Assembly: GCF_000733845.1 (NCBI RefSeq)
Contig: NZ_JPOI01000001.1
Span: 2,023,501-2,087,500, forward strand
Source of the DNA: Geobacillus vulcani PSS1
GTDB taxonomy: Bacteria > Bacillota > Bacilli > Bacillales > Anoxybacillaceae
Direction of reading: 5' to 3'
Length of the DNA stretch: 64,000 bases
Part shown: positions 1-64,000 of the stretch, piece by piece
Layout of the letters: each line of letters begins with the position of its first letter
Numbering within the stretch: the first letter of the stretch is position 1
Notes under the pieces: generated by a model
Told to the model about the DNA's origin: nothing
Database searches by the model: none
Seen by the model: only the letters and a program-made list of their open reading frames with translations
Program-made: the position numbers and the translations under genes

Positions 1-23
1 AATCATCAAAACGAGGTAGAAAA

Positions 24-1163
24 ATGATGATGGATCGATTGTACGAACAGATTGCCGCGGCGCCGGGCGGGCGGGTGTCGTACGCCGATTACATGCAGAT
101 GGCTCTTTACGACGAACGATTCGGCTACTATATGCGAGAGCGGGCGAAAATCGGCAAGGAAGGCGATTTTTTTACGAACAGCTCATTCGCGCCGGTGTTT
201 GGCAAAGCGCTTGCTTCGCTTTGGGTTCGGATGGTGGAACACAGCGGCCTGCCGCCGGCTGTTTGCGAGTGGGGGGGCGGAGATGGAAGATTGGCGCTTT
301 CGGTATTGGAAGAATGGAAGAAAAAAAGTCCACACACATACGACCGCTTGTCGTATACGATCGTCGACCAAAGCCCGTTCCACCGCCGGCGCCAGCGCGA
401 AACGCTTCAACCCGTCGCCGAGAAGGTGGAGCAATATGACGATGTCTCTCGCTGGCTGGCCGAGCGTGGGCCGTTTTCCGGCATCGTGTTTAGCAACGAA
501 TTTTTTGATGCGTTTCCCGTTCACGTCATTGTAAAGGAAGGCGGGGTTTTGTACGAATGTTTTGTCGCCGCCCGAGATGGCCGGCTCGTTGAAGAAAAGG
601 CGCCGCTTTGCCGTCCCGCTATTGTCCGCTATTTAAATGAGCGTGGATTGGATCTTGCTGAAGGGCAAAGGCTTGAGGTGCCTCTCGCGATGAAGGCGTT
701 TTGGCTCGAGGTTGGGACGCTGTTTCATCAGGCAGTGATGGTGACGATCGACTATGGCTATACGGACGAACAGTTGCGCGCCCCGGCGCGGCGGCATGGA
801 AGCTTGCGCGGATATTTCCGTCATCAACTTGTTGCCGACCCGCTTCGCCATCCGGGGGAGATGGACTTGACGAGCCATGTACAATGGGATGCGTTTCGCT
901 TGTACGCCCGTCAGGCTGGGTGGGAGGAAGTGGCGTTCGTTCGCCAAGACCGGTTTTTGCTCGCGGCCGGCCTTTTGCATGAATGGAACGTTTCAGAAGG
1001 CGGTGATTTTTTTTCACCGGCAAGCCGCCAAAATCGAATGATCCGCGCGCTGATCGCCGACGATGGCGTCAGCCGCTTTTTTGACGTGCTTATCTTGCAG
1101 AAAGAGATGAGTCTCTCCGCGCGCGACTTTTGGCCAGCGCCCGAGTTTTTGCCGGCCGATTAA
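24..1163 (+). CDS. MidA-like SAM-dependent methyltransferase (DUF185 family)
   Basis: A 379-residue protein of the class I SAM-dependent methyltransferase MidA/NDUFAF7 type. A glycine-rich SAM-binding loop, CEWGGGDGRL, lies near residues 81-90, and the acidic motif SNEFFDAFPVH follows about 70 residues later; both are typical of this family. In mitochondria the family methylates a complex I subunit; the bacterial substrate is unknown, so no precise role is given. Three in-frame ATGs sit at 24, 27 and 30, preceded by GAGG at 13-16. It lies upstream of the competence region and ends before a bidirectional terminator at 1216-1249. Family assignment is confident, function is not. Confidence 0.8.
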   Translation: MMMDRLYEQIAAAPGGRVSYADYMQMALYDERFGYYMRERAKIGKEGDFFTNSSFAPVFGKALASLWVRMVEHSGLPPAVCEWGGGDGRLALSVLEEWKKKSPHTYDRLSYTIVDQSPFHRRRQRETLQPVAEKVEQYDDVSRWLAERGPFSGIVFSNEFFDAFPVHVIVKEGGVLYECFVAARDGRLVEEKAPLCRPAIVRYLNERGLDLAEGQRLEVPLAMKAFWLEVGTLFHQAVMVTIDYGYTDEQLRAPARRHGSLRGYFRHQLVADPLRHPGEMDLTSHVQWDAFRLYARQAGWEEVAFVRQDRFLLAAGLLHEWNVSEGGDFFSPASRQNRMIRALIADDGVSRFFDVLILQKEMSLSARDFWPAPEFLPAD

Positions 1164-1215
1164 CGGCTTCCTTCGCCTATCTGCAATGGAGAAAAGGGGT
1201 TTTGGTCAAAGCGGC

Positions 1216-1249
1216 AAAAAAACAGGCAGGAGGTTCTGCCTGTTTTTTA
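1216..1249. terminator. Bidirectional rho-independent terminator
   Basis: Ten-base-pair stem AAACAGGCAG (1220-1229) / CTGCCTGTTT (1236-1245), with an A-run before and a T-run after it. It can serve both the plus-strand methyltransferase gene and the minus-strand yqgY gene that converge here. Confidence 0.85.
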
Positions 1250-1489
1250 TTCCCCCATGCCGGGCACCATCATAAAAGTCGTCCAATACGTAAACGCCGC
1301 GAAGAAAATCGTCAAATACGCCCCGAAAATGTAAATGTACATTCTCTCGGTCAGCTTTAAAAAGCCGAGGAACAGGAAAAACACCGTTTGGCCAAAGAAG
1401 ATGAGCGACGTCGTATGCATATGGCCAAGGTAAAACATGACAGCAAAAATGCCGGTCCAAAAGGCGAGCACGCGAAACATGCGGTCCAT
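1247..1489 (-). CDS. yqgY: DUF2626 membrane protein YqgY
   Basis: An 80-residue, strongly hydrophobic protein with about three membrane helices. It begins MDRMFRVLAFWTGIFAVMFY and matches the short DUF2626 family (B. subtilis YqgY), whose function is unknown. The reading frame stays open further upstream, but the start at 1489 is chosen because a consensus GGAGGG lies at 1498-1504 and the protein then has the family length. In B. subtilis, too, this gene is near the comG operon. Its 3' end abuts the shared terminator. Confidence 0.85.
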   Translation of the reverse strand: MDRMFRVLAFWTGIFAVMFYLGHMHTTSLIFFGQTVFFLFLGFLKLTERMYIYIFGAYLTIFFAAFTYWTTFMMVPGMGE

Positions 1490-1647
1490 TATGTATCCCT
1501 CCTTTGCTTGTGCAAACCATTGGTCCTTACTTATTATAATGTACAATGATTGGGAATGTAAATAACGCTTTCGGACAAGTGGTAAGAAATGATGCCAATG
1601 CCGGCTGTTGATTGCTCCAAACAAAAAAGAAGGAAGGAGGGACGCTG

Positions 1648-2346
1648 TCACGGACAGATGACTATGCGGTAGGCGCAGCGGTGGCCGCCTTTCATCATAT
1701 TTTCCGTTTCCGTTACTTCAGCACGGGCAAACAGCGTCTCGACCATTCCCTCCAAAAAGGCGTGGTGCATGCTGCAGACGGTATCAGGTGCTTGCGCGGC
1801 GATTTCTTTGAACGGGCAGTTGAAAATATCGAGGTATAGCACTTCTTTTTCTTCATCATAGTGCAATTGCGGCAAAAATCCAGCCGTTTCGGCCGCTTCT
1901 TCTATTATGGCGATTTTGTCCGCCATGGTGAGCGTGCTCGCTGTGCCGTTATGCGGCAAACGGCTGGCGATGAGCTCACGGCCGAACTGCTTTCCTGTTT
2001 CACGCAACGCCTCGCTTCCAATGGAACCGAGTTTGGCCATCGTTTGAATGGCAATGCGGGCGAGGAGTTGATAATCGCGGAACGGAAAGTACAGCCCGAT
2101 CACTTCGTCGGACAAGCGGTACAGCCGGCTCGGCCGTCCGCCTTTTCCCGTTTTTTGCGTATCCGATACAACCATGCGAACGTCTTCAAGCTTCGTTAAG
2201 TGCAAGCGGGCAACGTTTGGATGGATATGGAATTTTTCTGCGATTTCTTGAACAGAAACTTCGCGATGAACTTTTGCTATATATTCATAAATATGAAATC
2301 TTGTCGGGTCAGACAATACGCTTGTGATTTTCAGCGCTTGTTCCAT
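1648..2346 (-). CDS. SufR-like winged-helix regulator with C-terminal cysteine cluster
   Basis: A 232-residue regulator with an ArsR/DeoR-type winged helix at about residues 1-80 (ALKITSVLSDPTRFHIYEYI, then VSVQEIAEKFHIHPNVARLH). The C-terminal sensor domain holds four cysteines spaced C-X13-C-X32-C-X6-C (NCPF, TVC, HRCAY, ICP). SufR-type regulators use such cysteines to bind an Fe-S cluster and control Fe-S assembly genes; metal or Fe-S sensing here is inferred from that pattern. The start at 2346 is preceded by AGGAGGG (2353-2359), although the frame is open to 2448. It is transcribed divergently from comGA with a 195-nt shared upstream region. The target genes are not visible in the window. 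Confidence 0.75.
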   Translation of the reverse strand: MEQALKITSVLSDPTRFHIYEYIAKVHREVSVQEIAEKFHIHPNVARLHLTKLEDVRMVVSDTQKTGKGGRPSRLYRLSDEVIGLYFPFRDYQLLARIAIQTMAKLGSIGSEALRETGKQFGRELIASRLPHNGTASTLTMADKIAIIEEAAETAGFLPQLHYDEEKEVLYLDIFNCPFKEIAAQAPDTVCSMHHAFLEGMVETLFARAEVTETENMMKGGHRCAYRIVICP

Positions 2347-2541
2347 TGGTTTCCCTCCTAAAAATGAATCATTGATATGGTTATTATAATGAAATCGTCC
2401 AAAGCGAGGAATGATTTTTGTCACTATTGGCAGTAAGTGGACTGACATTCAAAAAAATTTCACAAAAAAGTTGTGCCAAAAAGCAGGATAACGACTCATG
2501 CTCGTCGAAATACAAAATAATCTGTCGAAAGGAGGGAACAT

Positions 2542-3615
2542 GTGCTGAACGAGATTGAACAAACGGCAAACCGCCTTCTCGCCGAAGCGGTGCAGCGCCG
2601 CGCCTCGGATCTTCACCTCGTTCCGCGCCGCCGCGATGCCGCTGTTCGTCTTCGGCTTGATGGCACACTGGTCGATGTCGGCGTGCTTCCGAAAGAAACG
2701 GCGGAACGTCTCATCGCCCACTTTAAATTTTTAGCCGGCATGGACATCGGGGAACGACGCCGTCCGCAAAGCGGCGCCATGGAAGTGGCTGAGTTTGGGG
2801 AAACGGTGCATCTGCGTTTATCGACATTGCCGACGCTCTACGATGAAAGCCTCGTCATTCGGCTTCTGCCGCAGCGCCTCTCGTTGCCACTTCGCGAACT
2901 ATCCTTATTCTTCCGCTCCACCGCACGATTATTTTCCTTCATGCAGCATCCGCAAGGACTCGTGCTGTTGACCGGCCCGACGGGGTCGGGAAAAACGACG
3001 ACCCTGTACACCCTTCTTGATCTTTGCCAAGCTGAAAAGCAACGCAACATCATCACGCTTGAAGATCCGATCGAAAAACAGAACGAACGATTGTTGCAAG
3101 TGCAAATCAATGAAAAAGCAGGCATCACGTACGCCGCTGGGTTAAAAGCGGCGCTGCGCCATGACCCGGATGTGTTGATGGTCGGCGAGATCCGCGATCA
3201 TGACACGGCGGCCATTGCCATCCGTTCAGCGTTGAGCGGCCATTTGGTCGTCTCGACGATGCATGCCGCCGATGCAGTCGGCGCCGTCTACCGGCTGCAT
3301 GAATTCGGCATTCCGCTCGGCGATTTGGCCGAGACGCTGCTTGCGGTCTCTGCCCAGCGACTTGTCGAGCTTTGCTGCCCGCTGTGCGGCGACGATTGCC
3401 ATCCATCGTGCGGCCGTCTTGGGCGACGCCGGCGCACGGCTGTTTATGAGTTGCTTTGTGGTTCAGCGCTGGAGGACGTGATTTGTTCCCTCTCCAATGA
3501 GAGAGGGAAGCCCAAGCGCTCTTATATGACGCTGGCTCGCTTGATCCGCAAGGGGATTGCGCTCGGCTACCTGCCCGTCCGCACGCTGGAGCACGTCGGA
3601 GGGGGAGAAAGATGA
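2542..3615 (+). CDS. comGA: ComGA, competence pilus assembly ATPase
   Basis: A 357-residue PilB/GspE-type traffic ATPase that powers assembly of the competence pseudopilus on the cytoplasmic face of the membrane. Walker A GPTGSGKTTT is near residues 144-153, followed by the Asp box (ITLEDPIE), Walker B region (DVLMVGEIRD) and His box (STMHAADA). A cluster of four cysteines (CCPLCGDDC, then PSCGR) near residue 280 recalls the zinc-binding tetracysteine motif of GspE. The GTG start at 2542 is preceded by GGAGGGA. The ATG at 2540 is out of frame and meets a stop after two codons. First gene of the comG operon; overlaps comGB by 4 nt. No clear pair of ComK AT-boxes was seen upstream. Confidence 0.95.
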   Translation: MLNEIEQTANRLLAEAVQRRASDLHLVPRRRDAAVRLRLDGTLVDVGVLPKETAERLIAHFKFLAGMDIGERRRPQSGAMEVAEFGETVHLRLSTLPTLYDESLVIRLLPQRLSLPLRELSLFFRSTARLFSFMQHPQGLVLLTGPTGSGKTTTLYTLLDLCQAEKQRNIITLEDPIEKQNERLLQVQINEKAGITYAAGLKAALRHDPDVLMVGEIRDHDTAAIAIRSALSGHLVVSTMHAADAVGAVYRLHEFGIPLGDLAETLLAVSAQRLVELCCPLCGDDCHPSCGRLGRRRRTAVYELLCGSALEDVICSLSNERGKPKRSYMTLARLIRKGIALGYLPVRTLEHVGGGER

Positions 3616-4640
3616 AGCGCAAAATGTGGCCGCTCGCTGAACAGGCATTGTTTTTCACCCGGCTCGGCCGGTTGCTCGAGCGCGGTTACCCCCTTGGACA
3701 AGCGCTTGAGTTTTTGGCCATCCAGGCTCCAACACACCGCCGGCTGGAAGTGGAACGCTGTCTGCAACAGCTGCGCGCCGGGTTGCCGCTGTTTGCGGCT
3801 GTCGAAACGCTGTCGGTCGACCGCATGGCGGTTAACCTTCTCTTTTTTGCCGAACGGCATGGCGATTTACCGCGCGGCATGGCAGAGACAGGGGAAGCGC
3901 TGGCGCAAAAAGCGCGCTTCCACGAGCAGCTGCGTCGCTTCAGCCGCTATCCGCTGTTCCTTCTTTCTTTGCTCATCATCATGCTCGTCTTGATGGAATG
4001 GTGGCTGCTGCCGCAGTTTGAACGGGCAGCGGCGGCGTTTTCCCCACAACGCGGGCACACCGCTTGGCTGCTTGCGGTGATCGCCCATGCCCCTATGGCG
4101 ATGGCGGCCATCGCCGTCTTGGCGGTGTTCTCCGGGCTGTTTTACGCCGCTTGTTTCCGCCGCTGGCCGGTCTCCCGAAAACTTCAATTCGCTTTGCGAA
4201 TTCCAGGACTTGCTTCGTTTCTGAGACTGTTCCTCACCTGCCTGACCGCCCGACAGCTCGGGCGCTTGCTGCAGGCCGGGTTGTCGGTTTATGATGCGCT
4301 TGGCGTGTTCAGCGAGCCGTCGTCCTGGCCATTTTTGCAAATGGAAGGCCGGCGCCTTCGTGAGGGGCTCTTGCGGGGTACGACGCTCGACGATCTCATT
4401 GGGACGGCCCGTTATTATGAACCCGAGCTGGCGCTTGTCATCCGCCACGGCCAGTCGAATGGCGAGCTTGGCAAAGAACTTGAACATTACAGCGAGTTTT
4501 TGCTGCAGGTGATGGAACAACGAATCGAGTCGGTCTTAAAACGCATGCAGCCGCTTTTATTGGCTCTCGTTGGTTCGTTTGTCGTCGGCATGTATTTGGC
4601 GATTTTGTTGCCGATGTTTTCTATGTTGAATGGAATGTAA
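3612..4640 (+). CDS. comGB: ComGB, polytopic membrane protein of the competence pilus
   Basis: A 342-residue GspF/PilC-type inner-membrane platform protein. It has two repeated T2SF domains and about three membrane helices, including LFLLSLLIIMLVLMEWWLLP near residue 120, one near residue 170 and one at the C terminus (LLLALVGSFVVGMYLAILLP). It anchors the ComGA motor and the growing pseudopilus. The ATG overlaps the comGA stop (ATGA), indicating translational coupling. An unusual 200-nt non-coding spacer follows before comGC. Confidence 0.93.
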   Translation: MKRKMWPLAEQALFFTRLGRLLERGYPLGQALEFLAIQAPTHRRLEVERCLQQLRAGLPLFAAVETLSVDRMAVNLLFFAERHGDLPRGMAETGEALAQKARFHEQLRRFSRYPLFLLSLLIIMLVLMEWWLLPQFERAAAAFSPQRGHTAWLLAVIAHAPMAMAAIAVLAVFSGLFYAACFRRWPVSRKLQFALRIPGLASFLRLFLTCLTARQLGRLLQAGLSVYDALGVFSEPSSWPFLQMEGRRLREGLLRGTTLDDLIGTARYYEPELALVIRHGQSNGELGKELEHYSEFLLQVMEQRIESVLKRMQPLLLALVGSFVVGMYLAILLPMFSMLNGM

Positions 4641-4840
4641 ATAATTACCATTCAAAAAGATGGGGCGACTCTGCAGGAACAAGATGCTCAATCTTGATGT
4701 GTTGGTTCCTTGAGAGAGGGGGCGCTCCTTCTCCCAAGATCCAATCCATGAACAGATTCGATGGTCAAGGAACGGATCGAACGGAACCGGTTATTCGCTA
4801 AGCCCTCTTTCTGAAATTTCGTATGCGAGGAGGAGTGACA
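4641..4840 (+). other. Structured spacer between comGB and comGC
   Basis: No gene is evident here, although comG genes are normally contiguous or overlapping. The sequence folds into at least two adjacent hairpins. One has nested arms AGGAAC (4675-4680) with GTTCCT (4705-4710), enclosing CAAGAT (4680-4685) with ATCTTG (4691-4696). The second has 12-nt arms (4709-4720 with 4727-4738) with a single mismatch and a GGCGCT loop. Neither is followed by a T-run, so a simple terminator is unlikely. It could be a small mobile-element remnant or an RNA processing or attenuation element. Confidence 0.55.
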
Positions 4841-5137
4841 ATGAATCAAAAGGGATTCACATTGATCGAGATGTTGATCGTTATGATGGTGATTTCTGTT
4901 CTGCTACTGATTGCCATTCCGAATATTACAAAGCACAACAGCATGATCAATTCGAAAGGATGCGAGGCGTTTTTGAACACCGTGCAAGCGCAGGTGAAAG
5001 CGTATGAAATGGAACATAACAAAATTCCGACCGTGCAGGAATTGCTCGCTGGCCGCTATATCAAGTCGGACAAATGTCCAAACGGTCACGCGATCCAAAT
5101 CAGCGCGAACGGTGATGTGAGTGAAAGTGGCTCGTAA
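4841..5137 (+). CDS. comGC: ComGC, major competence pseudopilin
   Basis: A 98-residue prepilin. After a short leader (MNQKG) comes the ComC-peptidase site GFTLIEML followed by a hydrophobic helix (LIVMMVISVLLLIAIP). Two cysteines (KGCEAF and DKCPNG) match those forming the intramolecular disulfide in ComGC. The ATG at 4841 is chosen over the in-frame start at 4823 because GAGGAGG at 4827-4833 sits directly upstream. It overlaps comGD by 17 nt. The protein is processed and polymerised into the DNA-uptake pilus. Confidence 0.95.
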   Translation: MNQKGFTLIEMLIVMMVISVLLLIAIPNITKHNSMINSKGCEAFLNTVQAQVKAYEMEHNKIPTVQELLAGRYIKSDKCPNGHAIQISANGDVSESGS

Positions 5138-5564
5138 CGGCGGGTTTACGCTACTTGAGATGCTGATCGTTTTCTCGGTGGTGCTGGTGCTTGCCGCCCT
5201 GGCTGTTCCTACGCTTGGCAGCGCTGTGCGTCATCAAGAGGAGATGTATATGCTGGCTGTGCTGCGCGCGGATTTGTATGGCGCGCAGCAGCATGCCATC
5301 GCTCGGCGGGTGAATGTAGCCGTTTTTTTTACCGACGGTGGCGCTGGGTACAAGGCGATTGATGCAGCGAGCGGCCGGCAGGTTGTCGCTCGTTCGCTCC
5401 CTTCTCCGTGGCGGTTTCGGTTCGGCACGTTGCGCAATCCGCTCATTTTTACCGACAACGGCAACATTGAACAAGCTGGAACTATTTGGATAGGAGGTGG
5501 CTCAATGACTTATAAAGTCACCTTTTTGCTAGGGAAAGGGCGATTTTATGTGCAAAAAATGTAG
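5121..5564 (+). CDS. comGD: ComGD, minor competence pseudopilin
   Basis: A 147-residue prepilin-like protein with an N-terminal GGFTLLEML processing site followed by a hydrophobic helix. The GTG start at 5121 lies inside the end of comGC, so translation is probably coupled. The remainder is a soluble pilin head without recognisable catalytic residues. Assignment rests on the pilin signature and on operon position. Confidence 0.88.
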   Translation: MKVARNGGFTLLEMLIVFSVVLVLAALAVPTLGSAVRHQEEMYMLAVLRADLYGAQQHAIARRVNVAVFFTDGGAGYKAIDAASGRQVVARSLPSPWRFRFGTLRNPLIFTDNGNIEQAGTIWIGGGSMTYKVTFLLGKGRFYVQKM

Positions 5565-5874
5565 CGCCGGATTTTTGCTTGTTGAAGCATTGTTCGCTTT
5601 GGCGCTGTTATGGACGACAGCAGCTGTTCTTCTTCCACTGTTGACGCAAATGGCGCATGAGCGCAACAGCCTCATTCTCGAAGAGAAAGCGCGCCGGCTG
5701 TTGGCCATCGCGTTGTATGAGGAGCCGCTTGCCGGAGAAACCATGATTGCTGATGGACGCACGGTATTTCAGCTGCAAGCGAGCGATGAAGGAGGGCGAA
5801 TGTGGAAAGTATGCGTGCGTTGGAACGATTACGCCGGCCGCGAGATGGAGCGGTGCGGGTATGGCAAGCGGTAG
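5548..5874 (+). CDS. comGE: ComGE, minor competence pseudopilin
   Basis: A 108-residue pilin-like protein. The N terminus MCKKCSAGFLLVEALFALAL has the expected GFxxxEA-type prepilin site and membrane helix, slightly divergent as is usual for ComGE. It overlaps comGD by 17 nt and comGF by about 70 nt. Identification is by position between ComGD and ComGF plus the pilin signature. Confidence 0.82.
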   Translation: MCKKCSAGFLLVEALFALALLWTTAAVLLPLLTQMAHERNSLILEEKARRLLAIALYEEPLAGETMIADGRTVFQLQASDEGGRMWKVCVRWNDYAGREMERCGYGKR

Positions 5875-6299
5875 CGGCAAAAGAAAACGGGTTTACGATG
5901 ATCGAAGCGTTGTTGGCGCTGGCGGCTGCGATGGCGGTGGCGGCGGTCGTTCCGGCGTTGTTGTCCGTCCGCTTGCTGGCTCCAGAGCCGACGGACGCGT
6001 TTTCCCGATTGGAATGGCGGCTGTTTTTGCAACAGCTGCAAATCGAGCTGAATGAAACGAAGCAATGGTCGACTGGCGGCCGTGTCCTCTATTTGCAAAA
6101 ATGGAGCGGCAAAACGGTCAGTTTTTCTGTTGTTGCGTCAAGAGCCGAACTGATCCGTCAGGTGAACGGCGCTGGCAATGAAACGGCGCTCCGCCATGTG
6201 CGCGCTGTTTCGTATCGCGCCGGCGCCCGCGGGATATTTTTGCAAGTGACGGCTGATGACGGCACCGTTTGCGAGGCGTTTGTGGCGCGGGCGTTTTAG
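5802..6299 (+). CDS. comGF: ComGF, minor competence pseudopilin
   Basis: A protein of up to 165 residues with the pilin motif NGFTMIEALLALAAAMAVAA. The GTG start at 5802 is used because GGAGGG at 5791-5796 precedes it; this gives an unusually long leader of about 30 residues. A GTG at 5853 would give a conventional short leader but has a weak ribosome site. The reading frame overlaps comGE by 73 nt with the 5802 start. Confidence 0.82.
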   Translation: MESMRALERLRRPRDGAVRVWQAVAAKENGFTMIEALLALAAAMAVAAVVPALLSVRLLAPEPTDAFSRLEWRLFLQQLQIELNETKQWSTGGRVLYLQKWSGKTVSFSVVASRAELIRQVNGAGNETALRHVRAVSYRAGARGIFLQVTADDGTVCEAFVARAF

Positions 6300-6371
6300 C
6301 GGGCGGCTTGTACGGTGAGCCCTTGACCGCCGCTTCTCTCTTTTAGACTGGAAAAACGAGGGGAAGGGGAA

Positions 6372-6761
6372 ATGGGTCGACAAAATGGCGTCATTTTTCC
6401 GATTGTGGCTGTTGTTGCTTTGTTGCTTGCCTTTTCTGTCACGCATGTCTTGCTCCTCTATGAAGCGGAGCGACAGGCGGCTTATGAGGCCCAGCAGGCA
6501 GCTGAAGCGGATGAGCTTGTGCAGATGGCCGTGTTTGACGTAAAAGAACGCATCGCATCTGCTGATCCGTCGACCGCGGGAGAGGCTGGGGAATGGACCT
6601 ATCCGCGTGGAATGGCCGCCTATCGGTGGGGGCGGGAAGATGCAGCACACGTCCGGGTTTCTTTGTCCATCCGTTCGGCTTCTGGGCTGAGGCGCGTTGT
6701 CATGTTTACTGTCACGCTTCCGGCGCTTCATATTGTCGAATGGAGCGAGCAAAACGATTAA
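6372..6761 (+). CDS. comGG: ComGG, minor competence pseudopilin
   Basis: A 129-residue protein with an N-terminal hydrophobic segment (GVIFPIVAVVALLLAFSVTH) and a charged C-terminal half, as expected for ComGG, which lacks a canonical prepilin site. The ATG at 6372 follows GAGGGGAAGGGG. Assigned mainly from its place as the last pilin gene of the comG operon. Confidence 0.8.
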   Translation: MGRQNGVIFPIVAVVALLLAFSVTHVLLLYEAERQAAYEAQQAAEADELVQMAVFDVKERIASADPSTAGEAGEWTYPRGMAAYRWGREDAAHVRVSLSIRSASGLRRVVMFTVTLPALHIVEWSEQND

Positions 6762-6806
6762 AAGAGGAAAGAAGCGGAAAAACTAAAAGAAAAAAGGGGG
6801 GGTTTG

Positions 6807-6986
6807 ATGGCGGTCAACGATTATGTCAAGTTTGTCACCCAACAGTTTGTCGCCTACATGGACTTGCCGAAAGAGGAGCGGAGGCAGCGGCGTCAGGTGC
6901 GGAAACAAGAGAAGCTTCCCCTTTCATACCGCTTGTTTGGCATGGTGCCGCTTTCGCTTCGCTTGCTGTTTCGGCGCCGCCCGTAG
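6807..6986 (+). CDS. yqzE: YqzE family small protein
   Basis: A 59-residue, highly basic protein beginning MAVNDYVKFVTQQFVAYMDL, matching the YqzE family found directly downstream of comG in Bacillus. Function unknown. The ATG at 6807 is preferred to the TTG at 6804; a G-run (6795-6802) provides the ribosome site. The last gene before the terminator at 6989-7023, so probably co-transcribed with comG. Confidence 0.85.
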   Translation: MAVNDYVKFVTQQFVAYMDLPKEERRQRRQVRKQEKLPLSYRLFGMVPLSLRLLFRRRP

Positions 6987-6988
6987 CA

Positions 6989-7023
6989 GCCGCCCGCTGG
7001 CCTAGGCCGGCGGGCGGTTTTCG
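6989..7023 (+). terminator. Rho-independent terminator of the comG-yqzE unit
   Basis: Very stable hairpin, CCGCCCGC with GCGGGCGG arms and an inner GGCC/GGCC pairing, followed by TTTT. Confidence 0.85.
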
Positions 7024-7080
7024 TGCCGACAGAAGGGGGGGTGAGCGCTCCGAGCCGGATGGACCAATCCCGGAGTTCAT

Positions 7081-7875
7081 TCACGATGAGCGGGGCAGCA
7101 AATAAAACAGTCCGCCGTTGATGACGGAAACGGTGATGCGCGGCTTGTACTGCTTTTCCAACGCTTCCTTCTCAATATAATAGCACTCCGGCTTTTCTTC
7201 GCAGTCTTTGTAAAATTCATCAAGCAACGCCAAATCGTCGGCCCAGCGTCGGCGTGCCTCATCCGCCCACGCGTGGTTGTCGGCGGCGATGCGGCTGCGT
7301 ATGTATTGCTCGAGACGGCCGATGCCGCTCCGCGGTTTAATGAGCGGGGAGATCGTGAAACAATAGTCCGGGATTTTCGGCGTCAGCCGCCGCTCGCCGA
7401 GCCGCTCGTGAAAGGACTCTATGATCGTTCCGCTAATGAGGTGAAGGCCAAGGGAGACGATTTCGTCTTTTTTTCGGTCGCATTCGTACGAAATCATGAC
7501 GTTCATGCCGAGCCATGGATGGAGGGCGGCGTTTCCGTCCAAAGGCGCGCTTGGCTCCTCATACAGGCGGATGAAGCTGCCGCGTTTTTGCGCCGAGCGA
7601 AACAGCTGATGCAATCGGGGCGCACCGAAATGGAGGCGTTCTCCTTTAAGTTTGTCTGTTCGTTCATTGGCGCAGGTGATGAGCGTCAGTTGCATCGGCT
7701 GCGGGACGCCGCCTGTCCGCTCAATGTAATGCCAGTAAAACGGCCGATTCATCAGTTCTTTGTCCATTTCCGCCGTCAGCTGCACGGTGAGGTAATCGTC
7801 GTTCGCCTCGACAAACGTGCAGCCGTTAGCAGCAAAATAACGCTCGACAAAGCGGCGGATTTCATGTTGCTGCAT
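7081..7875 (-). CDS. yqhG: YqhG family protein
   Basis: A 264-residue soluble protein of the YqhG family, function unknown. The start MQQHEIRRFVERYF at 7875 is preferred to an in-frame start at 7899, because GGGAGG precedes it at good distance and it matches family length. It overlaps the end of yqhH by 14 nt and is transcribed with it, as in B. subtilis, which suggests a joint role with the helicase. No catalytic motif is recognised. Confidence 0.85.
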   Translation of the reverse strand: MQQHEIRRFVERYFAANGCTFVEANDDYLTVQLTAEMDKELMNRPFYWHYIERTGGVPQPMQLTLITCANERTDKLKGERLHFGAPRLHQLFRSAQKRGSFIRLYEEPSAPLDGNAALHPWLGMNVMISYECDRKKDEIVSLGLHLISGTIIESFHERLGERRLTPKIPDYCFTISPLIKPRSGIGRLEQYIRSRIAADNHAWADEARRRWADDLALLDEFYKDCEEKPECYYIEKEALEKQYKPRITVSVINGGLFYLLPRSS

Positions 7876-9526
7876 GCCGCTCGCCTCCCTTCGTTCCAAG
7901 TTGCTCCGCCAGCTCGATCATCGCAACGATATTTTCCATTTTGATTTTCATCTCCCCTTCGCTCCGTGCATGAACAAAGGCGTCTTCGAAATAACGTTCC
8001 AGATTGGCGAGATTCATGTTCGCCAAAATGTCGTCCAGCTCGCCGACGACCCGCTCAAATAAGCGGATTTTTTCATACAGAAGCGTTAAAATATGCTCTT
8101 CGACCGTCTGTTTGACGGCAAAATTGTAAATGTAAACGTCATCCGTCTGGCCGAGGCGGTGGACGCGGCCGATTCGCTGCTCAAGGCGCATCGGATTCCA
8201 CGGCAAGTCGTAGTTGATGACATAGCGGCAAAACTGCAAGTTGATGCCCTCGCCGCCCGCCTCGGTGGCGATGAACACTTGGGCGTGGTGTTTAAACAGT
8301 TCCTGCATCCAGTCTTTTTTGCCGCGCCGGAAGCCGCCGCGAAACGGAACAGACGAGATGCCGTGCTGCTTTAAAAACCATTGCAAGTAAAGCTGCGTCG
8401 CCCGATATTCCGTGAAAATAATGACTTTGTCATTGATGGAGCGGATGAGCTCAAGCGCTTTTTCCGCCTTGGAGTTCGTCGTGACGGCGTTGATTTTTTC
8501 CAAAACGCGCTCAAGCGGCTCTGGAACTGCTTCGCCGCATTTGTCGATCATGTTTTTGATCGTGAGAAACAGCGCCTCGCGGCTGCTGCACGCCTCGCGA
8601 AGAAGCGTGATGAGCGAAAACGAACCGGCGAATGATTCATGACGGAGCGCCTTTACCGCCTCATACAGCTCGCGCTCTTCATCCGTAAACTCGATCAGCA
8701 CCGGCTCGACGTGGCGCTTTGACCATTCGATCGGCGTGTCGGCGCGGCGGTTGCGGATCATCACTTTGTTGACGAGCGCTTTTAAATGGTCGTTCGCCTG
8801 CACCGCCCGTGTTTTGCCGTATGTTTTCGCAAACTGTTCCGAGCTGCCTAAATGGCCGGGCTTCAGCAGCGAGACAAGGTTGAAAATTTCTTCGACCCGG
8901 TTTTGGATCGGCGTCGCCGTCAGCAGCAAACAAAACTTCTTTTTTAAATTTTGCACAAACTCGTAGTTTTTCGTTTTGTTGTTTTTCAGTTTGTGCGCCT
9001 CGTCAATGATGATCATATCGTACGGCTGCTCATAGATGATGTCGCGGTGCGGCGGCTTTTTCGCCGTATCGATCGAGGACACGACGATGTCGCACTGCTC
9101 CCAGACGTAACTCTTTTTCTGTTGGACGGCTGGGATGAAAAACTTTTCGTTCAACTCTCTCACCCATTGCGAAACAAGGGAGGCGGGAACGAGAATCAGC
9201 GCTTTTTTGACAAGCCCGCGAATCATATATTCTTTCAAGATGAGACCGGCTTCGATCGTTTTTCCAAGGCCGACTTCATCCGCTAAAATGGCTTTGCCGT
9301 TCATTTCCTCGACGACGCGGCGCGCCACTTCAAGCTGATGCGGAAGAATCGTTACATGTGGCAAATGTTTTAGCGCCTGCAAACCGTCAAATTCCGGCAC
9401 GCTTATATGATGGGCGGCCTCCAGCGCCAGCTCGTACATTTCCCAACTTGCCCACGGCCCGTCTTTTTCGACGCGCGCTAAAAACTCTTCCTTCCATGTC
9501 TCATCCATTTTCAGGTCGATGTTCAT
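7862..9526 (-). CDS. yqhH: YqhH, SNF2-family DNA/RNA helicase-like ATPase
   Basis: A 554-residue SF2/SNF2 ATPase close to the RapA/HepA group. Helicase motifs appear in order: DEVGLGKTIEAGLIL (I), DEAHKL (II), LTATPIQN (III), FTEYRATQLYLQW (IV), FIATEAGGEGINLQFC (V) and QRIGRVHRLGQ (VI). Such proteins translocate on DNA and remodel protein-DNA complexes or recycle RNA polymerase; the specific role here is unknown. The ATG at 9526 is best spaced from AGGAAGG (9534-9540), and an in-frame ATG is at 9532. It is divergent from the gcv operon and overlaps yqhG. Confidence 0.88.
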   Translation of the reverse strand: MNIDLKMDETWKEEFLARVEKDGPWASWEMYELALEAAHHISVPEFDGLQALKHLPHVTILPHQLEVARRVVEEMNGKAILADEVGLGKTIEAGLILKEYMIRGLVKKALILVPASLVSQWVRELNEKFFIPAVQQKKSYVWEQCDIVVSSIDTAKKPPHRDIIYEQPYDMIIIDEAHKLKNNKTKNYEFVQNLKKKFCLLLTATPIQNRVEEIFNLVSLLKPGHLGSSEQFAKTYGKTRAVQANDHLKALVNKVMIRNRRADTPIEWSKRHVEPVLIEFTDEERELYEAVKALRHESFAGSFSLITLLREACSSREALFLTIKNMIDKCGEAVPEPLERVLEKINAVTTNSKAEKALELIRSINDKVIIFTEYRATQLYLQWFLKQHGISSVPFRGGFRRGKKDWMQELFKHHAQVFIATEAGGEGINLQFCRYVINYDLPWNPMRLEQRIGRVHRLGQTDDVYIYNFAVKQTVEEHILTLLYEKIRLFERVVGELDDILANMNLANLERYFEDAFVHARSEGEMKIKMENIVAMIELAEQLGTKGGERHAAT

Positions 9527-9753
9527 CGGCATCCCTTCCTGTATCGCGAATGTTTATACGTTTTTTTTATGATATGTTAAACAAAATGGGAACATTTTTA
9601 TATGAAATTCCTAATAAAGTTCGATCATTTCCTATTGCCCTTTGACTGTGATTGATGGTAGTATAAATTTAGAACATTCGCAGGACTCGTTGATCAGGGC
9701 GTTTGTTAGTATGCCCGATATGGAAACAATTTATTGATGGGCGGATGACGGCA

Positions 9754-9950
9754 AGGGGAGAGACTACGGAATGTAGCGCCGAAGGAGCAAGCGGAAACGC
9801 GAATCTCTCAGGCAAAAAGACCCTTGCTTGACGCAGCTCTGGAGAGCGCCTGCATTCACGCAGGCCACCCAAGAGGAAACCGATCGGCCCCACGGACCGC
9901 AAACGGACGCGCCAAACGGCCGGCGGGAAACTTTCAGGTGCCAGGACAGA
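9754..9950 (+). promoter_or_regulatory. Tandem glycine riboswitch upstream of gcvT
   Basis: Two consecutive glycine aptamers are readable. The first runs from GGGGAGAGACT (9754) through CGCCGAAGGAGCAAG to TCTCTCAGGCAAAAAGACC. The second contains CGCCTGCATTCACGCAGGCCACCC, CCAAGAGGAAACC and GAAACTTTCAGGTGCCAGG. It is followed by an intrinsic terminator (9945-9988) that overlaps the aptamer end. Glycine binding normally favours read-through into the glycine cleavage genes. The rest of the 490-nt gap between yqhH and gcvT holds only promoter-like sequence: TTGACT at 9642 and TATAAA at 9662, with a short 14-nt spacing. Confidence 0.93.
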
Positions 9951-9988
9951 GCCCCCTTTGATCGAAAGGGTGGAGTCTGTCTTTTTTT
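9945..9988 (+). terminator. Riboswitch-controlled intrinsic terminator
   Basis: Hairpin with outer arms GACAGA (9945-9950) / TCTGTC (9976-9981), inner arms CCCTTT/AAAGGG, and seven Ts. It forms the expression platform of the glycine riboswitch. Confidence 0.88.
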
Positions 9989-10016
9989 CTGCGATCGACG
10001 ACAAGGAGGGAATGAG

Positions 10017-11111
10017 ATGCTAAAGCGCACGCCCCTATTCTCGATGTACGCCCGTTACGGCGCCAAAACGATTGAATTCGGCGGCTGGGAAATGCCGGTG
10101 CAGTTTTCCAGCATCAAGGAAGAACATGAGGCTGTAAGAACGCGCGCCGGGCTGTTTGACGTCTCCCACATGGGCGAAATTGTCGTCCGCGGCCGTGGGA
10201 GCCTCGCGTTTTTGCAAAAGCTCATGACCAATGACGTCGCCAAACTGCGCCCCGGCCGCGCGCAATATACGCTTATGTGCAATGAGAACGGCGGCACGGT
10301 TGATGATTTGCTCATTTATCAAAAAGGAGAGAATGACTACTTGCTGGTCGTCAATGCGGCGAATACGGAAAAAGACTTCGCTTGGCTAAGCGGACATGTT
10401 GAGGGCGGCGTCGAGCTTCAAGATGTATCGTCCGAAACGGCTCAGCTTGCCTTGCAAGGGCCGGCAGCGGAGGGCGTCTTGCAGCGATTGACGGATTTTG
10501 ATTTGGCGGCGCTGCGCCCGTTTTCATTCGCTGACGGCGTCGAAGTCTCGGGCGTGAAGGCGCTCGTTTCGCGCACCGGCTATACGGGGGAAGACGGGTT
10601 TGAGCTATATTGTAAAGCGGAAGACGCCGCCGCGCTATGGGAGGCGATCCTAGCCGCCGGAGCTCGTGACGGCGTTCTCCCATGCGGACTGGGGGCGCGC
10701 GATACGCTCCGCTTTGAAGCCTGCCTGCCGCTTTACGGTCAAGAGCTGTCCGACTCGATTTCACCAATTGAAGCCGGGCTCGGTTTTGCCGTCAAAACGG
10801 AAAAAGAGCCACCGTTTATCGGCCAAGCGGTATTGAAACGGCAAAAAGAGGAAGGGCCGCCGCGCCGGCTCGTCGGCATTGAAATGATCGACAGAGGCAT
10901 TCCGCGCCACGGATACGTTGTCTTTGCCGACGGCGAAGAGGTCGGGTTCGTCACGACCGGCACGCAGTCACCAACCTTGAAGAAAAACATCGGCTTGGCC
11001 TTGGTGAAAGCGGATGTGGCCGCCATCGGCCGGGAGGTGGAGGTGGACATCCGCGGCAAGCGGCTGAAAGCGAACATCGTGCCGATTCCGTTTTACAGGC
11101 GGGCCAAGTGA
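10017..11111 (+). CDS. gcvT: Glycine cleavage system T protein (aminomethyltransferase)
   Basis: A 364-residue tetrahydrofolate-dependent aminomethyltransferase. It takes the aminomethyl group from lipoylated H protein, releasing ammonia and forming 5,10-methylene-THF. N-terminal motifs GGWEMPVQF and [10 protein letters not shown] and the later [10 protein letters not shown] are typical GcvT signatures. The start at 10017 follows AAGGAGGG (10003-10010). The frame extends back through the riboswitch, but that part is RNA, not coding. First gene of gcvT-gcvPA-gcvPB. GcvH is encoded elsewhere. Confidence 0.96.
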
Positions 11112-11146
11112 CGATTCCAAAGCGACAAGGAAAGGGGAAAAACGCA

Positions 11147-12493
11147 GTGCTCCATCGTTATTTGCCGATGACGGAAGAAGACAAACAGGAGATGCTGAAG
11201 ACGATCGGCGTTGCCTCGATTGACGACTTGTTTGCCGATATTCCCGAACAAGTCCGCTTCCGCGGCAAGCTGAAGGTGAAACCGGCCAAATCGGAGCCGG
11301 AGCTGTGGAAAGAGCTTGCGGACTTAGCGGAAAAAAACGCCAACATCAAACAATATGTTTCCTTTTTAGGAGCCGGGGTGTACGACCATTATATTCCGGC
11401 TGTCGTCGACCATGTCCTGTCGCGCTCTGAATTTTATACGGCATATACGCCGTATCAACCGGAAATTTCCCAAGGCGAGCTGCAGGCGATTTTTGAGTTT
11501 CAGACGATGGTGTGCGAACTGACGGGCATGGATGTCGCCAACTCGTCGATGTACGACGGCGGCACAGCGCTTGCCGAAGCGGTGCTTCTTAGCGCCGCGC
11601 ATACGAAGCGAAAGAAAGTGCTCATCTCGAACGTCGTTCATCCACAATATCGGGAAGTTGTGCGCACGTATGCGAAAGGTCAGAAGCTTGACGTGAAAGA
11701 AATTCCGTATGATGGCGGCGTCACCGACCTTAAGGCGCTTGAAGCGGAAATGGGCGATGATGTGGCGTGTGTTGTCGTCCAGTATCCGAACTTTTTTGGT
11801 CAAATCGAGCCGCTGAAAGCGATCGCGCCGCTCGTTCATGAAAAGAAAAGTTTATTCGTTGTCGCCAGCAACCCATTGGCGCTTGGCGTGCTGACTCCGC
11901 CAGGGGCGTTTGGCGCCGACATTGTCGTCGGGGACATGCAGCCGTTTGGCATTCCGACGCAGTTTGGCGGTCCGCATTGCGGCTATTTCGCCGTCAAAGC
12001 GCCGCTCATGCGAAAAATTCCAGGGCGGCTCGTCGGGCAGACGACCGATGAGGACGGGCGCCGTGGGTTTGTCTTGACGCTTCAAGCGCGCGAGCAGCAC
12101 ATCCGCCGCGATAAGGCGACATCGAACATTTGCTCCAACCAAGCGTTAAACGCCTTGGCCGCTTCCGTAGCGCTCTCGGCGCTCGGCAAGCGGGGCGTGA
12201 AAGAAATGGCGGCGATGAATATGCAAAAGGCGCATTATGCGAAAAGCGAGCTTGAAAAACGCGGGTTGTCGTCGCCGTTTGCCGGCCCGTTTTTCAACGA
12301 GTTCGTCGTCCGGCTCGGCCAGCCGGTTTCTGATGTGAACGATCGCCTGCTCGAAAAAGGGATCATCGGCGGCTATGACCTCGGCCGCGACTATCCAGAA
12401 CTTTCCGGCCATATGCTGATTGCTGTGACGGAAGTGCGGACAAAAGAAGAAATCGATCGGTTTGTCAATGAATTGGGGGATGGCCATGCGTAA
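11147..12493 (+). CDS. gcvPA: Glycine dehydrogenase (decarboxylating) subunit 1
   Basis: A 448-residue alpha subunit of the two-subunit P protein, which decarboxylates glycine and passes the aminomethyl group to lipoyl-GcvH. It begins [17 protein letters not shown] as in other Geobacillus GcvPA proteins, so the GTG at 11147 is chosen over the upstream in-frame start at 11108. Motifs include [14 protein letters not shown] and SMYDGGTA. It overlaps gcvPB by 8 nt, consistent with stoichiometric synthesis. Confidence 0.95.
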
Positions 12494-13958
12494 TGATCAA
12501 CCGCTCATTTTCGAACGAAGCAAGCCGGGGCGCATCGCCTACAGCCTGCCGGCGCTTGACGTGCCTGCTGTCGATGTCAGCGAGCTCGTGCCGGCCGACT
12601 ACTTGCGCACCGAAGAGCCAGAGCTGCCGGAAGTGTCGGAGCTTGACTTAATGCGCCATTATACGGCGCTGTCGAGACGAAACCACGGCGTTGATTCCGG
12701 CTTTTACCCGCTCGGGTCGTGCACGATGAAATACAATCCGAAAATCAATGAAAACGTCGCCCGCCTCGCTGGGTTTGCCCACATTCATCCGCTTCAGCCG
12801 GAAAAGACGGTGCAAGGGGCGCTTGAGTTGATGTATGATTTACAAGAGCATTTAAAAGAAATCACGGGCATGGATGCCGTCACCTTGCAGCCGGCGGCCG
12901 GCGCCCACGGTGAATGGACTGGGCTGATGATGATCCGTGCTTACCATGAAGCAAACGGCGACTTCAACCGGACGAAAGTCATTGTCCCGGATTCAGCGCA
13001 CGGCACGAACCCGGCGTCAGCGACGGTGGCCGGTTTTGAGACGGTGACGGTCAAATCGACGGCCGACGGACTTGTCGATTTAGAGGACTTAAAGCGCGTC
13101 GTCGGTCCGGATACAGCGGCGCTTATGCTCACGAATCCGAATACGCTCGGGCTGTTTGAAGAGCAGATCGTCGAAATGGCCGAAATCGTCCACGCAGCCG
13201 GCGGCAAGCTGTATTATGACGGCGCGAATTTAAACGCGATTCTTGGCAAGGCGCGCCCGGGGGACATGGGCTTTGACGTCGTTCATTTGAACTTGCATAA
13301 AACGTTCACCGGCCCGCATGGCGGCGGAGGCCCAGGCTCCGGCCCGGTCGGGGTGAAAGCGGACCTCATTCCGTTTTTGCCGAAGCCGGTCATCGAAAAA
13401 GGAGAAAACGGCTATTATCTCGATGACGACCGCCCGCAGTCGATCGGCCGCGTCAAGCCGTTTTACGGCAATTTCGGCATCAACGTCCGGGCGTACACGT
13501 ACATCCGCTCGATGGGGCCGGACGGCTTAAAAGCGGTGAGCGAGTACGCTGTGTTAAACGCCAACTATATGATGCGCCGCCTCGCCGAATATTACGATTT
13601 GCCGTATGACCGCCATTGCAAGCACGAGTTCGTCCTGTCGGGACGCCGGCAAAAGAAACTCGGCGTCAGGACGCTCGATATTGCCAAGCGGCTGCTTGAT
13701 TTCGGCTTCCACCCGCCGACGATTTACTTCCCGCTCATCGTCGAAGAGTGCATGATGATTGAGCCGACGGAGACAGAGTCGAAAGAGACGCTCGACGCGT
13801 TTATTGACGCCATGATCCAAATTGCCAAAGAGGCGGAGGAAAATCCGGAAATCGTTCAAGAAGCGCCGCATACGACCGTTGTCAAGCGATTGGATGAAAC
13901 GACCGCGGCGCGCAAGCCGATTTTGCGCTATCAAAAACCAAAACATAGCGACAACTGA
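12486..13958 (+). CDS. gcvPB: Glycine dehydrogenase (decarboxylating) subunit 2
   Basis: A 490-residue beta subunit of the P protein carrying pyridoxal phosphate. The PLP lysine lies in [20 protein letters not shown], at about residue 272. The [10 protein letters not shown] segment near residue 85 is also characteristic. The ATG at 12486 is preceded by GGGGGA and overlaps the end of gcvPA; further in-frame ATGs lie at 12462 and 12480. Last gene of the operon, followed by a terminator at 13978-14009. Confidence 0.95.
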
Positions 13959-13977
13959 CGTTTGATCATTGATGAGC

Positions 13978-14009
13978 GCTCGCTCCCCAACGGAGCGGGC
14001 CGTTTTTTG
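13978..14009 (+). terminator. Terminator of the gcv operon
   Basis: Nine-base-pair stem GCTCGCTCC / GGAGCGGGC with a CCAAC loop, followed by CCGTTTTTT. Confidence 0.85.
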
Positions 14010-14025
14010 TACGGTGGATGAGCCA

Positions 14026-14064
14026 TTGACAGAAATGCCAAATTAGTTTATTATATAAACTAAT
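14026..14064 (+). promoter_or_regulatory. Sigma-A promoter with XylR-type operator
   Basis: A consensus -35 TTGACA (14026-14031) and a -10 TATTAT (14049-14054) are separated by 17 nt. A perfect inverted repeat, half-site ATTAGTTTA (14042-14050) / TAAACTAAT (14056-14064), covers the -10. The TTAGTTT/AAACTAA halves are those of Bacillus xyl operators, though the halves are closer together here than I recall for B. subtilis. Binding would block RNA polymerase, so autorepression of the downstream repressor gene is likely. The 309-nt gap otherwise holds the gcv terminator and an approximately 200-nt leader. Confidence 0.8.
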
Positions 14065-14267
14065 GGCCAGGGAAGAAACAGCATGCGTTCATATGGAGAA
14101 GTTAGCCTTAACAGTCGGCGCACGGGCGCTCGACGGCTTGAATGAAAAAGCGGATGGCCAAGAAGCCCACACGGCAGGAATCGACGGATGCAGAACGGCC
14201 ATAGTGAGGCGCCCCTGCCCTTTCGCAAGACACATTCGATCAATCAAATGAAAAGGATGACAGAGAC

Positions 14268-15455
14268 GTGAGGACAGGAAACATTTCCCTTGTCAAAAAA
14301 ATGAATAAACAGCTCGTCTTGAAATTGATTCGCGACCAGCATCCGATTTCGCGCGCCGATATTGCGAAAACGACCGGATTGAATAAAGCGACCGTTTCCG
14401 CGCTTGTTGATGAACTGATCGCCGAGCATTTCGTTCATGAAAGCGGAATTGGCGAGTCAACTGGAGGACGCCGGCCGCTCATGCTTCGCTTCAACGCCGA
14501 AGCCGGCTCGCTTGTCGGCGTGGAGTTGGGGGTGAACTATTTGTATGCCGTGTTGACCAATTTAAATGCGGACATTCTTTGGGAGCAACGGCGTTCGTTC
14601 CGCCCATCCGAAGGGCAAGAGGCGATCATCGGCGAAATGATGGAGCTCATCGAGGCGGCCATCCGCCGGGCGCCAGCGACGCCGTATGGCGTGATGGGAA
14701 TCGGCATTGGGGTGCCGGGCGTTGTCCATGCCGAGAGCGGGACAGTTGTGTTTGCCCCGAACTTGCGCTGGGACGATGTCGCCTTGGCGGCTGTTTTGCG
14801 GCAACGGTGGCCTGAGCGTCCTGTCATTGTCGAGAATGAGGCGAAACTGGCGGCGCTTGGAGAAAAGTGGTTTGGCGCCGGCCATGAGTTTGCCCATTTC
14901 GTCTATATTAGCGCCGGAATCGGCATTGGCGCCGGCGTCGTTCTTCACCATCAGCTCTATCGGGGTGTCAGCGGCCTAGCTGGTGAAATCGGCCATCATA
15001 CGATCGATGTCAACGGCATTCGCTGCAGCTGCGGCAACATCGGCTGCTGGGAGATGTACGCTTCTGAAAAATATATTGAGCGGCGGTTAGCCGAGGAAGG
15101 GCGTTCCGAATGGCTCGGCGACCGTTTTTCTGTCGCGGCGATGGCGCTGGCCGCCGAGAGCGACGAGCAGCTGGCGCGCATTTTGGAGGAAACAGGACGC
15201 TATCTCGGCATCGGGTTGCTGCAGACGGTGTATGCCTACAACCCAGAAGCGATCATCATCGGCGGCTCGCTCGCCCAAGCCGGGGAGCACGTGCTTGACC
15301 CGGCGCGCCAAGAAGTGAAGCGGCGTATTCTTGTGAAAAAAGAAAGCGAGCCGTATATCATTCCGTCGGAGCTGAGGGAAAAAAGCTGCGCGATTGGCGC
15401 TGCTGCTTCCGTATTAGAGGCGGTCGTTTTGCCGCCGGAATTTGCGGCGGTCTAG
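14268..15455 (+). CDS. xylR: XylR-like ROK family transcriptional repressor
   Basis: A 395-residue ROK repressor. An N-terminal winged helix (PISRADIAKTTGLNKATVSALVDELI, near residues 25-50) precedes a sugar-kinase-like ROK domain with the zinc motif CSCGNIGCWE near residue 250. The N terminus (SLVKKMNKQLVLKLIRDQ) and the operator upstream point to xylose repressor XylR. No xylose genes are in the window, so ligand specificity is inferred. Start is GTG 14268, after AAAGGA. It is isolated between the gcv operon and yqhL and bounded by terminators. Confidence 0.8.
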   Translation: MRTGNISLVKKMNKQLVLKLIRDQHPISRADIAKTTGLNKATVSALVDELIAEHFVHESGIGESTGGRRPLMLRFNAEAGSLVGVELGVNYLYAVLTNLNADILWEQRRSFRPSEGQEAIIGEMMELIEAAIRRAPATPYGVMGIGIGVPGVVHAESGTVVFAPNLRWDDVALAAVLRQRWPERPVIVENEAKLAALGEKWFGAGHEFAHFVYISAGIGIGAGVVLHHQLYRGVSGLAGEIGHHTIDVNGIRCSCGNIGCWEMYASEKYIERRLAEEGRSEWLGDRFSVAAMALAAESDEQLARILEETGRYLGIGLLQTVYAYNPEAIIIGGSLAQAGEHVLDPARQEVKRRILVKKESEPYIIPSELREKSCAIGAAASVLEAVVLPPEFAAV

Positions 15456-15462
15456 CGCATGC

Positions 15463-15499
15463 AAAGAGGCGCCTGCCTGTTTTGGCAGAGCGCCTCTTT
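15463..15499. terminator. Bidirectional terminator between xylR and yqhL
   Basis: Arms AAAGAGGCGC (15463-15472) / GCGCCTCTTT (15490-15499) with an inner CTGCC/GGCAG stem. It lies between convergent genes. Confidence 0.8.
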
Positions 15500-15509
15500 C
15501 GTTAACGGG

Positions 15510-15884
15510 TTACGCTTTTTTCTTCACTTTCCCGGTCCATGTTTTAAATCCGCCTTTTAAATGATACAAGTCGCGGTACCCTTTTCGATAGAGCATTTGT
15601 GCGGCACGCCCGCTGCGCAGCCCGTTTTGGCAGTACAAATAGATCGGCTGGTCTTTGCGCAATTCTTTCATGCGCATGCGAAGCTGCGTGAGCGGGATGT
15701 TGCGCGCCCCTAAAATATGTCCAGCCGCAAACTCATCTGGTTCGCGGACGTCGACGAGTTGCGCTTTTCGATAACCGGCGCGGAACTCTTCCTCTGTCAA
15801 CGCTTTGACAATTCTCTTCTGCCAGAAGTACGTAATGACGGAATACACGATGATCGCGCCGAGAATAATGAGCAAAGCTTCCAC
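15510..15884 (-). CDS. yqhL: YqhL, membrane-anchored rhodanese-like protein
   Basis: A 124-residue protein with an N-terminal membrane helix (LLIILGAIIVYSVITYFW) and a rhodanese domain. The active-site loop is CQNGLRSG, with an intact cysteine, so sulfurtransferase or persulfide chemistry is possible. The start is GTG 15884, eight nt from a strong AGGAGG; the nearby ATG at 15891 is out of frame. As in B. subtilis, it sits between the gcv genes and lipM. The physiological sulfur acceptor is unknown. Confidence 0.85.
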   Translation of the reverse strand: MEALLIILGAIIVYSVITYFWQKRIVKALTEEEFRAGYRKAQLVDVREPDEFAAGHILGARNIPLTQLRMRMKELRKDQPIYLYCQNGLRSGRAAQMLYRKGYRDLYHLKGGFKTWTGKVKKKA

Positions 15885-16076
15885 CCGTCATGCCTCCTTT
15901 CGCTTCATCTGCTATTTCCTATTATATAAAGTCGCCGCCGGGAAGCAAAGAGATTTTCGCCATGCCATTTTTCTTTCCTTCACCGGCGTTGTTTGCTAAA
16001 CTAGTAAAGGCGGCCGAAGGGTTCTGCCCTGAAGCGCCGCCATGTTGAAGTGAGGAACAATGGAGAAGGTGGAACG

Positions 16077-16913
16077 ATGGCAAAAGAAGTATGGCGCTTT
16101 ATCGATTCCGGCCATTGCCCGCCGGCGTTCAATATGGCACTCGATGAGGCGCTTCTCGATTGGCACAGCGAAGGAAAAATTCCGCCGACGGTTCGCTTTT
16201 ACGGCTGGAATCCGCCAACCTTGTCGATCGGCTATTTTCAAAAAGTGGAGAAAGAAATTGACTTAGAGGCGGTGAAACGGCACGGCCTTGGCTTTGTCCG
16301 CCGTCCGACCGGCGGGCGCGGCGTCCTGCATGATCAAGAATTGACATACAGCGTGATCGTCTCTGAATCCCATCCGGCGATGCCAAAGACGGTGACGGAA
16401 GCATACCGCGTCATTTCGCAAGGAATTTTAGAGGGATTTCGCTATCTTGGATTGGATGCGTATTTTGCCGTGCCAAAGACAGAAGAAGAGAAAGCCGATT
16501 TGCGCAGCCCGCGCTCGGCTGTTTGTTTTGACGCGCCGTCATGGTACGAGTTGGTCGTTGAGGGACGGAAAATCGCCGGCAGCGCGCAAACGCGGCAAAA
16601 AGGCGTCATTTTGCAGCACGGATCGATCTTGCTTGATCTCGACGAAGAACTGCTGTTCAGCTTGTTTAAATACCCGAACGAGCGGGTGAAAGAGCGGCTG
16701 CAGCGGGAATTTAAAAACAAAGCGGTCGCCATCAATGAGGTGGCGGGCCGGACGGTGACGATTGAGGAAGCAAAAGAAGCGTTTTACAAAGGATTTGAAA
16801 AAGGATTGGACATCGTGTTGGAACCGTACACGCTCACTGACGAGGAGCGGGCGTATGTCGAAGAGCTGGCGCGGACGAAATACGAAAGCGATGAATGGAA
16901 CTTCAAGCGCTGA
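16077..16913 (+). CDS. lipM: LipM, octanoyl-[GcvH]:ACP octanoyltransferase
   Basis: A 278-residue member of the lipoate ligase/octanoyltransferase fold, matching B. subtilis LipM (YqhM) in length and context. LipM moves octanoate from ACP to the H protein as the first step of lipoyl assembly. The catalytic cysteine is C150 in [13 protein letters not shown], followed by [21 protein letters not shown], which holds the conserved lysine. The ATG at 16077 is preferred over 16050 because GAAGGTGG is correctly spaced. It lies near the gcv operon, whose H-protein partner needs lipoylation, and in the same window as the lipoyl-dependent bkd complex. Confidence 0.93.
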
Positions 16914-17033
16914 GTAGCGGTGTGGTAAATCGTTCGTTTTCCGGCAAAAATGGCGGCACTCCCCTGTTTTTCTCTGCTTTTCGCCATGTTTTGCTTTTTT
17001 TGCTTGACAAAAATGAAATTATTCGTTCTCTTT

Positions 17034-17080
17034 AACAATATATAGTATGATTTTCGTAAAAAATCATACTATATATTGTT
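17034..17080 (+). promoter_or_regulatory. Paired NrdR boxes in the nrdJ promoter
   Basis: Two 16-nt sites are exact reverse complements of each other: AACAATATATAGTATG (17034-17049) and CATACTATATATTGTT (17065-17080). Their centres are 31 bp apart, the spacing known for tandem NrdR boxes upstream of ribonucleotide reductase genes. A -10-like TATGAT (17046-17051) overlaps the first box, with a weak TTCGTT -35 18 nt upstream, so NrdR binding should occlude the promoter. The rest of the 254-nt gap is AT-rich and holds a TTGACA at 17004. Confidence 0.82.
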
Positions 17081-17167
17081 TTTTTCTGTTCGATATGGTA
17101 AGGTAGAGAAGACAGGACAACTTTGCCAAAAACATGAGAGATTATATAAAAGAGGAGAGATAGGAGA

Positions 17168-17953
17168 ATGACGGTGGCGTCGTCCGAAAAAATGAAGATC
17201 AATATTGACAAGCTGAACGAGGACATCCGCCTATTTCCGCAAGTGCATCCGATTACGCCGGATATGCACATCACCCATAAAGGCGTATCCCGTTTGGTCA
17301 TGTTGGACCGGTATTCGTTCAAAGATACGGAAAAGCTGACGCTCACACCGGGCGATTTCGTCGTGTTGACGATCAAGGAAGATCCGAAGTTCCCGGCTCG
17401 AGGGCTTGGATTTATCGTCGACATCGACTGGGAGGCGAAAAAGGCGCACGTGTTGATTGAGGATGAATACCGGCATGTGCTCGAAGGGGAAGAGGCGGAG
17501 ACCGGCATTGTGGTTCGGTCGCTCGACATTATCGACAAGCCGCTCGAGATTTTCTATGAGCAAATTGCCAAGCGGAATGCGACCGGGCTGGCGGCGGTGG
17601 AAAAGACGGAAGAAAAGCGGAAAGAGTGGTTTGAAAAGTTTTATCAAGAGCTCGCCAGCTTGAATTTTGTGCCGGCCGGCCGCGTGTTGTACGGCGCAGG
17701 GTCGGGCAAGGAAGTGACGTATTTCAACTGCTATGTGATGCCGTTTGTCAAAGACTCGCGCGAAGGCATTTCCGAGCATCGGAAGCAGGTGATGGAAATC
17801 ATGAGCCGCGGCGGCGGCGTCGGGACGAACGGCTCGACATTGCGGCCGCGCCATACGCTCGCGCGCGGGGTAAACGGCAAATCGTCCGGGTCGGTCTCGT
17901 GGTTGGATGACATTGCCAAACTGACCCACCTTGTCGAGCAAGGTGGCTCCCGT
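17168..17953 (+). CDS. nrdJ: NrdJ, B12-dependent ribonucleotide reductase (exon 1)
   Basis: Codes the first 262 residues of the class II, adenosylcobalamin-dependent ribonucleotide reductase, which makes deoxyribonucleotides independently of oxygen. The segment includes TYFNCYVMPF with a redox-active cysteine, SRGGGVGTNGSTLRPR, and ends at GGSR. The next bases are an in-frame TGA at 17954, but the missing remainder resumes at 19160 as RGAQMIML. Joining gives the family-conserved GGSRRGAQM, so this is an exon, not a truncated gene. The ATG at 17168 follows AGGAGA. Regulated through the NrdR boxes just upstream. Confidence 0.92.
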
Positions 17954-19159
17954 TGACTAGGGCGCAAAACGGCGGGAGTAAAATCTCGCGAATTGCTGGA
18001 ACCCCCTAAAGCCAACTTGACCACAACGGAGCTGGCGACGGCAGACGTGACGGTTGGAAAACAAGTTGGATGCAACAATGGGCAACCAGCAGCCGAGCAT
18101 CTCTGGAAACGGAGATGAAGGTTCAACGACTATTGAAACTTCCTACAGCCCTCGGTACAATCAGGGTAACGAACACTGTTTCGTGGGGGGAGGGCTATGG
18201 AAGGAGTAAATCGTATCCCGCGGCAACGGGGATACGAGGCGCGAGACAGGGAAGAGATAATGAAAACAGCAAAGTATCTGCATGAGGAGGGATATAGTCA
18301 AGTTAAAATCGCCATGATGTTGGGGATTTCTAGGGGAACCTTAATGAGATGGAATAAAGATCAGGGAGTATTCCAAACCAGAGCACCTGGAGAGGCTGGT
18401 AAGTTAGCAGTAAAAAAATACGGTTATAACGAGAACTATTTTTCCAATATCAGAACCCCGAATCAGGCTTATTTAGTTGGCTATATCCTAGGTGATGGAA
18501 CGCTATATGATCGTAAAAAATCAAAACGACTTGTATTAACTGTGGCAGAAACCGATAAAGATCTCCTTTATAGTATAGCAAGGGAGATGAATATTGCCCC
18601 TGAAGCTGTGAAGTTTAGAAAAAATAATACATGTAATGAACAAAATAAGTATTCATTAACAATTAGTTGTACAAAAATCTGTAATGATCTCATGAGACTG
18701 GGAATATCCCCTAAGAAAACTGGGAAAGAGCCATGGATACAATTTAACAGTATTGAATTGCAATGGAGTTTTCTAAGGGGGATATTCGATGCTGATGGGA
18801 GTATTAGAGTGTATAGAAGGTATTATCGGGATAGGGAGAAGGACTACCTTAGGGTAAGGTTTGGTATTACTGGATCAAGACCATTACTAGAAGGAATCTT
18901 AAATTTTCTCAAAGCTAATGGAATTGCCCAAAATGTCAACTCCCTAACTGCCAAACAAGGTTGTTTTGATTTATATGTTTCCAGTATTAACGATGTAAAG
19001 AAAATATTCCATCACTTGTATCGATATGGAGACCTTAAGTTGAACCGTAAATACGAGATCTTCTCTTCCCTGATGATATAGTCTGATCTCCGACCGAAAG
19101 GCGGAGAGCTAGGCAGAAATGACCTAGCCCGCTCGTGGAAGCGAGCGAGTAACAATGTG
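17954..19159 (+). mobile_element. Group I self-splicing intron in nrdJ
   Basis: A 1,206-nt intron. The 5' exon end CTCCCGT pairs with the internal guide GCGGGAG (about 17982-17988), closed by the U.G wobble required at a group I 5' splice site (P1). The P element AATTGCTGGAA (from 17991) pairs through GCTGG with CCAGC of the Q element (about 18083-18095), forming P4. R is GTTCAACGACTA (18121-18132) and S contains TAGTC (19079-19083), which pairs with GACTA to form P7. The intron ends in the expected G (19159). CATCTC/GAGATG (18098-18118) forms a further stem. The homing endonuclease gene lies between R and S, in the P8 region. The length is a multiple of three. Confidence 0.93.
18197..19081 (+). 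CDS. LAGLIDADG homing endonuclease encoded in the nrdJ intron
   Basis: A 294-residue protein with two LAGLIDADG motifs, YLVGYILGDGTLY near residue 95 and WSFLRGIFDADGSI near residue 195, so probably a monomeric two-repeat homing endonuclease that cuts intronless nrdJ and spreads the intron. An N-terminal helix-turn-helix, GYSQVKIAMMLGISRGTLMRW (about residues 34-54), precedes the nuclease. Both catalytic aspartates are present and the frame is intact, so it may be active. The ATG at 18197 follows GGGGGAGGG. Base composition is clearly AT-richer than the host genes, a sign of transfer. Its TAG stop lies within the intron's S element. Confidence 0.92.
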   Translation: MEGVNRIPRQRGYEARDREEIMKTAKYLHEEGYSQVKIAMMLGISRGTLMRWNKDQGVFQTRAPGEAGKLAVKKYGYNENYFSNIRTPNQAYLVGYILGDGTLYDRKKSKRLVLTVAETDKDLLYSIAREMNIAPEAVKFRKNNTCNEQNKYSLTISCTKICNDLMRLGISPKKTGKEPWIQFNSIELQWSFLRGIFDADGSIRVYRRYYRDREKDYLRVRFGITGSRPLLEGILNFLKANGIAQNVNSLTAKQGCFDLYVSSINDVKKIFHHLYRYGDLKLNRKYEIFSSLMI

Positions 19160-20947
19160 CGCGGCGCCCAAATGATCATGCTTGCCGACTGGCACCCGGA
19201 CATTATTGAATTCATCGTCTCAAAAATGCAAAACCCGCGCATTTTGCGCTACCTGCTTGAAAATATGGAAGACGAAGGCATCAAAAAAGCGGCGCGCGAC
19301 AAGCTGAAATTCACGCCGCTCACCGAACGGGAGCGGGCGATGTACGAAGCGATCGTCCGCTATAAGAACGCGCCGGACTACGGCGGCTTCACGGAGGAAA
19401 TCATTAAAGACGCGGAAGAAAAGCTGCGCACCGGCGGTACATATACAGTGCACAACCCTGACTTTTTAACCGGTGCGAACATTTCCGTCTGCTTGACGAA
19501 AGAGTTCATGGAAGCGGTCGAAAACGACGAAGAATATGCGCTTCGCTTCCCAGATGTGGAAACCTATTCCGAAGAGGAAATGCGCATTTATAACGAAAAA
19601 TGGCATGAAGTCGGCGATGTGCGCGAATGGGAGAAAATGGGCTACCGCGTTCGCGTCTACCGAAAAATTCGCGCCCGCGAACTGTGGAAGCTGATCAACA
19701 TTTGCGCGACGTATTCGGCCGAGCCGGGCATTTTCTTCATCGACAACGCCAATGAAATGACGAACGCCCGCGCGTACGGGCAAAAAGTCGTGGCGACCAA
19801 CCCGTGCGGGGAACAACCTCTCGCACCATATTCTGTCTGCAACTTGGCCGCCATTAACTTGGCGAACATGGTGGACAAAGAACGAAAGGTCGTTGACTAT
19901 GAAAAACTGAAACGCACGGTTGAAATCGGAGTGCGGATGCAAGACAACGTCATTGACGCGACGCCGTACTTCCTTGAGGAAAACAAAAAGCAAGCGCTCG
20001 GCGAGCGCCGCATCGGCCTTGGCGTCATGGGGCTTGCAGACTTGCTCATTTACTGCGAAAAAGCGTACGGTTCTGAGGAAGGAAACCAGCTCGTCGATGA
20101 GCTGTTCCGCACGATCGCCACGACCGCATATCGGGCGTCGATCGAGCTGGCGAAAGAAAAAGGCAGCTTCCCGTTTTTGGTCGGCGAAACGGAGGAAGAG
20201 ACGCGCAAGCTGCGCGAAGCGTTCATCAACACCGGCTACATGAAACGGATGCCGGAAGACATTCGCCAAGATATTTTGAAATACGGCATCCGCAACTCGC
20301 ACTTGCTGACGGTGGCGCCGACAGGATCGACGGGGACGATGGTCGGCGTCTCAACCGGGCTGGAGCCGTACTTCTCGTTCTCGTACTACCGGAGTGGACG
20401 CTTGGGCAAATTTATCGAAGTGAAAGCGGACATCGTCCAAGAATATTTAGACAAACATCCAGAAGCCGACCCGAACCACTTGCCGCCTTGGTTTGTGACG
20501 GCGATGGACTTGCCGCCGGAAGCGCACGCTGACGTGCAGTGCATCATTCAGCGCTGGGTTGACTCGAGCTTGTCGAAAACGGTCAACGCGCCAAAAGGCT
20601 ACACCGTCGAGCAAGTGCAAAAAGTGTACGAACGGTTATGGCGCTGCGGCGCGAAAGGCGGCACCGTCTATGTCGACGGCAGCCGTGATGCGCAAGTGTT
20701 GACGTTAAAGGCAGAGGAAAATCAGATCGAAGAGCAGCTTGAATTGCTTCCAGAGGAGCTTGAGGAAAAAGAGACGAAACGCCCTGTCGTGCTCGTTGAT
20801 ACGATTCAAGACGTACGCGCCACCGATGTAACCATCGGTTCCGAAATCGGCAATATTTGCCCGATTTGCCGCGAAGGGACGGTCGAAGAGATCGGCGGCT
20901 GCAACACGTGCACGAACTGCGGCGCCCAGCTGAAGTGCGGGTTGTAA
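19160..20947 (+). CDS. nrdJ: NrdJ, B12-dependent ribonucleotide reductase (exon 2)
   Basis: Codes the last 595 residues; with exon 1 the mature protein is about 857 residues. Exon 2 contains the catalytic NPCGEQPLAPYSVCNLAAIN (C478 in the joined numbering is the likely thiyl-radical cysteine) and PTGSTGTMVGVSTGLEP. The C-terminal cysteine-rich tail (CPICREGTVEEIGGCNTC, then CGAQLKC) shuttles reducing equivalents. The junction with exon 1 preserves the frame at CGT|CGC (Arg-Arg). A GTG at 19157 could in principle start this half alone, but no ribosome site precedes it. Confidence 0.92.
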   Translation, partial: RGAQMIMLADWHPDIIEFIVSKMQNPRILRYLLENMEDEGIKKAARDKLKFTPLTERERAMYEAIVRYKNAPDYGGFTEEIIKDAEEKLRTGGTYTVHNPDFLTGANISVCLTKEFMEAVENDEEYALRFPDVETYSEEEMRIYNEKWHEVGDVREWEKMGYRVRVYRKIRARELWKLINICATYSAEPGIFFIDNANEMTNARAYGQKVVATNPCGEQPLAPYSVCNLAAINLANMVDKERKVVDYEKLKRTVEIGVRMQDNVIDATPYFLEENKKQALGERRIGLGVMGLADLLIYCEKAYGSEEGNQLVDELFRTIATTAYRASIELAKEKGSFPFLVGETEEETRKLREAFINTGYMKRMPEDIRQDILKYGIRNSHLLTVAPTGSTGTMVGVSTGLEPYFSFSYYRSGRLGKFIEVKADIVQEYLDKHPEADPNHLPPWFVTAMDLPPEAHADVQCIIQRWVDSSLSKTVNAPKGYTVEQVQKVYERLWRCGAKGGTVYVDGSRDAQVLTLKAEENQIEEQLELLPEELEEKETKRPVVLVDTIQDVRATDVTIGSEIGNICPICREGTVEEIGGCNTCTNCGAQLKCGL

Positions 20948-20969
20948 TGGGAAAGGATTGGATGAAGGA

Positions 20970-21003
20970 AACGCTGGTTCTGCAAAGGAACCGGCGTTTT
21001 TTT
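20970..21003 (+). terminator. Terminator of nrdJ
   Basis: Eleven-base-pair stem AACGCTGGTTC (20970-20980) / GAACCGGCGTT (20988-20998) followed by a T-run. Confidence 0.88.
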
Positions 21004-21061
21004 ACATAAAGGGGAAAAACGAAAATATAGTGGTAAAAGGGAGAAGGAAAGGGGGAGCGTC

Positions 21062-22474
21062 ATGATTGTTCATGTCGTCCAGCGCGGGGAGGCGCTTTGG
21101 CAGCTGGCCCAGCGTTACCGCGTTCCATTCGAGCGGATTGTCGCCGCCAATGAACTGAGCGACCCGAACCGGCTCGCCATCGGGCAGGCGGTTGTCATTC
21201 CGGTTCCGTATCGCTATCATACCGTCCGTGCCGGGGAAACGTTATGGCAGATCGCCCGCGCCTATGGAGTGACGGTCGAAGCCATCGTGCAGGCGAACCG
21301 GATCGCCAATCCGGCGTTCATTTATCCGGGCACGCCGTTGGTGATTCCGGATCGCATTCATACGGTGGGCGCTGGAGAAACGTTAGGGCAAATTGCCGCC
21401 GCCTATCAAGTCAGCGTCCAGCAAATCATCGAGTTCAACCCAATCGCCGATCCAAATGTCATCGCTCCCGGACAGCGGCTCATCATCCCGCCGGCGAAGC
21501 CGCTCATTGAGGTGAACGCATTTACGGTGGATCAAGGGGAGAAAGGGGCGGAGCAAGTGCGCGAAGTCGGCCGCCATTTGACGTATGCTGCCCCGTTCGC
21601 CTATACGATCCGCTCCGACGGCGGGCTCAACCCGATCAATGATGCGGCATTCATTCAGGCGGCTTATGCCGCCCGTGTCGTGCCGATGATGACGATCACC
21701 AACTTTACGTATCGGGATCCGGGTTCAAGATTGGCGCAGACGATCTTGGCCGATGCCACGCTGCAAACACGATTGCTTGATAACGTCATTCAAGTGATGC
21801 GGGCGAAAGGATACCGGGCGCTGAATGTCGATTTTGAAAATGTCTATCCGTTCGATCGCGAGCGGTATAACGCGTTTTTGTGGCGGGCAGCGGCTCGGCT
21901 TCACGCGGAAGGATATGTGTTATCGACATCGCTCGCTCCCAAAATCAGCGCGGAACAAAAAGGATTGCTGTATGAGGCGCACGATTATCCGGTCCATGGG
22001 CGCATTGCCGATTTCGTCGTGCTCATGACCTATGAATGGGGCTACCGGTTCGGGCCGCCGCAAGCCATTTCGCCGGTGAATCAAATTCGGCGCGTGCTCG
22101 ATTATGCGGTGACCGTGATTCCGCGGGAGAAAATCATGATGGGGTTTCAAATTTACGCCCGCGACTGGGTGCTGCCGCACGTGCCAGGGCAAGAGGCGGA
22201 AACGTTCAGTCCGAAAGAGGCGCTCGAGCGCGCCATTCGCTACGGAGAGTCCATCCAATACGATGCGGCGGCGGCTTCGCCGTTTTACCGCTACACGGAC
22301 GAACAAGGCCGTCAGCACGAAGTATGGTTTGAAGACGCCCGCAGCGCGTTGGCGAAATTTGACTTGGTGAAAGAATACGGATTGCGCGGGATCAGCTACT
22401 GGGTGCTCGGGTATCCGTATCCAGAAAACTGGGTGCTGTTGGAAGACCACTTCCGCATTCGGAAACAGGGATAA
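21062..22474 (+). CDS. LysM-GH18 spore cortex-lytic/germination glycosidase (YaaH/SleL-like)
   Basis: A 470-residue protein with three tandem LysM repeats (about residues 1-45, 48-95 and 98-145, each with a GExLxQIA-type core) and a C-terminal glycoside hydrolase 18 domain. The catalytic motif is NVDFENV, with E259 as probable acid/base, in the variant form usual for spore YaaH/SleL/YdhD enzymes rather than the chitinase DGxDxDxE. Such proteins bind cortex peptidoglycan and cleave N-acetylglucosamine linkages during germination. No signal peptide is present, as expected for a protein deposited in the spore coat by the mother cell. Starts at ATG 21062. Confidence 0.88.
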   Translation: MIVHVVQRGEALWQLAQRYRVPFERIVAANELSDPNRLAIGQAVVIPVPYRYHTVRAGETLWQIARAYGVTVEAIVQANRIANPAFIYPGTPLVIPDRIHTVGAGETLGQIAAAYQVSVQQIIEFNPIADPNVIAPGQRLIIPPAKPLIEVNAFTVDQGEKGAEQVREVGRHLTYAAPFAYTIRSDGGLNPINDAAFIQAAYAARVVPMMTITNFTYRDPGSRLAQTILADATLQTRLLDNVIQVMRAKGYRALNVDFENVYPFDRERYNAFLWRAAARLHAEGYVLSTSLAPKISAEQKGLLYEAHDYPVHGRIADFVVLMTYEWGYRFGPPQAISPVNQIRRVLDYAVTVIPREKIMMGFQIYARDWVLPHVPGQEAETFSPKEALERAIRYGESIQYDAAAASPFYRYTDEQGRQHEVWFEDARSALAKFDLVKEYGLRGISYWVLGYPYPENWVLLEDHFRIRKQG

Positions 22475-22518
22475 GCTGGACGGCTGGAGCGTATGCGCCG
22501 ATCATCGGGCATGCGCGT

Positions 22519-22854
22519 TTATTTTGGTTGTTGGCGTTCGAGCTGCTTTTTTAGTTGATCGATTTCGAAATCGTGCTGACTGATTTTATGCTTCAAATAG
22601 TCAATCGCCATGTTCACACGGCGCCAATCATGTGGCACGCCCCCGGACATGCGCTGATGGCCGACCGGCTTGTCCTCCGTTTGTTCGAAATGGCTGCGCG
22701 TCGCGCTGAGCAAACGGTCCAACATTTCCTTGAGGCGCTGCTGCTGTTCTTCAAGGCGTTGCTGTCTGGCTTCCAGGCGGCCGAGACGTTCATGAATCCG
22801 CTGCAGTTCTTCTTTCAGCACCGAGCGAAGCAGTTCGGCAAGCTCATGGGACAT
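22519..22854 (-). CDS. Small coiled-coil protein of unknown function
   Basis: A 111-residue, highly charged protein. Residues 1-55 and 83-110 have long coiled-coil heptads rich in Leu, Glu, Arg and Gln (RLEARQQRLEEQQQRLKEML). The middle stretch contains GGVPHDWRRVNMAIDYLK. The ATG at 22854 is preceded by a good GGAGGA site. Not recognised as a named family. It is alone on the minus strand, convergent with the LysM-GH18 gene. Confidence 0.65.
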   Translation of the reverse strand: MSHELAELLRSVLKEELQRIHERLGRLEARQQRLEEQQQRLKEMLDRLLSATRSHFEQTEDKPVGHQRMSGGVPHDWRRVNMAIDYLKHKISQHDFEIDQLKKQLERQQPK

Positions 22855-23012
22855 CGCCGCTTCCTCCTTTCCGTTTCATTTTTAGTATATCATTGCTGGA
22901 GCGCTTGCGTCATGATGGATGGCAAAGTAGCGAGAAGGTTTGGAAAGGAGATCCGTTAAAGTAGAGCGAATACAGTATAAGGAGGGGATCGATCGAGTTC
23001 TCTTGGGATGCG

Positions 23013-24086
23013 GTGAAAGGGAGAATGTGGGAAATTAAGGAGAGGATCGAGTTGAACTTCACGTGGGTCGCTGAACGATTTCGATGTTTTGGTGTTTATG
23101 AATGCCGTGGATCTAGTCCGTTGTATGAACACCTTTCTTTCCACATTGCTGCGGATGAGAAGCTTCTCAGTCTTGCTTCGCATGCCCGCAGCGGTCAGCC
23201 GATTCCCAACTTGTTGTTTGGGGCGGTGCATGATTTATTGCTAAAAGGGTATCAACATGAGTTGCGCGAGTTTTACGGAAGCATCGTTAAGAAGCCACGG
23301 GCACCAGAAGCTGCTTTTCCTTATTTCCGTGATTTTTGCCTTTGCTACTGGGAGGATATAAAAGACATTTTGGTTCACCGGCTTGTACAAACCAATGAAG
23401 TCCGGCGTTGTGCGTATTTATATCCGGTGTTTTGTTGGATCTATGAACAAGTGAAAACGCCTCTGTCACTTATTGAAATTGGCACAAGCGCCGGTCTGCA
23501 GCTGGCTTGGGATCAGTACCGGTACGAGTATGGCCGGCAGGGTTCATACGGAAATTTAAGCTCTGATGTCGTTATTACCTCAAGCATTCGTGGAAATCGA
23601 TGGCCATTCTTGTTGCCGGAAAGTCCGCCGGTTGCCGAACGGATCGGTATCGATTTGCATGTGATTGACTTGAAAAAAGAGGATGATCGAAGATGGATGG
23701 AGGCGCTCATTTGGCCTGAACATCAGGATCGGCGCCAGCTGTTTGTCCAAGCGGCTCGTCGACTGGAACAAGTGCCGGTGCGCCTGATCGAGGGAGACGG
23801 GGTCAACCTTCTTGCTGAGATCGTGGCACAAGTGCCGTCCGAGACCGTTGTTTGTGTCTTCCACACGCATGTCGCCAACCAAATGTCAGATGAGGAAAAG
23901 CATGTATTGCTTGAGCAGATTCACGAAATCGGCCGTCAGCGGGATTGGTTCCATGTGTATAACAACATGTGGGATCGGAAATTGCATCTGGATGGCATGA
24001 TTGGCAGCCGAGAATACCAGCAAATCGTGGCGGAAACCGATGGGCATGGTCGTTGGTTTCGGTGGGAGATGAACAGATCAAATTAG
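23013..24086 (+). CDS. DUF2332 family protein
   Basis: A protein of about 357 residues with the DUF2332 signature: an N-terminal region including YECRGSSPLYEHLS, a later EIGTSAGLQLAWDQYRYEY, and VCVFHTHVANQMS. The IEIGTSAGL motif recalls a SAM-dependent methyltransferase glycine loop, but function is unknown. The start is uncertain: GTG 23013 and ATG 23025 both lack a good ribosome site. A strong GGAGGGG at 22981-22987 has no start codon at proper distance in this frame. It is in the accessory block and is not part of the B. subtilis synteny. Confidence 0.75.
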   Translation: MKGRMWEIKERIELNFTWVAERFRCFGVYECRGSSPLYEHLSFHIAADEKLLSLASHARSGQPIPNLLFGAVHDLLLKGYQHELREFYGSIVKKPRAPEAAFPYFRDFCLCYWEDIKDILVHRLVQTNEVRRCAYLYPVFCWIYEQVKTPLSLIEIGTSAGLQLAWDQYRYEYGRQGSYGNLSSDVVITSSIRGNRWPFLLPESPPVAERIGIDLHVIDLKKEDDRRWMEALIWPEHQDRRQLFVQAARRLEQVPVRLIEGDGVNLLAEIVAQVPSETVVCVFHTHVANQMSDEEKHVLLEQIHEIGRQRDWFHVYNNMWDRKLHLDGMIGSREYQQIVAETDGHGRWFRWEMNRSN

Positions 24087-24193
24087 GGGCAATGAGCCTT
24101 CCATGAAAAATGATGCCAAGCAAAAGAAGTACGCGATTTCCCTCCATCCTTGAACCATACTAACATCGAATATGGAAACTTGGAGGGAAACGA

Positions 24194-25219
24194 ATGAAAC
24201 CGTTTGTGCCCAAACTTGTGTATTTCGAGCCGGAGGCGTTGTCGTACCCGCTCGGGAAGGAACTGTATGAGAAATTTACGCAAATGGGCATCGAGATTCG
24301 CGAGACGACGTCGCATAACCAAGTGCGCGGCATTCCGGGGGAGACGGAGCTGGCACGGTATCGAAACGCGAAAGCGACGCTCGTTGTCGGCGTGCGGCGG
24401 ACGCTGAAATTCGACTCCTCAAAGCCGTCGGCGGAGTACGCGCTACCGCTGGCGACCGGGTGCATGGGCCATTGTCATTATTGCTATTTGCAGACGACAT
24501 TAGGAAGCAAGCCATACATCCGCGTGTATGTCAACTTGGACGACATTTTCGCCCAAGCGCAAACGTATATTGACGAGCGCGCGCCCGAGATTACGCGCTT
24601 TGAGGCGGCGTGCACGTCGGACATCGTCGGGATCGATCATTTGACCCATTCGCTCAAAAAAGCGATTGAGTTTATCGGCGCGACCGACTACGGGCGGCTC
24701 CGATTTGTGACGAAGTACGAGCATGTCGACCATTTGCTTGATGCGAAGCATAACGGCAAGACGCGGTTTCGCTTCAGCGTCAACTCCCGCTATGTCATCC
24801 GCCATTTTGAGCCGGGAACGTCGTCCTTTGATGCGCGGCTTGCGGCGGCGCGCAAAGTGGCCGGTGCCGGCTATAAGCTCGGCTTTGTCGTCGCGCCGAT
24901 TTACCGGCATGACGGTTGGGAGGAAGGGTATTTCGAATTGTTTCAGGAGCTCGCTCGGCAATTGGAAGGGGTGGACTTGTCGGATTTGACGTTTGAGCTC
25001 ATCCAGCATCGGTTTACCAAGCCGGCCAAGCGGGTCATCGAGCAGCGTTACCCAAAAACCAAGCTCGATTTGGACGAATCGAAGCGCAAGTATAAATGGG
25101 GGCGGCACGGCATCGGCAAATATGTGTACGTTGACGAGGAAGCGCAAGAGCTGGAGGAAACCATGCGCTCGTATATTGCTCGCTTTTTTCCATCAGCCCA
25201 AGTGCAGTATTTTACGTAA
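24194..25219 (+). CDS. splB: Spore photoproduct lyase
   Basis: A 341-residue radical-SAM enzyme that reverses the spore photoproduct (5-thyminyl-5,6-dihydrothymine) during germination. The [4Fe-4S] motif is C90-X3-C94-X2-C97 in GCMGHCHYCYL, and C140 in FEAACTSD is the conserved hydrogen-donating cysteine. The ATG follows GGAGGGAAACG. A perfect sigma-F/G-type -10 CATACTA lies at 24156-24162, but the matching -35 is poor; forespore expression would fit the function. The splA gene that precedes splB in B. subtilis is absent. Confidence 0.95.
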   Translation: MKPFVPKLVYFEPEALSYPLGKELYEKFTQMGIEIRETTSHNQVRGIPGETELARYRNAKATLVVGVRRTLKFDSSKPSAEYALPLATGCMGHCHYCYLQTTLGSKPYIRVYVNLDDIFAQAQTYIDERAPEITRFEAACTSDIVGIDHLTHSLKKAIEFIGATDYGRLRFVTKYEHVDHLLDAKHNGKTRFRFSVNSRYVIRHFEPGTSSFDARLAAARKVAGAGYKLGFVVAPIYRHDGWEEGYFELFQELARQLEGVDLSDLTFELIQHRFTKPAKRVIEQRYPKTKLDLDESKRKYKWGRHGIGKYVYVDEEAQELEETMRSYIARFFPSAQVQYFT

Positions 25220-25239
25220 TGTCCCCTTCATGGTATAAT
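25211..25239 (+). promoter_or_regulatory. Probable sigma-A promoter of mntR
   Basis: -35 TTTACG (25211-25216), 17-nt spacer, extended -10 TGGTATAAT with TATAAT at 25234-25239. It overlaps the splB stop codon. A leader of roughly 140 nt precedes mntR. Confidence 0.6.
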
Positions 25240-25387
25240 GGGATTGATTGCTATTTTTTGTTTGCCTGGGCGGCCGACTGGCCCGGCAGCGTCTAGCCGA
25301 AGCGGGCAAAGCGGCAATGTTCATGAGAGATGCTGACGGCCGCTGCACTTGTCTACGGCAGACAAATGTAATGGGAGGGGACAAACG

Positions 25388-25813
25388 TTGCCGACACCAA
25401 GCATGGAAGATTATATTGAGCAAATTTACATTTTAATTGAAGAAAAGGGCTATGCCCGCGTCTCTGACATCGCTGAAGCGTTGTCCGTCCATCCCTCCTC
25501 GGTGACGAAAATGGTGCAAAAGCTCGATAAAGATGAGTATTTAGTGTATGAGAAATACCGCGGACTCGTCTTGACGCCAAAAGGAAGAAAAATCGGCCAG
25601 CGGCTCGTCTACCGCCATGAGCTGCTTGAGCAGTTTCTCCGTTTGATCGGTGTCAGCGAAGAAAACATTTACCGCGACGTGGAAGGGATTGAACACCATT
25701 TGAGCTGGAACGCCATTGACCGGATCGGCGATTTGGTGCAGTATTTTCAAGAGGACGAACGCCGCCTTGAAGAGCTGCGCGATGTCCAAAAGCGCAATGA
25801 ACAAGGAGAGTAA
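25388..25813 (+). CDS. mntR: MntR, manganese-responsive transcriptional repressor
   Basis: A 141-residue DtxR/MntR family regulator that represses manganese uptake when Mn(II) is bound. A winged helix ([21 protein letters not shown]) is followed by the dimerisation domain. The known metal ligands are visible: Asp and Glu in SMEDYIEQ, His in RHELLEQF, and Glu, Glu, His in DVEGIEHH. The TTG start at 25388 reproduces the family N terminus ([13 protein letters not shown]) and follows GGAGGGG; the longer frame to 25349 is not used. It ends in a terminator. Confidence 0.93.
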
Positions 25814-25833
25814 GCCGAGGCTTGCTCTTTTTT
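25808..25833 (+). terminator. Terminator of mntR
   Basis: GAGTAAGCC / GGCTTGCTC hairpin with a short loop, overlapping the stop codon and followed by six Ts. Confidence 0.75.
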
Positions 25834-25900
25834 GTTTGCCGTACTAAATGCCTTCCTTTTTTCTTACATATGTATAAACGGCAAAAAGGGGGAGGCGGCG

Positions 25901-26782
25901 GTGGACATTGATCTTGTCTTTTCCGGCGGCGGGGTGAAAGGGTTTGCGTTGCTTGGAGCGTATGAAGCGATTGAGGAAAAAGGTCTGCGCTGGAAGCGGC
26001 TTGCCGGCACGAGTGCGGGAGCGTTGCTTTCGGCGCTGCTATCGGCAGGCTACAGCGCCCGCGACATCGCCCGACTGCTTGAGGAGTTGGAGTTGGAGCA
26101 GTTTTTGGATGAACGGCCGCTATGGATTCCGTTTTCGCTTTGGAAATGGGTGCGCCTGTATTGGCATCTTGGGCTGTATCAAGGAAAGGCGTTTGAGCGG
26201 TGGCTCGAGGCGACGCTCGCTGCCCGCGGCGTGCGGACGTTTCAAGATGTGCCGGCCGGCAGTTTGTATATCGTCGCTTCCGATGTGACGAACGGGCGCA
26301 TCGTCGTGCTGCCGGACGATTTAGCCATATACGGCATTGACCCTGGGTCGTTTTCCATCGCCAAGGCCGTGCGGATGAGCATCAGCATTCCTTATTTCTT
26401 TGAGCCGGTCCGCCTCCGCGGGCGAAACGGTGTATTCCTCATCGTCGACGGCGGGGTGTTGAGCAATTTTCCGCTGTTTTTGTTTGATGAAGAAAAGAAG
26501 AAAAAACGGCCGGTGCTGGGCGTTCAGCTGAGCCCAAAACCAGGGGAGCGGCCGAAACGAACGATCACCAATGCGCTCGATTTGTATGAGGCGCTGTTTG
26601 CCGCCATGAGAGAGGCGCATGATGCGCGCTACATTTCGCGTCGCCATGAAAAAAACATCGTCTTTTTGCCGGTGGACAACGTTATTTCTACAGAATTTTC
26701 CATCGACCTGGAAGCGCGCCGGCGCCTGATCGATTACGGACGCGAGCGGACGCGGCAATTTTTGCGCCAATGGGCGTACTAG
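25901..26782 (+). CDS. yqhO: YqhO, patatin-like phospholipase
   Basis: A 293-residue patatin-family lipid acyl hydrolase. The oxyanion loop GGGVKG, the nucleophile elbow GTSAG with S38, and the DGG motif with D183 form an apparently intact Ser-Asp dyad. The substrate is not known. The GTG at 25901 follows GGGGGAGG and matches the B. subtilis YqhO length; the frame is open to 25832 without a ribosome site. It ends before the bidirectional terminator at 26847. Confidence 0.87.
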   Translation: MDIDLVFSGGGVKGFALLGAYEAIEEKGLRWKRLAGTSAGALLSALLSAGYSARDIARLLEELELEQFLDERPLWIPFSLWKWVRLYWHLGLYQGKAFERWLEATLAARGVRTFQDVPAGSLYIVASDVTNGRIVVLPDDLAIYGIDPGSFSIAKAVRMSISIPYFFEPVRLRGRNGVFLIVDGGVLSNFPLFLFDEEKKKKRPVLGVQLSPKPGERPKRTITNALDLYEALFAAMREAHDARYISRRHEKNIVFLPVDNVISTEFSIDLEARRRLIDYGRERTRQFLRQWAY

Positions 26783-26846
26783 ACGGGAAAGCGGCAATAG
26801 GACACACCTCTGCCGCCGATTTTTTAGCTGAACGGCAGAGGCAAAC

Positions 26847-26887
26847 AAAAAAGAATCAAGCTAAAATGAAGCTCGATTCTTTTTTTT
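26847..26887. terminator. Bidirectional terminator between yqhO and yqhP
   Basis: Long stem with outer arms AAAAAAGAATC / GATTCTTTTTT and inner AGCT/AGCT, flanked by A- and T-runs. It overlaps the 3' end of yqhP on the minus strand. Confidence 0.85.
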
Positions 26888-27217
26888 GCCTTTTTTGCCC
26901 TCGATCACGGTCAAGTGCGGAATGGCCGTCCGTTTTTTCAGCGGCCGCTTCAGTTTCGCCGGCTTTGCTTGTTTGCGCCCGGAGCGGGGATGGAGCTTTT
27001 TCGACTGCCGCACCGCCTTTAAATACGATAACCGATGTTGATCGGTGCGGCGTTGGTAGACGAACCGGTAGAAAAGATAAATGGCGGCCAAAAACAGCGC
27101 AACAAACAACAGCTGGCGGAACAGCACCGTCGGATGGGCAAAAAGGGTATAGACAATGCCAAGTGTTCCAAGCAAAATCATAAGCCCGACAAGCGGATGA
27201 ATGGCCCGGCGCCGCAA
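26861..27217 (-). CDS. yqhP: YqhP, SA1362-family small membrane protein
   Basis: A protein of about 118 residues with two hydrophobic helices (LVGLMILLGTLGIVYTLF and LLFVALFLAAIYLFYRF) and a very basic C-terminal tail rich in Lys and Arg. The TTG at 27217 is chosen because AAAGGGGG (27226-27233) lies eight nt upstream, giving the start RRRAIHPLVGL. A GTG at 27226 is too close to that site. The frame continues into yqhQ (to 27328), but that part is out-of-frame overlap. Function unknown. Located as in B. subtilis. Confidence 0.75.
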   Translation of the reverse strand: MRRRAIHPLVGLMILLGTLGIVYTLFAHPTVLFRQLLFVALFLAAIYLFYRFVYQRRTDQHRLSYLKAVRQSKKLHPRSGRKQAKPAKLKRPLKKRTAIPHLTVIEGKKGKKKNRASF

Positions 27218-27239
27218 TGAGTCCACCCCCTTTGATCGA

Positions 27240-28172
27240 TTACTGCACCGCTTGTTTTCTTTCGGCTTCCGCCTCCAAATCGAGAAGCCGCTGAAACGAG
27301 GCGATGGCCACTTCCACTTGGTCATCATCCGGTTCTTTTGTCGTCAACCGCTGCAGCCATAGCCCGGGATAGCCGAGCCAGCTTAGCAGCGGAATATCCC
27401 TCAATTTATTTGTAAACTGCAACACTTCAAACGAAACGCCAAGCACGACAGGAATTAAAGCGAGCCTGTTTGCGATTCGCAGCCAAAGCGGATCCGTCGG
27501 CACGAACAAATAAAGGAATAAGCTGATCATGACAGTAAATAAAATGAAGCTGCTGCCGCATCGGTAGTGAAGGCGCGAGGCGCGCTGGACGTGCTCAACA
27601 GTGAGCGGCCACCCCGCTTCAAAGGCGTTGATGACTTTATGTTCCGCCCCATGGTATTGAAACACGCGTCTAACAAGCGGCGTCAACGAAATAAAGTAAA
27701 TGTAGCCGAGCAAAAGAGCAAGCTTAAAGGCTCCTTCAAGCAAAATTTGCCCCATTTTCCCTGGTACGAACGGTTTCAAGGCGTCGGCGGCGAGCGCCGG
27801 AACAAGCGTAAAAATGGTTTTGGCGAATAAAAACGATAGCACGCCGATGACGGCGGCGCCGAGAATCAGCCCGAATTTGGAACGGCTTTCTTCGGTGGCC
27901 TGTTTTTCGTCCGAGGACGCCTCATATTGTTCGCTGGCAAACTGCAAATGCTTGGCCCCGTTCGCACTCGCTTCCATAATGGCGACAATGCCGCGGACAA
28001 ACGGAATTTTCTTCAGGACGGCCAGCGTCGGATGGCTGCGGCGAGGCAACGTGAAATAGTCAATCGTTCCATCATGGCGGCGAATAGCGGTGACGGAGTG
28101 CGTCTTGCCGGCAAACATTACCCCTTCCACAACTGCCTGGCCGCCGTATAACGGTTTCTCCATTGATTTCAT
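27240..28172 (-). CDS. yqhQ: YqhQ, DUF1385 membrane protein
   Basis: A 310-residue protein of the DUF1385 family. It begins KPLYGGQAVVEGVMFAGK and contains YHGAEHKVINAFEAG and SRLHYRCGSSFILF, family-typical motifs, plus four or so membrane segments. The His/Glu content of YHGAEHKV suggests possible metal binding, which is inference. The start may be 28172 or the ATG at 28163; neither has a strong ribosome site. Transcribed with yqhP and divergent from yqhR. Biochemical function unknown. Confidence 0.85.
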   Translation of the reverse strand: MKSMEKPLYGGQAVVEGVMFAGKTHSVTAIRRHDGTIDYFTLPRRSHPTLAVLKKIPFVRGIVAIMEASANGAKHLQFASEQYEASSDEKQATEESRSKFGLILGAAVIGVLSFLFAKTIFTLVPALAADALKPFVPGKMGQILLEGAFKLALLLGYIYFISLTPLVRRVFQYHGAEHKVINAFEAGWPLTVEHVQRASRLHYRCGSSFILFTVMISLFLYLFVPTDPLWLRIANRLALIPVVLGVSFEVLQFTNKLRDIPLLSWLGYPGLWLQRLTTKEPDDDQVEVAIASFQRLLDLEAEAERKQAVQ

Positions 28173-28358
28173 CAGGCCAACACCAACCTATTTTTTATAT
28201 TTATTATTTTATTCTACAAGAAACGTCCGGAAACCTCTAGGTTGATGCTATTGTTATGATTTCCAAAAAATCCATGATTTACACAGGAGTGGTCATTTTT
28301 TCGTTTGATTCATGGGATGATCGGCTGTCGGTCATACTAACAGACAAGGAGGTGCACG

Positions 28359-28889
28359 ATGATGGCGGAACAAAAAGGGAAGCTTGAGCAGGAGAAGACG
28401 GAGCGGCCGATGACGCTCGTACAGAAAACGATCATCATCGGGTTTGTCGGCGGGGTGTTTTGGAGTTTGATCGGCTATTTGGCCCATTTTTTCCACTTCA
28501 GTGAAATCAGTCCGAACATGATTCTCATCCCGTGGGTGGCCGGTGACTGGAAATACGGGAAAGCCGGCAATTATGCGGCTATCGTGTTGATTGGTATCAT
28601 TTCCATTGCAGCGGCGCTTTTGTATTACGCGTTGTTGCGAAACATCCGCGGCATGTGGGCTGGGATTTTATACGGCGCTGCGCTTTGGGTGATCGTTTTT
28701 TATTTGTTTAATCCGCTGTTTCCAAACGTTCAGCCAGTGGCCGACTTGGAAATCAATACGATCGTGACGACGCTTTGTTTGTACATTTTATATGGCGTAT
28801 TTGTCGGCTATTCCATCTCGTTCGAAACGCAAGAAATGAATCGGCTGTCTTCAAGCATGGGGAAGGAAGCGGCAAACGAAGGAAGCTGA
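28359..28889 (+). CDS. yqhR: YqhR family membrane protein
   Basis: A 176-residue protein with about four membrane helices and a charged N terminus, matching YqhR in position and topology. The ATG at 28359 follows AAGGAGGTG. Function unknown. In B. subtilis the next gene is aroQ (yqhS), but none is present here: the 226 nt up to yqhT hold no dehydroquinase coding sequence. Confidence 0.8.
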   Translation: MMAEQKGKLEQEKTERPMTLVQKTIIIGFVGGVFWSLIGYLAHFFHFSEISPNMILIPWVAGDWKYGKAGNYAAIVLIGIISIAAALLYYALLRNIRGMWAGILYGAALWVIVFYLFNPLFPNVQPVADLEINTIVTTLCLYILYGVFVGYSISFETQEMNRLSSSMGKEAANEGS

Positions 28890-29115
28890 CGCCGCATTTT
28901 GGCCCCGAAAGCAAGCGTCAAGCGGACGTCTGGCGGAAACTGTCATCTTTATGGTAAAATAGAGAAGGTTTTGGTATGCTTTTCGCATCATGGCGGACGT
29001 TGCGTAAAACCGGCGCCTATATAAAGGGCGCTTGTATCGCCTTGGCTGCAACGATTTTCTGTTCCCGCTGCCGGTGGCAGGGGAAGTACATTTTCTGGGA
29101 AGAGGAGACGGGAGT

Positions 29116-30177
29116 ATGGAAAAGTTGGAAAAACTCCGGGTGCTTCTTGACGAACAGCACATCGACGGGGTGTTGGTGACAAACGGCTACAACCGCCGCT
29201 ATTTGACCGGGTTTACCGGCACGGCCGGCGCCGTTCTTGTCAGCCGTCAAGGAGCGGTGTTGATTACGGACTTCCGCTACGTCGAACAAGCATCGAGGCA
29301 AGCCGAAGAGTTTGAAGTCGTTCAGCACAGCGGGCCGATCATCGAAGAAATCGTCAATCAGGTGCAGCGGCTTGGCATCAAGAGGCTCGGCTTTGAGCAA
29401 GAACATGTCACCTATGCAGCATACAAGTCGTATGAAGAAGCCATCCGCGCTGAACTTGTGCCGACGTCCGGGCTGGTGGAAAAATTACGCTTGATTAAGT
29501 CAGAAGCAGAGATTAAGATATTAAAGGAAGCAGCGGAAATCGCCGATGCGGCGTTTTCGCACATTTTGTCGTTCATCCGTCCGGGCGTCAAAGAAATCGA
29601 AGTGGCGAATGAGCTGGAATTTTTTATGCGCAAGCAAGGGGCGTCTTCGTCCTCCTTTGATACGATCGTTGCTTCCGGCTACCGTTCGGCGCTGCCGCAC
29701 GGGGTGGCGTCAGAGAAGACGATCGAGCGCGGCGAGCTTGTCACATTGGATTTCGGGGCCTACTATAAAGGGTATTGTTCCGATATGACGAGAACGGTCG
29801 CCGTCGGCGACATCAGCGTCGAACTGAAAACGATTTATGATATCGTCCTCGAGGCGCAGCAACGAGGCATGAACGGGTTGAAAGCGGGCATGACCGGCAA
29901 AGAGGCTGATGCGCTCACGCGTGATTATATCCGCGAAAAAGGGTATGGCGACTATTTCGGCCATTCGACCGGCCATGGGATTGGACTAGAAATTCACGAA
30001 GGGCCGACGCTTTCGTTCCGTTCGGATGTCGTGCTTGAACCAGGCATGGTCGTCACCGTCGAGCCGGGCATTTACATCCCGGGGCTTGGCGGGGTGCGCA
30101 TTGAGGACGATGCGGTCATCACCGCTGATGGGAACGAAGCGCTCACCCATTCGCCAAAAGAACTGATTATTTTATAA
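29116..30177 (+). CDS. yqhT: YqhT, Xaa-Pro aminopeptidase/dipeptidase (M24B)
   Basis: A 353-residue pita-bread-fold metallopeptidase that cleaves peptides at Xaa-Pro bonds. The five metal ligands are visible: two Asp in LDFGAYYKGYCSDMTR, His in GHSTGHGIGLEIHEGP, Glu in VVTVEPGIYIPG and Glu in GVRIEDDAV. The ATG at 29116 follows GAGGAGACGGGAG; the frame is open to 29032. It is probably co-transcribed with efp 27 nt downstream, a pairing also seen in B. subtilis and fitting since EF-P relieves stalling at prolines. Confidence 0.93.
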   Translation: MEKLEKLRVLLDEQHIDGVLVTNGYNRRYLTGFTGTAGAVLVSRQGAVLITDFRYVEQASRQAEEFEVVQHSGPIIEEIVNQVQRLGIKRLGFEQEHVTYAAYKSYEEAIRAELVPTSGLVEKLRLIKSEAEIKILKEAAEIADAAFSHILSFIRPGVKEIEVANELEFFMRKQGASSSSFDTIVASGYRSALPHGVASEKTIERGELVTLDFGAYYKGYCSDMTRTVAVGDISVELKTIYDIVLEAQQRGMNGLKAGMTGKEADALTRDYIREKGYGDYFGHSTGHGIGLEIHEGPTLSFRSDVVLEPGMVVTVEPGIYIPGLGGVRIEDDAVITADGNEALTHSPKELIIL

Positions 30178-30204
30178 TGGATTGCGTGAGGAGGATTTCG
30201 GCCG

Positions 30205-30762
30205 ATGATTTCAGTCAACGATTTTCGCACAGGACTTACGATTGAGGTGGACGGCGACATTTGGCGCGTCCTTGAGTTCCAGCACGTCAAACCGGGCAAG
30301 GGGGCGGCGTTCGTCCGTTCGAAGCTTCGCAATTTGCGCACCGGCGCCATTCAAGAGCGGACATTCCGCGCTGGCGAAAAAGTAAACCGAGCGCAAATCG
30401 ACACGCGCAAAATGCAATATTTGTACGCCAACGGCGACCAACACGTTTTTATGGATATGGAAACGTACGAACAAATCGAGCTGCCGGCGAAACAAATCGA
30501 GCATGAACTGAAGTTTTTGAAAGAGAATATGGAAGTATTTATTATGATGTACCAAGGCGAAACGATCGGTGTCGAGCTGCCGAATACCGTGGAGCTGAAA
30601 GTGGTTGAAACAGAGCCCGGCATTAAAGGCGACACCGCTTCCGGCGGTTCGAAGCCGGCGAAGCTCGAAACCGGCCTTGTCGTTCAAGTGCCATTTTTCG
30701 TCAACGAAGGCGACACGCTCATCATTAATACCGCCGATGGCACGTACGTTTCGCGGGCGTAA
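30205..30762 (+). CDS. efp: Translation elongation factor P
   Basis: A 185-residue EF-P that binds between the P and E sites of the ribosome and rescues polyproline stalling. The modifiable lysine is K32 in [11 protein letters not shown], the position that is 5-aminopentanolylated in B. subtilis. Domains KOW-like, central and C-terminal OB are full length. The ATG follows GAGGATTTCGGCCG. It ends before a strong terminator at 30781-30812. Confidence 0.96.
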
Positions 30763-30780
30763 GCGCAAGTCCGACAGGCA

Positions 30781-30812
30781 CCGTCCCGGACACCTTCCGG
30801 GACGGTTTTTTT
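30781..30812 (+). terminator. Terminator of yqhT-efp
   Basis: Ten-base-pair perfect stem CCGTCCCGGA (30781-30790) / TCCGGGACGG (30796-30805) followed by seven Ts. Confidence 0.92.
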
Positions 30813-30935
30813 ATGCGCAAAATGGGTGCCGGTTGGCTCCTCCATCGTTTTCCTCAACAAAAACTTCTTCTGAAACGGCTTGTTTCCGCATACGTTTGTA
30901 CTAATCGATCCCATTTGGCAAAACAGGAGGGGAAC

Positions 30936-31217
30936 ATGAAACATTGGCTGCGATCGATCGACCCGTCCGTTATGGCCATGGCCGGCATGCGGATGATGTC
31001 GGCGTTCATTGAACTGAGCGCGGCGCTGTTGATGCTTGTGTTCAATGACGTGAAAAAAGCGCTTGCCATTAACGCGGCACTCGCTGTTGTCGGTCCAACC
31101 GTCATGATCGTGACGATGGCCATTGGACTGCTTTCACTTGCGGACGAGCTCTCGTTTTCCCGGCTTGGGCTTGTGGCGCTCGGGATCGCGCTCATTTTGT
31201 TCGCGATTTACAAGTAA
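30936..31217 (+). CDS. yqhV: YqhV family small membrane protein
   Basis: A 93-residue protein with three hydrophobic segments (MRMMSAFIELSAALLMLVF, INAALAVVGPTVMIVTMAIG and GLVALGIALILFAIY). Length and location just upstream of spoIIIAA match B. subtilis YqhV, of unknown function. The ATG at 30936 follows AGGAGGGG; the in-frame extension to 30813 lies in the terminator region. Confidence 0.85.
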   Translation: MKHWLRSIDPSVMAMAGMRMMSAFIELSAALLMLVFNDVKKALAINAALAVVGPTVMIVTMAIGLLSLADELSFSRLGLVALGIALILFAIYK

Positions 31218-31218
31218 G

Positions 31219-31247
31219 GCATAAACGGCGCATTCCACCCATACATA
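31219..31247 (+). promoter_or_regulatory. Probable sigma-E promoter of the spoIIIA operon
   Basis: GCATAAA (31219-31225), 14-nt spacer, CATACATA (31240-31247). This is close to the sigma-E consensus (KCATATT N14 CATACANT) and lies about 32 nt upstream of spoIIIAA, where mother-cell expression is known in B. subtilis. Confidence 0.55.
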
Positions 31248-31278
31248 TGAACTAGTCCACAAGAAAAGGGGGAGGGCC

Positions 31279-32199
31279 ATGGAAGCGGTGTGGGGAATTT
31301 TGCCGAAAACGATCGCCGCCGCGTTGCAGCACCATCTTTCTTCATGCCGACGCGGAATCGAAGAAATCCGCATCCGCGTCTCCCGGCCGCTTGAGGTGAT
31401 CGTCGATGGAACGGCCCGGTTGCTGCCGTATGAAGTGACGAAAGAAGACGGTGTACATTTGCTCAATAAATTGAGCCATTATTCGATCTATGCCGTCGAA
31501 GAAGAGCTGAAGCGCGGATTTATGACGATTGAAGGGGGGCATCGCGTTGGGCTGGCTGGCAAAGTCGTTACGGAAGGGGGCAAGGTGAAAGCAATTCGCG
31601 ATGTTTCCTCGTTTAACATTCGCATCGCCAAAGAGCAGGTCGGCATCGCCGAGCCGCTGATTCCGTATGTGTACGACGGACACTGGCGCCATACGATGAT
31701 CATCGGCTCGCCGCAGACGGGAAAAACGACTCTCTTGCGCGATGCGGCGCGATTGATTAGCAGCGGGATAGGATGCATTCCAGCACAAAAGGTGGCGATC
31801 GTTGACGAACGATCGGAAATCGCTGGCTGTGTGAAAGGAATCCCTCAATTTTCGTTCGGTCCGCGCCTTGACGTGTTGGACGCCTGCCCGAAAGCGGAAG
31901 GGATGATGATGATGATCCGCTCGATGAGCCCTGATGTCATGATTGTCGATGAAATCGGGCGTGAGGAAGACAGCGAGGCAGTGCTTGAAGCGGCCAGCGC
32001 CGGTGTCTCTGTATGGACGACTGTGCACGGCCGCAACATTCAAGACGTCTGGCAGCGTCCGACATTGCGGCCGGTGATGGAACAAAAGGTGTTTGAACGG
32101 TTTGTTGAGCTGACGAACATCCCCCATCCCGGCTCAATCCGGCGCATTCTCGACGCCGGCGGAACGGTGCTGTATGAGCGGGCGGTGGTCCAGCGATGA
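31279..32199 (+). CDS. spoIIIAA: Stage III sporulation protein AA (secretion ATPase-like)
   Basis: A 306-residue ATPase related to type II/IV secretion motors. Walker A GSPQTGKTTLL is near residue 145 and the Walker B-type VMIVDEIGREED near residue 222. It energises the SpoIIIA-SpoIIQ channel complex between mother cell and forespore, from the mother-cell cytoplasm. The ATG follows AAAGGGGGAGG and overlaps spoIIIAB by 4 nt at its end. First of eight genes in canonical order. Confidence 0.95.
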   Translation: MEAVWGILPKTIAAALQHHLSSCRRGIEEIRIRVSRPLEVIVDGTARLLPYEVTKEDGVHLLNKLSHYSIYAVEEELKRGFMTIEGGHRVGLAGKVVTEGGKVKAIRDVSSFNIRIAKEQVGIAEPLIPYVYDGHWRHTMIIGSPQTGKTTLLRDAARLISSGIGCIPAQKVAIVDERSEIAGCVKGIPQFSFGPRLDVLDACPKAEGMMMMIRSMSPDVMIVDEIGREEDSEAVLEAASAGVSVWTTVHGRNIQDVWQRPTLRPVMEQKVFERFVELTNIPHPGSIRRILDAGGTVLYERAVVQR

Positions 32200-32708
32200 A
32201 ATGGTTTGGCGCTCTGTTGATTCTCGTTGCCTCGACATGGTTGGGGTTTGCCGCCGCCCGCGTGTTGCACGAGCGGCCCCGCCAGCTCCGCCAGCTGAAA
32301 GCGGCGCTAAGGGCGTTTGAGGCGGAAGTGATGTACGGCCATACGCCGCTCGCCGACGCTGCTATGCATCTCGCCCGGCAAACGGCCGCCCCGTTATCCG
32401 AATTGTTCGAGCGGTTTGCCGCTGCGTTGTGCACGGAAGAAACGAGCGCCGCCGAGGCGTGGGAAAAAAGTTTGCGGGCTGTATGGGGAAAAACTGCCCT
32501 AAAGCAAGGGGAATTTGAAGTGATGAAACAATTTGGCGCCACGCTCGGCCAATATGACCGGTTCACGCAACAAAAGCAGATTGCGCTGGCGCTCGCCCAT
32601 CTGGAGCGGGAGGAAGCCGAAGCGCTCGACAACCAGGCGCGCTATGCGAAGATGGCGAAAAGTTTAGGCGTGTTGGCCGGCCTGCTGCTCGTTATTTTAC
32701 TCATGTAG
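32196..32708 (+). CDS. spoIIIAB: Stage III sporulation protein AB
   Basis: A 170-residue protein with an N-terminal membrane helix, a GspF-like helical cytoplasmic domain and a C-terminal hydrophobic segment (LGVLAGLLLVILLM). It is thought to link the SpoIIIAA ATPase to the membrane channel. Translationally coupled to spoIIIAA (ATGA overlap). Confidence 0.93.
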   Translation: MKWFGALLILVASTWLGFAAARVLHERPRQLRQLKAALRAFEAEVMYGHTPLADAAMHLARQTAAPLSELFERFAAALCTEETSAAEAWEKSLRAVWGKTALKQGEFEVMKQFGATLGQYDRFTQQKQIALALAHLEREEAEALDNQARYAKMAKSLGVLAGLLLVILLM

Positions 32709-32723
32709 ACAGGAGGCAGGAGA

Positions 32724-32930
32724 ATGGGCATCGATGTCGATCTCATTTTGAAAATCGCTGGCGTCGGCATCGTCATCGCGTTTTTGCATACGGTGCTTGA
32801 TCAGATGGGGCGGAAAGAGTATGCCCAATGGGTGACGCTGCTCGGCTTTATTTATATTTTGTTTATGGTCGCTTCCATCGTCAGCGACTTGTTCCAAAAA
32901 ATCAAAGATGTCTTTTTGTTCCGCGGGTAG
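32724..32930 (+). CDS. spoIIIAC: Stage III sporulation protein AC
   Basis: A 68-residue, two-helix membrane protein starting MGIDVDLILKIAGVGIVIAF, full length for SpoIIIAC. It is a small integral component of the feeding-tube channel. The ATG follows AGGAGGCAGGAG. It belongs to the same family as SpoIIIAD (also two-helix modules). Confidence 0.93.
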   Translation: MGIDVDLILKIAGVGIVIAFLHTVLDQMGRKEYAQWVTLLGFIYILFMVASIVSDLFQKIKDVFLFRG

Positions 32931-32942
32931 GGGGGATCGACC

Positions 32943-33338
32943 ATTGACATTTTGCAAATCGTCGGCCTCGGGTTGATCGCGACGTTTTTGGTCGTGCTGC
33001 TGCAAGAGCAAAAGTCGAATCTTGCCTTTTTGTTGATCGTGTTTGTCGGCTGCACCATTTTTCTATTGTTGGTTGATCAAATCAGCAGCATTTTGGCGAT
33101 GTTGCGAAAAATGGCCGAAGGCGCCCATATTCAGATGGTGTATTTAGAGACGATGTTGAAAATCATCGGCATTGCCTACATTGCCGAGTTCGCCGCGCAA
33201 ATTTCCAAAGACGCCGGCCAAGGGGCGATCGCCGCCAAAATTGAGCTCGGCGGCAAAATCGTCATTTTGGCGCTGGCTGTTCCGATTTTAACCGCGATCA
33301 TCGAAGCGGTCATCAGTCTTATCCCATCGGCACGCTGA
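32943..33338 (+). CDS. spoIIIAD: Stage III sporulation protein AD, probable ATT start
   Basis: A 131-residue, four-helix membrane protein of the SpoIIIAC/AD family (IVGLGLIATFLVVLLQEQK and KIIGIAYIAEFAAQISKDAG). The first canonical start in frame is TTG 32952, but it is 15 nt from the GGGGGAT ribosome site (32931-32936). The ATT at 32943 is ideally spaced (6 nt) and gives an N terminus (IDILQIVG) aligning with the B. subtilis protein. A TTG at 32944 is out of frame. ATT initiation is rare but known in infC; it is inferred here. Confidence 0.88.
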   Translation: MDILQIVGLGLIATFLVVLLQEQKSNLAFLLIVFVGCTIFLLLVDQISSILAMLRKMAEGAHIQMVYLETMLKIIGIAYIAEFAAQISKDAGQGAIAAKIELGGKIVILALAVPILTAIIEAVISLIPSAR

Positions 33339-33351
33339 AGGGGGGAACGGA

Positions 33352-34515
33352 TTGAAGCGAACAGCGTTCCTTATTGTCGGGCTGCTTTCTCTCTTTTTTT
33401 GTCCGTTGGTCGTACAAGCCGCAAGCGATGAACCATCGGTCAGCGAGCAGCTCGCTCAGCTCGATGTGAGCGATATCCGACGCTATTGGGAAACGATCGT
33501 CAGCGAGTACGGCGGATTTTTGCCGGAAAGCGAGAAAGGACCGCTCACCGATTTTTTAAGCGGCAGCAAGCAATGGTCGCCGGCCGAATGGCTGAAGGCG
33601 CTCGCCCGCTATTTGTTTTATGAACTGCAGGTGAACGGCAAATTGCTCGGCACACTCATTTTGCTTGCTGTCTTCAGCACGGTGCTGCAATCGCTGCAAA
33701 ATGCATTCGCCCAGCAGGAGGTAAGCAAAATCGCCCAAGCGGTCGTCTATATGGTGCTCTTGTTGATTGCCTTAAACAGCTTTCGTCTCGCGGCGGATTA
33801 TGCGCTTGAGGCGGTGCGGACGATGAGCCATTTCATCATTGCTCTCGTTCCACTGTTGCTCGCCCTGCTCGCCACTTCCGGCGGGGTCGCGTCGGCGGCG
33901 TTTTTCCACCCGATCATTTTGTTTGTGATGAACATCACCGGCACGGTCGTCGAATACGTCACCTTGCCGCTTTTGCTTCTGGCTGCGTTGCTTTCTGTCG
34001 TCAGCACGCTCAGCGACCGGTACAAGGCGACTCAGCTCGCCGATTTGCTCAACAAAGCGGCCCTCGGTTTGCTCGGCCTCATTTTGACTGTGTTTCTTGG
34101 CGTCATGTCCGTGCGCGGGGCAACAGCGGCTGTGGCGGACGGCGTGGCGCTCCGGGCGGCGAAATTTGTCACTGGCAATTTCATCCCGGTCGTCGGCAAG
34201 CTGTTCACCGATGCCGCCGATACGGTCGTTGCGGCCTCGATGCTGCTGAAAAATACCGTCGGATTGGTCGGGGCGGCGATTTTGTTAATGATCGCCATCT
34301 TTCCAGCGGTGAAAATTTTCACCATTGTCATCGTCTACAAGTTATCGGCTGCTGTTCTGCAGCCGCTTGGCGGCGGACCGGTGCTTTCGTGCCTTAACAT
34401 CATCGGCAAAAGCATCGCCTACGTGCTGGCGGCGCTGCTCATTGTGTCGCTCATGTTTTTCTTGAGCCTCACCGTCATGGTGATGGCCGGGAACATTACG
34501 ATGATGGTCCGCTAG
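33352..34515 (+). CDS. spoIIIAE: Stage III sporulation protein AE
   Basis: A 387-residue polytopic membrane protein with a cleavable-looking signal peptide (FLIVGLLSLFFCPLVVQAAS), an external region of about 70 residues and seven or so membrane helices. It is required for forespore gene expression after engulfment and is part of the SpoIIIA channel. The TTG start at 33352 lies 8 nt from AAGGGGGG. Confidence 0.93.
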   Translation: MKRTAFLIVGLLSLFFCPLVVQAASDEPSVSEQLAQLDVSDIRRYWETIVSEYGGFLPESEKGPLTDFLSGSKQWSPAEWLKALARYLFYELQVNGKLLGTLILLAVFSTVLQSLQNAFAQQEVSKIAQAVVYMVLLLIALNSFRLAADYALEAVRTMSHFIIALVPLLLALLATSGGVASAAFFHPIILFVMNITGTVVEYVTLPLLLLAALLSVVSTLSDRYKATQLADLLNKAALGLLGLILTVFLGVMSVRGATAAVADGVALRAAKFVTGNFIPVVGKLFTDAADTVVAASMLLKNTVGLVGAAILLMIAIFPAVKIFTIVIVYKLSAAVLQPLGGGPVLSCLNIIGKSIAYVLAALLIVSLMFFLSLTVMVMAGNITMMVR

Positions 34516-34525
34516 GAGGAGCGCT

Positions 34526-35137
34526 ATGCAGCTAGTCATTGAGTGGGGGACAAACATCATCTTGTTTTTGTTGTTTGCTGTCATCATCGATTTTTTGCTG
34601 CCGTCGGGGACGATGCAAAAATACGTGAAAATGGCTGTTGGGCTTATGCTCGTTCTGGTGATGCTCGCTCCGGTGCTCCGGCTCGCTTCCGTTGATCCCG
34701 AGCAGCTCATGGCGTCGGCGCTCGTCCATTTTTCCAACGGCCGTAAAGGAGAAGAGGCGATAAAAAATCAAATCGAACAGCAGAAAAAAGAAATACAAGC
34801 CTCGCAACGCGCATATATTTTAAAACAAATGGCTGTCCAGCTCGAAAACGATGCCAATGAGGAGTTGATGGAAAAGTATGGACTAAAAGCGGATGTCAAC
34901 GTTTACGCTAACCCAGGCGACGACTGGCGCATGCCGGATGACATCAAGACGATTGAGGTCGTTCTTTCGAAACAGAGGTCAGCTGGTTCGGTGGAACCGG
35001 TTGTCATCGATACGACGAAGCCGCCGGCTTTGCCGGAAGGCGATGCTTCGCTGGCAGAAGAGGTGCGCGCCTTTCTTGCCGGCCGATGGGAAATCGATGA
35101 AGATAAAATTCACGTGCAATTTAAAGGGAGGGAATAG
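34526..35137 (+). CDS. spoIIIAF: Stage III sporulation protein AF
   Basis: A 203-residue protein with two N-terminal membrane helices (IILFLLFAVIIDFLLPSG and VGLMLVLVMLAPVLRLA) and a soluble domain with the ring-building fold known for SpoIIIAF. The ATG follows GGAGGAGCG. It is packed within the operon between spoIIIAE and spoIIIAG. Confidence 0.92.
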   Translation: MQLVIEWGTNIILFLLFAVIIDFLLPSGTMQKYVKMAVGLMLVLVMLAPVLRLASVDPEQLMASALVHFSNGRKGEEAIKNQIEQQKKEIQASQRAYILKQMAVQLENDANEELMEKYGLKADVNVYANPGDDWRMPDDIKTIEVVLSKQRSAGSVEPVVIDTTKPPALPEGDASLAEEVRAFLAGRWEIDEDKIHVQFKGRE

Positions 35138-35144
35138 AGGGGGG

Positions 35145-35783
35145 ATGTTGCCGCTCATCAAACGGCTCTTTTCTCCATCGCCCAAAGACGGGCAAGGAGA
35201 AGGAGTACAGAAAAAATGGCCGTTTTCGTACGTCGTCGTCCTGTTGTTGGCCGGCGTCGCCTTGATGGCGGCAAGTCATTGGGCAAACAGCGGAAAGGAA
35301 GCCGAAGCGAAGCCTTCCACCAGGCAGCCGTCCGCTCCAGCCGAGCCGGCATTCCTGGCAAGCAAGGAAACGAAAGAGAAAGTGATCGCCGCCTATGAGG
35401 AGCGGTACGAAAAAGAATTGAAAGCCGCGCTTGAGGCGATCGAAGGGGTCGATGATGTCACTGTTGTTGTGAATCTCGATTCCACGGAGCTGAAACTGTA
35501 TGAGAAAAAGCGTTCGACCCAGCAGCAAACAACGGAAGAGAGCGACAAGGAAGGCGGGAAGCGGACGATCGAAAACGAGTCGACCAATGAAGAAGTGATC
35601 ATCATTCACAACGGCGAAGAAGAAACGCCGCTTGTCGTCGCCACGAAAAAGCCGGACATCCGTGGTGTGCTCGTTGTCGCCAAAGGGGCGGATAATTTGC
35701 AAATCAAAAAATGGATCGTCGAGGCGGTGACGCGCGTGTTAAACGTTCCGAGCTACCGCGTCGCTGTCTTGCCGAAAAAATGA
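35145..35783 (+). CDS. spoIIIAG: Stage III sporulation protein AG
   Basis: A 212-residue protein with one membrane helix (SYVVVLLLAGVALMAASHW) and an extracellular ring-building domain. It contains the acidic insert (KRSTQQQTTEESDKEGGK) typical of SpoIIIAG, which forms a large ring in the intermembrane space. The ATG at 35145 lies just after GAGGGGGG; the frame is open to 34893, within spoIIIAF, and is not used. Slightly shorter than the B. subtilis protein. Confidence 0.92.
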   Translation: MLPLIKRLFSPSPKDGQGEGVQKKWPFSYVVVLLLAGVALMAASHWANSGKEAEAKPSTRQPSAPAEPAFLASKETKEKVIAAYEERYEKELKAALEAIEGVDDVTVVVNLDSTELKLYEKKRSTQQQTTEESDKEGGKRTIENESTNEEVIIIHNGEEETPLVVATKKPDIRGVLVVAKGADNLQIKKWIVEAVTRVLNVPSYRVAVLPKK

Positions 35784-35805
35784 CCGGGTAAGGGGAGGAG
35801 TCGGC

Positions 35806-36357
35806 ATGTTGAAAAAACAAACCGTATGGTTGTTGACGATGTTGAGCTTGGTCGTTGTGTTGTCGGTCTATTACGTGACGGCGCCAAAAAACATGAACAA
35901 CAGCCCGGCATTTACCGCCAACGAGAAACCAGAAAAAACAACCGATCAGCCGAGCGTCGCCGTCGAAGAGGCGAAAAAACCGTCCGCATCTGGCGAAACG
36001 GGCGACGACTTGTTTACGGCGCTGCGCATGAAAATTGAGGATGAACGGAGCCGGCTGCGCGATGAACTGAACGCCATCGTCGCTTCAGCGAACGCGACGG
36101 CGGAAGAAAAGAATGAAGCGCTCGATAAAATTGAAAAATTGCAGGCATTGTCCGAAAAAGAAGCAACGTTGGAGACGCTCATCAAATCGAAAGGCGGTTA
36201 TGAAGACGTGCTCGTGCGCGCCGATGACAACCAAGTGCGCGTGACGATCAAAGCGAAACAAAGTTCAGCGAAATCAGCGAATGAAGTCATTCATATGGTG
36301 AAAAAAGAAATACCTGATGCTGAATACGTGACGGTTGAGTTTCAGCCGGCTGGATAA
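35806..36357 (+). CDS. spoIIIAH: Stage III sporulation protein AH
   Basis: A 183-residue protein with an N-terminal membrane helix (VWLLTMLSLVVVLSVYYV) and a YscJ/FliF-like ring-building domain. SpoIIIAH docks with forespore SpoIIQ across the septum. The ATG follows AGGGGAGGAG. Last gene of the operon, followed by a weak terminator. Confidence 0.94.
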   Translation: MLKKQTVWLLTMLSLVVVLSVYYVTAPKNMNNSPAFTANEKPEKTTDQPSVAVEEAKKPSASGETGDDLFTALRMKIEDERSRLRDELNAIVASANATAEEKNEALDKIEKLQALSEKEATLETLIKSKGGYEDVLVRADDNQVRVTIKAKQSSAKSANEVIHMVKKEIPDAEYVTVEFQPAG

Positions 36358-36360
36358 ACG

Positions 36361-36389
36361 CGCTGCTCGATAGGGCAGCTTCTTTTTTT
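36361..36389 (+). terminator. Terminator of the spoIIIA operon
   Basis: GCTGC/GCAGC hairpin followed by TTCTTTTTTT. The stem is short. Confidence 0.6.
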
Positions 36390-36402
36390 GCGGAAAAGTC
36401 TT

Positions 36403-36430
36403 TTGTTTGTCCTACGGTTGTGTGTATAAT
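36403..36430 (+). promoter_or_regulatory. Candidate sigma-A promoter of accBC
   Basis: Consensus -10 TATAAT (36425-36430), with a weak TTGTTT (36403-36408) 16 nt upstream. Located 72 nt before accB. No FapR site was recognised. Confidence 0.45.
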
Positions 36431-36501
36431 CGTTATGAACACGTTTGAGCACCGCCTGCCAGGAACGGGCTGCACGATACTTGGAGAAAGGTGTGAGATC
36501 G

Positions 36502-37035
36502 ATGAAAATTCAAGAGATCCGCGAATTGATCCGCTTGGTTGACCAGTCCTCGATCGACGAATTTGTATATGAGCAAGGCGAAACCAAAGTACATATGAAA
36601 AAAGGAACGAGTGCTGTTGCCGCTACACCGGCTGCGGCCGCCCAGACAGCGGTCGCACAGCCGGCGCCTGCCGCTTCGACGGCGGTGGAACCAGCTCCGG
36701 CAGCTGCTCCCGTTCAAGCGCCGGCCCCGGAAGCGCCGACTCCGAAAGCGGAAACGCCGGCGGTCAAAGAGGCAAAGCCAGCTGTTGAAAGCAATTTGCA
36801 TCAAATTACTTCGCCGATGGTCGGCACGTTCTACGCAGCGCCGGCGCCGGACAAGCCGCCGTATGTCAAACCGGGCGACAAAGTCAAAAAAGACACGGTC
36901 GTTTGCATCATTGAGGCGATGAAACTGTTTAACGAAATTGAAGCGGAAGTCGATGGCGAAATTGTCGAGGTGCTTGTGCAAAACGGCCAGCTCGTCGAAT
37001 ACGGCCAACCGTTGTTTTTAGTCAAGCCTGAATAA
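36502..37035 (+). CDS. accB: Acetyl-CoA carboxylase biotin carboxyl carrier protein
   Basis: A 177-residue BCCP. The N-terminal region ([20 protein letters not shown]) is followed by a long Ala/Pro linker (about residues 38-95) and the biotinyl domain, with biotinylated K141 in [11 protein letters not shown]. It carries the carboxyl group for malonyl-CoA synthesis. The ATG at 36502 follows GGAGAAAGG; the frame is open to 36445. Co-transcribed with accC 15 nt downstream. Confidence 0.95.
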
Positions 37036-37050
37036 GGGAGAGAACGGACG

Positions 37051-38406
37051 ATGATCAAAAAAGTGTTGGTGGCGAACCGCGGAGAAATCGCCGTCCGCAT
37101 CATCCGCGCCTGCCGCGAGCTCGGCATTGAGACGGTCGCTGTCTTTTCGCAAGCCGACCGCGATGCCTTGCACGTGCAGTTGGCTGATGAGGCGTACTGC
37201 ATCGGGCCGACTGCTTCCAAAGACAGTTACTTAAACTTTACCAGCATTATGAGCGTCGCCACATTGACCGGTTGCGACGCCATTCATCCGGGATATGGGT
37301 TTTTAGCGGAAAACGAAGCGTTTGCCGAGCTGTGCCGCGAGTGTAATGTCACATTCATCGGCCCAAGTCCGGAAGCGATTGCAAAAATGGGCATTAAAGA
37401 CATCGCCCGTGAGACGATGCGCGAGGCGGGGGTGCCGATTGTGCCCGGGTCGCGCGGGGTTATCGAAAGCCTTGACGAGGCGCGGGCGATTGCCCAAGAG
37501 ATCGGCTATCCGGTCATCATCAAAGCGACGGCCGGAGGCGGCGGGAAAGGGATCCGTGTCGCCCGCAATGAAGACGAGCTCGTCAAAGGCATCAACATCA
37601 CCCAGCAGGAAGCGGCGACGGCGTTCGGCAACCCGGGCGTCTATATTGAAAAATATATCGAAGATTTCCGCCATGTTGAAATTCAAGTGCTTGCCGATTC
37701 GTACGGCAATACGATCCATCTTGGCGAGCGCGACTGCTCGATCCAACGCCGGCTGCAAAAACTCGTTGAAGAGGCGCCGTCACCGGCGCTTGATGACGAG
37801 ATGCGTCGGAAGATGGGCGAGGCGGCCGTCAAGGCGGCAAAAGCGGTCAACTACACCGGCGCCGGCACGGTTGAATTTATTTATGACCACCGGAACAAGC
37901 AATTTTACTTCATGGAGATGAATACGCGCATTCAAGTCGAGCATCCGGTCACCGAACTGATCACCGGCGTCGATTTGGTCAAGGAGCAAATCCGCATCGC
38001 CGCTGGCGAAAAGCTGTCGATCACCCAAGACGACGTTACGTTTAACGGTTGGGCGATCGAATGCCGCATCAATGCGGAAAATCCGGCGAAAAACTTTATG
38101 CCGTCGCCGGGGAAAATCGCCATGTACTTGCCGCCTGGGGGGCCGGGCGTGCGCGTCGATTCGGCCGCCTATCCAGGCTATACGATTCCGCCGTATTACG
38201 ATTCAATGATCGCCAAACTGATCGTTCACGCGCCGACGCGCGAGGAAGCGATCGCCCGCATGAAACGAGCGCTTTCGGAGTTTGTCATCGAAGGCATTCA
38301 TACGACGATTCCGTTTCACATAAAATTAATGGAACATGAAAAGTTCCAAAGCGGCGAGTTTAATACGAAGTTTTTGGAGTTATATGATATTATGAAGGCA
38401 GAATAG
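37051..38406 (+). CDS. accC: Acetyl-CoA carboxylase biotin carboxylase subunit
   Basis: A 451-residue ATP-grasp biotin carboxylase. Visible are [18 protein letters not shown] at the N terminus, the ATP-binding glycine loop [14 protein letters not shown], and the active-site [15 protein letters not shown] with its catalytic Glu and Arg. It carboxylates the biotin of AccB. The ATG follows AGGGAGAG. Directly followed by yqhY. Confidence 0.96.
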
Positions 38407-38416
38407 GAGGTGCCTT

Positions 38417-38818
38417 ATGTCTGAGCATGTCTTTGAGACAGAACAAGCGTATCCGGCGCTCGGCAAGGTGGAAATTGCACCGGAAGTGATCGAGGTGATC
38501 GCAGGCATTGCCGCATCAGAGGTCGACGGCATCGCGCAAATGCGCGGCAATTTTGCCGCCGGCGTCGCCGAGCGGTTTGGAAAGAAACACCATGGAAAAG
38601 GCGTCAAGGTTGATTTGCGCGACGACGGCGTCGTCATCGATCTTTATTGCCTCGTCCAGTTTGGCGCATCGATTCCGAACGTGGCGAAAAAGGTGCAGGA
38701 AAATGTGCGCCAGGCGCTTTGGAACATGACCGGCCTCGAGGCGAGCGAAGTGAACGTTCATATCGTCGGCGTCCAGTTTGAGGGCGGCAAGCAGGAACAA
38801 GGTGTGGTCGAACAGTGA
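38417..38818 (+). CDS. yqhY: YqhY, Asp23/Gls24 family protein
   Basis: A 133-residue Asp23 (DUF322) protein: LGKVEIAPEVIEVIAGIAASEVDGI near the start and RQALWNMTGLEASEVNVHIVGVQF near the end. It lies 10 nt after accC, an arrangement conserved across Bacillota and suggesting a role in adjusting acetyl-CoA carboxylase or fatty-acid synthesis; in B. subtilis yqhY mutants acquire acc suppressors. The ATG follows GGAGGTG. A terminator follows. Confidence 0.9.
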   Translation: MSEHVFETEQAYPALGKVEIAPEVIEVIAGIAASEVDGIAQMRGNFAAGVAERFGKKHHGKGVKVDLRDDGVVIDLYCLVQFGASIPNVAKKVQENVRQALWNMTGLEASEVNVHIVGVQFEGGKQEQGVVEQ

Positions 38819-38824
38819 TCTCGC

Positions 38825-38856
38825 AAGGCAGCTGCTTTTTCGGCGGCTGCCTTTTT
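38825..38856 (+). terminator. Terminator after yqhY
   Basis: Stem AAGGCAGCTGC (38825-38835) / GCGGCTGCCTT (38843-38853) with a TTTTTCG loop and a T-run. It separates accBC-yqhY from nusB. Confidence 0.85.
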
Positions 38857-39010
38857 GTTTTTTTGGCCAAAGTTTGTTATTGTAATGAACGAGGCCGTTG
38901 TGGCGCAGCCAACGGCAGCGCAAATGATTTGTGGGAAAAGGCTGGCTTTTTCCGAAAAATATGATATGATTTCATTGTGAATGTTCGTTTTTTTGGAAAG
39001 GGGGACCGCC

Positions 39011-39403
39011 ATGAAGCGGCATGAAGCACGGGAAAAGGCGCTGCAGGCGCTGTTTCAAATCGATGTCGGACGCATTCCTCCAGATGAGGCGCTCCACAAT
39101 ATCACGGGCGGCGGCGACATCGACCCGTTTTTGCGCCAGCTCGTCTTTGGCGTCGTCGAGCATCAGGAGGAGATTGACGAGCTGTTGCGCGCCAATTTGG
39201 AAAAATGGACGCTGGAACGCGTCGCCAACGTTGACCGCGCCATTTTGCGCATGGCGACGTACGAGATGAAATACGCCGATGATGTGCCGGTAAGCGTCAG
39301 CCTCGATGAGGCGGTCGAGCTGGCGAAAAAATTCGGCGATTGGAAATCCGGAAGTTTTGTCAACGGCGTGCTTTCGAAAGTGAAGGCGGCGCTGCAAAAA
39401 TAA
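39011..39403 (+). CDS. nusB: Transcription antitermination factor NusB
   Basis: A 130-residue all-helical NusB, which binds boxA RNA with S10 for rRNA antitermination. [18 protein letters not shown] and the C-terminal [24 protein letters not shown] are family motifs. The ATG at 39011 follows AAAGGGGG; the frame opens at 38981. First gene of a long housekeeping run extending to recN. TATGAT repeats at 38960-38970 may be its -10. Confidence 0.94.
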
Positions 39404-39462
39404 AACCGGCTGCATCGCGGGCGGATATCGAACGATGAACGAGGAGAGGGGAACGAAACACG

Positions 39463-40317
39463 ATGACAGCACAAATCATTAGCGGAACGGAGATGGCGAG
39501 AACGATTCGCGCCGCATTGGCGGGTGAAGCCGCACAGTTGAAAGCGGACGGCATTGAGCCGGGGCTGGCCGTCATTCTAGTCGGCGACGATCCGGCGTCG
39601 CATTCGTATGTAAAAGGAAAACAAAAAGCGTGCGCCGAGGTCGGCATTCGCTCGTTCCTTTACACGTTTCCGGCGGCGGTCGACGAAGAAACGCTGCTGG
39701 CCAAAATCCGAGAGTTAAACGTCGATCCAGCGGTGCACGGCATTTTAGTGCAGCTGCCGCTGCCGGATCACATTTGTGAATGGTCGGTTATTGAAACGAT
39801 CGCACCGGAAAAAGATGTCGATGGGTTTCACCCGATCAATGTCGGAAAAATGATGATCGGCCAACGGGCGTTTCTCCCGTGCACTCCGCATGGCATTTTA
39901 GTGATGGTGCAATCGGCCGGCATTGACATCGCCGGCAAGCACGTTGTCGTCGTCGGCCGAAGCAACATCGTCGGCAAACCAGTTGGCCAGCTGTTTTTGC
40001 GCGAACATGCCACCGTCACCTACACTCACTCGAAAACGCCGGATTTGGCCGCCATCACTCGGCAGGCGGACATTTTGATCGTCGCTGTCGGCAAGGCGCG
40101 CCTCATTGGCCCGGAACACATCAAACCCGGGGCGGTCGTCATCGACGTCGGCGTCAACCGGCTTGAGAATGGCAAATTGTGCGGCGATGTCGATTTTGAT
40201 GCGGTGAAAGAAGTGGCTGGCTATATTACGCCGGTGCCGGGCGGAGTCGGGCCGATGACGATTACGATGCTCTTGCACAACACGATGGAAGCGGCCCGGC
40301 AGCTGGCTGCAAAGTGA
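39463..40317 (+). CDS. folD: FolD bifunctional methylene-THF dehydrogenase/cyclohydrolase
   Basis: A 284-residue enzyme that interconverts 5,10-methylene-THF and 10-formyl-THF. Motifs: SHSYVKGKQKACAEVGI (catalytic Lys and Tyr), QLPLPDHI, and the NADP-binding GRSNIVGKPVGQLF. It can use the methylene-THF produced by the glycine cleavage system encoded in this window. The ATG follows GAGGAGAGGGG. Confidence 0.95.
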   Translation: MTAQIISGTEMARTIRAALAGEAAQLKADGIEPGLAVILVGDDPASHSYVKGKQKACAEVGIRSFLYTFPAAVDEETLLAKIRELNVDPAVHGILVQLPLPDHICEWSVIETIAPEKDVDGFHPINVGKMMIGQRAFLPCTPHGILVMVQSAGIDIAGKHVVVVGRSNIVGKPVGQLFLREHATVTYTHSKTPDLAAITRQADILIVAVGKARLIGPEHIKPGAVVIDVGVNRLENGKLCGDVDFDAVKEVAGYITPVPGGVGPMTITMLLHNTMEAARQLAAK

Positions 40318-40329
40318 GGGCAAGGATCA

Positions 40330-41676
40330 GTGGAAGTCAAATATGTGACGGTCGGGGCGTTGACGAAGTACATCAAACGCAAGTTCGATGTCGATCCGCA
40401 TTTGCGCGATCTATGGGTGAAGGGCGAAATTTCGAACTTTAAGCAGCATTCGCGCGGTCATATGTATTTTACGTTGAAAGACAGCCAAGGGCGCATTGCC
40501 GCCGTCATGTTTGCCGGCTACAACCAACATTTGCCGTTTCGTCCTGAAGACGGGATGAACGTGCTGGCGCGCGGGGAAATTTCCGTCTATGAACCGAACG
40601 GCAACTATCAGCTTTATGTCAAAGAAATGCAGCCGGAAGGCGTCGGAAGCCTCTATTTAGCCTACGAACAGCTGAAGCAACGGCTCGAAGCGGAAGGGCT
40701 GTTTTCCCCAGTCCATAAAAAGCCGCTTCCGGCCTTTCCTCGTTGCATCGGCGTTGTCACATCACCGACTGGAGCGGCGGTGCGCGATATTATGACGACG
40801 ATTCGCCGCCGCTATCCGCTTGCCAAAGTCATTTTGTTTCCAGCGCTCGTTCAAGGGGACGGGGCGGCGCTGTCGATCGTGCGTGCCATCGAGCGGGCGA
40901 ATGCGTTCGGAGAGGTGGATGTGCTGATTGTCGGCCGAGGCGGCGGCTCGATCGAAGAACTTTGGGCGTTCAATGAAGAAATCGTCGCCCGCGCCATCTT
41001 TGCCTCAAAAATTCCGATTATTTCCGCTGTCGGCCATGAAACGGATTTTACGATTGCCGATTTTGTCGCCGATTTGCGGGCGCCGACGCCGACGGCAGCA
41101 GCCGAGATGGCGGCGCCGCATGTTGGGGAGCTCGCTGAGCGGCTCGCCGAGCGGAAATGGCGGCTTATCCGCGCCATGAAAGAGCGGCTTGCCGCCGAGC
41201 AGGAGAAGCTCCGCCGTCTGCAGGCATCGTATGCCTTTCGTTATCCGGAACGGCTTTACGAACAAAAAGAGCAGCAGCTTGATGCGCTGCTTGAGCGGCT
41301 TGGCCGCAGCCGTGAGCGGCTTGTAGATCAACAGCGCCAGCGGTTGCATGAGCTTGATATGAGACTATGGCGGCATCATCCGGCCGCAGAGTTTGAGCGG
41401 ATGAAAGAACGGCAAAAGGCGGCCGCCAACGCGCTGGAAAAAGCGGTGCGCACCGTGTTGGAGCGCCATCGGTTCCGCTTTTGCGCCAACGTTGCGCGTC
41501 TTGAAGCGCTCAGTCCGCTTCGCATCATGGAGCGCGGCTACAGCCTCGTATATAACGAGCACGGCGAGCTTGTGAAACGAATCGGGCAGCTTCGGGTCGG
41601 TGAACATCTTTCCGTCCAAGTTCAAGATGGACGAGTTCGTTGCCAAGTGACGGGAGTGAAGGAGAGTACGGTATGA
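40330..41676 (+). CDS. xseA: Exodeoxyribonuclease VII large subunit
   Basis: A 448-residue protein with an N-terminal OB fold ([25 protein letters not shown]), the catalytic core ([59 protein letters not shown]) and a long coiled-coil C terminus that binds the small subunits. It degrades single-stranded DNA in both directions. GTG start at 40330. Overlaps xseB by 4 nt. Confidence 0.95.
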
Positions 41677-41903
41677 GTGAAGAAAAAGAGATGACGTTTG
41701 AAGAGGCGATGAAAAGACTGGAGAAAATTGTCGAAAAGCTCGAGGAAGGGAACGTGCCGCTTGAGGAGGCGATCGCCTTCTTCCAAGAAGGCATAAAACT
41801 ATCCAAGCTTTGCCATGATAAATTGCAGCATGTGGAGAAACAGTTGGAGTACATGCTCCGGGAAGACGGCGAGCTTGTCCCTTTTTCGCCGGAGGAGGAG
41901 TGA
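41673..41903 (+). CDS. xseB: Exodeoxyribonuclease VII small subunit
   Basis: A 76-residue helical protein ([20 protein letters not shown] then [22 protein letters not shown]), full length for XseB. Several copies bind the XseA coiled coil. The ATG at 41673 overlaps the xseA stop (ATGA) and follows AAGGAGA; the longer frame from 41640 is discarded. Confidence 0.94.
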
Positions 41904-41906
41904 CAG

Positions 41907-42800
41907 GTGGCGCAGCTTTCGGTTGAACAGTTTCTCAACGAACAAAAACGGGCCGTCGAGGCGGCGCTTTCTTACTATATGGCGCGGCTTCGTGGACCGG
42001 AGACGCTGAAAAAGGCGATGTCCTACTCGCTGGAGGCCGGCGGCAAACGCATTCGCCCGCTTTTGTTGCTGGCGACGGTCCAAGCGCTTGGCAAAGACCC
42101 GGCGATCGGCCTGCCGGTCGCTTGCGCCATTGAAATGATCCATACGTACTCGCTCATTCACGATGATTTGCCAAGCATGGACAACGATGATCTGCGGCGC
42201 GGCAAACCGACGAACCATAAAGTGTTCGGTGAGGCGATGGCCATTTTGGCCGGCGACGCTTTGTTGACGTATGCCTTTCAGCTGATCGCCGAAATCGATG
42301 ATGATCGCGTGCCGCCTTCCGTCCGGCTGCAGCTTATCGAACAGCTGGCGAAAGCGGCCGGACCGGAAGGCATGGTTGCTGGACAGGCGGCTGATATGGA
42401 GGCGGAAGGAAAAACGCTGGCGCTGGCGGAACTGGAATACATCCACCGCCATAAGACGGGAAAAATGCTGCAATACAGCGTGCACGCCGGCGCCCTGCTC
42501 GGCGGCGCCGACGACCGGCAGATGCGCGAGCTCGATGAGTTTGCTGCTCATTTAGGTCTCGCCTTTCAAATTCGCGACGATATTTTGGACATTGAAGGGA
42601 CCGAAGAGAAAATCGGCAAGCGAGTCGGCAGCGACCACGATAACAAGAAAGCAACGTATCCGGCGCTGCTCTCGCTTGATGGCGCCAGAGAGAAGCTGAC
42701 GTTTCATATTGATGCTGCGAAGCGCTATTTGCGGCAGGCTGGGGTGGATGGTGCTGCCCTTGCCTACATTTGCGAGCTTGTCGCGGTCCGCGACCATTGA
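41907..42800 (+). CDS. ispA: Farnesyl diphosphate synthase
   Basis: A 297-residue short-chain prenyltransferase making farnesyl diphosphate for menaquinone, undecaprenyl and other isoprenoids. First Asp-rich motif DDLPSMDNDD, second RDDILD. Many stretches are the same as I recall for the well-studied G. stearothermophilus FPP synthase, supporting the genus call. GTG start at 41907 after GGAGGAG. Neighbour dxs supplies the precursor pathway. Confidence 0.95.
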   Translation: MAQLSVEQFLNEQKRAVEAALSYYMARLRGPETLKKAMSYSLEAGGKRIRPLLLLATVQALGKDPAIGLPVACAIEMIHTYSLIHDDLPSMDNDDLRRGKPTNHKVFGEAMAILAGDALLTYAFQLIAEIDDDRVPPSVRLQLIEQLAKAAGPEGMVAGQAADMEAEGKTLALAELEYIHRHKTGKMLQYSVHAGALLGGADDRQMRELDEFAAHLGLAFQIRDDILDIEGTEEKIGKRVGSDHDNKKATYPALLSLDGAREKLTFHIDAAKRYLRQAGVDGAALAYICELVAVRDH

Positions 42801-42976
42801 TGGGGGCGGCGGCCTCTTGTTCCCGTTGTTCGCTTTCCTTCGGGGCGGAGGCGGCCCTGTTTTTTTGATTGTTTTCCGCCGGGCGGCCGCCACAAGTTTT
42901 CTATCCATCACGAGCCGCATTCTAGTGGTGACGGGCTGCGTTGGCGGGGAAAGTCGATTTTTCGCGCCGGATCATG

Positions 42977-42982
42977 TATAAT
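42977..42982 (+). promoter_or_regulatory. Possible -10 element upstream of dxs
   Basis: A consensus TATAAT with no convincing -35 (TCGATT 17 nt upstream). It lies in the 246-nt gap between ispA and dxs, which in B. subtilis is much shorter. The rest of that gap is GC-rich without a recognisable gene. Confidence 0.35.
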
Positions 42983-43046
42983 AATACTACCTGTGATGGA
43001 GGAGAACCGGCTCGGAAAACGACGAAATGAAAGCGAGTGATCTTCG

Positions 43047-44939
43047 TTGGACTTGACGAAAATTGACCATCCACGCGTTGTCAAAAACATGTCCATCCTT
43101 GAGCTGAAGCAGTTAAGCGCCGAGATCCGGCGGTTTTTAATTGAGAAGCTGTCGAAAACCGGCGGGCATATCGGTCCGAATTTAGGGGTCGTCGAGCTGA
43201 CGATCGCTCTCCACCGCGAGTTTGACAGCCCAAAAGACAAGCTCATTTGGGATGTCGGACATCAGTCATACGTGCATAAAATTTTGACCGGCCGCGCCGC
43301 CCAATTCGACACGCTCCGCCAATACAAGGGGCTGTCCGGGTTCCCGAAACGGAGCGAAAGCGAGCATGACGTGTGGGAAACGGGCCATAGCTCAACGTCG
43401 CTGTCTGCAGCGATGGGAATGGCGATCGCCCGTGATTTGAAAGGGACGGATGAATACATCGTGCCGATCATCGGCGACGGGGCGCTCACCGGCGGCATGG
43501 CGCTGGAGGCGCTCAACCATATCGGGCATGAAAAAACGGATATGATTGTCATCTTGAACGACAATGAAATGTCGATTGCCCCGAACGTCGGTGCGTTGCA
43601 CAACATCCTCGGCCGGCTGCGCACCGCCGGCAAATACCAATGGGTGAAAGACGAACTGGAGATGCTGCTCAAGCGCATCCCGGCGGTTGGCGGCAAGCTG
43701 GCGGCGACCGCCGAGCGGCTAAAAGACAGCTTGAAATATTTGCTTGTTTCCGGCGTCTTTTTTGAAGAGCTTGGGTTTACGTATTTAGGTCCGGTCGACG
43801 GCCACGATTTTGAGGATTTGCTTGAAAACTTGCGCTACGCGAAGAAGATGAAAGGTCCGGTTCTTGTGCATGTCATCACGAAAAAAGGGAAAGGATACAG
43901 TCCGGCGGAAAACGACAGAGTCGGCACGTGGCATGGGACCGGGCCGTACAAAATCGAAACGGGCGCTTTTGTCAAAACGAAAGAGGCCGGTCCGTCATGG
44001 AGCGCGTTGGTCAGCGAAACGGTGCGCCGGCTCGCCCGCACCGACCCGCGCATTGTCGCGATTACGCCGGCGATGCCGGTCGGCTCGAAGTTGGAAGGGT
44101 TCGCCAGCGAGTTCCCAGATCGGATGTTTGATGTTGGCATCGCCGAGCAGCACGCGACAACGCTCGCGGCTGGATTGGCGACGCAAGGGATGAAACCGTT
44201 TTTGGCCATTTATTCGACGTTTTTGCAACGAGCCTATGACCAAGTCGTTCATGATGTATGCCGACAAAACTTAAATGTCTTTTTCGCCATTGACCGCGCT
44301 GGGTTGGTCGGGGCGGACGGCGAAACGCACCAAGGGGTGTTTGACATCGCCTTTTTGCGTCATGTGCCGAACTTGGTGTTGATGATGCCAAAAGACGAAA
44401 ACGAAGGACAGCACATGGTGTACACCGCCCTTCGCTATGACGACGGGCCAATCGCCATGCGTTTTCCGCGCGGCAACGGGCTTGGCGTGCCGCTTGATGA
44501 GGAGCTGAAAGAAATTCCCATCGGCACGTGGGAAGTGTTGCGCGACGGTCGCGATGCGGCGATTTTGACGTTTGGCACGACGATTTCAATGGCGCTTAAG
44601 GCGGCTGATGAGCTGGCGAAAGATGGCGTATCGGTGAAAGTCGTCAACGCTCGTTTTTTGAAGCCGATGGATGAAGCAATGCTTCACGAACTGCTTGAGA
44701 GCCGCCTGCCGATCCTAACGATCGAAGAGGCGGTGCTGCAAGGCGGCTTTGGCAGTGCTGTGCTGGAGTTTGCTCACGACCATGGTTATCACGGAGCGGT
44801 CATCGAACGGATGGGCATCCCGGACCGCTTTATCGAACATGGAAGCGTCAGCGAGCTGCTCAATGAAATCGGGCTGACGCCGACCCATGTCATCGACCGC
44901 ATCAAAATGATGGTGCCAAGAAAACAGAAAAGGGCTTGA
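43047..44939 (+). CDS. dxs: 1-deoxy-D-xylulose-5-phosphate synthase
   Basis: A 630-residue thiamine-diphosphate transketolase-like enzyme, the first step of the MEP isoprenoid pathway. Thiamine-binding [18 protein letters not shown]...[10 protein letters not shown] and the [18 protein letters not shown] segment are intact. TTG start at 43047, matching the family N terminus (MDLTKI); its ribosome site is weak, and a 9-codon ATG frame at 43027 overlaps it out of phase. Followed by tlyA 3 nt later. Confidence 0.95.
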
Positions 44940-44942
44940 GAC

Positions 44943-45791
44943 ATGAAAGGGAAAAAAGAACGGCTCGATGTGCTGCTTGTTGAACGCGGGCTGGCGGAAA
45001 CGCGGGAAAAGGCGAAGCGGGCGATCATGGCCGGGCTTGTCTATTCCAACGACGTTCGACTCGATAAGCCCGGGGAAAAAGTGCCGATTGACATTTCGCT
45101 TGAGGTGAAAGGCAACCCGCTTCCGTACGTCAGCCGCGGTGGATTGAAACTGGAAAAAGCGTTGCGGGAGTTTCACATTCGCCTGGAAAATAAAATTGTT
45201 CTTGACATCGGCGCGTCGACCGGCGGTTTCACCGACTGTGCCTTGCAGCACGGGGCGAAGCTGTCGTATGCTGTCGATGTCGGCTACAACCAGCTTGCCT
45301 GGAAGCTGCGTCAAGACGAGCGCGTCGTCGTGATGGAGCGAACGAACTTCCGCTACGTGACGCCGGATCAGTTTACGAAAGGGCTGCCGGAAATAGCCGT
45401 TATCGATGTCTCGTTTATTTCGTTGCGGCTTATTTTGCCGGTTGTCAAGACGGTCATTGTGCCGGGCGGCGATGTGATTGCTCTCGTCAAGCCGCAGTTT
45501 GAAGCCGGCAAGGAAAAGGTCGGCAAAAAAGGGATCGTGCGCGATCCGGCTGTTCATGAAGACGTGCTTGAGTCGATCGTTCGGTTCGCATGTGCTGAAG
45601 GATTTGATGTTTTGCACTTATCGTATTCGCCGATCACCGGCGGTGACGGCAACATTGAGTTTTTGCTCCACGCCGTTTATTCGGGGGAAAGTCGTGAAGG
45701 GGAAAACCGATTGCCGACACCGATCGCTTATATAGTGCGCGAGGCGCATGCCCGCCTGCGCGCCGGGAGGACAGAAGCGAACGGTGAATAG
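44943..45791 (+). CDS. tlyA: TlyA/YqxC rRNA 2'-O-methyltransferase family
   Basis: A 282-residue protein with an N-terminal S4 RNA-binding domain (RLDVLLVERGLAETREKAKRAIMAG) and an FtsJ-type Rossmann methyltransferase (VLDIGASTGGFTDCALQ; later VKPQFEAGKEKVGKKGIV). Homologues methylate 16S/23S rRNA riboses and were earlier called haemolysins; the rRNA role is more likely. Sits between dxs and ahrC as in B. subtilis. Confidence 0.92.
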   Translation: MKGKKERLDVLLVERGLAETREKAKRAIMAGLVYSNDVRLDKPGEKVPIDISLEVKGNPLPYVSRGGLKLEKALREFHIRLENKIVLDIGASTGGFTDCALQHGAKLSYAVDVGYNQLAWKLRQDERVVVMERTNFRYVTPDQFTKGLPEIAVIDVSFISLRLILPVVKTVIVPGGDVIALVKPQFEAGKEKVGKKGIVRDPAVHEDVLESIVRFACAEGFDVLHLSYSPITGGDGNIEFLLHAVYSGESREGENRLPTPIAYIVREAHARLRAGRTEANGE

Positions 45792-45845
45792 CGCCGGCGG
45801 GATGAAACACAGCGTGGCATGTTGCAAGCGGGGAGGTGGCGCAAT

Positions 45846-46295
45846 GTGAGCAAAGGGCAAAGGCATATTAAAATTCGCGAAATCATTATGAACCATGACA
45901 TTGAAACGCAAGACGAGCTTGTCGATCGGCTGAGAGAAGCTGGCTTTAACGTCACTCAGGCGACCGTCTCGCGCGACATTAAAGAGATGCAGCTCGTCAA
46001 AGTGCCCATGGCCAACGGCCGCTACAAGTACAGCCTTCCGTCCGACCAACGCTTCAATCCGTTGCAAAAGCTGAAACGGGCGCTTGTTGATGTGTTTGTG
46101 AAGCTTGACGGAACGGGCAACTTGCTCGTCTTGCGGACGTTGCCGGGCAACGCCCATGCCGTCGGCGTCTTGCTCGACAACTTGGATTGGAACGAAATCG
46201 TCGGTACGATTTGCGGCGACGATACGTGCCTAATCATTTGCCGGACGCCAAAAGATGCGAAAAAAGTGTCCGACCAGCTGTTGTCTATGCTCTAG
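45846..46295 (+). CDS. ahrC: Arginine repressor AhrC/ArgR
   Basis: A 149-residue arginine-responsive repressor/activator. The N-terminal winged helix ([21 protein letters not shown] then [19 protein letters not shown]) and C-terminal oligomerisation/arginine-binding domain ([14 protein letters not shown]) are near-identical to the G. stearothermophilus ArgR I recall. GTG start at 45846 after GGGGAGGTGG; the frame opens at 45819. Confidence 0.95.
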
Positions 46296-46356
46296 TCGAG
46301 GACCGGCCCAGCTTCCGTTCTGCGTTCAAGGACGGAACGACGGGGACGGTCCTCGC

Positions 46357-46384
46357 TTGCGAATTCGAACATATGTGCTATAAT
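46357..46384 (+). promoter_or_regulatory. recN promoter with embedded LexA-like box
   Basis: -35 TTGCGA (46357-46362), 16-nt spacer, -10 TATAAT (46379-46384) with the TG extension TGC. The spacer contains CGAACATATGTGCT (46366-46379), one base from the Bacillus SOS box consensus CGAACRNRYGTTYC. SOS control of recN is therefore likely. Confidence 0.72.
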
Positions 46385-46422
46385 CAAAAGGAGAATCAAT
46401 CGGACAGGCAAGGAGTGGTGAA

Positions 46423-48144
46423 ATGCTCGCCGAGCTGTCGATTAAAAATTTCGCCATTATCGAGTCGCTCTCGCTGTCGTTCGACAAAGGGCTGACGGTG
46501 TTAACCGGCGAAACGGGAGCCGGCAAATCGATCATCATCGACGCCATTCATTTGTTGATCGGCGGACGCGGCTCCGCTGAATTTGTCCGCTTCGGAGCCG
46601 AAAAGGCGGAAATCGAAGGGTTGTTTTTGCTTGATGATGACCGCCATCCGTGTTGGCAAAAATGCGCGGACGTTGGCATCGACGCCAGCGACGGCATGAT
46701 CGTGTTGCGCCGCGATATTTTAGCCAATGGCAAAAGCGTCTGCCGCATTAACGGCAAGCTCGTCACCACGGCGGTGTTGCGCGACATCGGGACGACGCTT
46801 GTTGATATTCACGGCCAGCATGAACATCAAGAACTGATGGATCCGTCCCGTCATCTGCCGCTTTTAGACGAGTTCGGCGGCCTAGAGGCGGCAGAGGCGC
46901 TTGCCCGCTACCGCGCCGTTTATGAGCGGTATGAGGCGCTCGGAAACAAATTAAAAAAGCTGAGTGAAAATGAGCAGCAAATGGCGCATCGGCTTGATTT
47001 GCTGACGTTTCAGTTGCGCGAAATCGAGCAGGCGGCACTCGAGCCGGGCGAGGACGAGCGGTTGATGGAAGAAAAAGTGCACATTGTCAATTTTCAAAAA
47101 ATTTACACCGCGCTGCAGAAAAGCTATGAGGCGCTGGCCGGCGATGGGCGCGGACTTGATTCCGTCGGGGAGGCGATGCGCCATCTCGATGACGTTGCGG
47201 GCATGGACGCAGCGCTCAAAGACGCGCATGAAACGACGGCGAACTGCTACTATTTGCTCGAGGAAGTCATGTATAAGCTGCGCGATCAAATTGAGGAGAT
47301 GGAGTACGACCCAGCGCGGCTCGATGCCATTGAAAGCCGCCTCGCGGAAATCGGACAGCTCAAACGGAAATACGGGGCGACGATCGCCGATATTTTGCAC
47401 TATGCCGAGACGATCGCCGAGGAAATCGAGACAATCGAAAATCGCGAAACGCATGTGCATGAACTTAAGCAGCAGCTCGCTTTGGTGACGGACGAGTTGC
47501 TCACAGAGGCGAAAAACGTCACCGCTGTTCGGCAAACGTATGCCCGGCGCTTGATCGAGCGCATTCATCAAGAACTGAAAGACTTATACATGGACAAAAC
47601 GAAATTTGACATCGTATTTGCCAAGCGCGAGGGATCGCTTGACGCCCCGTTGGTCGACGGCGTGCCGGTTAAATTTCAGGAAGACGGCATCGATGTCATC
47701 GAGTTTTACATTTCGACGAATGTCGGCGAGCCGTTGAAGCCGCTTGCCAAAGTTGCTTCCGGTGGTGAGCTGTCGCGCATTATGCTGGCGTTGAAAACGA
47801 TTTTTTCCAAACATCAAGGAGTGACGTCGATTGTTTTTGATGAGGTCGACACCGGCGTCAGCGGACGCGTTGCCCAGGCGATGGCGGAAAAAATTTACCG
47901 CATCGCCAGCCAGTCGCAAGTGCTTTGCATTTCCCATCTGCCGCAAGTCGCCGCGATGGCGGACACGCACTTGTTGATCACCAAAGAGACGGACGGAGAG
48001 CGAACAAAAACGGTCGTGAGAAAACTCGATGAAGAGGAGAAAGTGAAGGAAATCGGGCGGATGATTTCCGGTGTTGAGATGACGGAATTGACGAAACGTC
48101 ATGCGAAAGAATTGTTGGAGCTGGCGGCGAAAATGAAACATTGA
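46423..48144 (+). CDS. recN: DNA repair protein RecN
   Basis: A 573-residue SMC-like ATPase acting early in double-strand-break repair. Walker A GETGAGKSIIIDAI near residue 30, LVDIHGQHEHQELMD near residue 127, a central coiled coil, and signature ASGGELSRIMLALK with Walker B SIVFDEVDTGVSG near the C terminus. ATG 46423 follows AAGGAGTGG. It has its own LexA-box promoter. Confidence 0.95.
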   Translation: MLAELSIKNFAIIESLSLSFDKGLTVLTGETGAGKSIIIDAIHLLIGGRGSAEFVRFGAEKAEIEGLFLLDDDRHPCWQKCADVGIDASDGMIVLRRDILANGKSVCRINGKLVTTAVLRDIGTTLVDIHGQHEHQELMDPSRHLPLLDEFGGLEAAEALARYRAVYERYEALGNKLKKLSENEQQMAHRLDLLTFQLREIEQAALEPGEDERLMEEKVHIVNFQKIYTALQKSYEALAGDGRGLDSVGEAMRHLDDVAGMDAALKDAHETTANCYYLLEEVMYKLRDQIEEMEYDPARLDAIESRLAEIGQLKRKYGATIADILHYAETIAEEIETIENRETHVHELKQQLALVTDELLTEAKNVTAVRQTYARRLIERIHQELKDLYMDKTKFDIVFAKREGSLDAPLVDGVPVKFQEDGIDVIEFYISTNVGEPLKPLAKVASGGELSRIMLALKTIFSKHQGVTSIVFDEVDTGVSGRVAQAMAEKIYRIASQSQVLCISHLPQVAAMADTHLLITKETDGERTKTVVRKLDEEEKVKEIGRMISGVEMTELTKRHAKELLELAAKMKH

Positions 48145-48281
48145 TTCCTGTTTCCTCTGTTTGTCGAGGGGAAGCGCATCCCTCTCAAAGCGGGCCGATT
48201 CCGTCTGCCTGTTCTGCCTTGGCGCTCGCTTTCCCTAAAGAGAGCTACGGTGTTTCATAAAGATAAGCAAAGAGCCGCGCG

Positions 48282-48323
48282 GCTGTCCGGATGCAAGTCC
48301 ATCCAATTCCGGACAGCTTTTTT
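48282..48323 (+). terminator. Terminator after recN
   Basis: Arms GCTGTCCGG (48282-48290) / CCGGACAGC (48309-48317) followed by six Ts. The 274-nt recN-spoIVB gap otherwise shows nothing recognisable; no convincing sigma-G promoter was found. Confidence 0.85.
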
Positions 48324-48418
48324 ATCGGCGTGGCGATTATATTTTCCCCGGTTCAGGCAAAATTAAAACTGTAACCGTTTTTGTATGGTGTAGGCGGGAG
48401 CGAGGAGAGTGGACGACA

Positions 48419-49714
48419 TTGAATAAAGAAACGGCGCGAAAAATCGCAGGAGTGCTTCTCCTTGGCATATTGACGGCCATGGCTTTTTCCAAACCGCTGA
48501 AGGAATATTGGCAAATTCCGAAGCAGCTTGTCCTGTTTGAAGGCGATGCGGTTGAATTTCCTGCCGCTTCCCTTCCCGTGCAAGCGGCCGTCAATGACCG
48601 AAACGCTCCCAAAACGCTCAACATTGAGCGAAAAAACGGTTCTCTGTCTGTAAAGGCGAAACGCCGCGGACATGAAACGATGGTGTTGCAAGTTGCCGGA
48701 ATGCCGATCAAGCAAGTGGATGTCAATGTGCTGCCGACGCTCAAAGTCATTCCCGGCGGGCAATCGATCGGTGTCAAGCTCAACACTGTCGGCGTTCTTG
48801 TCGTCGGTTACCACCTTATCGAAACCGAAAACGGGAAAAAATCGCCGGGAGAGGCAGCCGGCATTCAAGTCGGCGACATCATTATCGGCATTAACGGCCA
48901 AAAAATCGAAAACATGAGCGACCTCTCCCCTTTCATTGAGGAGGCCGGCAAAACTGGAAAACCGCTTCATCTAAAAATTCTGCGCGATCAGCACTCCATG
49001 ACGGTGAAGCTCGTTCCGCTGCGAGACAAACATGACGATGTGTACCGCATCGGTCTGTACATTCGCGATTCGGCTGCCGGCATTGGGACGATGACGTTTT
49101 ATGACCCTAAATCGAAAACCTATGGCGCACTTGGCCATGTCATCTCTGACATGGATACGAAAAAGCCAATTGTCGTGCAAAACGGGCAAATTATGCGTTC
49201 GACCGTTACATCGATCGAAAAAGGAACGAGCGGCAATCCAGGTGAAAAATTAGCCCGCTTTTCCGACGGTGAAGAAGTGATCGGCACGATCACCACCAAC
49301 AGCCCGTTTGGCATTTTCGGCAAGCTGATCAAACCACTGCCAGCCGGACCATTCACCAAGCCGATTCCTGTCGCGCTCGCCAGCCAAGTGAAAGAAGGAC
49401 CGGCAAAAATGTTGACAGTCGTGGAAAACGATAAAGTCGAACAATTTGATGTGGAAATTGTCAGCACCATTCCACAAAAATTCCCAGCAACAAAAGGGCT
49501 GGTGATCCGCGTGACCGACCCACGTCTGTTAAAGAAAACGGGGGGGATTGTCCAAGGGATGAGCGGCAGTCCGATCATCCAGGACGGAAAACTCGTCGGT
49601 GCAGTGACGCACGTTTTCGTGAACGATCCGACATCCGGCTATGGCGTCCACATTGAGTGGATGCTGCAAGAGGCAGGCATCGATCTATACGGTAGACAAA
49701 AGAAAGCGAGCTGA
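48419..49714 (+). CDS. spoIVB: SpoIVB, sporulation signalling serine protease (S55)
   Basis: A 431-residue protein with an N-terminal membrane anchor, a PDZ domain (about residues 110-200: [37 protein letters not shown]) and an S55 protease domain. Catalytic H240 lies in GALGHVISD and S384 in [11 protein letters not shown], equivalent to H236 and S378 of the B. subtilis enzyme. Secreted from the forespore, it cleaves SpoIVFA to trigger pro-sigma-K processing. TTG start at 48419 after GAGGAGAG. Ends in a terminator overlapping its stop. Confidence 0.94.
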
Positions 49715-49734
49715 TCACGTCGGCTCGCTTTTTC
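49703..49734 (+). terminator. Terminator of spoIVB
   Basis: Arms AAAGCGAGC (49703-49711) / GCTCGCTTT (49723-49731) with a following T-run. Confidence 0.85.
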
Positions 49735-49891
49735 CTGGCAGCCAACATTCGATATTCTTGTGTATATTTGTAATTTGGTGAAAGGATGAACGATTATTTA
49801 TTTGATCACCATTCATCTCTTCCTGATCATCTCAAGACCAATGCGAAATGCTATGAGCGGCTTAATTGATTTTGCCATATGCATGGGGTTG

Positions 49892-49932
49892 CCAGTAAAA
49901 ATTTTTCAAAAAGGCGGCAAAAATTTTGCTGG
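49892..49932. repeat. AT-rich inverted repeat upstream of spo0A
   Basis: Arms CCAGTAAAAATTTTT (49892-49906) and CAAAAATTTTGCTGG (49918-49932) form an imperfect hairpin. Not followed by a T-run, so probably a protein-binding or structural element in the spo0A control region. The surrounding 432-nt gap between spoIVB and spo0A contains no gene. Confidence 0.5.
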
Positions 49933-49985
49933 TTTGGCATAGATATTTGGTGAAACATCCGTTAAAATGAAATGTGTAAAGATTT

Positions 49986-50094
49986 TTCGACAAACGCATC
50001 GTTTTTCAAAACGAATATTGTCTAATAAGCTCATTTTTTGTTATAATTTTTATTTCTTGAAAAATAAAAGGATTTTTTGCTGTTGCTGTCGAAT
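49986..50094 (+). promoter_or_regulatory. spo0A control region: Pv and Ps promoters with 0A boxes
   Basis: A 0A box TGTCGAA is present on the minus strand at 49986-49992. A vegetative sigma-A promoter follows: TTGTCT (50018-50023), 18 nt, TATAAT (50042-50047). A sigma-H-type promoter AGGATTT (50069-50075), 15 nt, GAAT (50091-50094) has a second 0A box TGTCGAA (50087-50093) overlapping its -10. This reproduces the Pv/Ps switch and Spo0A autoregulation described in B. subtilis. Confidence 0.75.
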
Positions 50095-50146
50095 GTAGGT
50101 TAACGGAATGTTACATAGCAAGAACAAGTGGGGGAGGACGATCGTT

Positions 50147-50929
50147 TTGAGCATTAAGGTGTGCATTGCCGATGATAACCGCGAATTGGTGACATTGCTT
50201 GACGAATACATCTCGAGCCAGCCGGACATGGAAGTAGTTGGCATGGCGTATAACGGCCAAGACTGCCTTCATATGCTTGAGGAAAAGCGGCCGGATATTT
50301 TGCTTCTGGACATCATTATGCCGCACTTGGATGGGTTGGCTGTGCTTGAGAAAGTCCGCGCAGGTTATGAGCATCAGCCGAGCGTCATTATGTTGACGGC
50401 GTTCGGCCAGGAGGATGTCACGAAAAAGGCGGTGGAACTTGGCGCTTCCTATTTTATTTTAAAACCGTTCGACATGGAGAATTTGGTCCATCATATTCGG
50501 CAAATTCATGGCAAAACGACGCCGATCATCAAAAAACCGGCGGCTTCCGCCTATCAAGCGCGCGATAACAAGCCGAAAAACTTGGATGCGAGCATTACGA
50601 GCATCATTCATGAAATCGGTGTCCCGGCGCATATTAAAGGCTATTTGTATTTGCGTGAAGCGATCGCGATGGTGTATCACGATATCGAACTGCTTGGCTC
50701 CATTACGAAAGTGTTGTATCCGGACATCGCCAAAAAATACAATACGACGGCCAGCCGCGTCGAGCGCGCCATTCGCCATGCGATCGAAGTCGCTTGGAGC
50801 CGCGGCAACCTCGAATCGATTTCCTCGTTGTTCGGCTATACGGTGAGCGTCTCGAAGGCGAAGCCGACCAACTCTGAATTCATTGCCATGGTGGCCGATA
50901 AGTTGCGGCTCGAGCATAAAGCGTCGTAA
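50147..50929 (+). CDS. spo0A: Spo0A, sporulation master response regulator
   Basis: A 260-residue phosphorelay response regulator. The receiver domain (residues 1-120) has the acidic pocket D9/D10, phospho-acceptor D55 (LLLDIIMP), and KPF lysine. After a linker comes the Spo0A-specific DNA-binding domain with its long recognition helix ([21 protein letters not shown]). TTG start at 50147, about 9 nt from GGGGAGG; the frame opens at 50108. Followed by a terminator. Confidence 0.97.
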
Positions 50930-50959
50930 GTGGCAATGAGAAAACGGTGCTGCATCGGC

Positions 50960-50990
50960 AAGACGCCCCGCGGATGGGGCGTCTTTTCTT
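50960..50990 (+). terminator. Terminator of spo0A
   Basis: Perfect ten-base-pair stem AAGACGCCCC (50960-50969) / GGGGCGTCTT (50976-50985) followed by TTTCTT. Confidence 0.88.
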
Positions 50991-51120
50991 GCGGGTGATC
51001 AAGTTCTTTGCGGTTGATATTGCGCAAAGTTGATCAACCGTATAACGGCTTGATCCTGCTAGGGGCAGGCAAAAGCGGCACCGGCGGAATGGGCGGCTTC
51101 GCCTTCCAAAGGCAAGGCGA

Positions 51121-51273
51121 TTAAGAGGAACCGTTTTCTTTTTCTTTCTTCTCCAATTCAAGCAGTTTGTTCATGAGAATGTGCGGCGGCATATGCATGA
51201 TCTGCTCGATCGGCACGCCGAGCGCTTTGGCCAGCTTTTGCGCCGTTTCCAGTGAAATTCTTAACGGTTGCAT
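51121..51273 (-). CDS. yycC: YycC-like small protein
   Basis: A 50-residue protein beginning MQPLRISLETAQKLAKALGV, with VPIEQIMHMPPHILMNKLLE and a lysine/glutamate-rich tail. It closely resembles B. subtilis YycC, a conserved small protein of unknown function. The ATG at 51273 is 5 nt from GAGGTG (51279-51284); a second ATG at 51276 is too close to it. It is a separate minus-strand gene between spo0A and the glycerophosphodiesterase gene. Confidence 0.78.
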   Translation of the reverse strand: MQPLRISLETAQKLAKALGVPIEQIMHMPPHILMNKLLELEKKEKENGSS

Positions 51274-51380
51274 CATCTCACCTCATTTGTTCATAGTATT
51301 ACAATAGTATAACCGACCACCGCCGGCTTCGGCCAGCTTGTTGGCTGAAGGGCGAATGAATGTGAAGGGAAGAAAACAAA

Positions 51381-52109
51381 ATGACATTGATTTTTGCCCA
51401 CCGCGGGGCGGCAGGGACACACCCGGAAAACACGATGGCGGCGTTCATCGAGGCGGAAAAAGCGGGAGCGGACGGCATTGAACTCGATGTGCAGCTCACA
51501 AAAGATGGCGAAGTAGTCGTCATTCATGACGAAACGGTCGATCGGACGACAAATGGAAACGGCTGGGTGAAAGACATGACGTACCGAGAGCTTCGCCGTT
51601 TGAACGCGGCGGCCATGTGGGACGGCAAGCATGGCCATTGTCCGATTCCGCATCTTGAGGAAGTGCTCGCTTGGTTGTCATCAACACGAATGGTGGTTAA
51701 CATCGAGCTGAAAAACAGCTTGATCGCTTACGAAAAGCTCGAGCAAAAAACGATCGCCCTCGTGCGCCGCTATGGGCTTGAAAAGCGGACGATTTTGTCA
51801 TCGTTCAACCATAATAGCATGCGCCTTTGCCGGAAGCTTGCACCGGAAATCGAGACGGCACTCTTGTACATTGAGCCGCTGTATGACCCATGGACGTATG
51901 TGCGGGCGATGAACGCCGACGGGGTGCATCCACACCATCGGACGGTGACGGCGGAATTTGCCGCCGAAGCGCGGCGGCGCGGGGTGGCGGTCCGCCCGTT
52001 TACGGTGAATAAGCGAAACGTGATGAAAACGATGTTTGCTTATGGCGTTGACGCCGTCTTCACCGACTACCCGAGCCAAGCGAAGCAATGGAAAGAGAAA
52101 ACGCCTTAA
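51381..52109 (+). CDS. Glycerophosphodiester phosphodiesterase (YqiK/UgpQ-like)
   Basis: A 242-residue GDPD TIM barrel hydrolysing glycerophosphodiesters to glycerol-3-phosphate and an alcohol. Catalytic residues are visible in FAHRGAAGTHPENT (His, Arg), EADGIELDVQLTKDGEVVVIHD (Glu, Asp, His) and VNIELK. No signal peptide, so cytoplasmic, like B. subtilis YqiK which lies in the same region. Its stop codon lies inside the following terminator. Confidence 0.92.
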   Translation: MTLIFAHRGAAGTHPENTMAAFIEAEKAGADGIELDVQLTKDGEVVVIHDETVDRTTNGNGWVKDMTYRELRRLNAAAMWDGKHGHCPIPHLEEVLAWLSSTRMVVNIELKNSLIAYEKLEQKTIALVRRYGLEKRTILSSFNHNSMRLCRKLAPEIETALLYIEPLYDPWTYVRAMNADGVHPHHRTVTAEFAAEARRRGVAVRPFTVNKRNVMKTMFAYGVDAVFTDYPSQAKQWKEKTP

Positions 52110-52132
52110 CGAGAGACGTTAAGGCGTTTTTT
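52098..52132. terminator. Terminator after the glycerophosphodiesterase gene
   Basis: Twelve-base-pair perfect stem AAACGCCTTAAC (52099-52110) / GTTAAGGCGTTT (52118-52129) followed by Ts, with As on the other side. May also serve the convergent yqzF gene. Confidence 0.88.
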
Positions 52133-52184
52133 GGCTTGCCTTGAAATGGATGTTTTCCAATGCAATAGGCATCAACGTTCCGAG

Positions 52185-52433
52185 TCAAGGTGTTTTTCGT
52201 TTTCGTTGAAAACGCGCCTGCACCTTGTTTCGCTTCCGGTCGCGGTGCAGCAAAAATCCCCCGATAAACGCCAGCCCGACCGCAAACAGCGCGAGCCCGG
52301 CGAGAAATTGCAGCCATAAGGCAGAAAACAACGGCCCGCTGATGCCAAACAACGCATCGCGCATCCACTTGATGCCAAGCGCCGCTCCAAGCCCGGGAAT
52401 GACTAAAATCAACAGCGCAATCATTCGCTCCAT
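52185..52433 (-). CDS. yqzF: YqzF, DUF2627 membrane protein
   Basis: An 82-residue protein with two membrane helices (ALLILVIPGLGAALGIKWM and LAGLALFAVGLAFIGGFLLH) and a basic tail, matching DUF2627. Function unknown. ATG 52433 gives family length and follows AAGGAA; the frame runs on to 52634. It is divergent from bkdR, as in B. subtilis. Confidence 0.82.
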   Translation of the reverse strand: MERMIALLILVIPGLGAALGIKWMRDALFGISGPLFSALWLQFLAGLALFAVGLAFIGGFLLHRDRKRNKVQARFQRKRKTP

Positions 52434-52494
52434 GGCGTCGCGTTCCTTTCCAAAAAGAGTGGCCTTATCGACTATCATAGCGTGTATTGCCGAT

Positions 52495-52524
52495 TTGTCA
52501 AGGAAAGAACCGATCAAGTATGAT
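52495..52524 (+). promoter_or_regulatory. Sigma-A promoter of bkdR
   Basis: TTGTCA (52495-52500), 18-nt spacer, TATGAT (52519-52524), 47 nt upstream of the bkdR ATG. Confidence 0.65.
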
Positions 52525-52571
52525 AGAAGTGTCTGCAAAAACTGGCATAGGATAAAGCGTGGTGGACGAAT

Positions 52572-54635
52572 ATGAAGAAAGTGATCATCATTGGCGCTGA
52601 CTCGCGTGGGACATCGCTGTTGAAGCTGCTCCATGGGGCATCAGGATTCGAAGTCGTGGCGGTCGTGGATGTAGATGAACACGCTCCGGGGTTGCAGCTG
52701 GCGCAAAAATGGGGGATTGCCGCCGCGAGCGACTGGCGTCCATGGATGGCCCAACCGCTTGATTTGATCATTGAAACGACAGGCAGGGCGGATGTTCTGG
52801 AAGAAATCCGCCACCGGGCGCCCGAGGGGGCGAATATTGTTCCGAGCGCGGTCGCGCGGATGATGGCCGAGCTCGTTGAGGAAAAAGAAGCGCTCATCGC
52901 CGAGCTGAAAAGTGAAGCGGCCCGGCGCGCGCTCATCTTTCATTCATCCCATGATGGCATGATTGTCGTAGATGAATATGCTTGCATTACCGATATGAAT
53001 CAAAGCGCGGCGGAGCTTCTTGGAGTGGACAAAGACGAAGTGATTGGCAGACATATTTTGGATGTTTTGCCGTCAAGCGGCTTACCGCGCGTGCTGAAAA
53101 CGAGGCAGACCGAATTTCATCAGGAAGTGGAGCTGGCCAATGGAAAAAAATTGATCACCACCCGCATCCCGATCATCGATGACAATGGCAAGCTGTTTGG
53201 AGCGCTCGCCGTGTTTAAAGACATTACCGAACTGGTTGCTTTGGCGGAAGAAATTACGGACTTAAAAGAAGTCCGCATGATGCTTGAAGCCATCATCCAC
53301 TCGTCGGAAGAGGCGATTTCCGTCGTCGATGAAAATGGGAACGGCATTTTGATCAACCCGGCGTATACTCGGCTTACCGGCCTGACAGAGGAAGACGTCA
53401 TCGGCAAGCCGGCGACGGCCGACATCGCGGAAGGGGAAAGCATGCACATGCAAGTATTGAAAACGCGCCGCCCGGTGCGCGGGGCGCGCATGAAAGTCGG
53501 TCCGAAAAATCGGGATGTCATCGTCAATGTCGCGCCGATCATCGTCGATGGCGTATTGAAAGGAAGCGTCGGCGTCATTCATGATGTGTCAGAAATTCAG
53601 CGGCTGACGGCGGAGCTCAATCGGGCGCGGCAAATCATCCGTACGCTTGAGGCGAAATATTCATTTGCGGATATTGTCGGTGAGTCAGAGGAGATGAAGG
53701 TGGCGATCGAGCAGGCGAAACTGGCGGCGAAAACGCCGGCGACGATTTTGTTGCGCGGGGAATCAGGGACGGGCAAGGAGTTGTTTGCTCACGCCATTCA
53801 CAACGCGAGCGACCGAAAGTATAACAAGTTTATCCGCGTGAATTGCGCGGCCATTCCGGAAACATTATTAGAAAGCGAACTGTTTGGCTATGAGGAAGGA
53901 GCGTTTTCCGGTGCGCGGCGCGGCGGCAAGCGAGGGTTGTTTGAAGAAGCAAACAACGGCAGCATTTTTCTTGACGAAATCGGCGAGCTGTCGGCCAGCA
54001 CGCAGGCGAAGCTGCTCCGCGTTTTGCAGGAGCGGGAAATCGTTCGCGTCGGCGGGACGAAGCCAATCCCGATCAACGTCCGCGTCATCGCCGCCACGAA
54101 CGTCAATCTTGAAAAAGCGATTGCCGAAGGTGCATTTCGCGAAGACTTATACTATCGGCTCAATCGGATGCCGATTTATATTCCGCCGCTGCGCGCCCGC
54201 AAGGAAGACATTCCAGCGCTTTGCCGGCATTTGATCCAGAAACTGAACCAAGATTACGGGCGCAACGTCGAAGGGGTGACGGATGAAGCGATGGCGAGAC
54301 TGCTCGCCTACGATTGGCCCGGCAATGTCCGCGAGCTCGAAAACGTGCTCGGGCGGGCGATGATTTTTATGAAATTTCATGAGGTAATGATCGATGCGAC
54401 GCATTTGCCGCCGCTCGCCGCGCCATCGGCGGCGCCGGCGCATCGAGTGGAAACGGAAGAGGAGATTCGGCCGCTTGAGGAAATGATGGGCCAATACGAA
54501 GCGGGCTTGATCGAGCAGGCGCTTCGCCGCCATCACGGCAATAAAACGGCGGCTGCCCGGGCGCTTGGCATTTCGGTGCGCAACTTATATTACAAGCTGG
54601 AGAAATACGGACTTGACAAAAATAGCACGCAATAA
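52572..54635 (+). CDS. bkdR: BkdR, sigma-54-dependent activator of the bkd operon
   Basis: A 687-residue enhancer-binding protein. An N-terminal Rossmann-like segment ([19 protein letters not shown], about 1-100) is followed by two PAS domains (about 110-220 and 235-345), an AAA+ domain and a C-terminal Fis-type helix-turn-helix ([20 protein letters not shown]). In the AAA+ domain, Walker A is [12 protein letters not shown], the sigma-54 contact loop is GAFSGA (a common variant of GAFTGA), and Walker B is [11 protein letters not shown]. It should activate the sigma-54 promoter 78 nt downstream of its own stop. In B. subtilis it responds to isoleucine and valine. Confidence 0.94.
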
Positions 54636-54687
54636 TTTGCGCACAATGAAAAATATTGCACATACCTATTTGTGAAGGTAGTGTATT

Positions 54688-54701
54688 TTAAAGCGCTTTC
54701 A
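54688..54701 (-). promoter_or_regulatory. Candidate cre (CcpA) site upstream of the bkd operon
   Basis: On the minus strand TGAAAGCGCTTTAA fits the cre consensus TGWNANCGNTNWCA with one mismatch. It lies 11 bp upstream of the -24 element, a position where CcpA could block activator contact or looping. Confidence 0.45.
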
Positions 54702-54712
54702 GTTATTTTTAG

Positions 54713-54729
54713 TTGGCACAGTTTTTGCA
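54713..54729 (+). promoter_or_regulatory. Sigma-54 (SigL) promoter of the bkd operon
   Basis: TTGGCACAGTTTTTGCA: -24 TGGCAC and -12 TTGCA separated by exactly five bases, matching TGGCAC-N5-TTGCW. Located between bkdR, encoding a sigma-54 activator, and ptb. Confidence 0.93.
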
Positions 54730-54772
54730 TGAAAAGATCATGCCGCACGATTTGCAGAAAAGGTTGGTGCAG

Positions 54773-55675
54773 ATGATGAAGCTTGAATCGTTAGTGGAAG
54801 AAGCAAGACAAGGCCAAGGCCGGACGGTGGCCGTGGCGGCGGCGGAAGATGAAGAAGTGATCGAAGCGGTGGCGATGGCGCTTGAACACCGTCTCGGACG
54901 CTTTGTGCTCTATGGCGATCGGGAGCGGCTCGGACGGCTGTTGAAGGAAAAAGGATGCACCCGCTTTTCCGACGTCGATGTCGTTCATGCGAATTCGACC
55001 GGGCAAGCCGCGGAGCTCGCCGTGCGCGCCGTCCATTTGAACGAGGCGGATGCGTTGATGAAAGGGCATGTGCCGACAGCAACGCTGCTGAAAGCCGTCT
55101 TGAACAAAGAGTACGGGCTGCGCACCGGAAAGGTGTTGTCCCATGTCGCGGTGTTTGAAGTGCCGGCGTTTGACCGGCTTGTCATCGTCACCGATGCGGC
55201 GATGAACATCGCTCCGGATTTGGAACAAAAGGTGCAAATTGTGAACAATGCCGTCATCATCGCGCGTTCCATCGGCATCGAGCGCCCGAAAGTCGCGGCG
55301 CTGGCGGCGGTGGAGACGGTCAATCCCGCTATGCCGGCGACTGTCGACGCAGCCGCGCTCGCGATGATGCAAAAGCGGGGGCAAATCGAACATTGCCTGC
55401 TTGATGGACCGCTTGCGTTAGACAACGCGGTGTCGATGGCGGCGGCGAAACATAAGCGGATTGAAAGCCAAGTGGCCGGACAGGCTGACATTTTGCTTGT
55501 GCCGGACATTGAATCCGGCAACATGCTGTACAAGTCGCTCGTCTATTTTGCCAAAGCCAAAGTCGGCGCCGTCATCGCCGGGGCGAAGGCGCCGATCGTC
55601 TTGACATCGCGCGCCGACTCAGCGGAAAGCAAATTGTATTCGCTCGCCCTTGCCATCTGTTCAGCAGCGAAATGA
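54773..55675 (+). CDS. ptb: Phosphate butyryltransferase
   Basis: A protein of about 300 residues of the phosphotransacetylase family (TVAVAAAEDEEVIEAVAMALEH; MKGHVPTATLLKAVL; VAALAAVETVNPAMPATVDAAA). It converts branched acyl-CoA and phosphate to acyl-phosphate. Start 54773 or the next codon 54776; both follow AAAGG. The open frame from 54713 starts inside the sigma-54 promoter and cannot be used. First gene of the bkd operon. Confidence 0.92.
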   Translation: MMKLESLVEEARQGQGRTVAVAAAEDEEVIEAVAMALEHRLGRFVLYGDRERLGRLLKEKGCTRFSDVDVVHANSTGQAAELAVRAVHLNEADALMKGHVPTATLLKAVLNKEYGLRTGKVLSHVAVFEVPAFDRLVIVTDAAMNIAPDLEQKVQIVNNAVIIARSIGIERPKVAALAAVETVNPAMPATVDAAALAMMQKRGQIEHCLLDGPLALDNAVSMAAAKHKRIESQVAGQADILLVPDIESGNMLYKSLVYFAKAKVGAVIAGAKAPIVLTSRADSAESKLYSLALAICSAAK

Positions 55676-55696
55676 CAAAGAAGGAGGCCATCTGAG

Positions 55697-56800
55697 ATGG
55701 AATTGTTCAAATATATGGAAGCTTACGATTATGAGCAAGTGCTGTTTTGCCAAGATAAAGAGTCAGGGCTGAAAGCGATCATTGCCATTCATGACACGAC
55801 GCTCGGCCCGGCGCTCGGCGGGACGCGCATGTGGATGTACAATTCGGAAGAAGAAGCGCTTGAAGACGCCTTGCGCCTCGCCCGCGGCATGACGTACAAA
55901 AATGCGGCCGCCGGCCTTAATTTAGGCGGGGGCAAGACGGTCATCATCGGCGACCCGCGCAAAGATAAAAACGAGGCGATGTTCCGCGCGTTCGGCCGGT
56001 TCATTCAAGGGCTGAACGGCCGCTACATCACGGCGGAAGACGTCGGCACGACCGTTGCCGATATGGACATCATCTATCAAGAAACCGACTATGTCACCGG
56101 CATTTCGCCGGAATTCGGCTCATCCGGCAACCCGTCGCCGGCCACCGCTTACGGTGTCTATCGCGGGATGAAAGCGGCGGCGAAAGAAGCGTTCGGCAGC
56201 GATTCGCTCGAAGGAAAAGTCGTCGCCGTCCAAGGAGTCGGCAATGTCGCCTACCATTTATGCCGTCATTTGCACGAAGAAGGAGCGAAACTCATCGTTA
56301 CCGACATCAACAAGGAAGCGGTGGCGCGCGCAGTCGAGGAATTCGGGGCGAAAGCGGTCGATCCGAACGACATTTACGGTGTGGAGTGCGACATTTTCGC
56401 CCCATGCGCGCTCGGCGGCATTATCAACGACCAAACGATTCCGCAGCTGAAAGCGAAGGTGATCGCCGGCTCGGCGAACAACCAGCTGAAAGAGCCGCGC
56501 CATGGCGACATGATCCATGAAATGGGCATCGTCTATGCACCGGATTATGTGATCAACGCCGGCGGTGTCATCAATGTCGCGGATGAGCTGTACGGCTACA
56601 ACCGCGAACGGGCGATGAAAAAAATCGAGCAAATTTATGACAACATCGAAAAAGTGTTCGCGATCGCCAAGCGCGACAACATCCCAACGTATGTGGCCGC
56701 CGACCGGATGGCCGAAGAACGGATTGAAACGATGCGCAAAGCGCGCAGCCAATTTTTGCAAAACGGCCATCATATTTTAAGCCGCCGCCGCGCTCGCTGA
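55697..56800 (+). CDS. bcd: Leucine dehydrogenase
   Basis: A 367-residue NAD-dependent Leu/Val/Ile dehydrogenase that deaminates branched-chain amino acids to 2-keto acids. Catalytic K80 is in [14 protein letters not shown], and the NAD-binding GVGNVAYHL is near residue 180. It feeds the downstream keto acid dehydrogenase. The ATG follows AAGGAGG, 21 nt after ptb. Confidence 0.95.
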
Positions 56801-56855
56801 AGGCGGGAAAGGGGCGGCCTTCCGCCCCGCGACGGATAATGGAGGGACAGCAACG

Positions 56856-57968
56856 ATGCAAGAGCAGAAGTTTCGCATTTTAACGATCAATCCAGGCTCG
56901 ACTTCAACGAAGATCGGCGTCTTTGAAAACGAACGGCCATTGCTGGAAAAAACGATTCGCCATGAGGCGGACGTGCTTCGGCGATATAAAACGATCGCGG
57001 GCCAATATGAATTCCGCAAGCAAACGATTTTGCAAGCGCTCGATGAAGAAGGGATCAATTTATCGAAGTTGAGCGCTGTCTGCGGCCGCGGCGGGCTCCT
57101 CCGCCCGATCGAAGGCGGAACGTACCGCGTCAATGAGGCGATGCTTGAAGATTTGCGGCGCGGATATTCGGGCCAGCACGCGTCCAACCTCGGCGGCATT
57201 TTGGCGCATGAAATCGCCTCAGCGCTCAACATTCCGGCGTTTATCGTCGACCCGGTCGTCGTCGACGAACTCGAGCCGATCGCCCGGATCAGCGGGTTTC
57301 CACTCATTGAGCGGCGCAGCATTTTTCACGCGCTAAACCAAAAAGCGGTCGCGCGCCGCGTCGCCAAACAGCTGGGCAAACGGTATGACGAACTCAACTT
57401 GATCGTCGCTCATATGGGCGGCGGGATTACGGTTGGCGCCCACAAGCAAGGAAGAGTGGTGGATGTCAACAACGGCCTTGACGGCGAAGGCCCGTTCAGC
57501 CCGGAGCGCGCCGGGACGGTGCCAGCCGGCGATTTGGTTGCTTTATGCTTCTCGGGCGAATACTACCGTGAGGAAGTGATGCGCATGCTCGTCGGCCAAG
57601 GCGGGCTTGTCGGCTACCTCGGCACGAACGATGCCGTCAAAGTGGAAAACATGATCGAAGCTGGTGATGAAAAGGCCAAGCTTGTGTATGAGGCGATGGC
57701 GTACCAAGTGGCGAAAGAAATCGGTGCGGCAAGCGCCGTGCTTGCCGGCAAAGTCGACGCTATCATTTTGACCGGCGGATTGGCGTACGGCAAATCGTTT
57801 GTGGAACAGATCACCCGCCGCGTCCAATGGATCGCCAATGTCATCGTCCATCCGGGCGAAAACGAACTGCAGGCGCTCGCTGAAGGCGCGCTTCGCGTTC
57901 TGCGCGGCGAAGAAGAGGAAAAAGTCTATCCAGGCGAGGTCGTTTCGCCGGTTCCGGCCCGGCGTTGA
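56856..57968 (+). CDS. buk: Butyrate kinase (branched-chain fatty acid kinase)
   Basis: A 370-residue acetokinase-fold kinase: [17 protein letters not shown] at the N terminus, [25 protein letters not shown] in the middle, [14 protein letters not shown] near the end. With Ptb it converts acyl-CoA to free acid, producing ATP. The ATG follows GGAGGGACAGC. Confidence 0.94.
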
Positions 57969-57998
57969 TGCGGCAACGGACAGAAAGGGGAAGGCAAA

Positions 57999-59420
57999 AT
58001 GGCAAAAGAATACGATGTCGTCATTCTCGGCGGGGGTACGGGCGGCTATGTGGCCGCCATTCGCGCCTCGCAGCTCGGGTTGAAAACGGCCGTTGTGGAA
58101 AAAGGGAAGCTTGGCGGCACATGCCTGCATGCTGGCTGCATTCCGTCCAAAGCGCTGCTCCGCAGTGCGGAAGTGTACGCGCAAACGAAAAACGGCGAGG
58201 CGTTTGGCGTCATCGCCGACGGCGTGCGCTTGGATTTCGCCAAAGTGCAGGCGCGCAAGGCAGCGATTGTTGAGCAGCTCCACAAAGGCGTGCAGCATTT
58301 GATGAAAAAAGGGAAAATCGATGTGTATGCCGGCATCGGCCGCCTGCTCGGCCCATCGATCTTTTCCCCGCTGCCAGGGACGGTGTCGGTCGAAATGAAC
58401 GATGGCAGCGAAAACGAAATGCTCGTTCCGAAATTTGTCGTCATCGCCACGGGTTCGCGTCCGCGCACGCTGCCGGGGCTGGAGCCGGATGGCGAATTCG
58501 TGATGACGTCCGATGAAGCGCTGCAAATGGAGGCGCTCCCATCGTCCATCTTGATTGTCGGCGGCGGCGTGATCGGCATGGAATGGGCGTCGATGTTGAA
58601 CGATTTCGGCGTGGATGTCACTGTGCTTGAGTATGCCGACCGCATTTTGCCGACAGAAGATGAAGATGTGTCAAAAGAAATGGAAAAACTGCTCCGCCGC
58701 CGCGGCGTCAACATCGTCACCGGAGCGAAAGTGCTGCCGGAAACGCTCGAGAAAAGAAACGGCGTCACGATCCAAGCGGAGCATCAAGGCGAGCGGAAAA
58801 CGTTTACGGCCGACAAGATGCTTGTTTCCGTCGGGCGGCAGGCGAACATTGAGGGGATCGGCCTCGAAAACACTGAGATTGTCGTCGAGAAGGGGTATAT
58901 TCAAACGAACGCGTTCGGCCAAACGAAAGAATCGCACATTTACGCGATCGGCGATGTCATCGGCGGCTTGCAGCTCGCCCACGTCGCCGCCCATGAAGGG
59001 ATCGTCGCCATTGAACATTTAGCCGGGCGCAATCCAGCGCCGATTGACTATACGATGGTGCCGCGCTGCATTTACACCCGTCCGGAAGCGGCGGCGGTCG
59101 GCTTAACCGAGCAAGAGGCGAAAGCGAAAGGCTATGATGTCAAGGTCGGCAAATTTCCGTTTAAAGCCATTGGCAAGGCGCTGGTGTTCGGTGAGGCGGA
59201 AGGGTTTGTGAAATTCATCGCCGACCGGAACACGGACGATCTGCTTGGCGTCCATATGGTCGGGCCGCACGTGACCGATTTGATTTCCGAAGCCGGGCTC
59301 GCCCGCGTGCTTGATGCGGCTCCGTGGGAAGTGGCCCATGCGATCCATCCGCACCCGACGCTGTCAGAGGCCATGGCGGAAGCAGCGCTGGCGGTCGATG
59401 GCAAAGCTATTCATTTTTAA
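57999..59420 (+). CDS. lpdV: Dihydrolipoyl dehydrogenase E3 of the branched-chain complex
   Basis: A 473-residue FAD disulfide reductase. FAD-binding GGGTGGYVAAIRA, redox-active CLHAGC in GGTCLHAGCIPSK near residue 42, NAD-binding GGGVIGMEWAS, and the C-terminal His-Glu pair in HAIHPHPTLSEAM. It reoxidises the dihydrolipoyl arms of BkdB. The ATG follows AAAGGGGAAGG. Confidence 0.95.
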   Translation: MAKEYDVVILGGGTGGYVAAIRASQLGLKTAVVEKGKLGGTCLHAGCIPSKALLRSAEVYAQTKNGEAFGVIADGVRLDFAKVQARKAAIVEQLHKGVQHLMKKGKIDVYAGIGRLLGPSIFSPLPGTVSVEMNDGSENEMLVPKFVVIATGSRPRTLPGLEPDGEFVMTSDEALQMEALPSSILIVGGGVIGMEWASMLNDFGVDVTVLEYADRILPTEDEDVSKEMEKLLRRRGVNIVTGAKVLPETLEKRNGVTIQAEHQGERKTFTADKMLVSVGRQANIEGIGLENTEIVVEKGYIQTNAFGQTKESHIYAIGDVIGGLQLAHVAAHEGIVAIEHLAGRNPAPIDYTMVPRCIYTRPEAAAVGLTEQEAKAKGYDVKVGKFPFKAIGKALVFGEAEGFVKFIADRNTDDLLGVHMVGPHVTDLISEAGLARVLDAAPWEVAHAIHPHPTLSEAMAEAALAVDGKAIHF

Positions 59421-59489
59421 CCGATTTCGCCGTATGCGCGCGGCGTGTGATCATTGGTTGACTATGTGAATCTAAGGGAGGTTGTTGCG

Positions 59490-60485
59490 ATGGCGCAAAA
59501 CCGTCATCAAGCACTCGGATTAAGCGATGACACGGTGTTGGAAATGTATGAAACGATGCTTCTCGCCCGCAAGCTCGATGAACGGATGTGGCTGTTAAAC
59601 CGCGCCGGGAAAATTCCGTTCGTCATCTCGTGCCAAGGGCAGGAAGCCGCGCAAGTCGGAGCGGCGTTCGCCCTCGACCGGACGAAAGACTATGTCTTGC
59701 CGTATTACCGCGACGTGGGTGTTGTCTTGACGTTTGGCATGACGCCGAGAGAATTGATGTTGGCGGCGTTTGCCAAGGCGGAAGACCCGAACTCCGGCGG
59801 CCGGCAAATGCCCGGGCATTTCGGGAAAAAGAAGAACCGGATCGTCACCGGCTCCTCGCCTGTGACGACGCAAGTGCCGCATGCGGTTGGCTTTGCCTTG
59901 GCGGCGAAAATGGAAAAGAAAGATTTTGTCGCCTTCGTCACGTTCGGCGAAGGGTCGTCAAACCAAGGCGATTTCCACGAAGGAGCGAACTTTGCCGGCG
60001 TTCACAAGCTTCCGGTCATCTTCATGTGCGAAAACAACAAGTACGCCATTTCCGTACCGATTTCCAAACAATTGGCATGCGAAAAAGTGTCGGACCGCGC
60101 CATTGGCTACGGCATGCCGGGCTATACGGTTGACGGCACCGATCCGCTTGAAGTGTACCGCGTTGTGAAAGAAGCAGCTGACCGCGCCCGCCGCGGCGAA
60201 GGACCGACGCTCATCGAGGCGGTGACATACCGCCTGACGTCGCACTCGTCGGACGACGACCATCGCGTCTACCGGACGGAAGAAGAGCTCGCCGAAGCGC
60301 GCGCCAAAGACCCGATCATCTCGTTTGCCCATTATTTAAAAGAGGTCGGTGTCTTGACGGACGCGTTAGATGAAGCCATTCAGGCGCGCGTCATGAAGGA
60401 AGTGAACGATGCCACCGACTATGCAGAAAAAGCGCCGTATGCCGAGCCGGAGCATGCGCTTCGCTACGTGTATGCTGAGGAGTAA
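59490..60485 (+). CDS. bkdAA: Branched-chain 2-oxoacid dehydrogenase E1 alpha
   Basis: A 331-residue E1 alpha subunit with the thiamine-diphosphate motif (TFGEGSSNQGDFHEGANFAGVHKLPVIFMCENNKYAIS) and the phosphorylation-loop-like YRLTSHSSDDD. It decarboxylates branched 2-keto acids together with BkdAB. The ATG at 59490 follows AGGGAGG; the frame opens at 59454. Confidence 0.95.
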   Translation: MAQNRHQALGLSDDTVLEMYETMLLARKLDERMWLLNRAGKIPFVISCQGQEAAQVGAAFALDRTKDYVLPYYRDVGVVLTFGMTPRELMLAAFAKAEDPNSGGRQMPGHFGKKKNRIVTGSSPVTTQVPHAVGFALAAKMEKKDFVAFVTFGEGSSNQGDFHEGANFAGVHKLPVIFMCENNKYAISVPISKQLACEKVSDRAIGYGMPGYTVDGTDPLEVYRVVKEAADRARRGEGPTLIEAVTYRLTSHSSDDDHRVYRTEEELAEARAKDPIISFAHYLKEVGVLTDALDEAIQARVMKEVNDATDYAEKAPYAEPEHALRYVYAEE

Positions 60486-60502
60486 GGGAGGGGGACTTGA
60501 CG

Positions 60503-61486
60503 ATGCCTGTGATTTCCTATATTGATGCCGTGACGATGGCCATTCGCGAAGAGATGGAGCGTGACCCGCGCGTCTTTGTGCTGGGGGAAGACGTCGGCCG
60601 GAAAGGCGGAGTGTTCAAAGCGACGCAAGGATTGTACGAGCAGTTCGGCGAAGAGCGCGTCATCGACACGCCGCTCTCGGAGTCGGCGATCGTCGGCGTC
60701 GGCATCGGCGCGGCGATGTACGGCCTGCGTCCGATTGCCGAAATTCAGTTTGCCGATTTCATCATGCCGGCGGTCAACCAAATTATTTCTGAAGCGGCGC
60801 GCATCCGCTACCGCTCGAACAACGACTGGAACTGCCCGATTGTCATCCGCGCCCCGTACGGCGGTGGGGTGCATGGCGCCCTATACCACTCGCAGTCGGT
60901 GGAAGCGATTTTTGCCAATCAACCCGGGCTGAAAATCGTCATGCCTTCGACGCCGTACGATGTGAAAGGGCTGCTCAAAGCGGCCATTCGCGACGAAGAT
61001 CCGGTGCTCTTTTTCGAGCATAAACGCGCCTACCGCCTCATTAAAGGGGAAGTGCCGGAGGATGATTATGTGCTGCCGATCGGCAAGGCGGACGTCAAGC
61101 GTGAAGGCGAGGACATCACCGTCATCACGTACGGGCTGTGCGTCCATTTTGCCTTGCAGGCGGCCGAACGCGTCGCCCAAGACGGCATTTCCGTCCATCT
61201 GCTCGATTTGCGCACCGTCTACCCGCTCGATAAAGAAGCGATCATCGAAGCGGCGAGCAAAACCGGAAAAGTGCTGCTCATTACCGAAGACAACAAAGAA
61301 GGAAGCGTCATGAGCGAAGTCGCCGCCATTATTGCGGAACATTGCCTGTTTGACCTCGACGCGCCGATTATGCGCCTCGCCGGTCCGGACGTTCCGGCGA
61401 TGCCGTACGCGCCGACGATGGAAAAGTTCTTTATGGTCAACCCGGAAAAAGTAGAAAAAGCGATGCGCGAACTAGCGGCGTTTTAA
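60503..61486 (+). CDS. bkdAB: Branched-chain 2-oxoacid dehydrogenase E1 beta
   Basis: A 327-residue E1 beta subunit: VFVLGEDVGRKGGVFKAT, DTPLSESAIVGVGIGAAM, and the transketolase C-terminal domain. The ATG at 60503 is preferred to TTG 60497 because AGGGAGGGGG is 8 nt away. It forms the E1 heterotetramer with BkdAA. Unlike the tight spacing elsewhere in the operon, 177 nt separate it from bkdB. Confidence 0.95.
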   Translation: MPVISYIDAVTMAIREEMERDPRVFVLGEDVGRKGGVFKATQGLYEQFGEERVIDTPLSESAIVGVGIGAAMYGLRPIAEIQFADFIMPAVNQIISEAARIRYRSNNDWNCPIVIRAPYGGGVHGALYHSQSVEAIFANQPGLKIVMPSTPYDVKGLLKAAIRDEDPVLFFEHKRAYRLIKGEVPEDDYVLPIGKADVKREGEDITVITYGLCVHFALQAAERVAQDGISVHLLDLRTVYPLDKEAIIEAASKTGKVLLITEDNKEGSVMSEVAAIIAEHCLFDLDAPIMRLAGPDVPAMPYAPTMEKFFMVNPEKVEKAMRELAAF

Positions 61487-61663
61487 CAGACGAACAAAAG
61501 GCGTCTCCAGCTTGGAGGCGGCAGGAAAGCACGGGATGTTCGGTTAGGGAGTCATTCCATCCTAATGAAGGGATTCCCCACAAACGCCGGCTTCGAAGCC
61601 AACCCTAGACGGCGAGGGGACGTCACGGCGAAGACATTGCAACAGAGATAGGAGGGTATCGAT
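61487..61663. other. Structured spacer between bkdAB and bkdB
   Basis: No plausible gene on either strand. Potential stems: CGTCTCC (61502-61508)/GGAGGCG (61514-61520), palindrome GGCTTCGAAGCC (61589-61600), TAGGG (61545-61549)/CCCTA (61603-61607) enclosing it, and GGGATTCCC (61570-61578). Read on the minus strand, the GGGGAATCCC hairpin region resembles right ends of IS200/IS605-family tnpB elements, so a decayed mobile-element end is possible. No T-run follows any hairpin. Confidence 0.5.
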
Positions 61664-62992
61664 GTGGCCATCGAACAATTGACGATGCCTCAGCTCGGGG
61701 AGAGCGTCACTGAAGGCACCATCAGCAAATGGCTCGTTTCCCCGGGCGACAAAGTGAACAAATACGATCCGGTCGCCGAAGTGATCACCGATAAAGTGAG
61801 CGCGGAAATTCCGTCGTCGTTTGCCGGCGTCATTCGCGAATTGATCGCCAACGAAGGAGAAACGCTTCCGGTCGGCGCGCCGATTTGCACGATCGAAGTC
61901 GAAGGCGCCGCACCAAGCTCGGAAGCGAAGCCGGCGGAGGAAGCGCCGAAAGCGGAAGACAACGCGAAGCCAGCGGCGCCGAAAAAGGCCGGCCGGGCCA
62001 ACAACGGCCGCTATTCGCCGGCCGTGCTCCGCTTGGCGCAAGAACACGGCATTGACCTCGAACAAGTCGAAGGCACCGGCCTTGGCGGGCGGGTGACGCG
62101 CAAAGATTTGCTGAAGCTGATTGAGTCCGGCCAAATTCCGAAAGCGGGAGCGGCATCGGCGGAACAAGCGGCGCCAAAAGCCGAGCCGCGAGCGGAACAG
62201 CCGACTCCGGCCGCCGCAACCGTTCAACCGTCTGCCGCGGCCGCACAAGCCGCGCCGCCGAAGCCAGCGCCGCCAACGATCGAAGCGGGAGCGGGTGACA
62301 TCGAAATTCCGGTCACCCCGGTGCGCAAAGCGATCGCCGCCAACATGCTCCGCAGCAAACACGAAGCGCCGCACGCGTGGACGATGGTCGAAGTCGACGT
62401 GACCGACCTTGTCGCCTACCGCGATGCGATCAAAGACGAGTTCAAGCGGCGTGAAGGCTTCAATTTGACGTATTTCGCCTTCTTCGTCAAGGCGGTCGCC
62501 CAAGCGCTGAAAGAATTCCCGCAGCTGAACTCCGTTTGGGCGGGCGATAAAATCATTCAGCGCAAAGACATCAACATTTCGATCGCCGTCGCGACCGATG
62601 ATGCTTTGTTCGTTCCGGTCATCAAGCACGCCGATGAAAAAACGATCAAAGGCATCGCCCGCGAAATCGCCGAACTGGCGGCGAAAACGCGCGCCGGCAA
62701 ACTCCGCCCGGAAGATATGCAAGGCGGCACGTTCACCGTCAACAACACCGGCGCGTTCGGCTCCGTGCAGTCGATGGGCATTATCAACTATCCGCAAGCG
62801 GCCATTTTGCAAGTGGAAACGATCGTCAAACGTCCGGTCGTCAAAGATGGCATGATCGCCATCCGCGACATGGTCAACTTATGCTTGTCGCTTGACCACC
62901 GCGTCTTGGACGGCTTGATTTGCGGCCGCTTCCTCGCCCGCGTCAAAGCGATTTTGGAAAACATGAACAAAGACAACACGCCGATTTATTAA
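61664..62992 (+). CDS. bkdB: Branched-chain 2-oxoacid dehydrogenase E2 (lipoamide acyltransferase)
   Basis: A 442-residue E2 core. Lipoyl domain (1-80) with lipoylated K44 in VITDKVSAEIP; Ala/Pro linker; E3/E1-binding domain (about 115-150: YSPAVLRLAQEHGIDLEQVEGTG); second linker; catalytic domain with H412 and D416 in LDHRVLDG. It transfers the branched acyl group to CoA. GTG 61664 follows AGGAGGG. A strong terminator follows. Confidence 0.95.
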   Translation: MAIEQLTMPQLGESVTEGTISKWLVSPGDKVNKYDPVAEVITDKVSAEIPSSFAGVIRELIANEGETLPVGAPICTIEVEGAAPSSEAKPAEEAPKAEDNAKPAAPKKAGRANNGRYSPAVLRLAQEHGIDLEQVEGTGLGGRVTRKDLLKLIESGQIPKAGAASAEQAAPKAEPRAEQPTPAAATVQPSAAAAQAAPPKPAPPTIEAGAGDIEIPVTPVRKAIAANMLRSKHEAPHAWTMVEVDVTDLVAYRDAIKDEFKRREGFNLTYFAFFVKAVAQALKEFPQLNSVWAGDKIIQRKDINISIAVATDDALFVPVIKHADEKTIKGIAREIAELAAKTRAGKLRPEDMQGGTFTVNNTGAFGSVQSMGIINYPQAAILQVETIVKRPVVKDGMIAIRDMVNLCLSLDHRVLDGLICGRFLARVKAILENMNKDNTPIY

Positions 62993-62998
62993 CGTTTC

Positions 62999-63032
62999 CC
63001 CCCATCGCCATCGGTTGGCGGTGGGGGTTTTT
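62999..63032 (+). terminator. Terminator of the bkd operon
   Basis: Stem CCCCCATCGCC (62999-63009) / GGCGGTGGGGG (63017-63027) with a run of Ts. Confidence 0.9.
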
Positions 63033-63070
63033 GCATGGCGCGATTTCAAACTTCTTTCACAAATGTGAGG

Positions 63071-63076
63071 TATAAT
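63071..63076 (+). promoter_or_regulatory. -10 element upstream of the lipoprotein gene
   Basis: Consensus TATAAT 37 nt before the ATG. No clear -35 at 17 nt. Confidence 0.4.
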
Positions 63077-63112
63077 GAGGGCAGAAACGAACGTGCGGAG
63101 GAGAAAAACGAG

Positions 63113-64000
63113 ATGAAACGAGCGAGCGTGTGGATGCTGTTGGGTTGCTTCTTTCTGCTAAGCGGCTGTGCCCATCCGTCGTTTCCCCCGGTGGCTGATT
63201 CGCTTTCCGTTGTCATCAGCCTTGAGGTCAAAGGGGGAACGGTCACCTTTTTGAACGCGAAAAATGGCGGCAAGGTCGCCCGTTGGAACATCAACGAACC
63301 GTTTCAAGGCGGGGCGTTGAGCCCGGACGGCCGGACGCTGCTTTTGTACGGGCGGGATCTTGACGGCGTTTACCGGTACGACCTCGCGACTGGGAAGCCG
63401 CTCGCCCAGTGGAAAACCGGGAGCGGTATTGTGAGCGCTGCTCCATCCCCGGATGGCCGCACGTGGTTTTTTGGCGACAGCAAACATCGCGCGGTGCGCG
63501 TTGTGAGCCGGGACGGGAAAGAGATCGCCCGCCTTTCGGTCGGACGCTCCCCGATGACGCTGCTTGTCAATCGCGCTGGAACGAGGTTGTATGTGATCGA
63601 TTTTCAAGACGAACGGGCGTGGATCATCGATGTGGACCGCCGCCGCGTCATCCGTTCGTTTGCCGTGCCGAAATTTGCCTTAGGTGGAGTGGTGCGCGAG
63701 CGGCAAGGGGAGCTGTGGGTCGGCGGGCACGGCAGCGGAAGCCGTGTGGAAACGAACATTCATGTCTACTCGCTGCAAGACGGCCGCTTGCTCCGGACGA
63801 TCGCCGCGCCGGTGATGCCGGTGGATTTTGTTGAAACAGATCGCGGCGTGTTTGTGCTAAGCCATGGCTCGAACACGGTTTATCGGGTTTTGCCAAGCGG
63901 GAAGCGGCTCGGATCCGTCTCTGTCGGCGCCAATCCGTTTGCCATGGAAGCGGCAGGAGGCCGTTTGTATATCGCGAGTTATGACAGCGATGAAATCATC
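63113..64000 (+). CDS. Lipoprotein with WD40/YncE-like beta-propeller (3' end beyond window)
   Basis: Open from ATG 63113 to the window edge (296 codons, no stop). The signal peptide VWMLLGCFFLLSGC ends in a lipobox (LSGC), so it is membrane-anchored on the outside. Repeats such as LSPDGRTLLLYGRD, PSPDGRTWFFGDS and LYVIDFQDERAW indicate a beta-propeller of the YncE/WD40-like type. GGAG at 63097 lies about 12 nt upstream. The binding partner is unknown; B. subtilis bkd is followed by other genes, so this is local content. Confidence 0.8.
   Translation, partial: MKRASVWMLLGCFFLLSGCAHPSFPPVADSLSVVISLEVKGGTVTFLNAKNGGKVARWNINEPFQGGALSPDGRTLLLYGRDLDGVYRYDLATGKPLAQWKTGSGIVSAAPSPDGRTWFFGDSKHRAVRVVSRDGKEIARLSVGRSPMTLLVNRAGTRLYVIDFQDERAWIIDVDRRRVIRSFAVPKFALGGVVRERQGELWVGGHGSGSRVETNIHVYSLQDGRLLRTIAAPVMPVDFVETDRGVFVLSHGSNTVYRVLPSGKRLGSVSVGANPFAMEAAGGRLYIASYDSDEII

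Follow-up and report, generated by a model that had tools for sequence, protein, structure and literature searches.

A candidate mobile group I intron with a predicted LAGLIDADG homing endonuclease gene in the class II ribonucleotide reductase gene nrdJ of Geobacillus vulcani

Introduction

Group I introns have very rarely been reported in bacterial protein genes, especially outside genes for DNA synthesis (PMC4853749; this and the other PMC articles are cited from excerpts), and the known hosts include flagellin, recA and nrdE genes (PMC3984707). In the Staphylococcus phage Twort, group I introns interrupt nrdE (Landthaler et al. 2002, as cited in PMC3653736, PMC3984707 and PMC4853749). As in the locus described here, the ribozyme lies in a gene for the large subunit of ribonucleotide reductase; Twort nrdE has two introns near conserved residues, one of them with an endonuclease. 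However, Twort is a phage with a class Ib nrdE and an HNH endonuclease, whereas our intron lies in a chromosomal class II nrdJ and carries a LAGLIDADG gene. The nrdE and recA introns of Bacillus, among them the nrdE intron of B. anthracis (PMC6145125), resemble it in being chromosomal, in occurring in Bacillales and in interrupting DNA-metabolism genes, but their hosts are class Ib nrdE or recA and not nrdJ (PMC3984707, PMC6145125). A cyanobacterial ribonucleotide reductase intron (Meng et al. 2007, in PMC3984707, where the gene is called nrdE) is likewise bacterial and of group I, but holds an insertion sequence. The flagellin introns of thermophilic bacilli (Hayakawa and Ishizuka 2009, 2012; PMC3984707, PMC4853749) come from the same bacterial group as our intron and are related to it in the P3-P7 half of the ribozyme; the 11 copies at the C-terminal flagellin site are 369-391 nt long, too short to hold an endonuclease.

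Other reports widen this picture. A group I intron is present in Salinibacter nrdA (PMC3019208), the endonucleases of group I introns in R2 genes are mainly of the HNH and GIY-YIG types (PMC8772380), and split phage ribonucleotide reductase genes include two cases of nrdJ, that of the Thermus phage phiYS40 being split by a 12-nt gap (PMC3653736). For ribonucleotide reductase genes, RNRdb has curated more than 100 group I introns (PMC2795772, in excerpt), and its entries may include ours or close relatives of it. The excerpt of PMC3606486 contains nothing on nrdJ group I introns, and our literature search, in which subscription journals were thinly covered, returned no report in which the nrdJ of Geobacillus or of another member of the Bacillales carries a group I intron. 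Group I introns of ribonucleotide reductase genes are therefore known, and the present intron is a new example in nrdJ. We put the probability at about 0.94 that it is a mobile group I intron, which would be spliced from the RNA and spread by its own LAGLIDADG protein.

The host gene and the exon junction

The window is the whole 64,000-nt stretch of Geobacillus vulcani PSS1 DNA that was analysed; coordinates are window positions, and all exon, ribozyme and endonuclease features of the locus lie on the forward strand. Exon 1 of nrdJ (17168-17953, 262 codons; Pfam PF00317 and PF02867) aligns to residues 1-263 of PRK08115, the NCBIfam model of B12-dependent ribonucleotide reductase used for exon alignment, and to residues 1-155 of TIGR02504, while exon 2 (19160-20947, 595 codons and a stop) continues at residues 264-858 and 156-606. 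The two alignments are contiguous in both models, with zero residues lost or gained at the junction GGC TCC CGT|CGC GGC GCC. The junction is the same in the intronless genes of the host family, which read straight through GGSR|RGAQM, and the spliced-together exons encode an uninterrupted class II NrdJ of 857 residues. The 1,206-nt intron between them (17954-19159), delimited by the exon junction and the core structure, opens with the stop codon TGA in the nrdJ frame and closes with a G; since its first codon is a stop, unspliced mRNA would yield a fragment of 262 residues. The first-pass annotation had placed the insertion in a class II nrdJ, between GGSR and RGAQM at 17954-19159 and with a terminal G. 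The alignments of both exons bear out the host gene, the boundaries are exact by both the profile alignments and the intronless relatives, and the G stands at 19159.

The same arrangement is found throughout the host family. All 18 family introns at this site (after codon 262, hereafter site 262) end in G and are flanked by exons that match the empty site, and the nrdJ exons are open in all 18 genes. Codon 262 is CGT in every one of these 18 genes and in none of the 23 intronless ones (for one of the latter, G020, whose aligned row was shifted by one codon, the reading was made by eye). The genome of the window has a class I reductase elsewhere, its large subunit gene adjoining the small subunit gene, so that nrdJ splicing is possibly non-essential; a PF13597 search of the same genome did not find an anaerobic class III reductase. 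A 20-bp inverted repeat beginning AACAATATATAGTATGATTTT lies directly upstream of nrdJ (17034-17080) and resembles paired NrdR boxes or a terminator.

P1 and the splice sites

P1 is formed by the 5' exon strand GCUCCCGU (17946-17953), which ends in the U of a U.G pair at 17953, and by the internal guide sequence GCGGGAGU (17972-17979), the intron strand of the helix. We compared this pairing across the site-262 introns, of which 31 were identified, namely the 18 of the host family and 13 from the 38 other genomes with a break near codon 262; the sample for P1 and P10 was 30, as the boundary in L083 was not placed automatically. The U.G pair, also claimed in the first-pass annotation, was present at the splice site in all 30 introns; a T before the intron and a G at its end were imposed outside the host family, where junction calls were accepted only with both. 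L080, L083, L085, L087 and L103 are among the junctions placed by eye, L112 is without exon 2, and the site-479 junction of the host family was shifted one codon by hand to give the T and the G, sites 262 and 651 being left unshifted. P1 had at least seven pairs in 29 of the 30 introns, and the seventh pair tracks the exon (C-G in 19, A-U in 7, G.U in 3 and a G-G mismatch in 1). The intron bases before the guide can also form a P10-like pairing with their own 3' exon, with a mean of 5.2 Watson-Crick pairs against 4.2 when exons were swapped between genomes (0 of 2000 swaps as high) and 3.0 when letters were shuffled; these controls ignore relatedness, which also adds to own-exon pairing.

The ribozyme core

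At its gathering cut-off of 50 bits the Rfam group I model RF00028 has no match in the window. In a 1.7-kb search it returned two pieces below this score, 17981-18247 (34.6 bits, E 1.1e-6) and 18987-19106 (23.2 bits, E 0.003), and the intron is likely split and under the cut-off because the endonuclease gene is inserted between the two strands of P8. The whole model was matched at 69.6-82.1 bits by all seven host-family site-262 introns without an intact endonuclease that we tested, and at 64.4-85.6 bits by all five introns tested at this site outside the family (L081, L098, L101, L104 and L115), two of which hold ORF remnants.

We wrote out a structure of 16 helices (P3, P4, P5, P5a-d, P6, P6a, P7, P7.1, P7.2, P8, P9, P9.1 and P9.2) and counted its pairs in 21 of the 31 site-262 introns, i.e. 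20 natural forms shorter than 500 nt and the window copy minus its endonuclease. Of 1,765 cells, 97.6% were paired, compared with 88.0% when the letters of the 3' strands were shuffled and 35-43% when the helices were slid by 1-3 columns. Changes on both sides of a pair were seen at 39 of 86 pairs, compared with 20.9 +/- 2.4 in the shuffles and 8-15 after sliding. None of 500 shuffles reached the observed pairing or covariation, these controls ignoring kinship among the sequences. The helices are also kept in all 14 host-family introns within this alignment. The first-pass annotation had made the group I assignment depend on a P3-P7-P8 core; this core is present, with P3, P7 and P8 98-100% paired and each changed on both sides at one or more pairs, and together with the exon junction, the remaining helices, their covariation and P1 it sustains that assignment.

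In the window, the 5' strand of P3 (17984-17990, with two covarying C-G/U-A pairs) is followed by P4, whose strands are the P element (17994-17999) and the Q element (18086-18091). P7 is formed by the R element (18126-18133, with a bulged C at 18127) and the S element (19078-19084), which contains the endonuclease stop TAG (19079-19081). P4 from P and Q and P7 from R and S, as named in the first-pass annotation, are both located in the structure. The P7 pair adjoining the bulge is an A-U pair in 11 of the 21 sequences and a G-C pair in the other 10. P7.1 (18139-18143 with 18199-18203) shows both-side changes at three of five pairs and the P7.2 hairpin (18212-18236) at six of six, with 90% of its cells paired. 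The 3' strand of P3 (18240-18246) lies within the endonuclease reading frame. It is followed by P8 (18247-18254 with 19065-19072), with both-side changes at five of eight pairs, and the P9, P9.1 and P9.2 hairpins (19088-19146), where such changes occur at three of five pairs in P9.1, four of five in P9.2 and none in P9. P9 (83%) and P9.2 (89%) are, with P7.2, the least-paired helices. Subgroup IA is defined by P7.1 and P7.2 between P7 and P3'; both are present here and covary, as predicted for a subgroup IA intron.

The endonuclease gene

The reading frame at 18197-19081 has 294 codons, and its protein scores above the cut-off for PF14528 (E 7.4e-10) and PF00961. The N-terminal helix-turn-helix matches HTH_7 at 23.2 bits, slightly under the cut-off of 23.8. 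The protein has 161 relatives at E <=1e-3, and among the 120 listed many are named LAGLIDADG family homing endonuclease and come from Bacillaceae genera. It contains the motifs GYILGDG (D100) and FDADG (D198, D200), whose acidic residues are invariant in an alignment of 16 proteins, 15 of them hand-picked among the 120 listed relatives. The AlphaFold model (pLDDT 85.4) has a two-domain fold, and a fold search of the PDB gave I-AniI (3eh8, 1p8k) as top match (best E 6.4e-11); all of the best 50 rows carry the title of a homing endonuclease, a meganuclease or the bI3 maturase, with query TM-scores of 0.42-0.52. The endonucleases of the Bacillus nrdE and recA introns belong to families other than LAGLIDADG. 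dN/dS was 0.10-0.25 in 14 of 21 pairs, the other seven being saturated; four of these 14 values involve G374, in which the endonuclease frame is interrupted and its longest stretch has 153 codons, and the values for the window are rough as dS against its endonuclease is saturated or near saturation. On motifs, profiles and modelled fold, the product is predicted to be a LAGLIDADG homing endonuclease that would cleave the intronless allele.

The frame runs over P7.1', P7.2, P3' and P8. This overlap is open in the four long host-family copies and in six copies with a partly or wholly deleted endonuclease, and it hits a stop within ten codons in seven of the eight bare introns. Since the frame is open over the helices in endonuclease-derived copies and closed in bare introns, translation probably starts at 18197 and includes the overlap with the ribozyme; a possible alternative start is 18260, behind AGGGAAGAG at 18248-18256. 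Within the intron, a promoter-like TTGAAA-17-TACAAT (18133-18161) precedes the endonuclease start, and matches of this kind are near chance (2 in the region, 1.0 expected).

The anatomy of the intron given in the first-pass annotation thus stands, but that account left out the endonuclease gene, mobility and the splitting of nrdJ in many relatives.

Distribution and mobility

nrdJ exon 1 was found in all 41 host-family genomes searched; the gene is intronless in 14 and contains one to three introns in 27. The 18 introns at site 262 are of several forms. A long endonuclease ORF is present in four genomes (the window's G000, G019, G033 and, with an ORF that ends early, G030), G004 has an internal endonuclease deletion within an intron of 644 nt, and a clear C-terminal remnant is left in G027 and G064. 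In G009, G013 and G018 there is no endonuclease beyond the P8 strands although the long P7.1 loop is kept, and the remaining eight genomes have a bare ribozyme of 348-358 nt. One gene in one family therefore displays an intron life cycle (empty site, intact endonuclease, deletion, remnant and bare ribozyme).

An exon tree of 19 chosen nrdJ rows, from which codons 241-285 had been removed, shows intron presence to be patchy within one genus. The intron label takes five changes on this tree and is no more clustered than when labels were shuffled (78 of 500 shuffles gave as few changes), and the window gene pairs with the intronless G006 with full support. The closest intron to that of the window, in G004, resides in an nrdJ that is 12% diverged, and an AU test on the exons rejected a clade of the two genes (p 7e-80). 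Of 646 aligned intron positions, 25 differ between the two genes, compared with 319 of 2571 in the exons (p 7e-12). At synonymous sites the contrast is weaker (7 of 31 in the intron, 270 of 577 in the exons, p 0.009) because G004 retains little endonuclease sequence; ribozyme positions are constrained. Similar introns combined with a discordant exon tree are consistent with the intron having been transferred after its hosts had parted. Identity along nrdJ showed no clear tract of co-converted flank. Judged from these comparisons, the intron looks mobile.

A scan of IMG/VR for a phage donor gave no close relatives of the endonuclease. There were 105 phage records with distant endonucleases, all below 60% identity, and 21 with a related P3-P7 core (68.5-73.1% identity in the best 20), which suggests kinship with phage introns but identifies no donor.

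Proposed mechanism and alternative explanations

In the mechanism that we propose, the ribozyme core (P3-P9 with P7.1 and P7.2) would close across the inserted gene, bind guanosine and cleave after the U of the CGU held in P1, and ligation of the exons after the terminal G would restore the nrdJ frame; the anatomy, the covariation and the exact exon junctions point to these steps. At the DNA level, the LAGLIDADG protein would cut an intronless nrdJ near codon 262 and the intron would be copied into the cut allele through repair, as suggested by the intact endonuclease gene, its purifying selection and the patchy, horizontally shifted occurrence of the intron. Relatives would later drop the endonuclease between the two P8 strands while the ribozyme stays. 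Self-splicing and homing, like tolerance of heat, are predictions. The hosts of the ribozyme are probably both heat-loving and ordinary species, to judge from genus names. Natural ribozymes of 341-466 nt at one nrdJ site are available from many species, and direct splicing and homing tests could draw on close relatives that either carry the intron or do not.

Splicing could instead act as a temperature or stress switch for nrdJ and not be neutral removal. Temperature-dependent splicing has been reported for the flagellin introns of thermophilic bacilli (Hayakawa and Ishizuka 2012, as cited in PMC3984707 and PMC4853749), and the 262-residue fragment expected from unspliced mRNA would suit such a switch. 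The 14 intronless host-family genes and the patchiness within one genus are, however, as expected for a selfish element, and we regard a regulatory role as improbable. A maturase function, in which folding of the intron would depend on the LAGLIDADG protein that it encodes, as in the I-AniI intron, appears slightly more improbable still. It would agree with the top fold match (the title of 1p8k describes a bifunctional endonuclease and group I intron splicing factor), with the bI3 maturase among the best 50 structures and with a reading frame that traverses P7.1', P7.2, P3' and P8. However, eight of the 18 host-family introns are bare and in six others most or all of the endonuclease is gone, yet the nrdJ exons are open in all 18 genes and each of the 14 introns in the alignment retains the helices; the existence of bare ribozymes makes a maturase requirement unlikely.

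It is very improbable that nrdJ is dead or dying in this genome, with an insertion that is not removed. The class I reductase may make nrdJ dispensable, but both exons are open and complete, non-synonymous exon sites have changed far less between G000 and G004 (49 of 1994) than synonymous ones (270 of 577), compensatory changes preserve the ribozyme helices, and the class III enzyme was not found by PF13597. As to the kind of element, an intein is ruled out by TGA as the first intron codon, and a search of the window for a group II intron with RF00029 gave nothing at the cut-off. The mobile, spliced group I intron thus remains the explanation that we prefer.

Further introns in nrdJ

nrdJ introns occupy three sites in the host family, after codons 262 (18 genomes), 479 (15) and 651 (5), and in G036 and G064 all three are occupied. 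The endonuclease ORFs vary with the site, being of the LAGLIDADG type at 262 and the HNH type at 651 (PF01844 in the single ORF tested there, that of G015). The site-479 ORF has no Pfam match and appears PD-(D/E)XK-like by eye; G021 has a different ORF there, by eye a GIY-YIG fragment, Pfam giving only helix-turn-helix and similar matches and no GIY-YIG. Site-479 carriers include L052-L055, L058-L061, L066, L068, L070-L072, L075 and L076, with introns of 238-278 nt without an ORF and up to 1,201 nt with the PD-(D/E)XK-like one (by eye). The site-479 introns of L053, L061, L070, L072 and L075 gave no RF00028 match at the cut-off, L061 not even at E 10; from P3 and P7 read by eye we provisionally assign these introns to group I. 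L064 (site 651, with an endonuclease) and L103 (site 264, 1,953 nt) likewise had no RF00028 match at the cut-off, and further nrdJ introns may have been overlooked by Rfam. L097 has an unrelated 183-nt insertion at site 479. In L058 (G017) and L072 (G021), codon 651 is intronless yet reads GGT|AGC or GGT|AGT, codons otherwise of intron-bearing genes, which are possible footprints of precise intron loss.

A wider search of Bacillales detected the first nrdJ exon in 346 of 397 genomes, and among the matches listed many had a broken frame. Outside the family, 40 loci were fetched of at least 62 interrupted rows, counted by eye among the matches listed. In the 38 of these genomes with a break near codon 262, the intron was at site 262 in 13, site 263 in 4 and site 264 in 15, and 6 had site 272 only (some junctions placed by eye). 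G040 (L020, L100) was rejected as a site-262 case, its intron lying at codon 264, 6 nt downstream. Six genomes have a micro-exon between two introns, of 30 nt in G118, G287, G292, G342 and G175 and 24 nt in G101. The nrdJ of G175 (L104) has RF00028 matches at 262, 272 and 651 and, after about codon 481, a match to the group II model RF00029 with a 610-residue ORF, by eye a reverse transcriptase. An HMM built on the P3-P7 half of the window-type intron matched introns at site 263 (E 1e-39 to 4e-41), site 264 (2e-11 to 2e-40) and site 272 (1e-18 to 1e-24), and also flagellin-gene introns (5e-23 to 8e-33); in loci with only site-479 or site-651 introns it had no match at E <1e-3.

As nrdJ is split in many relatives, it is not a rare intron host in Bacillales. 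We would go further only tentatively, leaning somewhat against the full reading, in which few bacterial protein genes, perhaps none, are as crowded with introns as the nrdJ of Bacillales, and the window-type ribozyme moves along nrdJ. This reading includes related cores 3 nt (site 263) and 6 nt (site 264) downstream with re-matched guides, several endonuclease families competing for nrdJ, and one gene in which introns of groups I and II occur together with a micro-exon. If it is true, nrdJ is a natural record of site change by self-splicing introns.

The flagellin intron and other observations

A glycine riboswitch of the ordinary kind is present in the window at 9745-9833 (71.8 bits). Elsewhere in the genome of the window, the flagellin gene contains a group I intron (67.4 bits; L003 1755-2190, C1 ~1301254-1301689) directly before its last 14 codons. 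The 5' end of this intron encodes a mimic of the final codons and stop (QSNQLPQAVLQLLR compared with QANQQPQGVLQLLR), and with this look-alike tail unspliced mRNA would still yield full-length flagellin; the 5' splice site was placed from intronless genes, and the P1 candidates are weak. The double tail was seen in 11 of 13 loci examined (L003, L021-L024, L026-L029, L031 and L032), with both tails finishing in Q and not R in L031, while L030 and L033 have no C-terminal intron and a single tail. LAGLIDADG-like ORFs, recognised by eye, lie downstream of the flagellin gene on the opposite strand in L024 (303-1262, + strand, 320 residues) and L030 (2019-2996, - strand, 326 residues). In L025 (G002, ~1501-1647) a related intron core lies not in flagellin but in a gene that by eye resembles that of a DNA polymerase III alpha subunit with a PHP domain.
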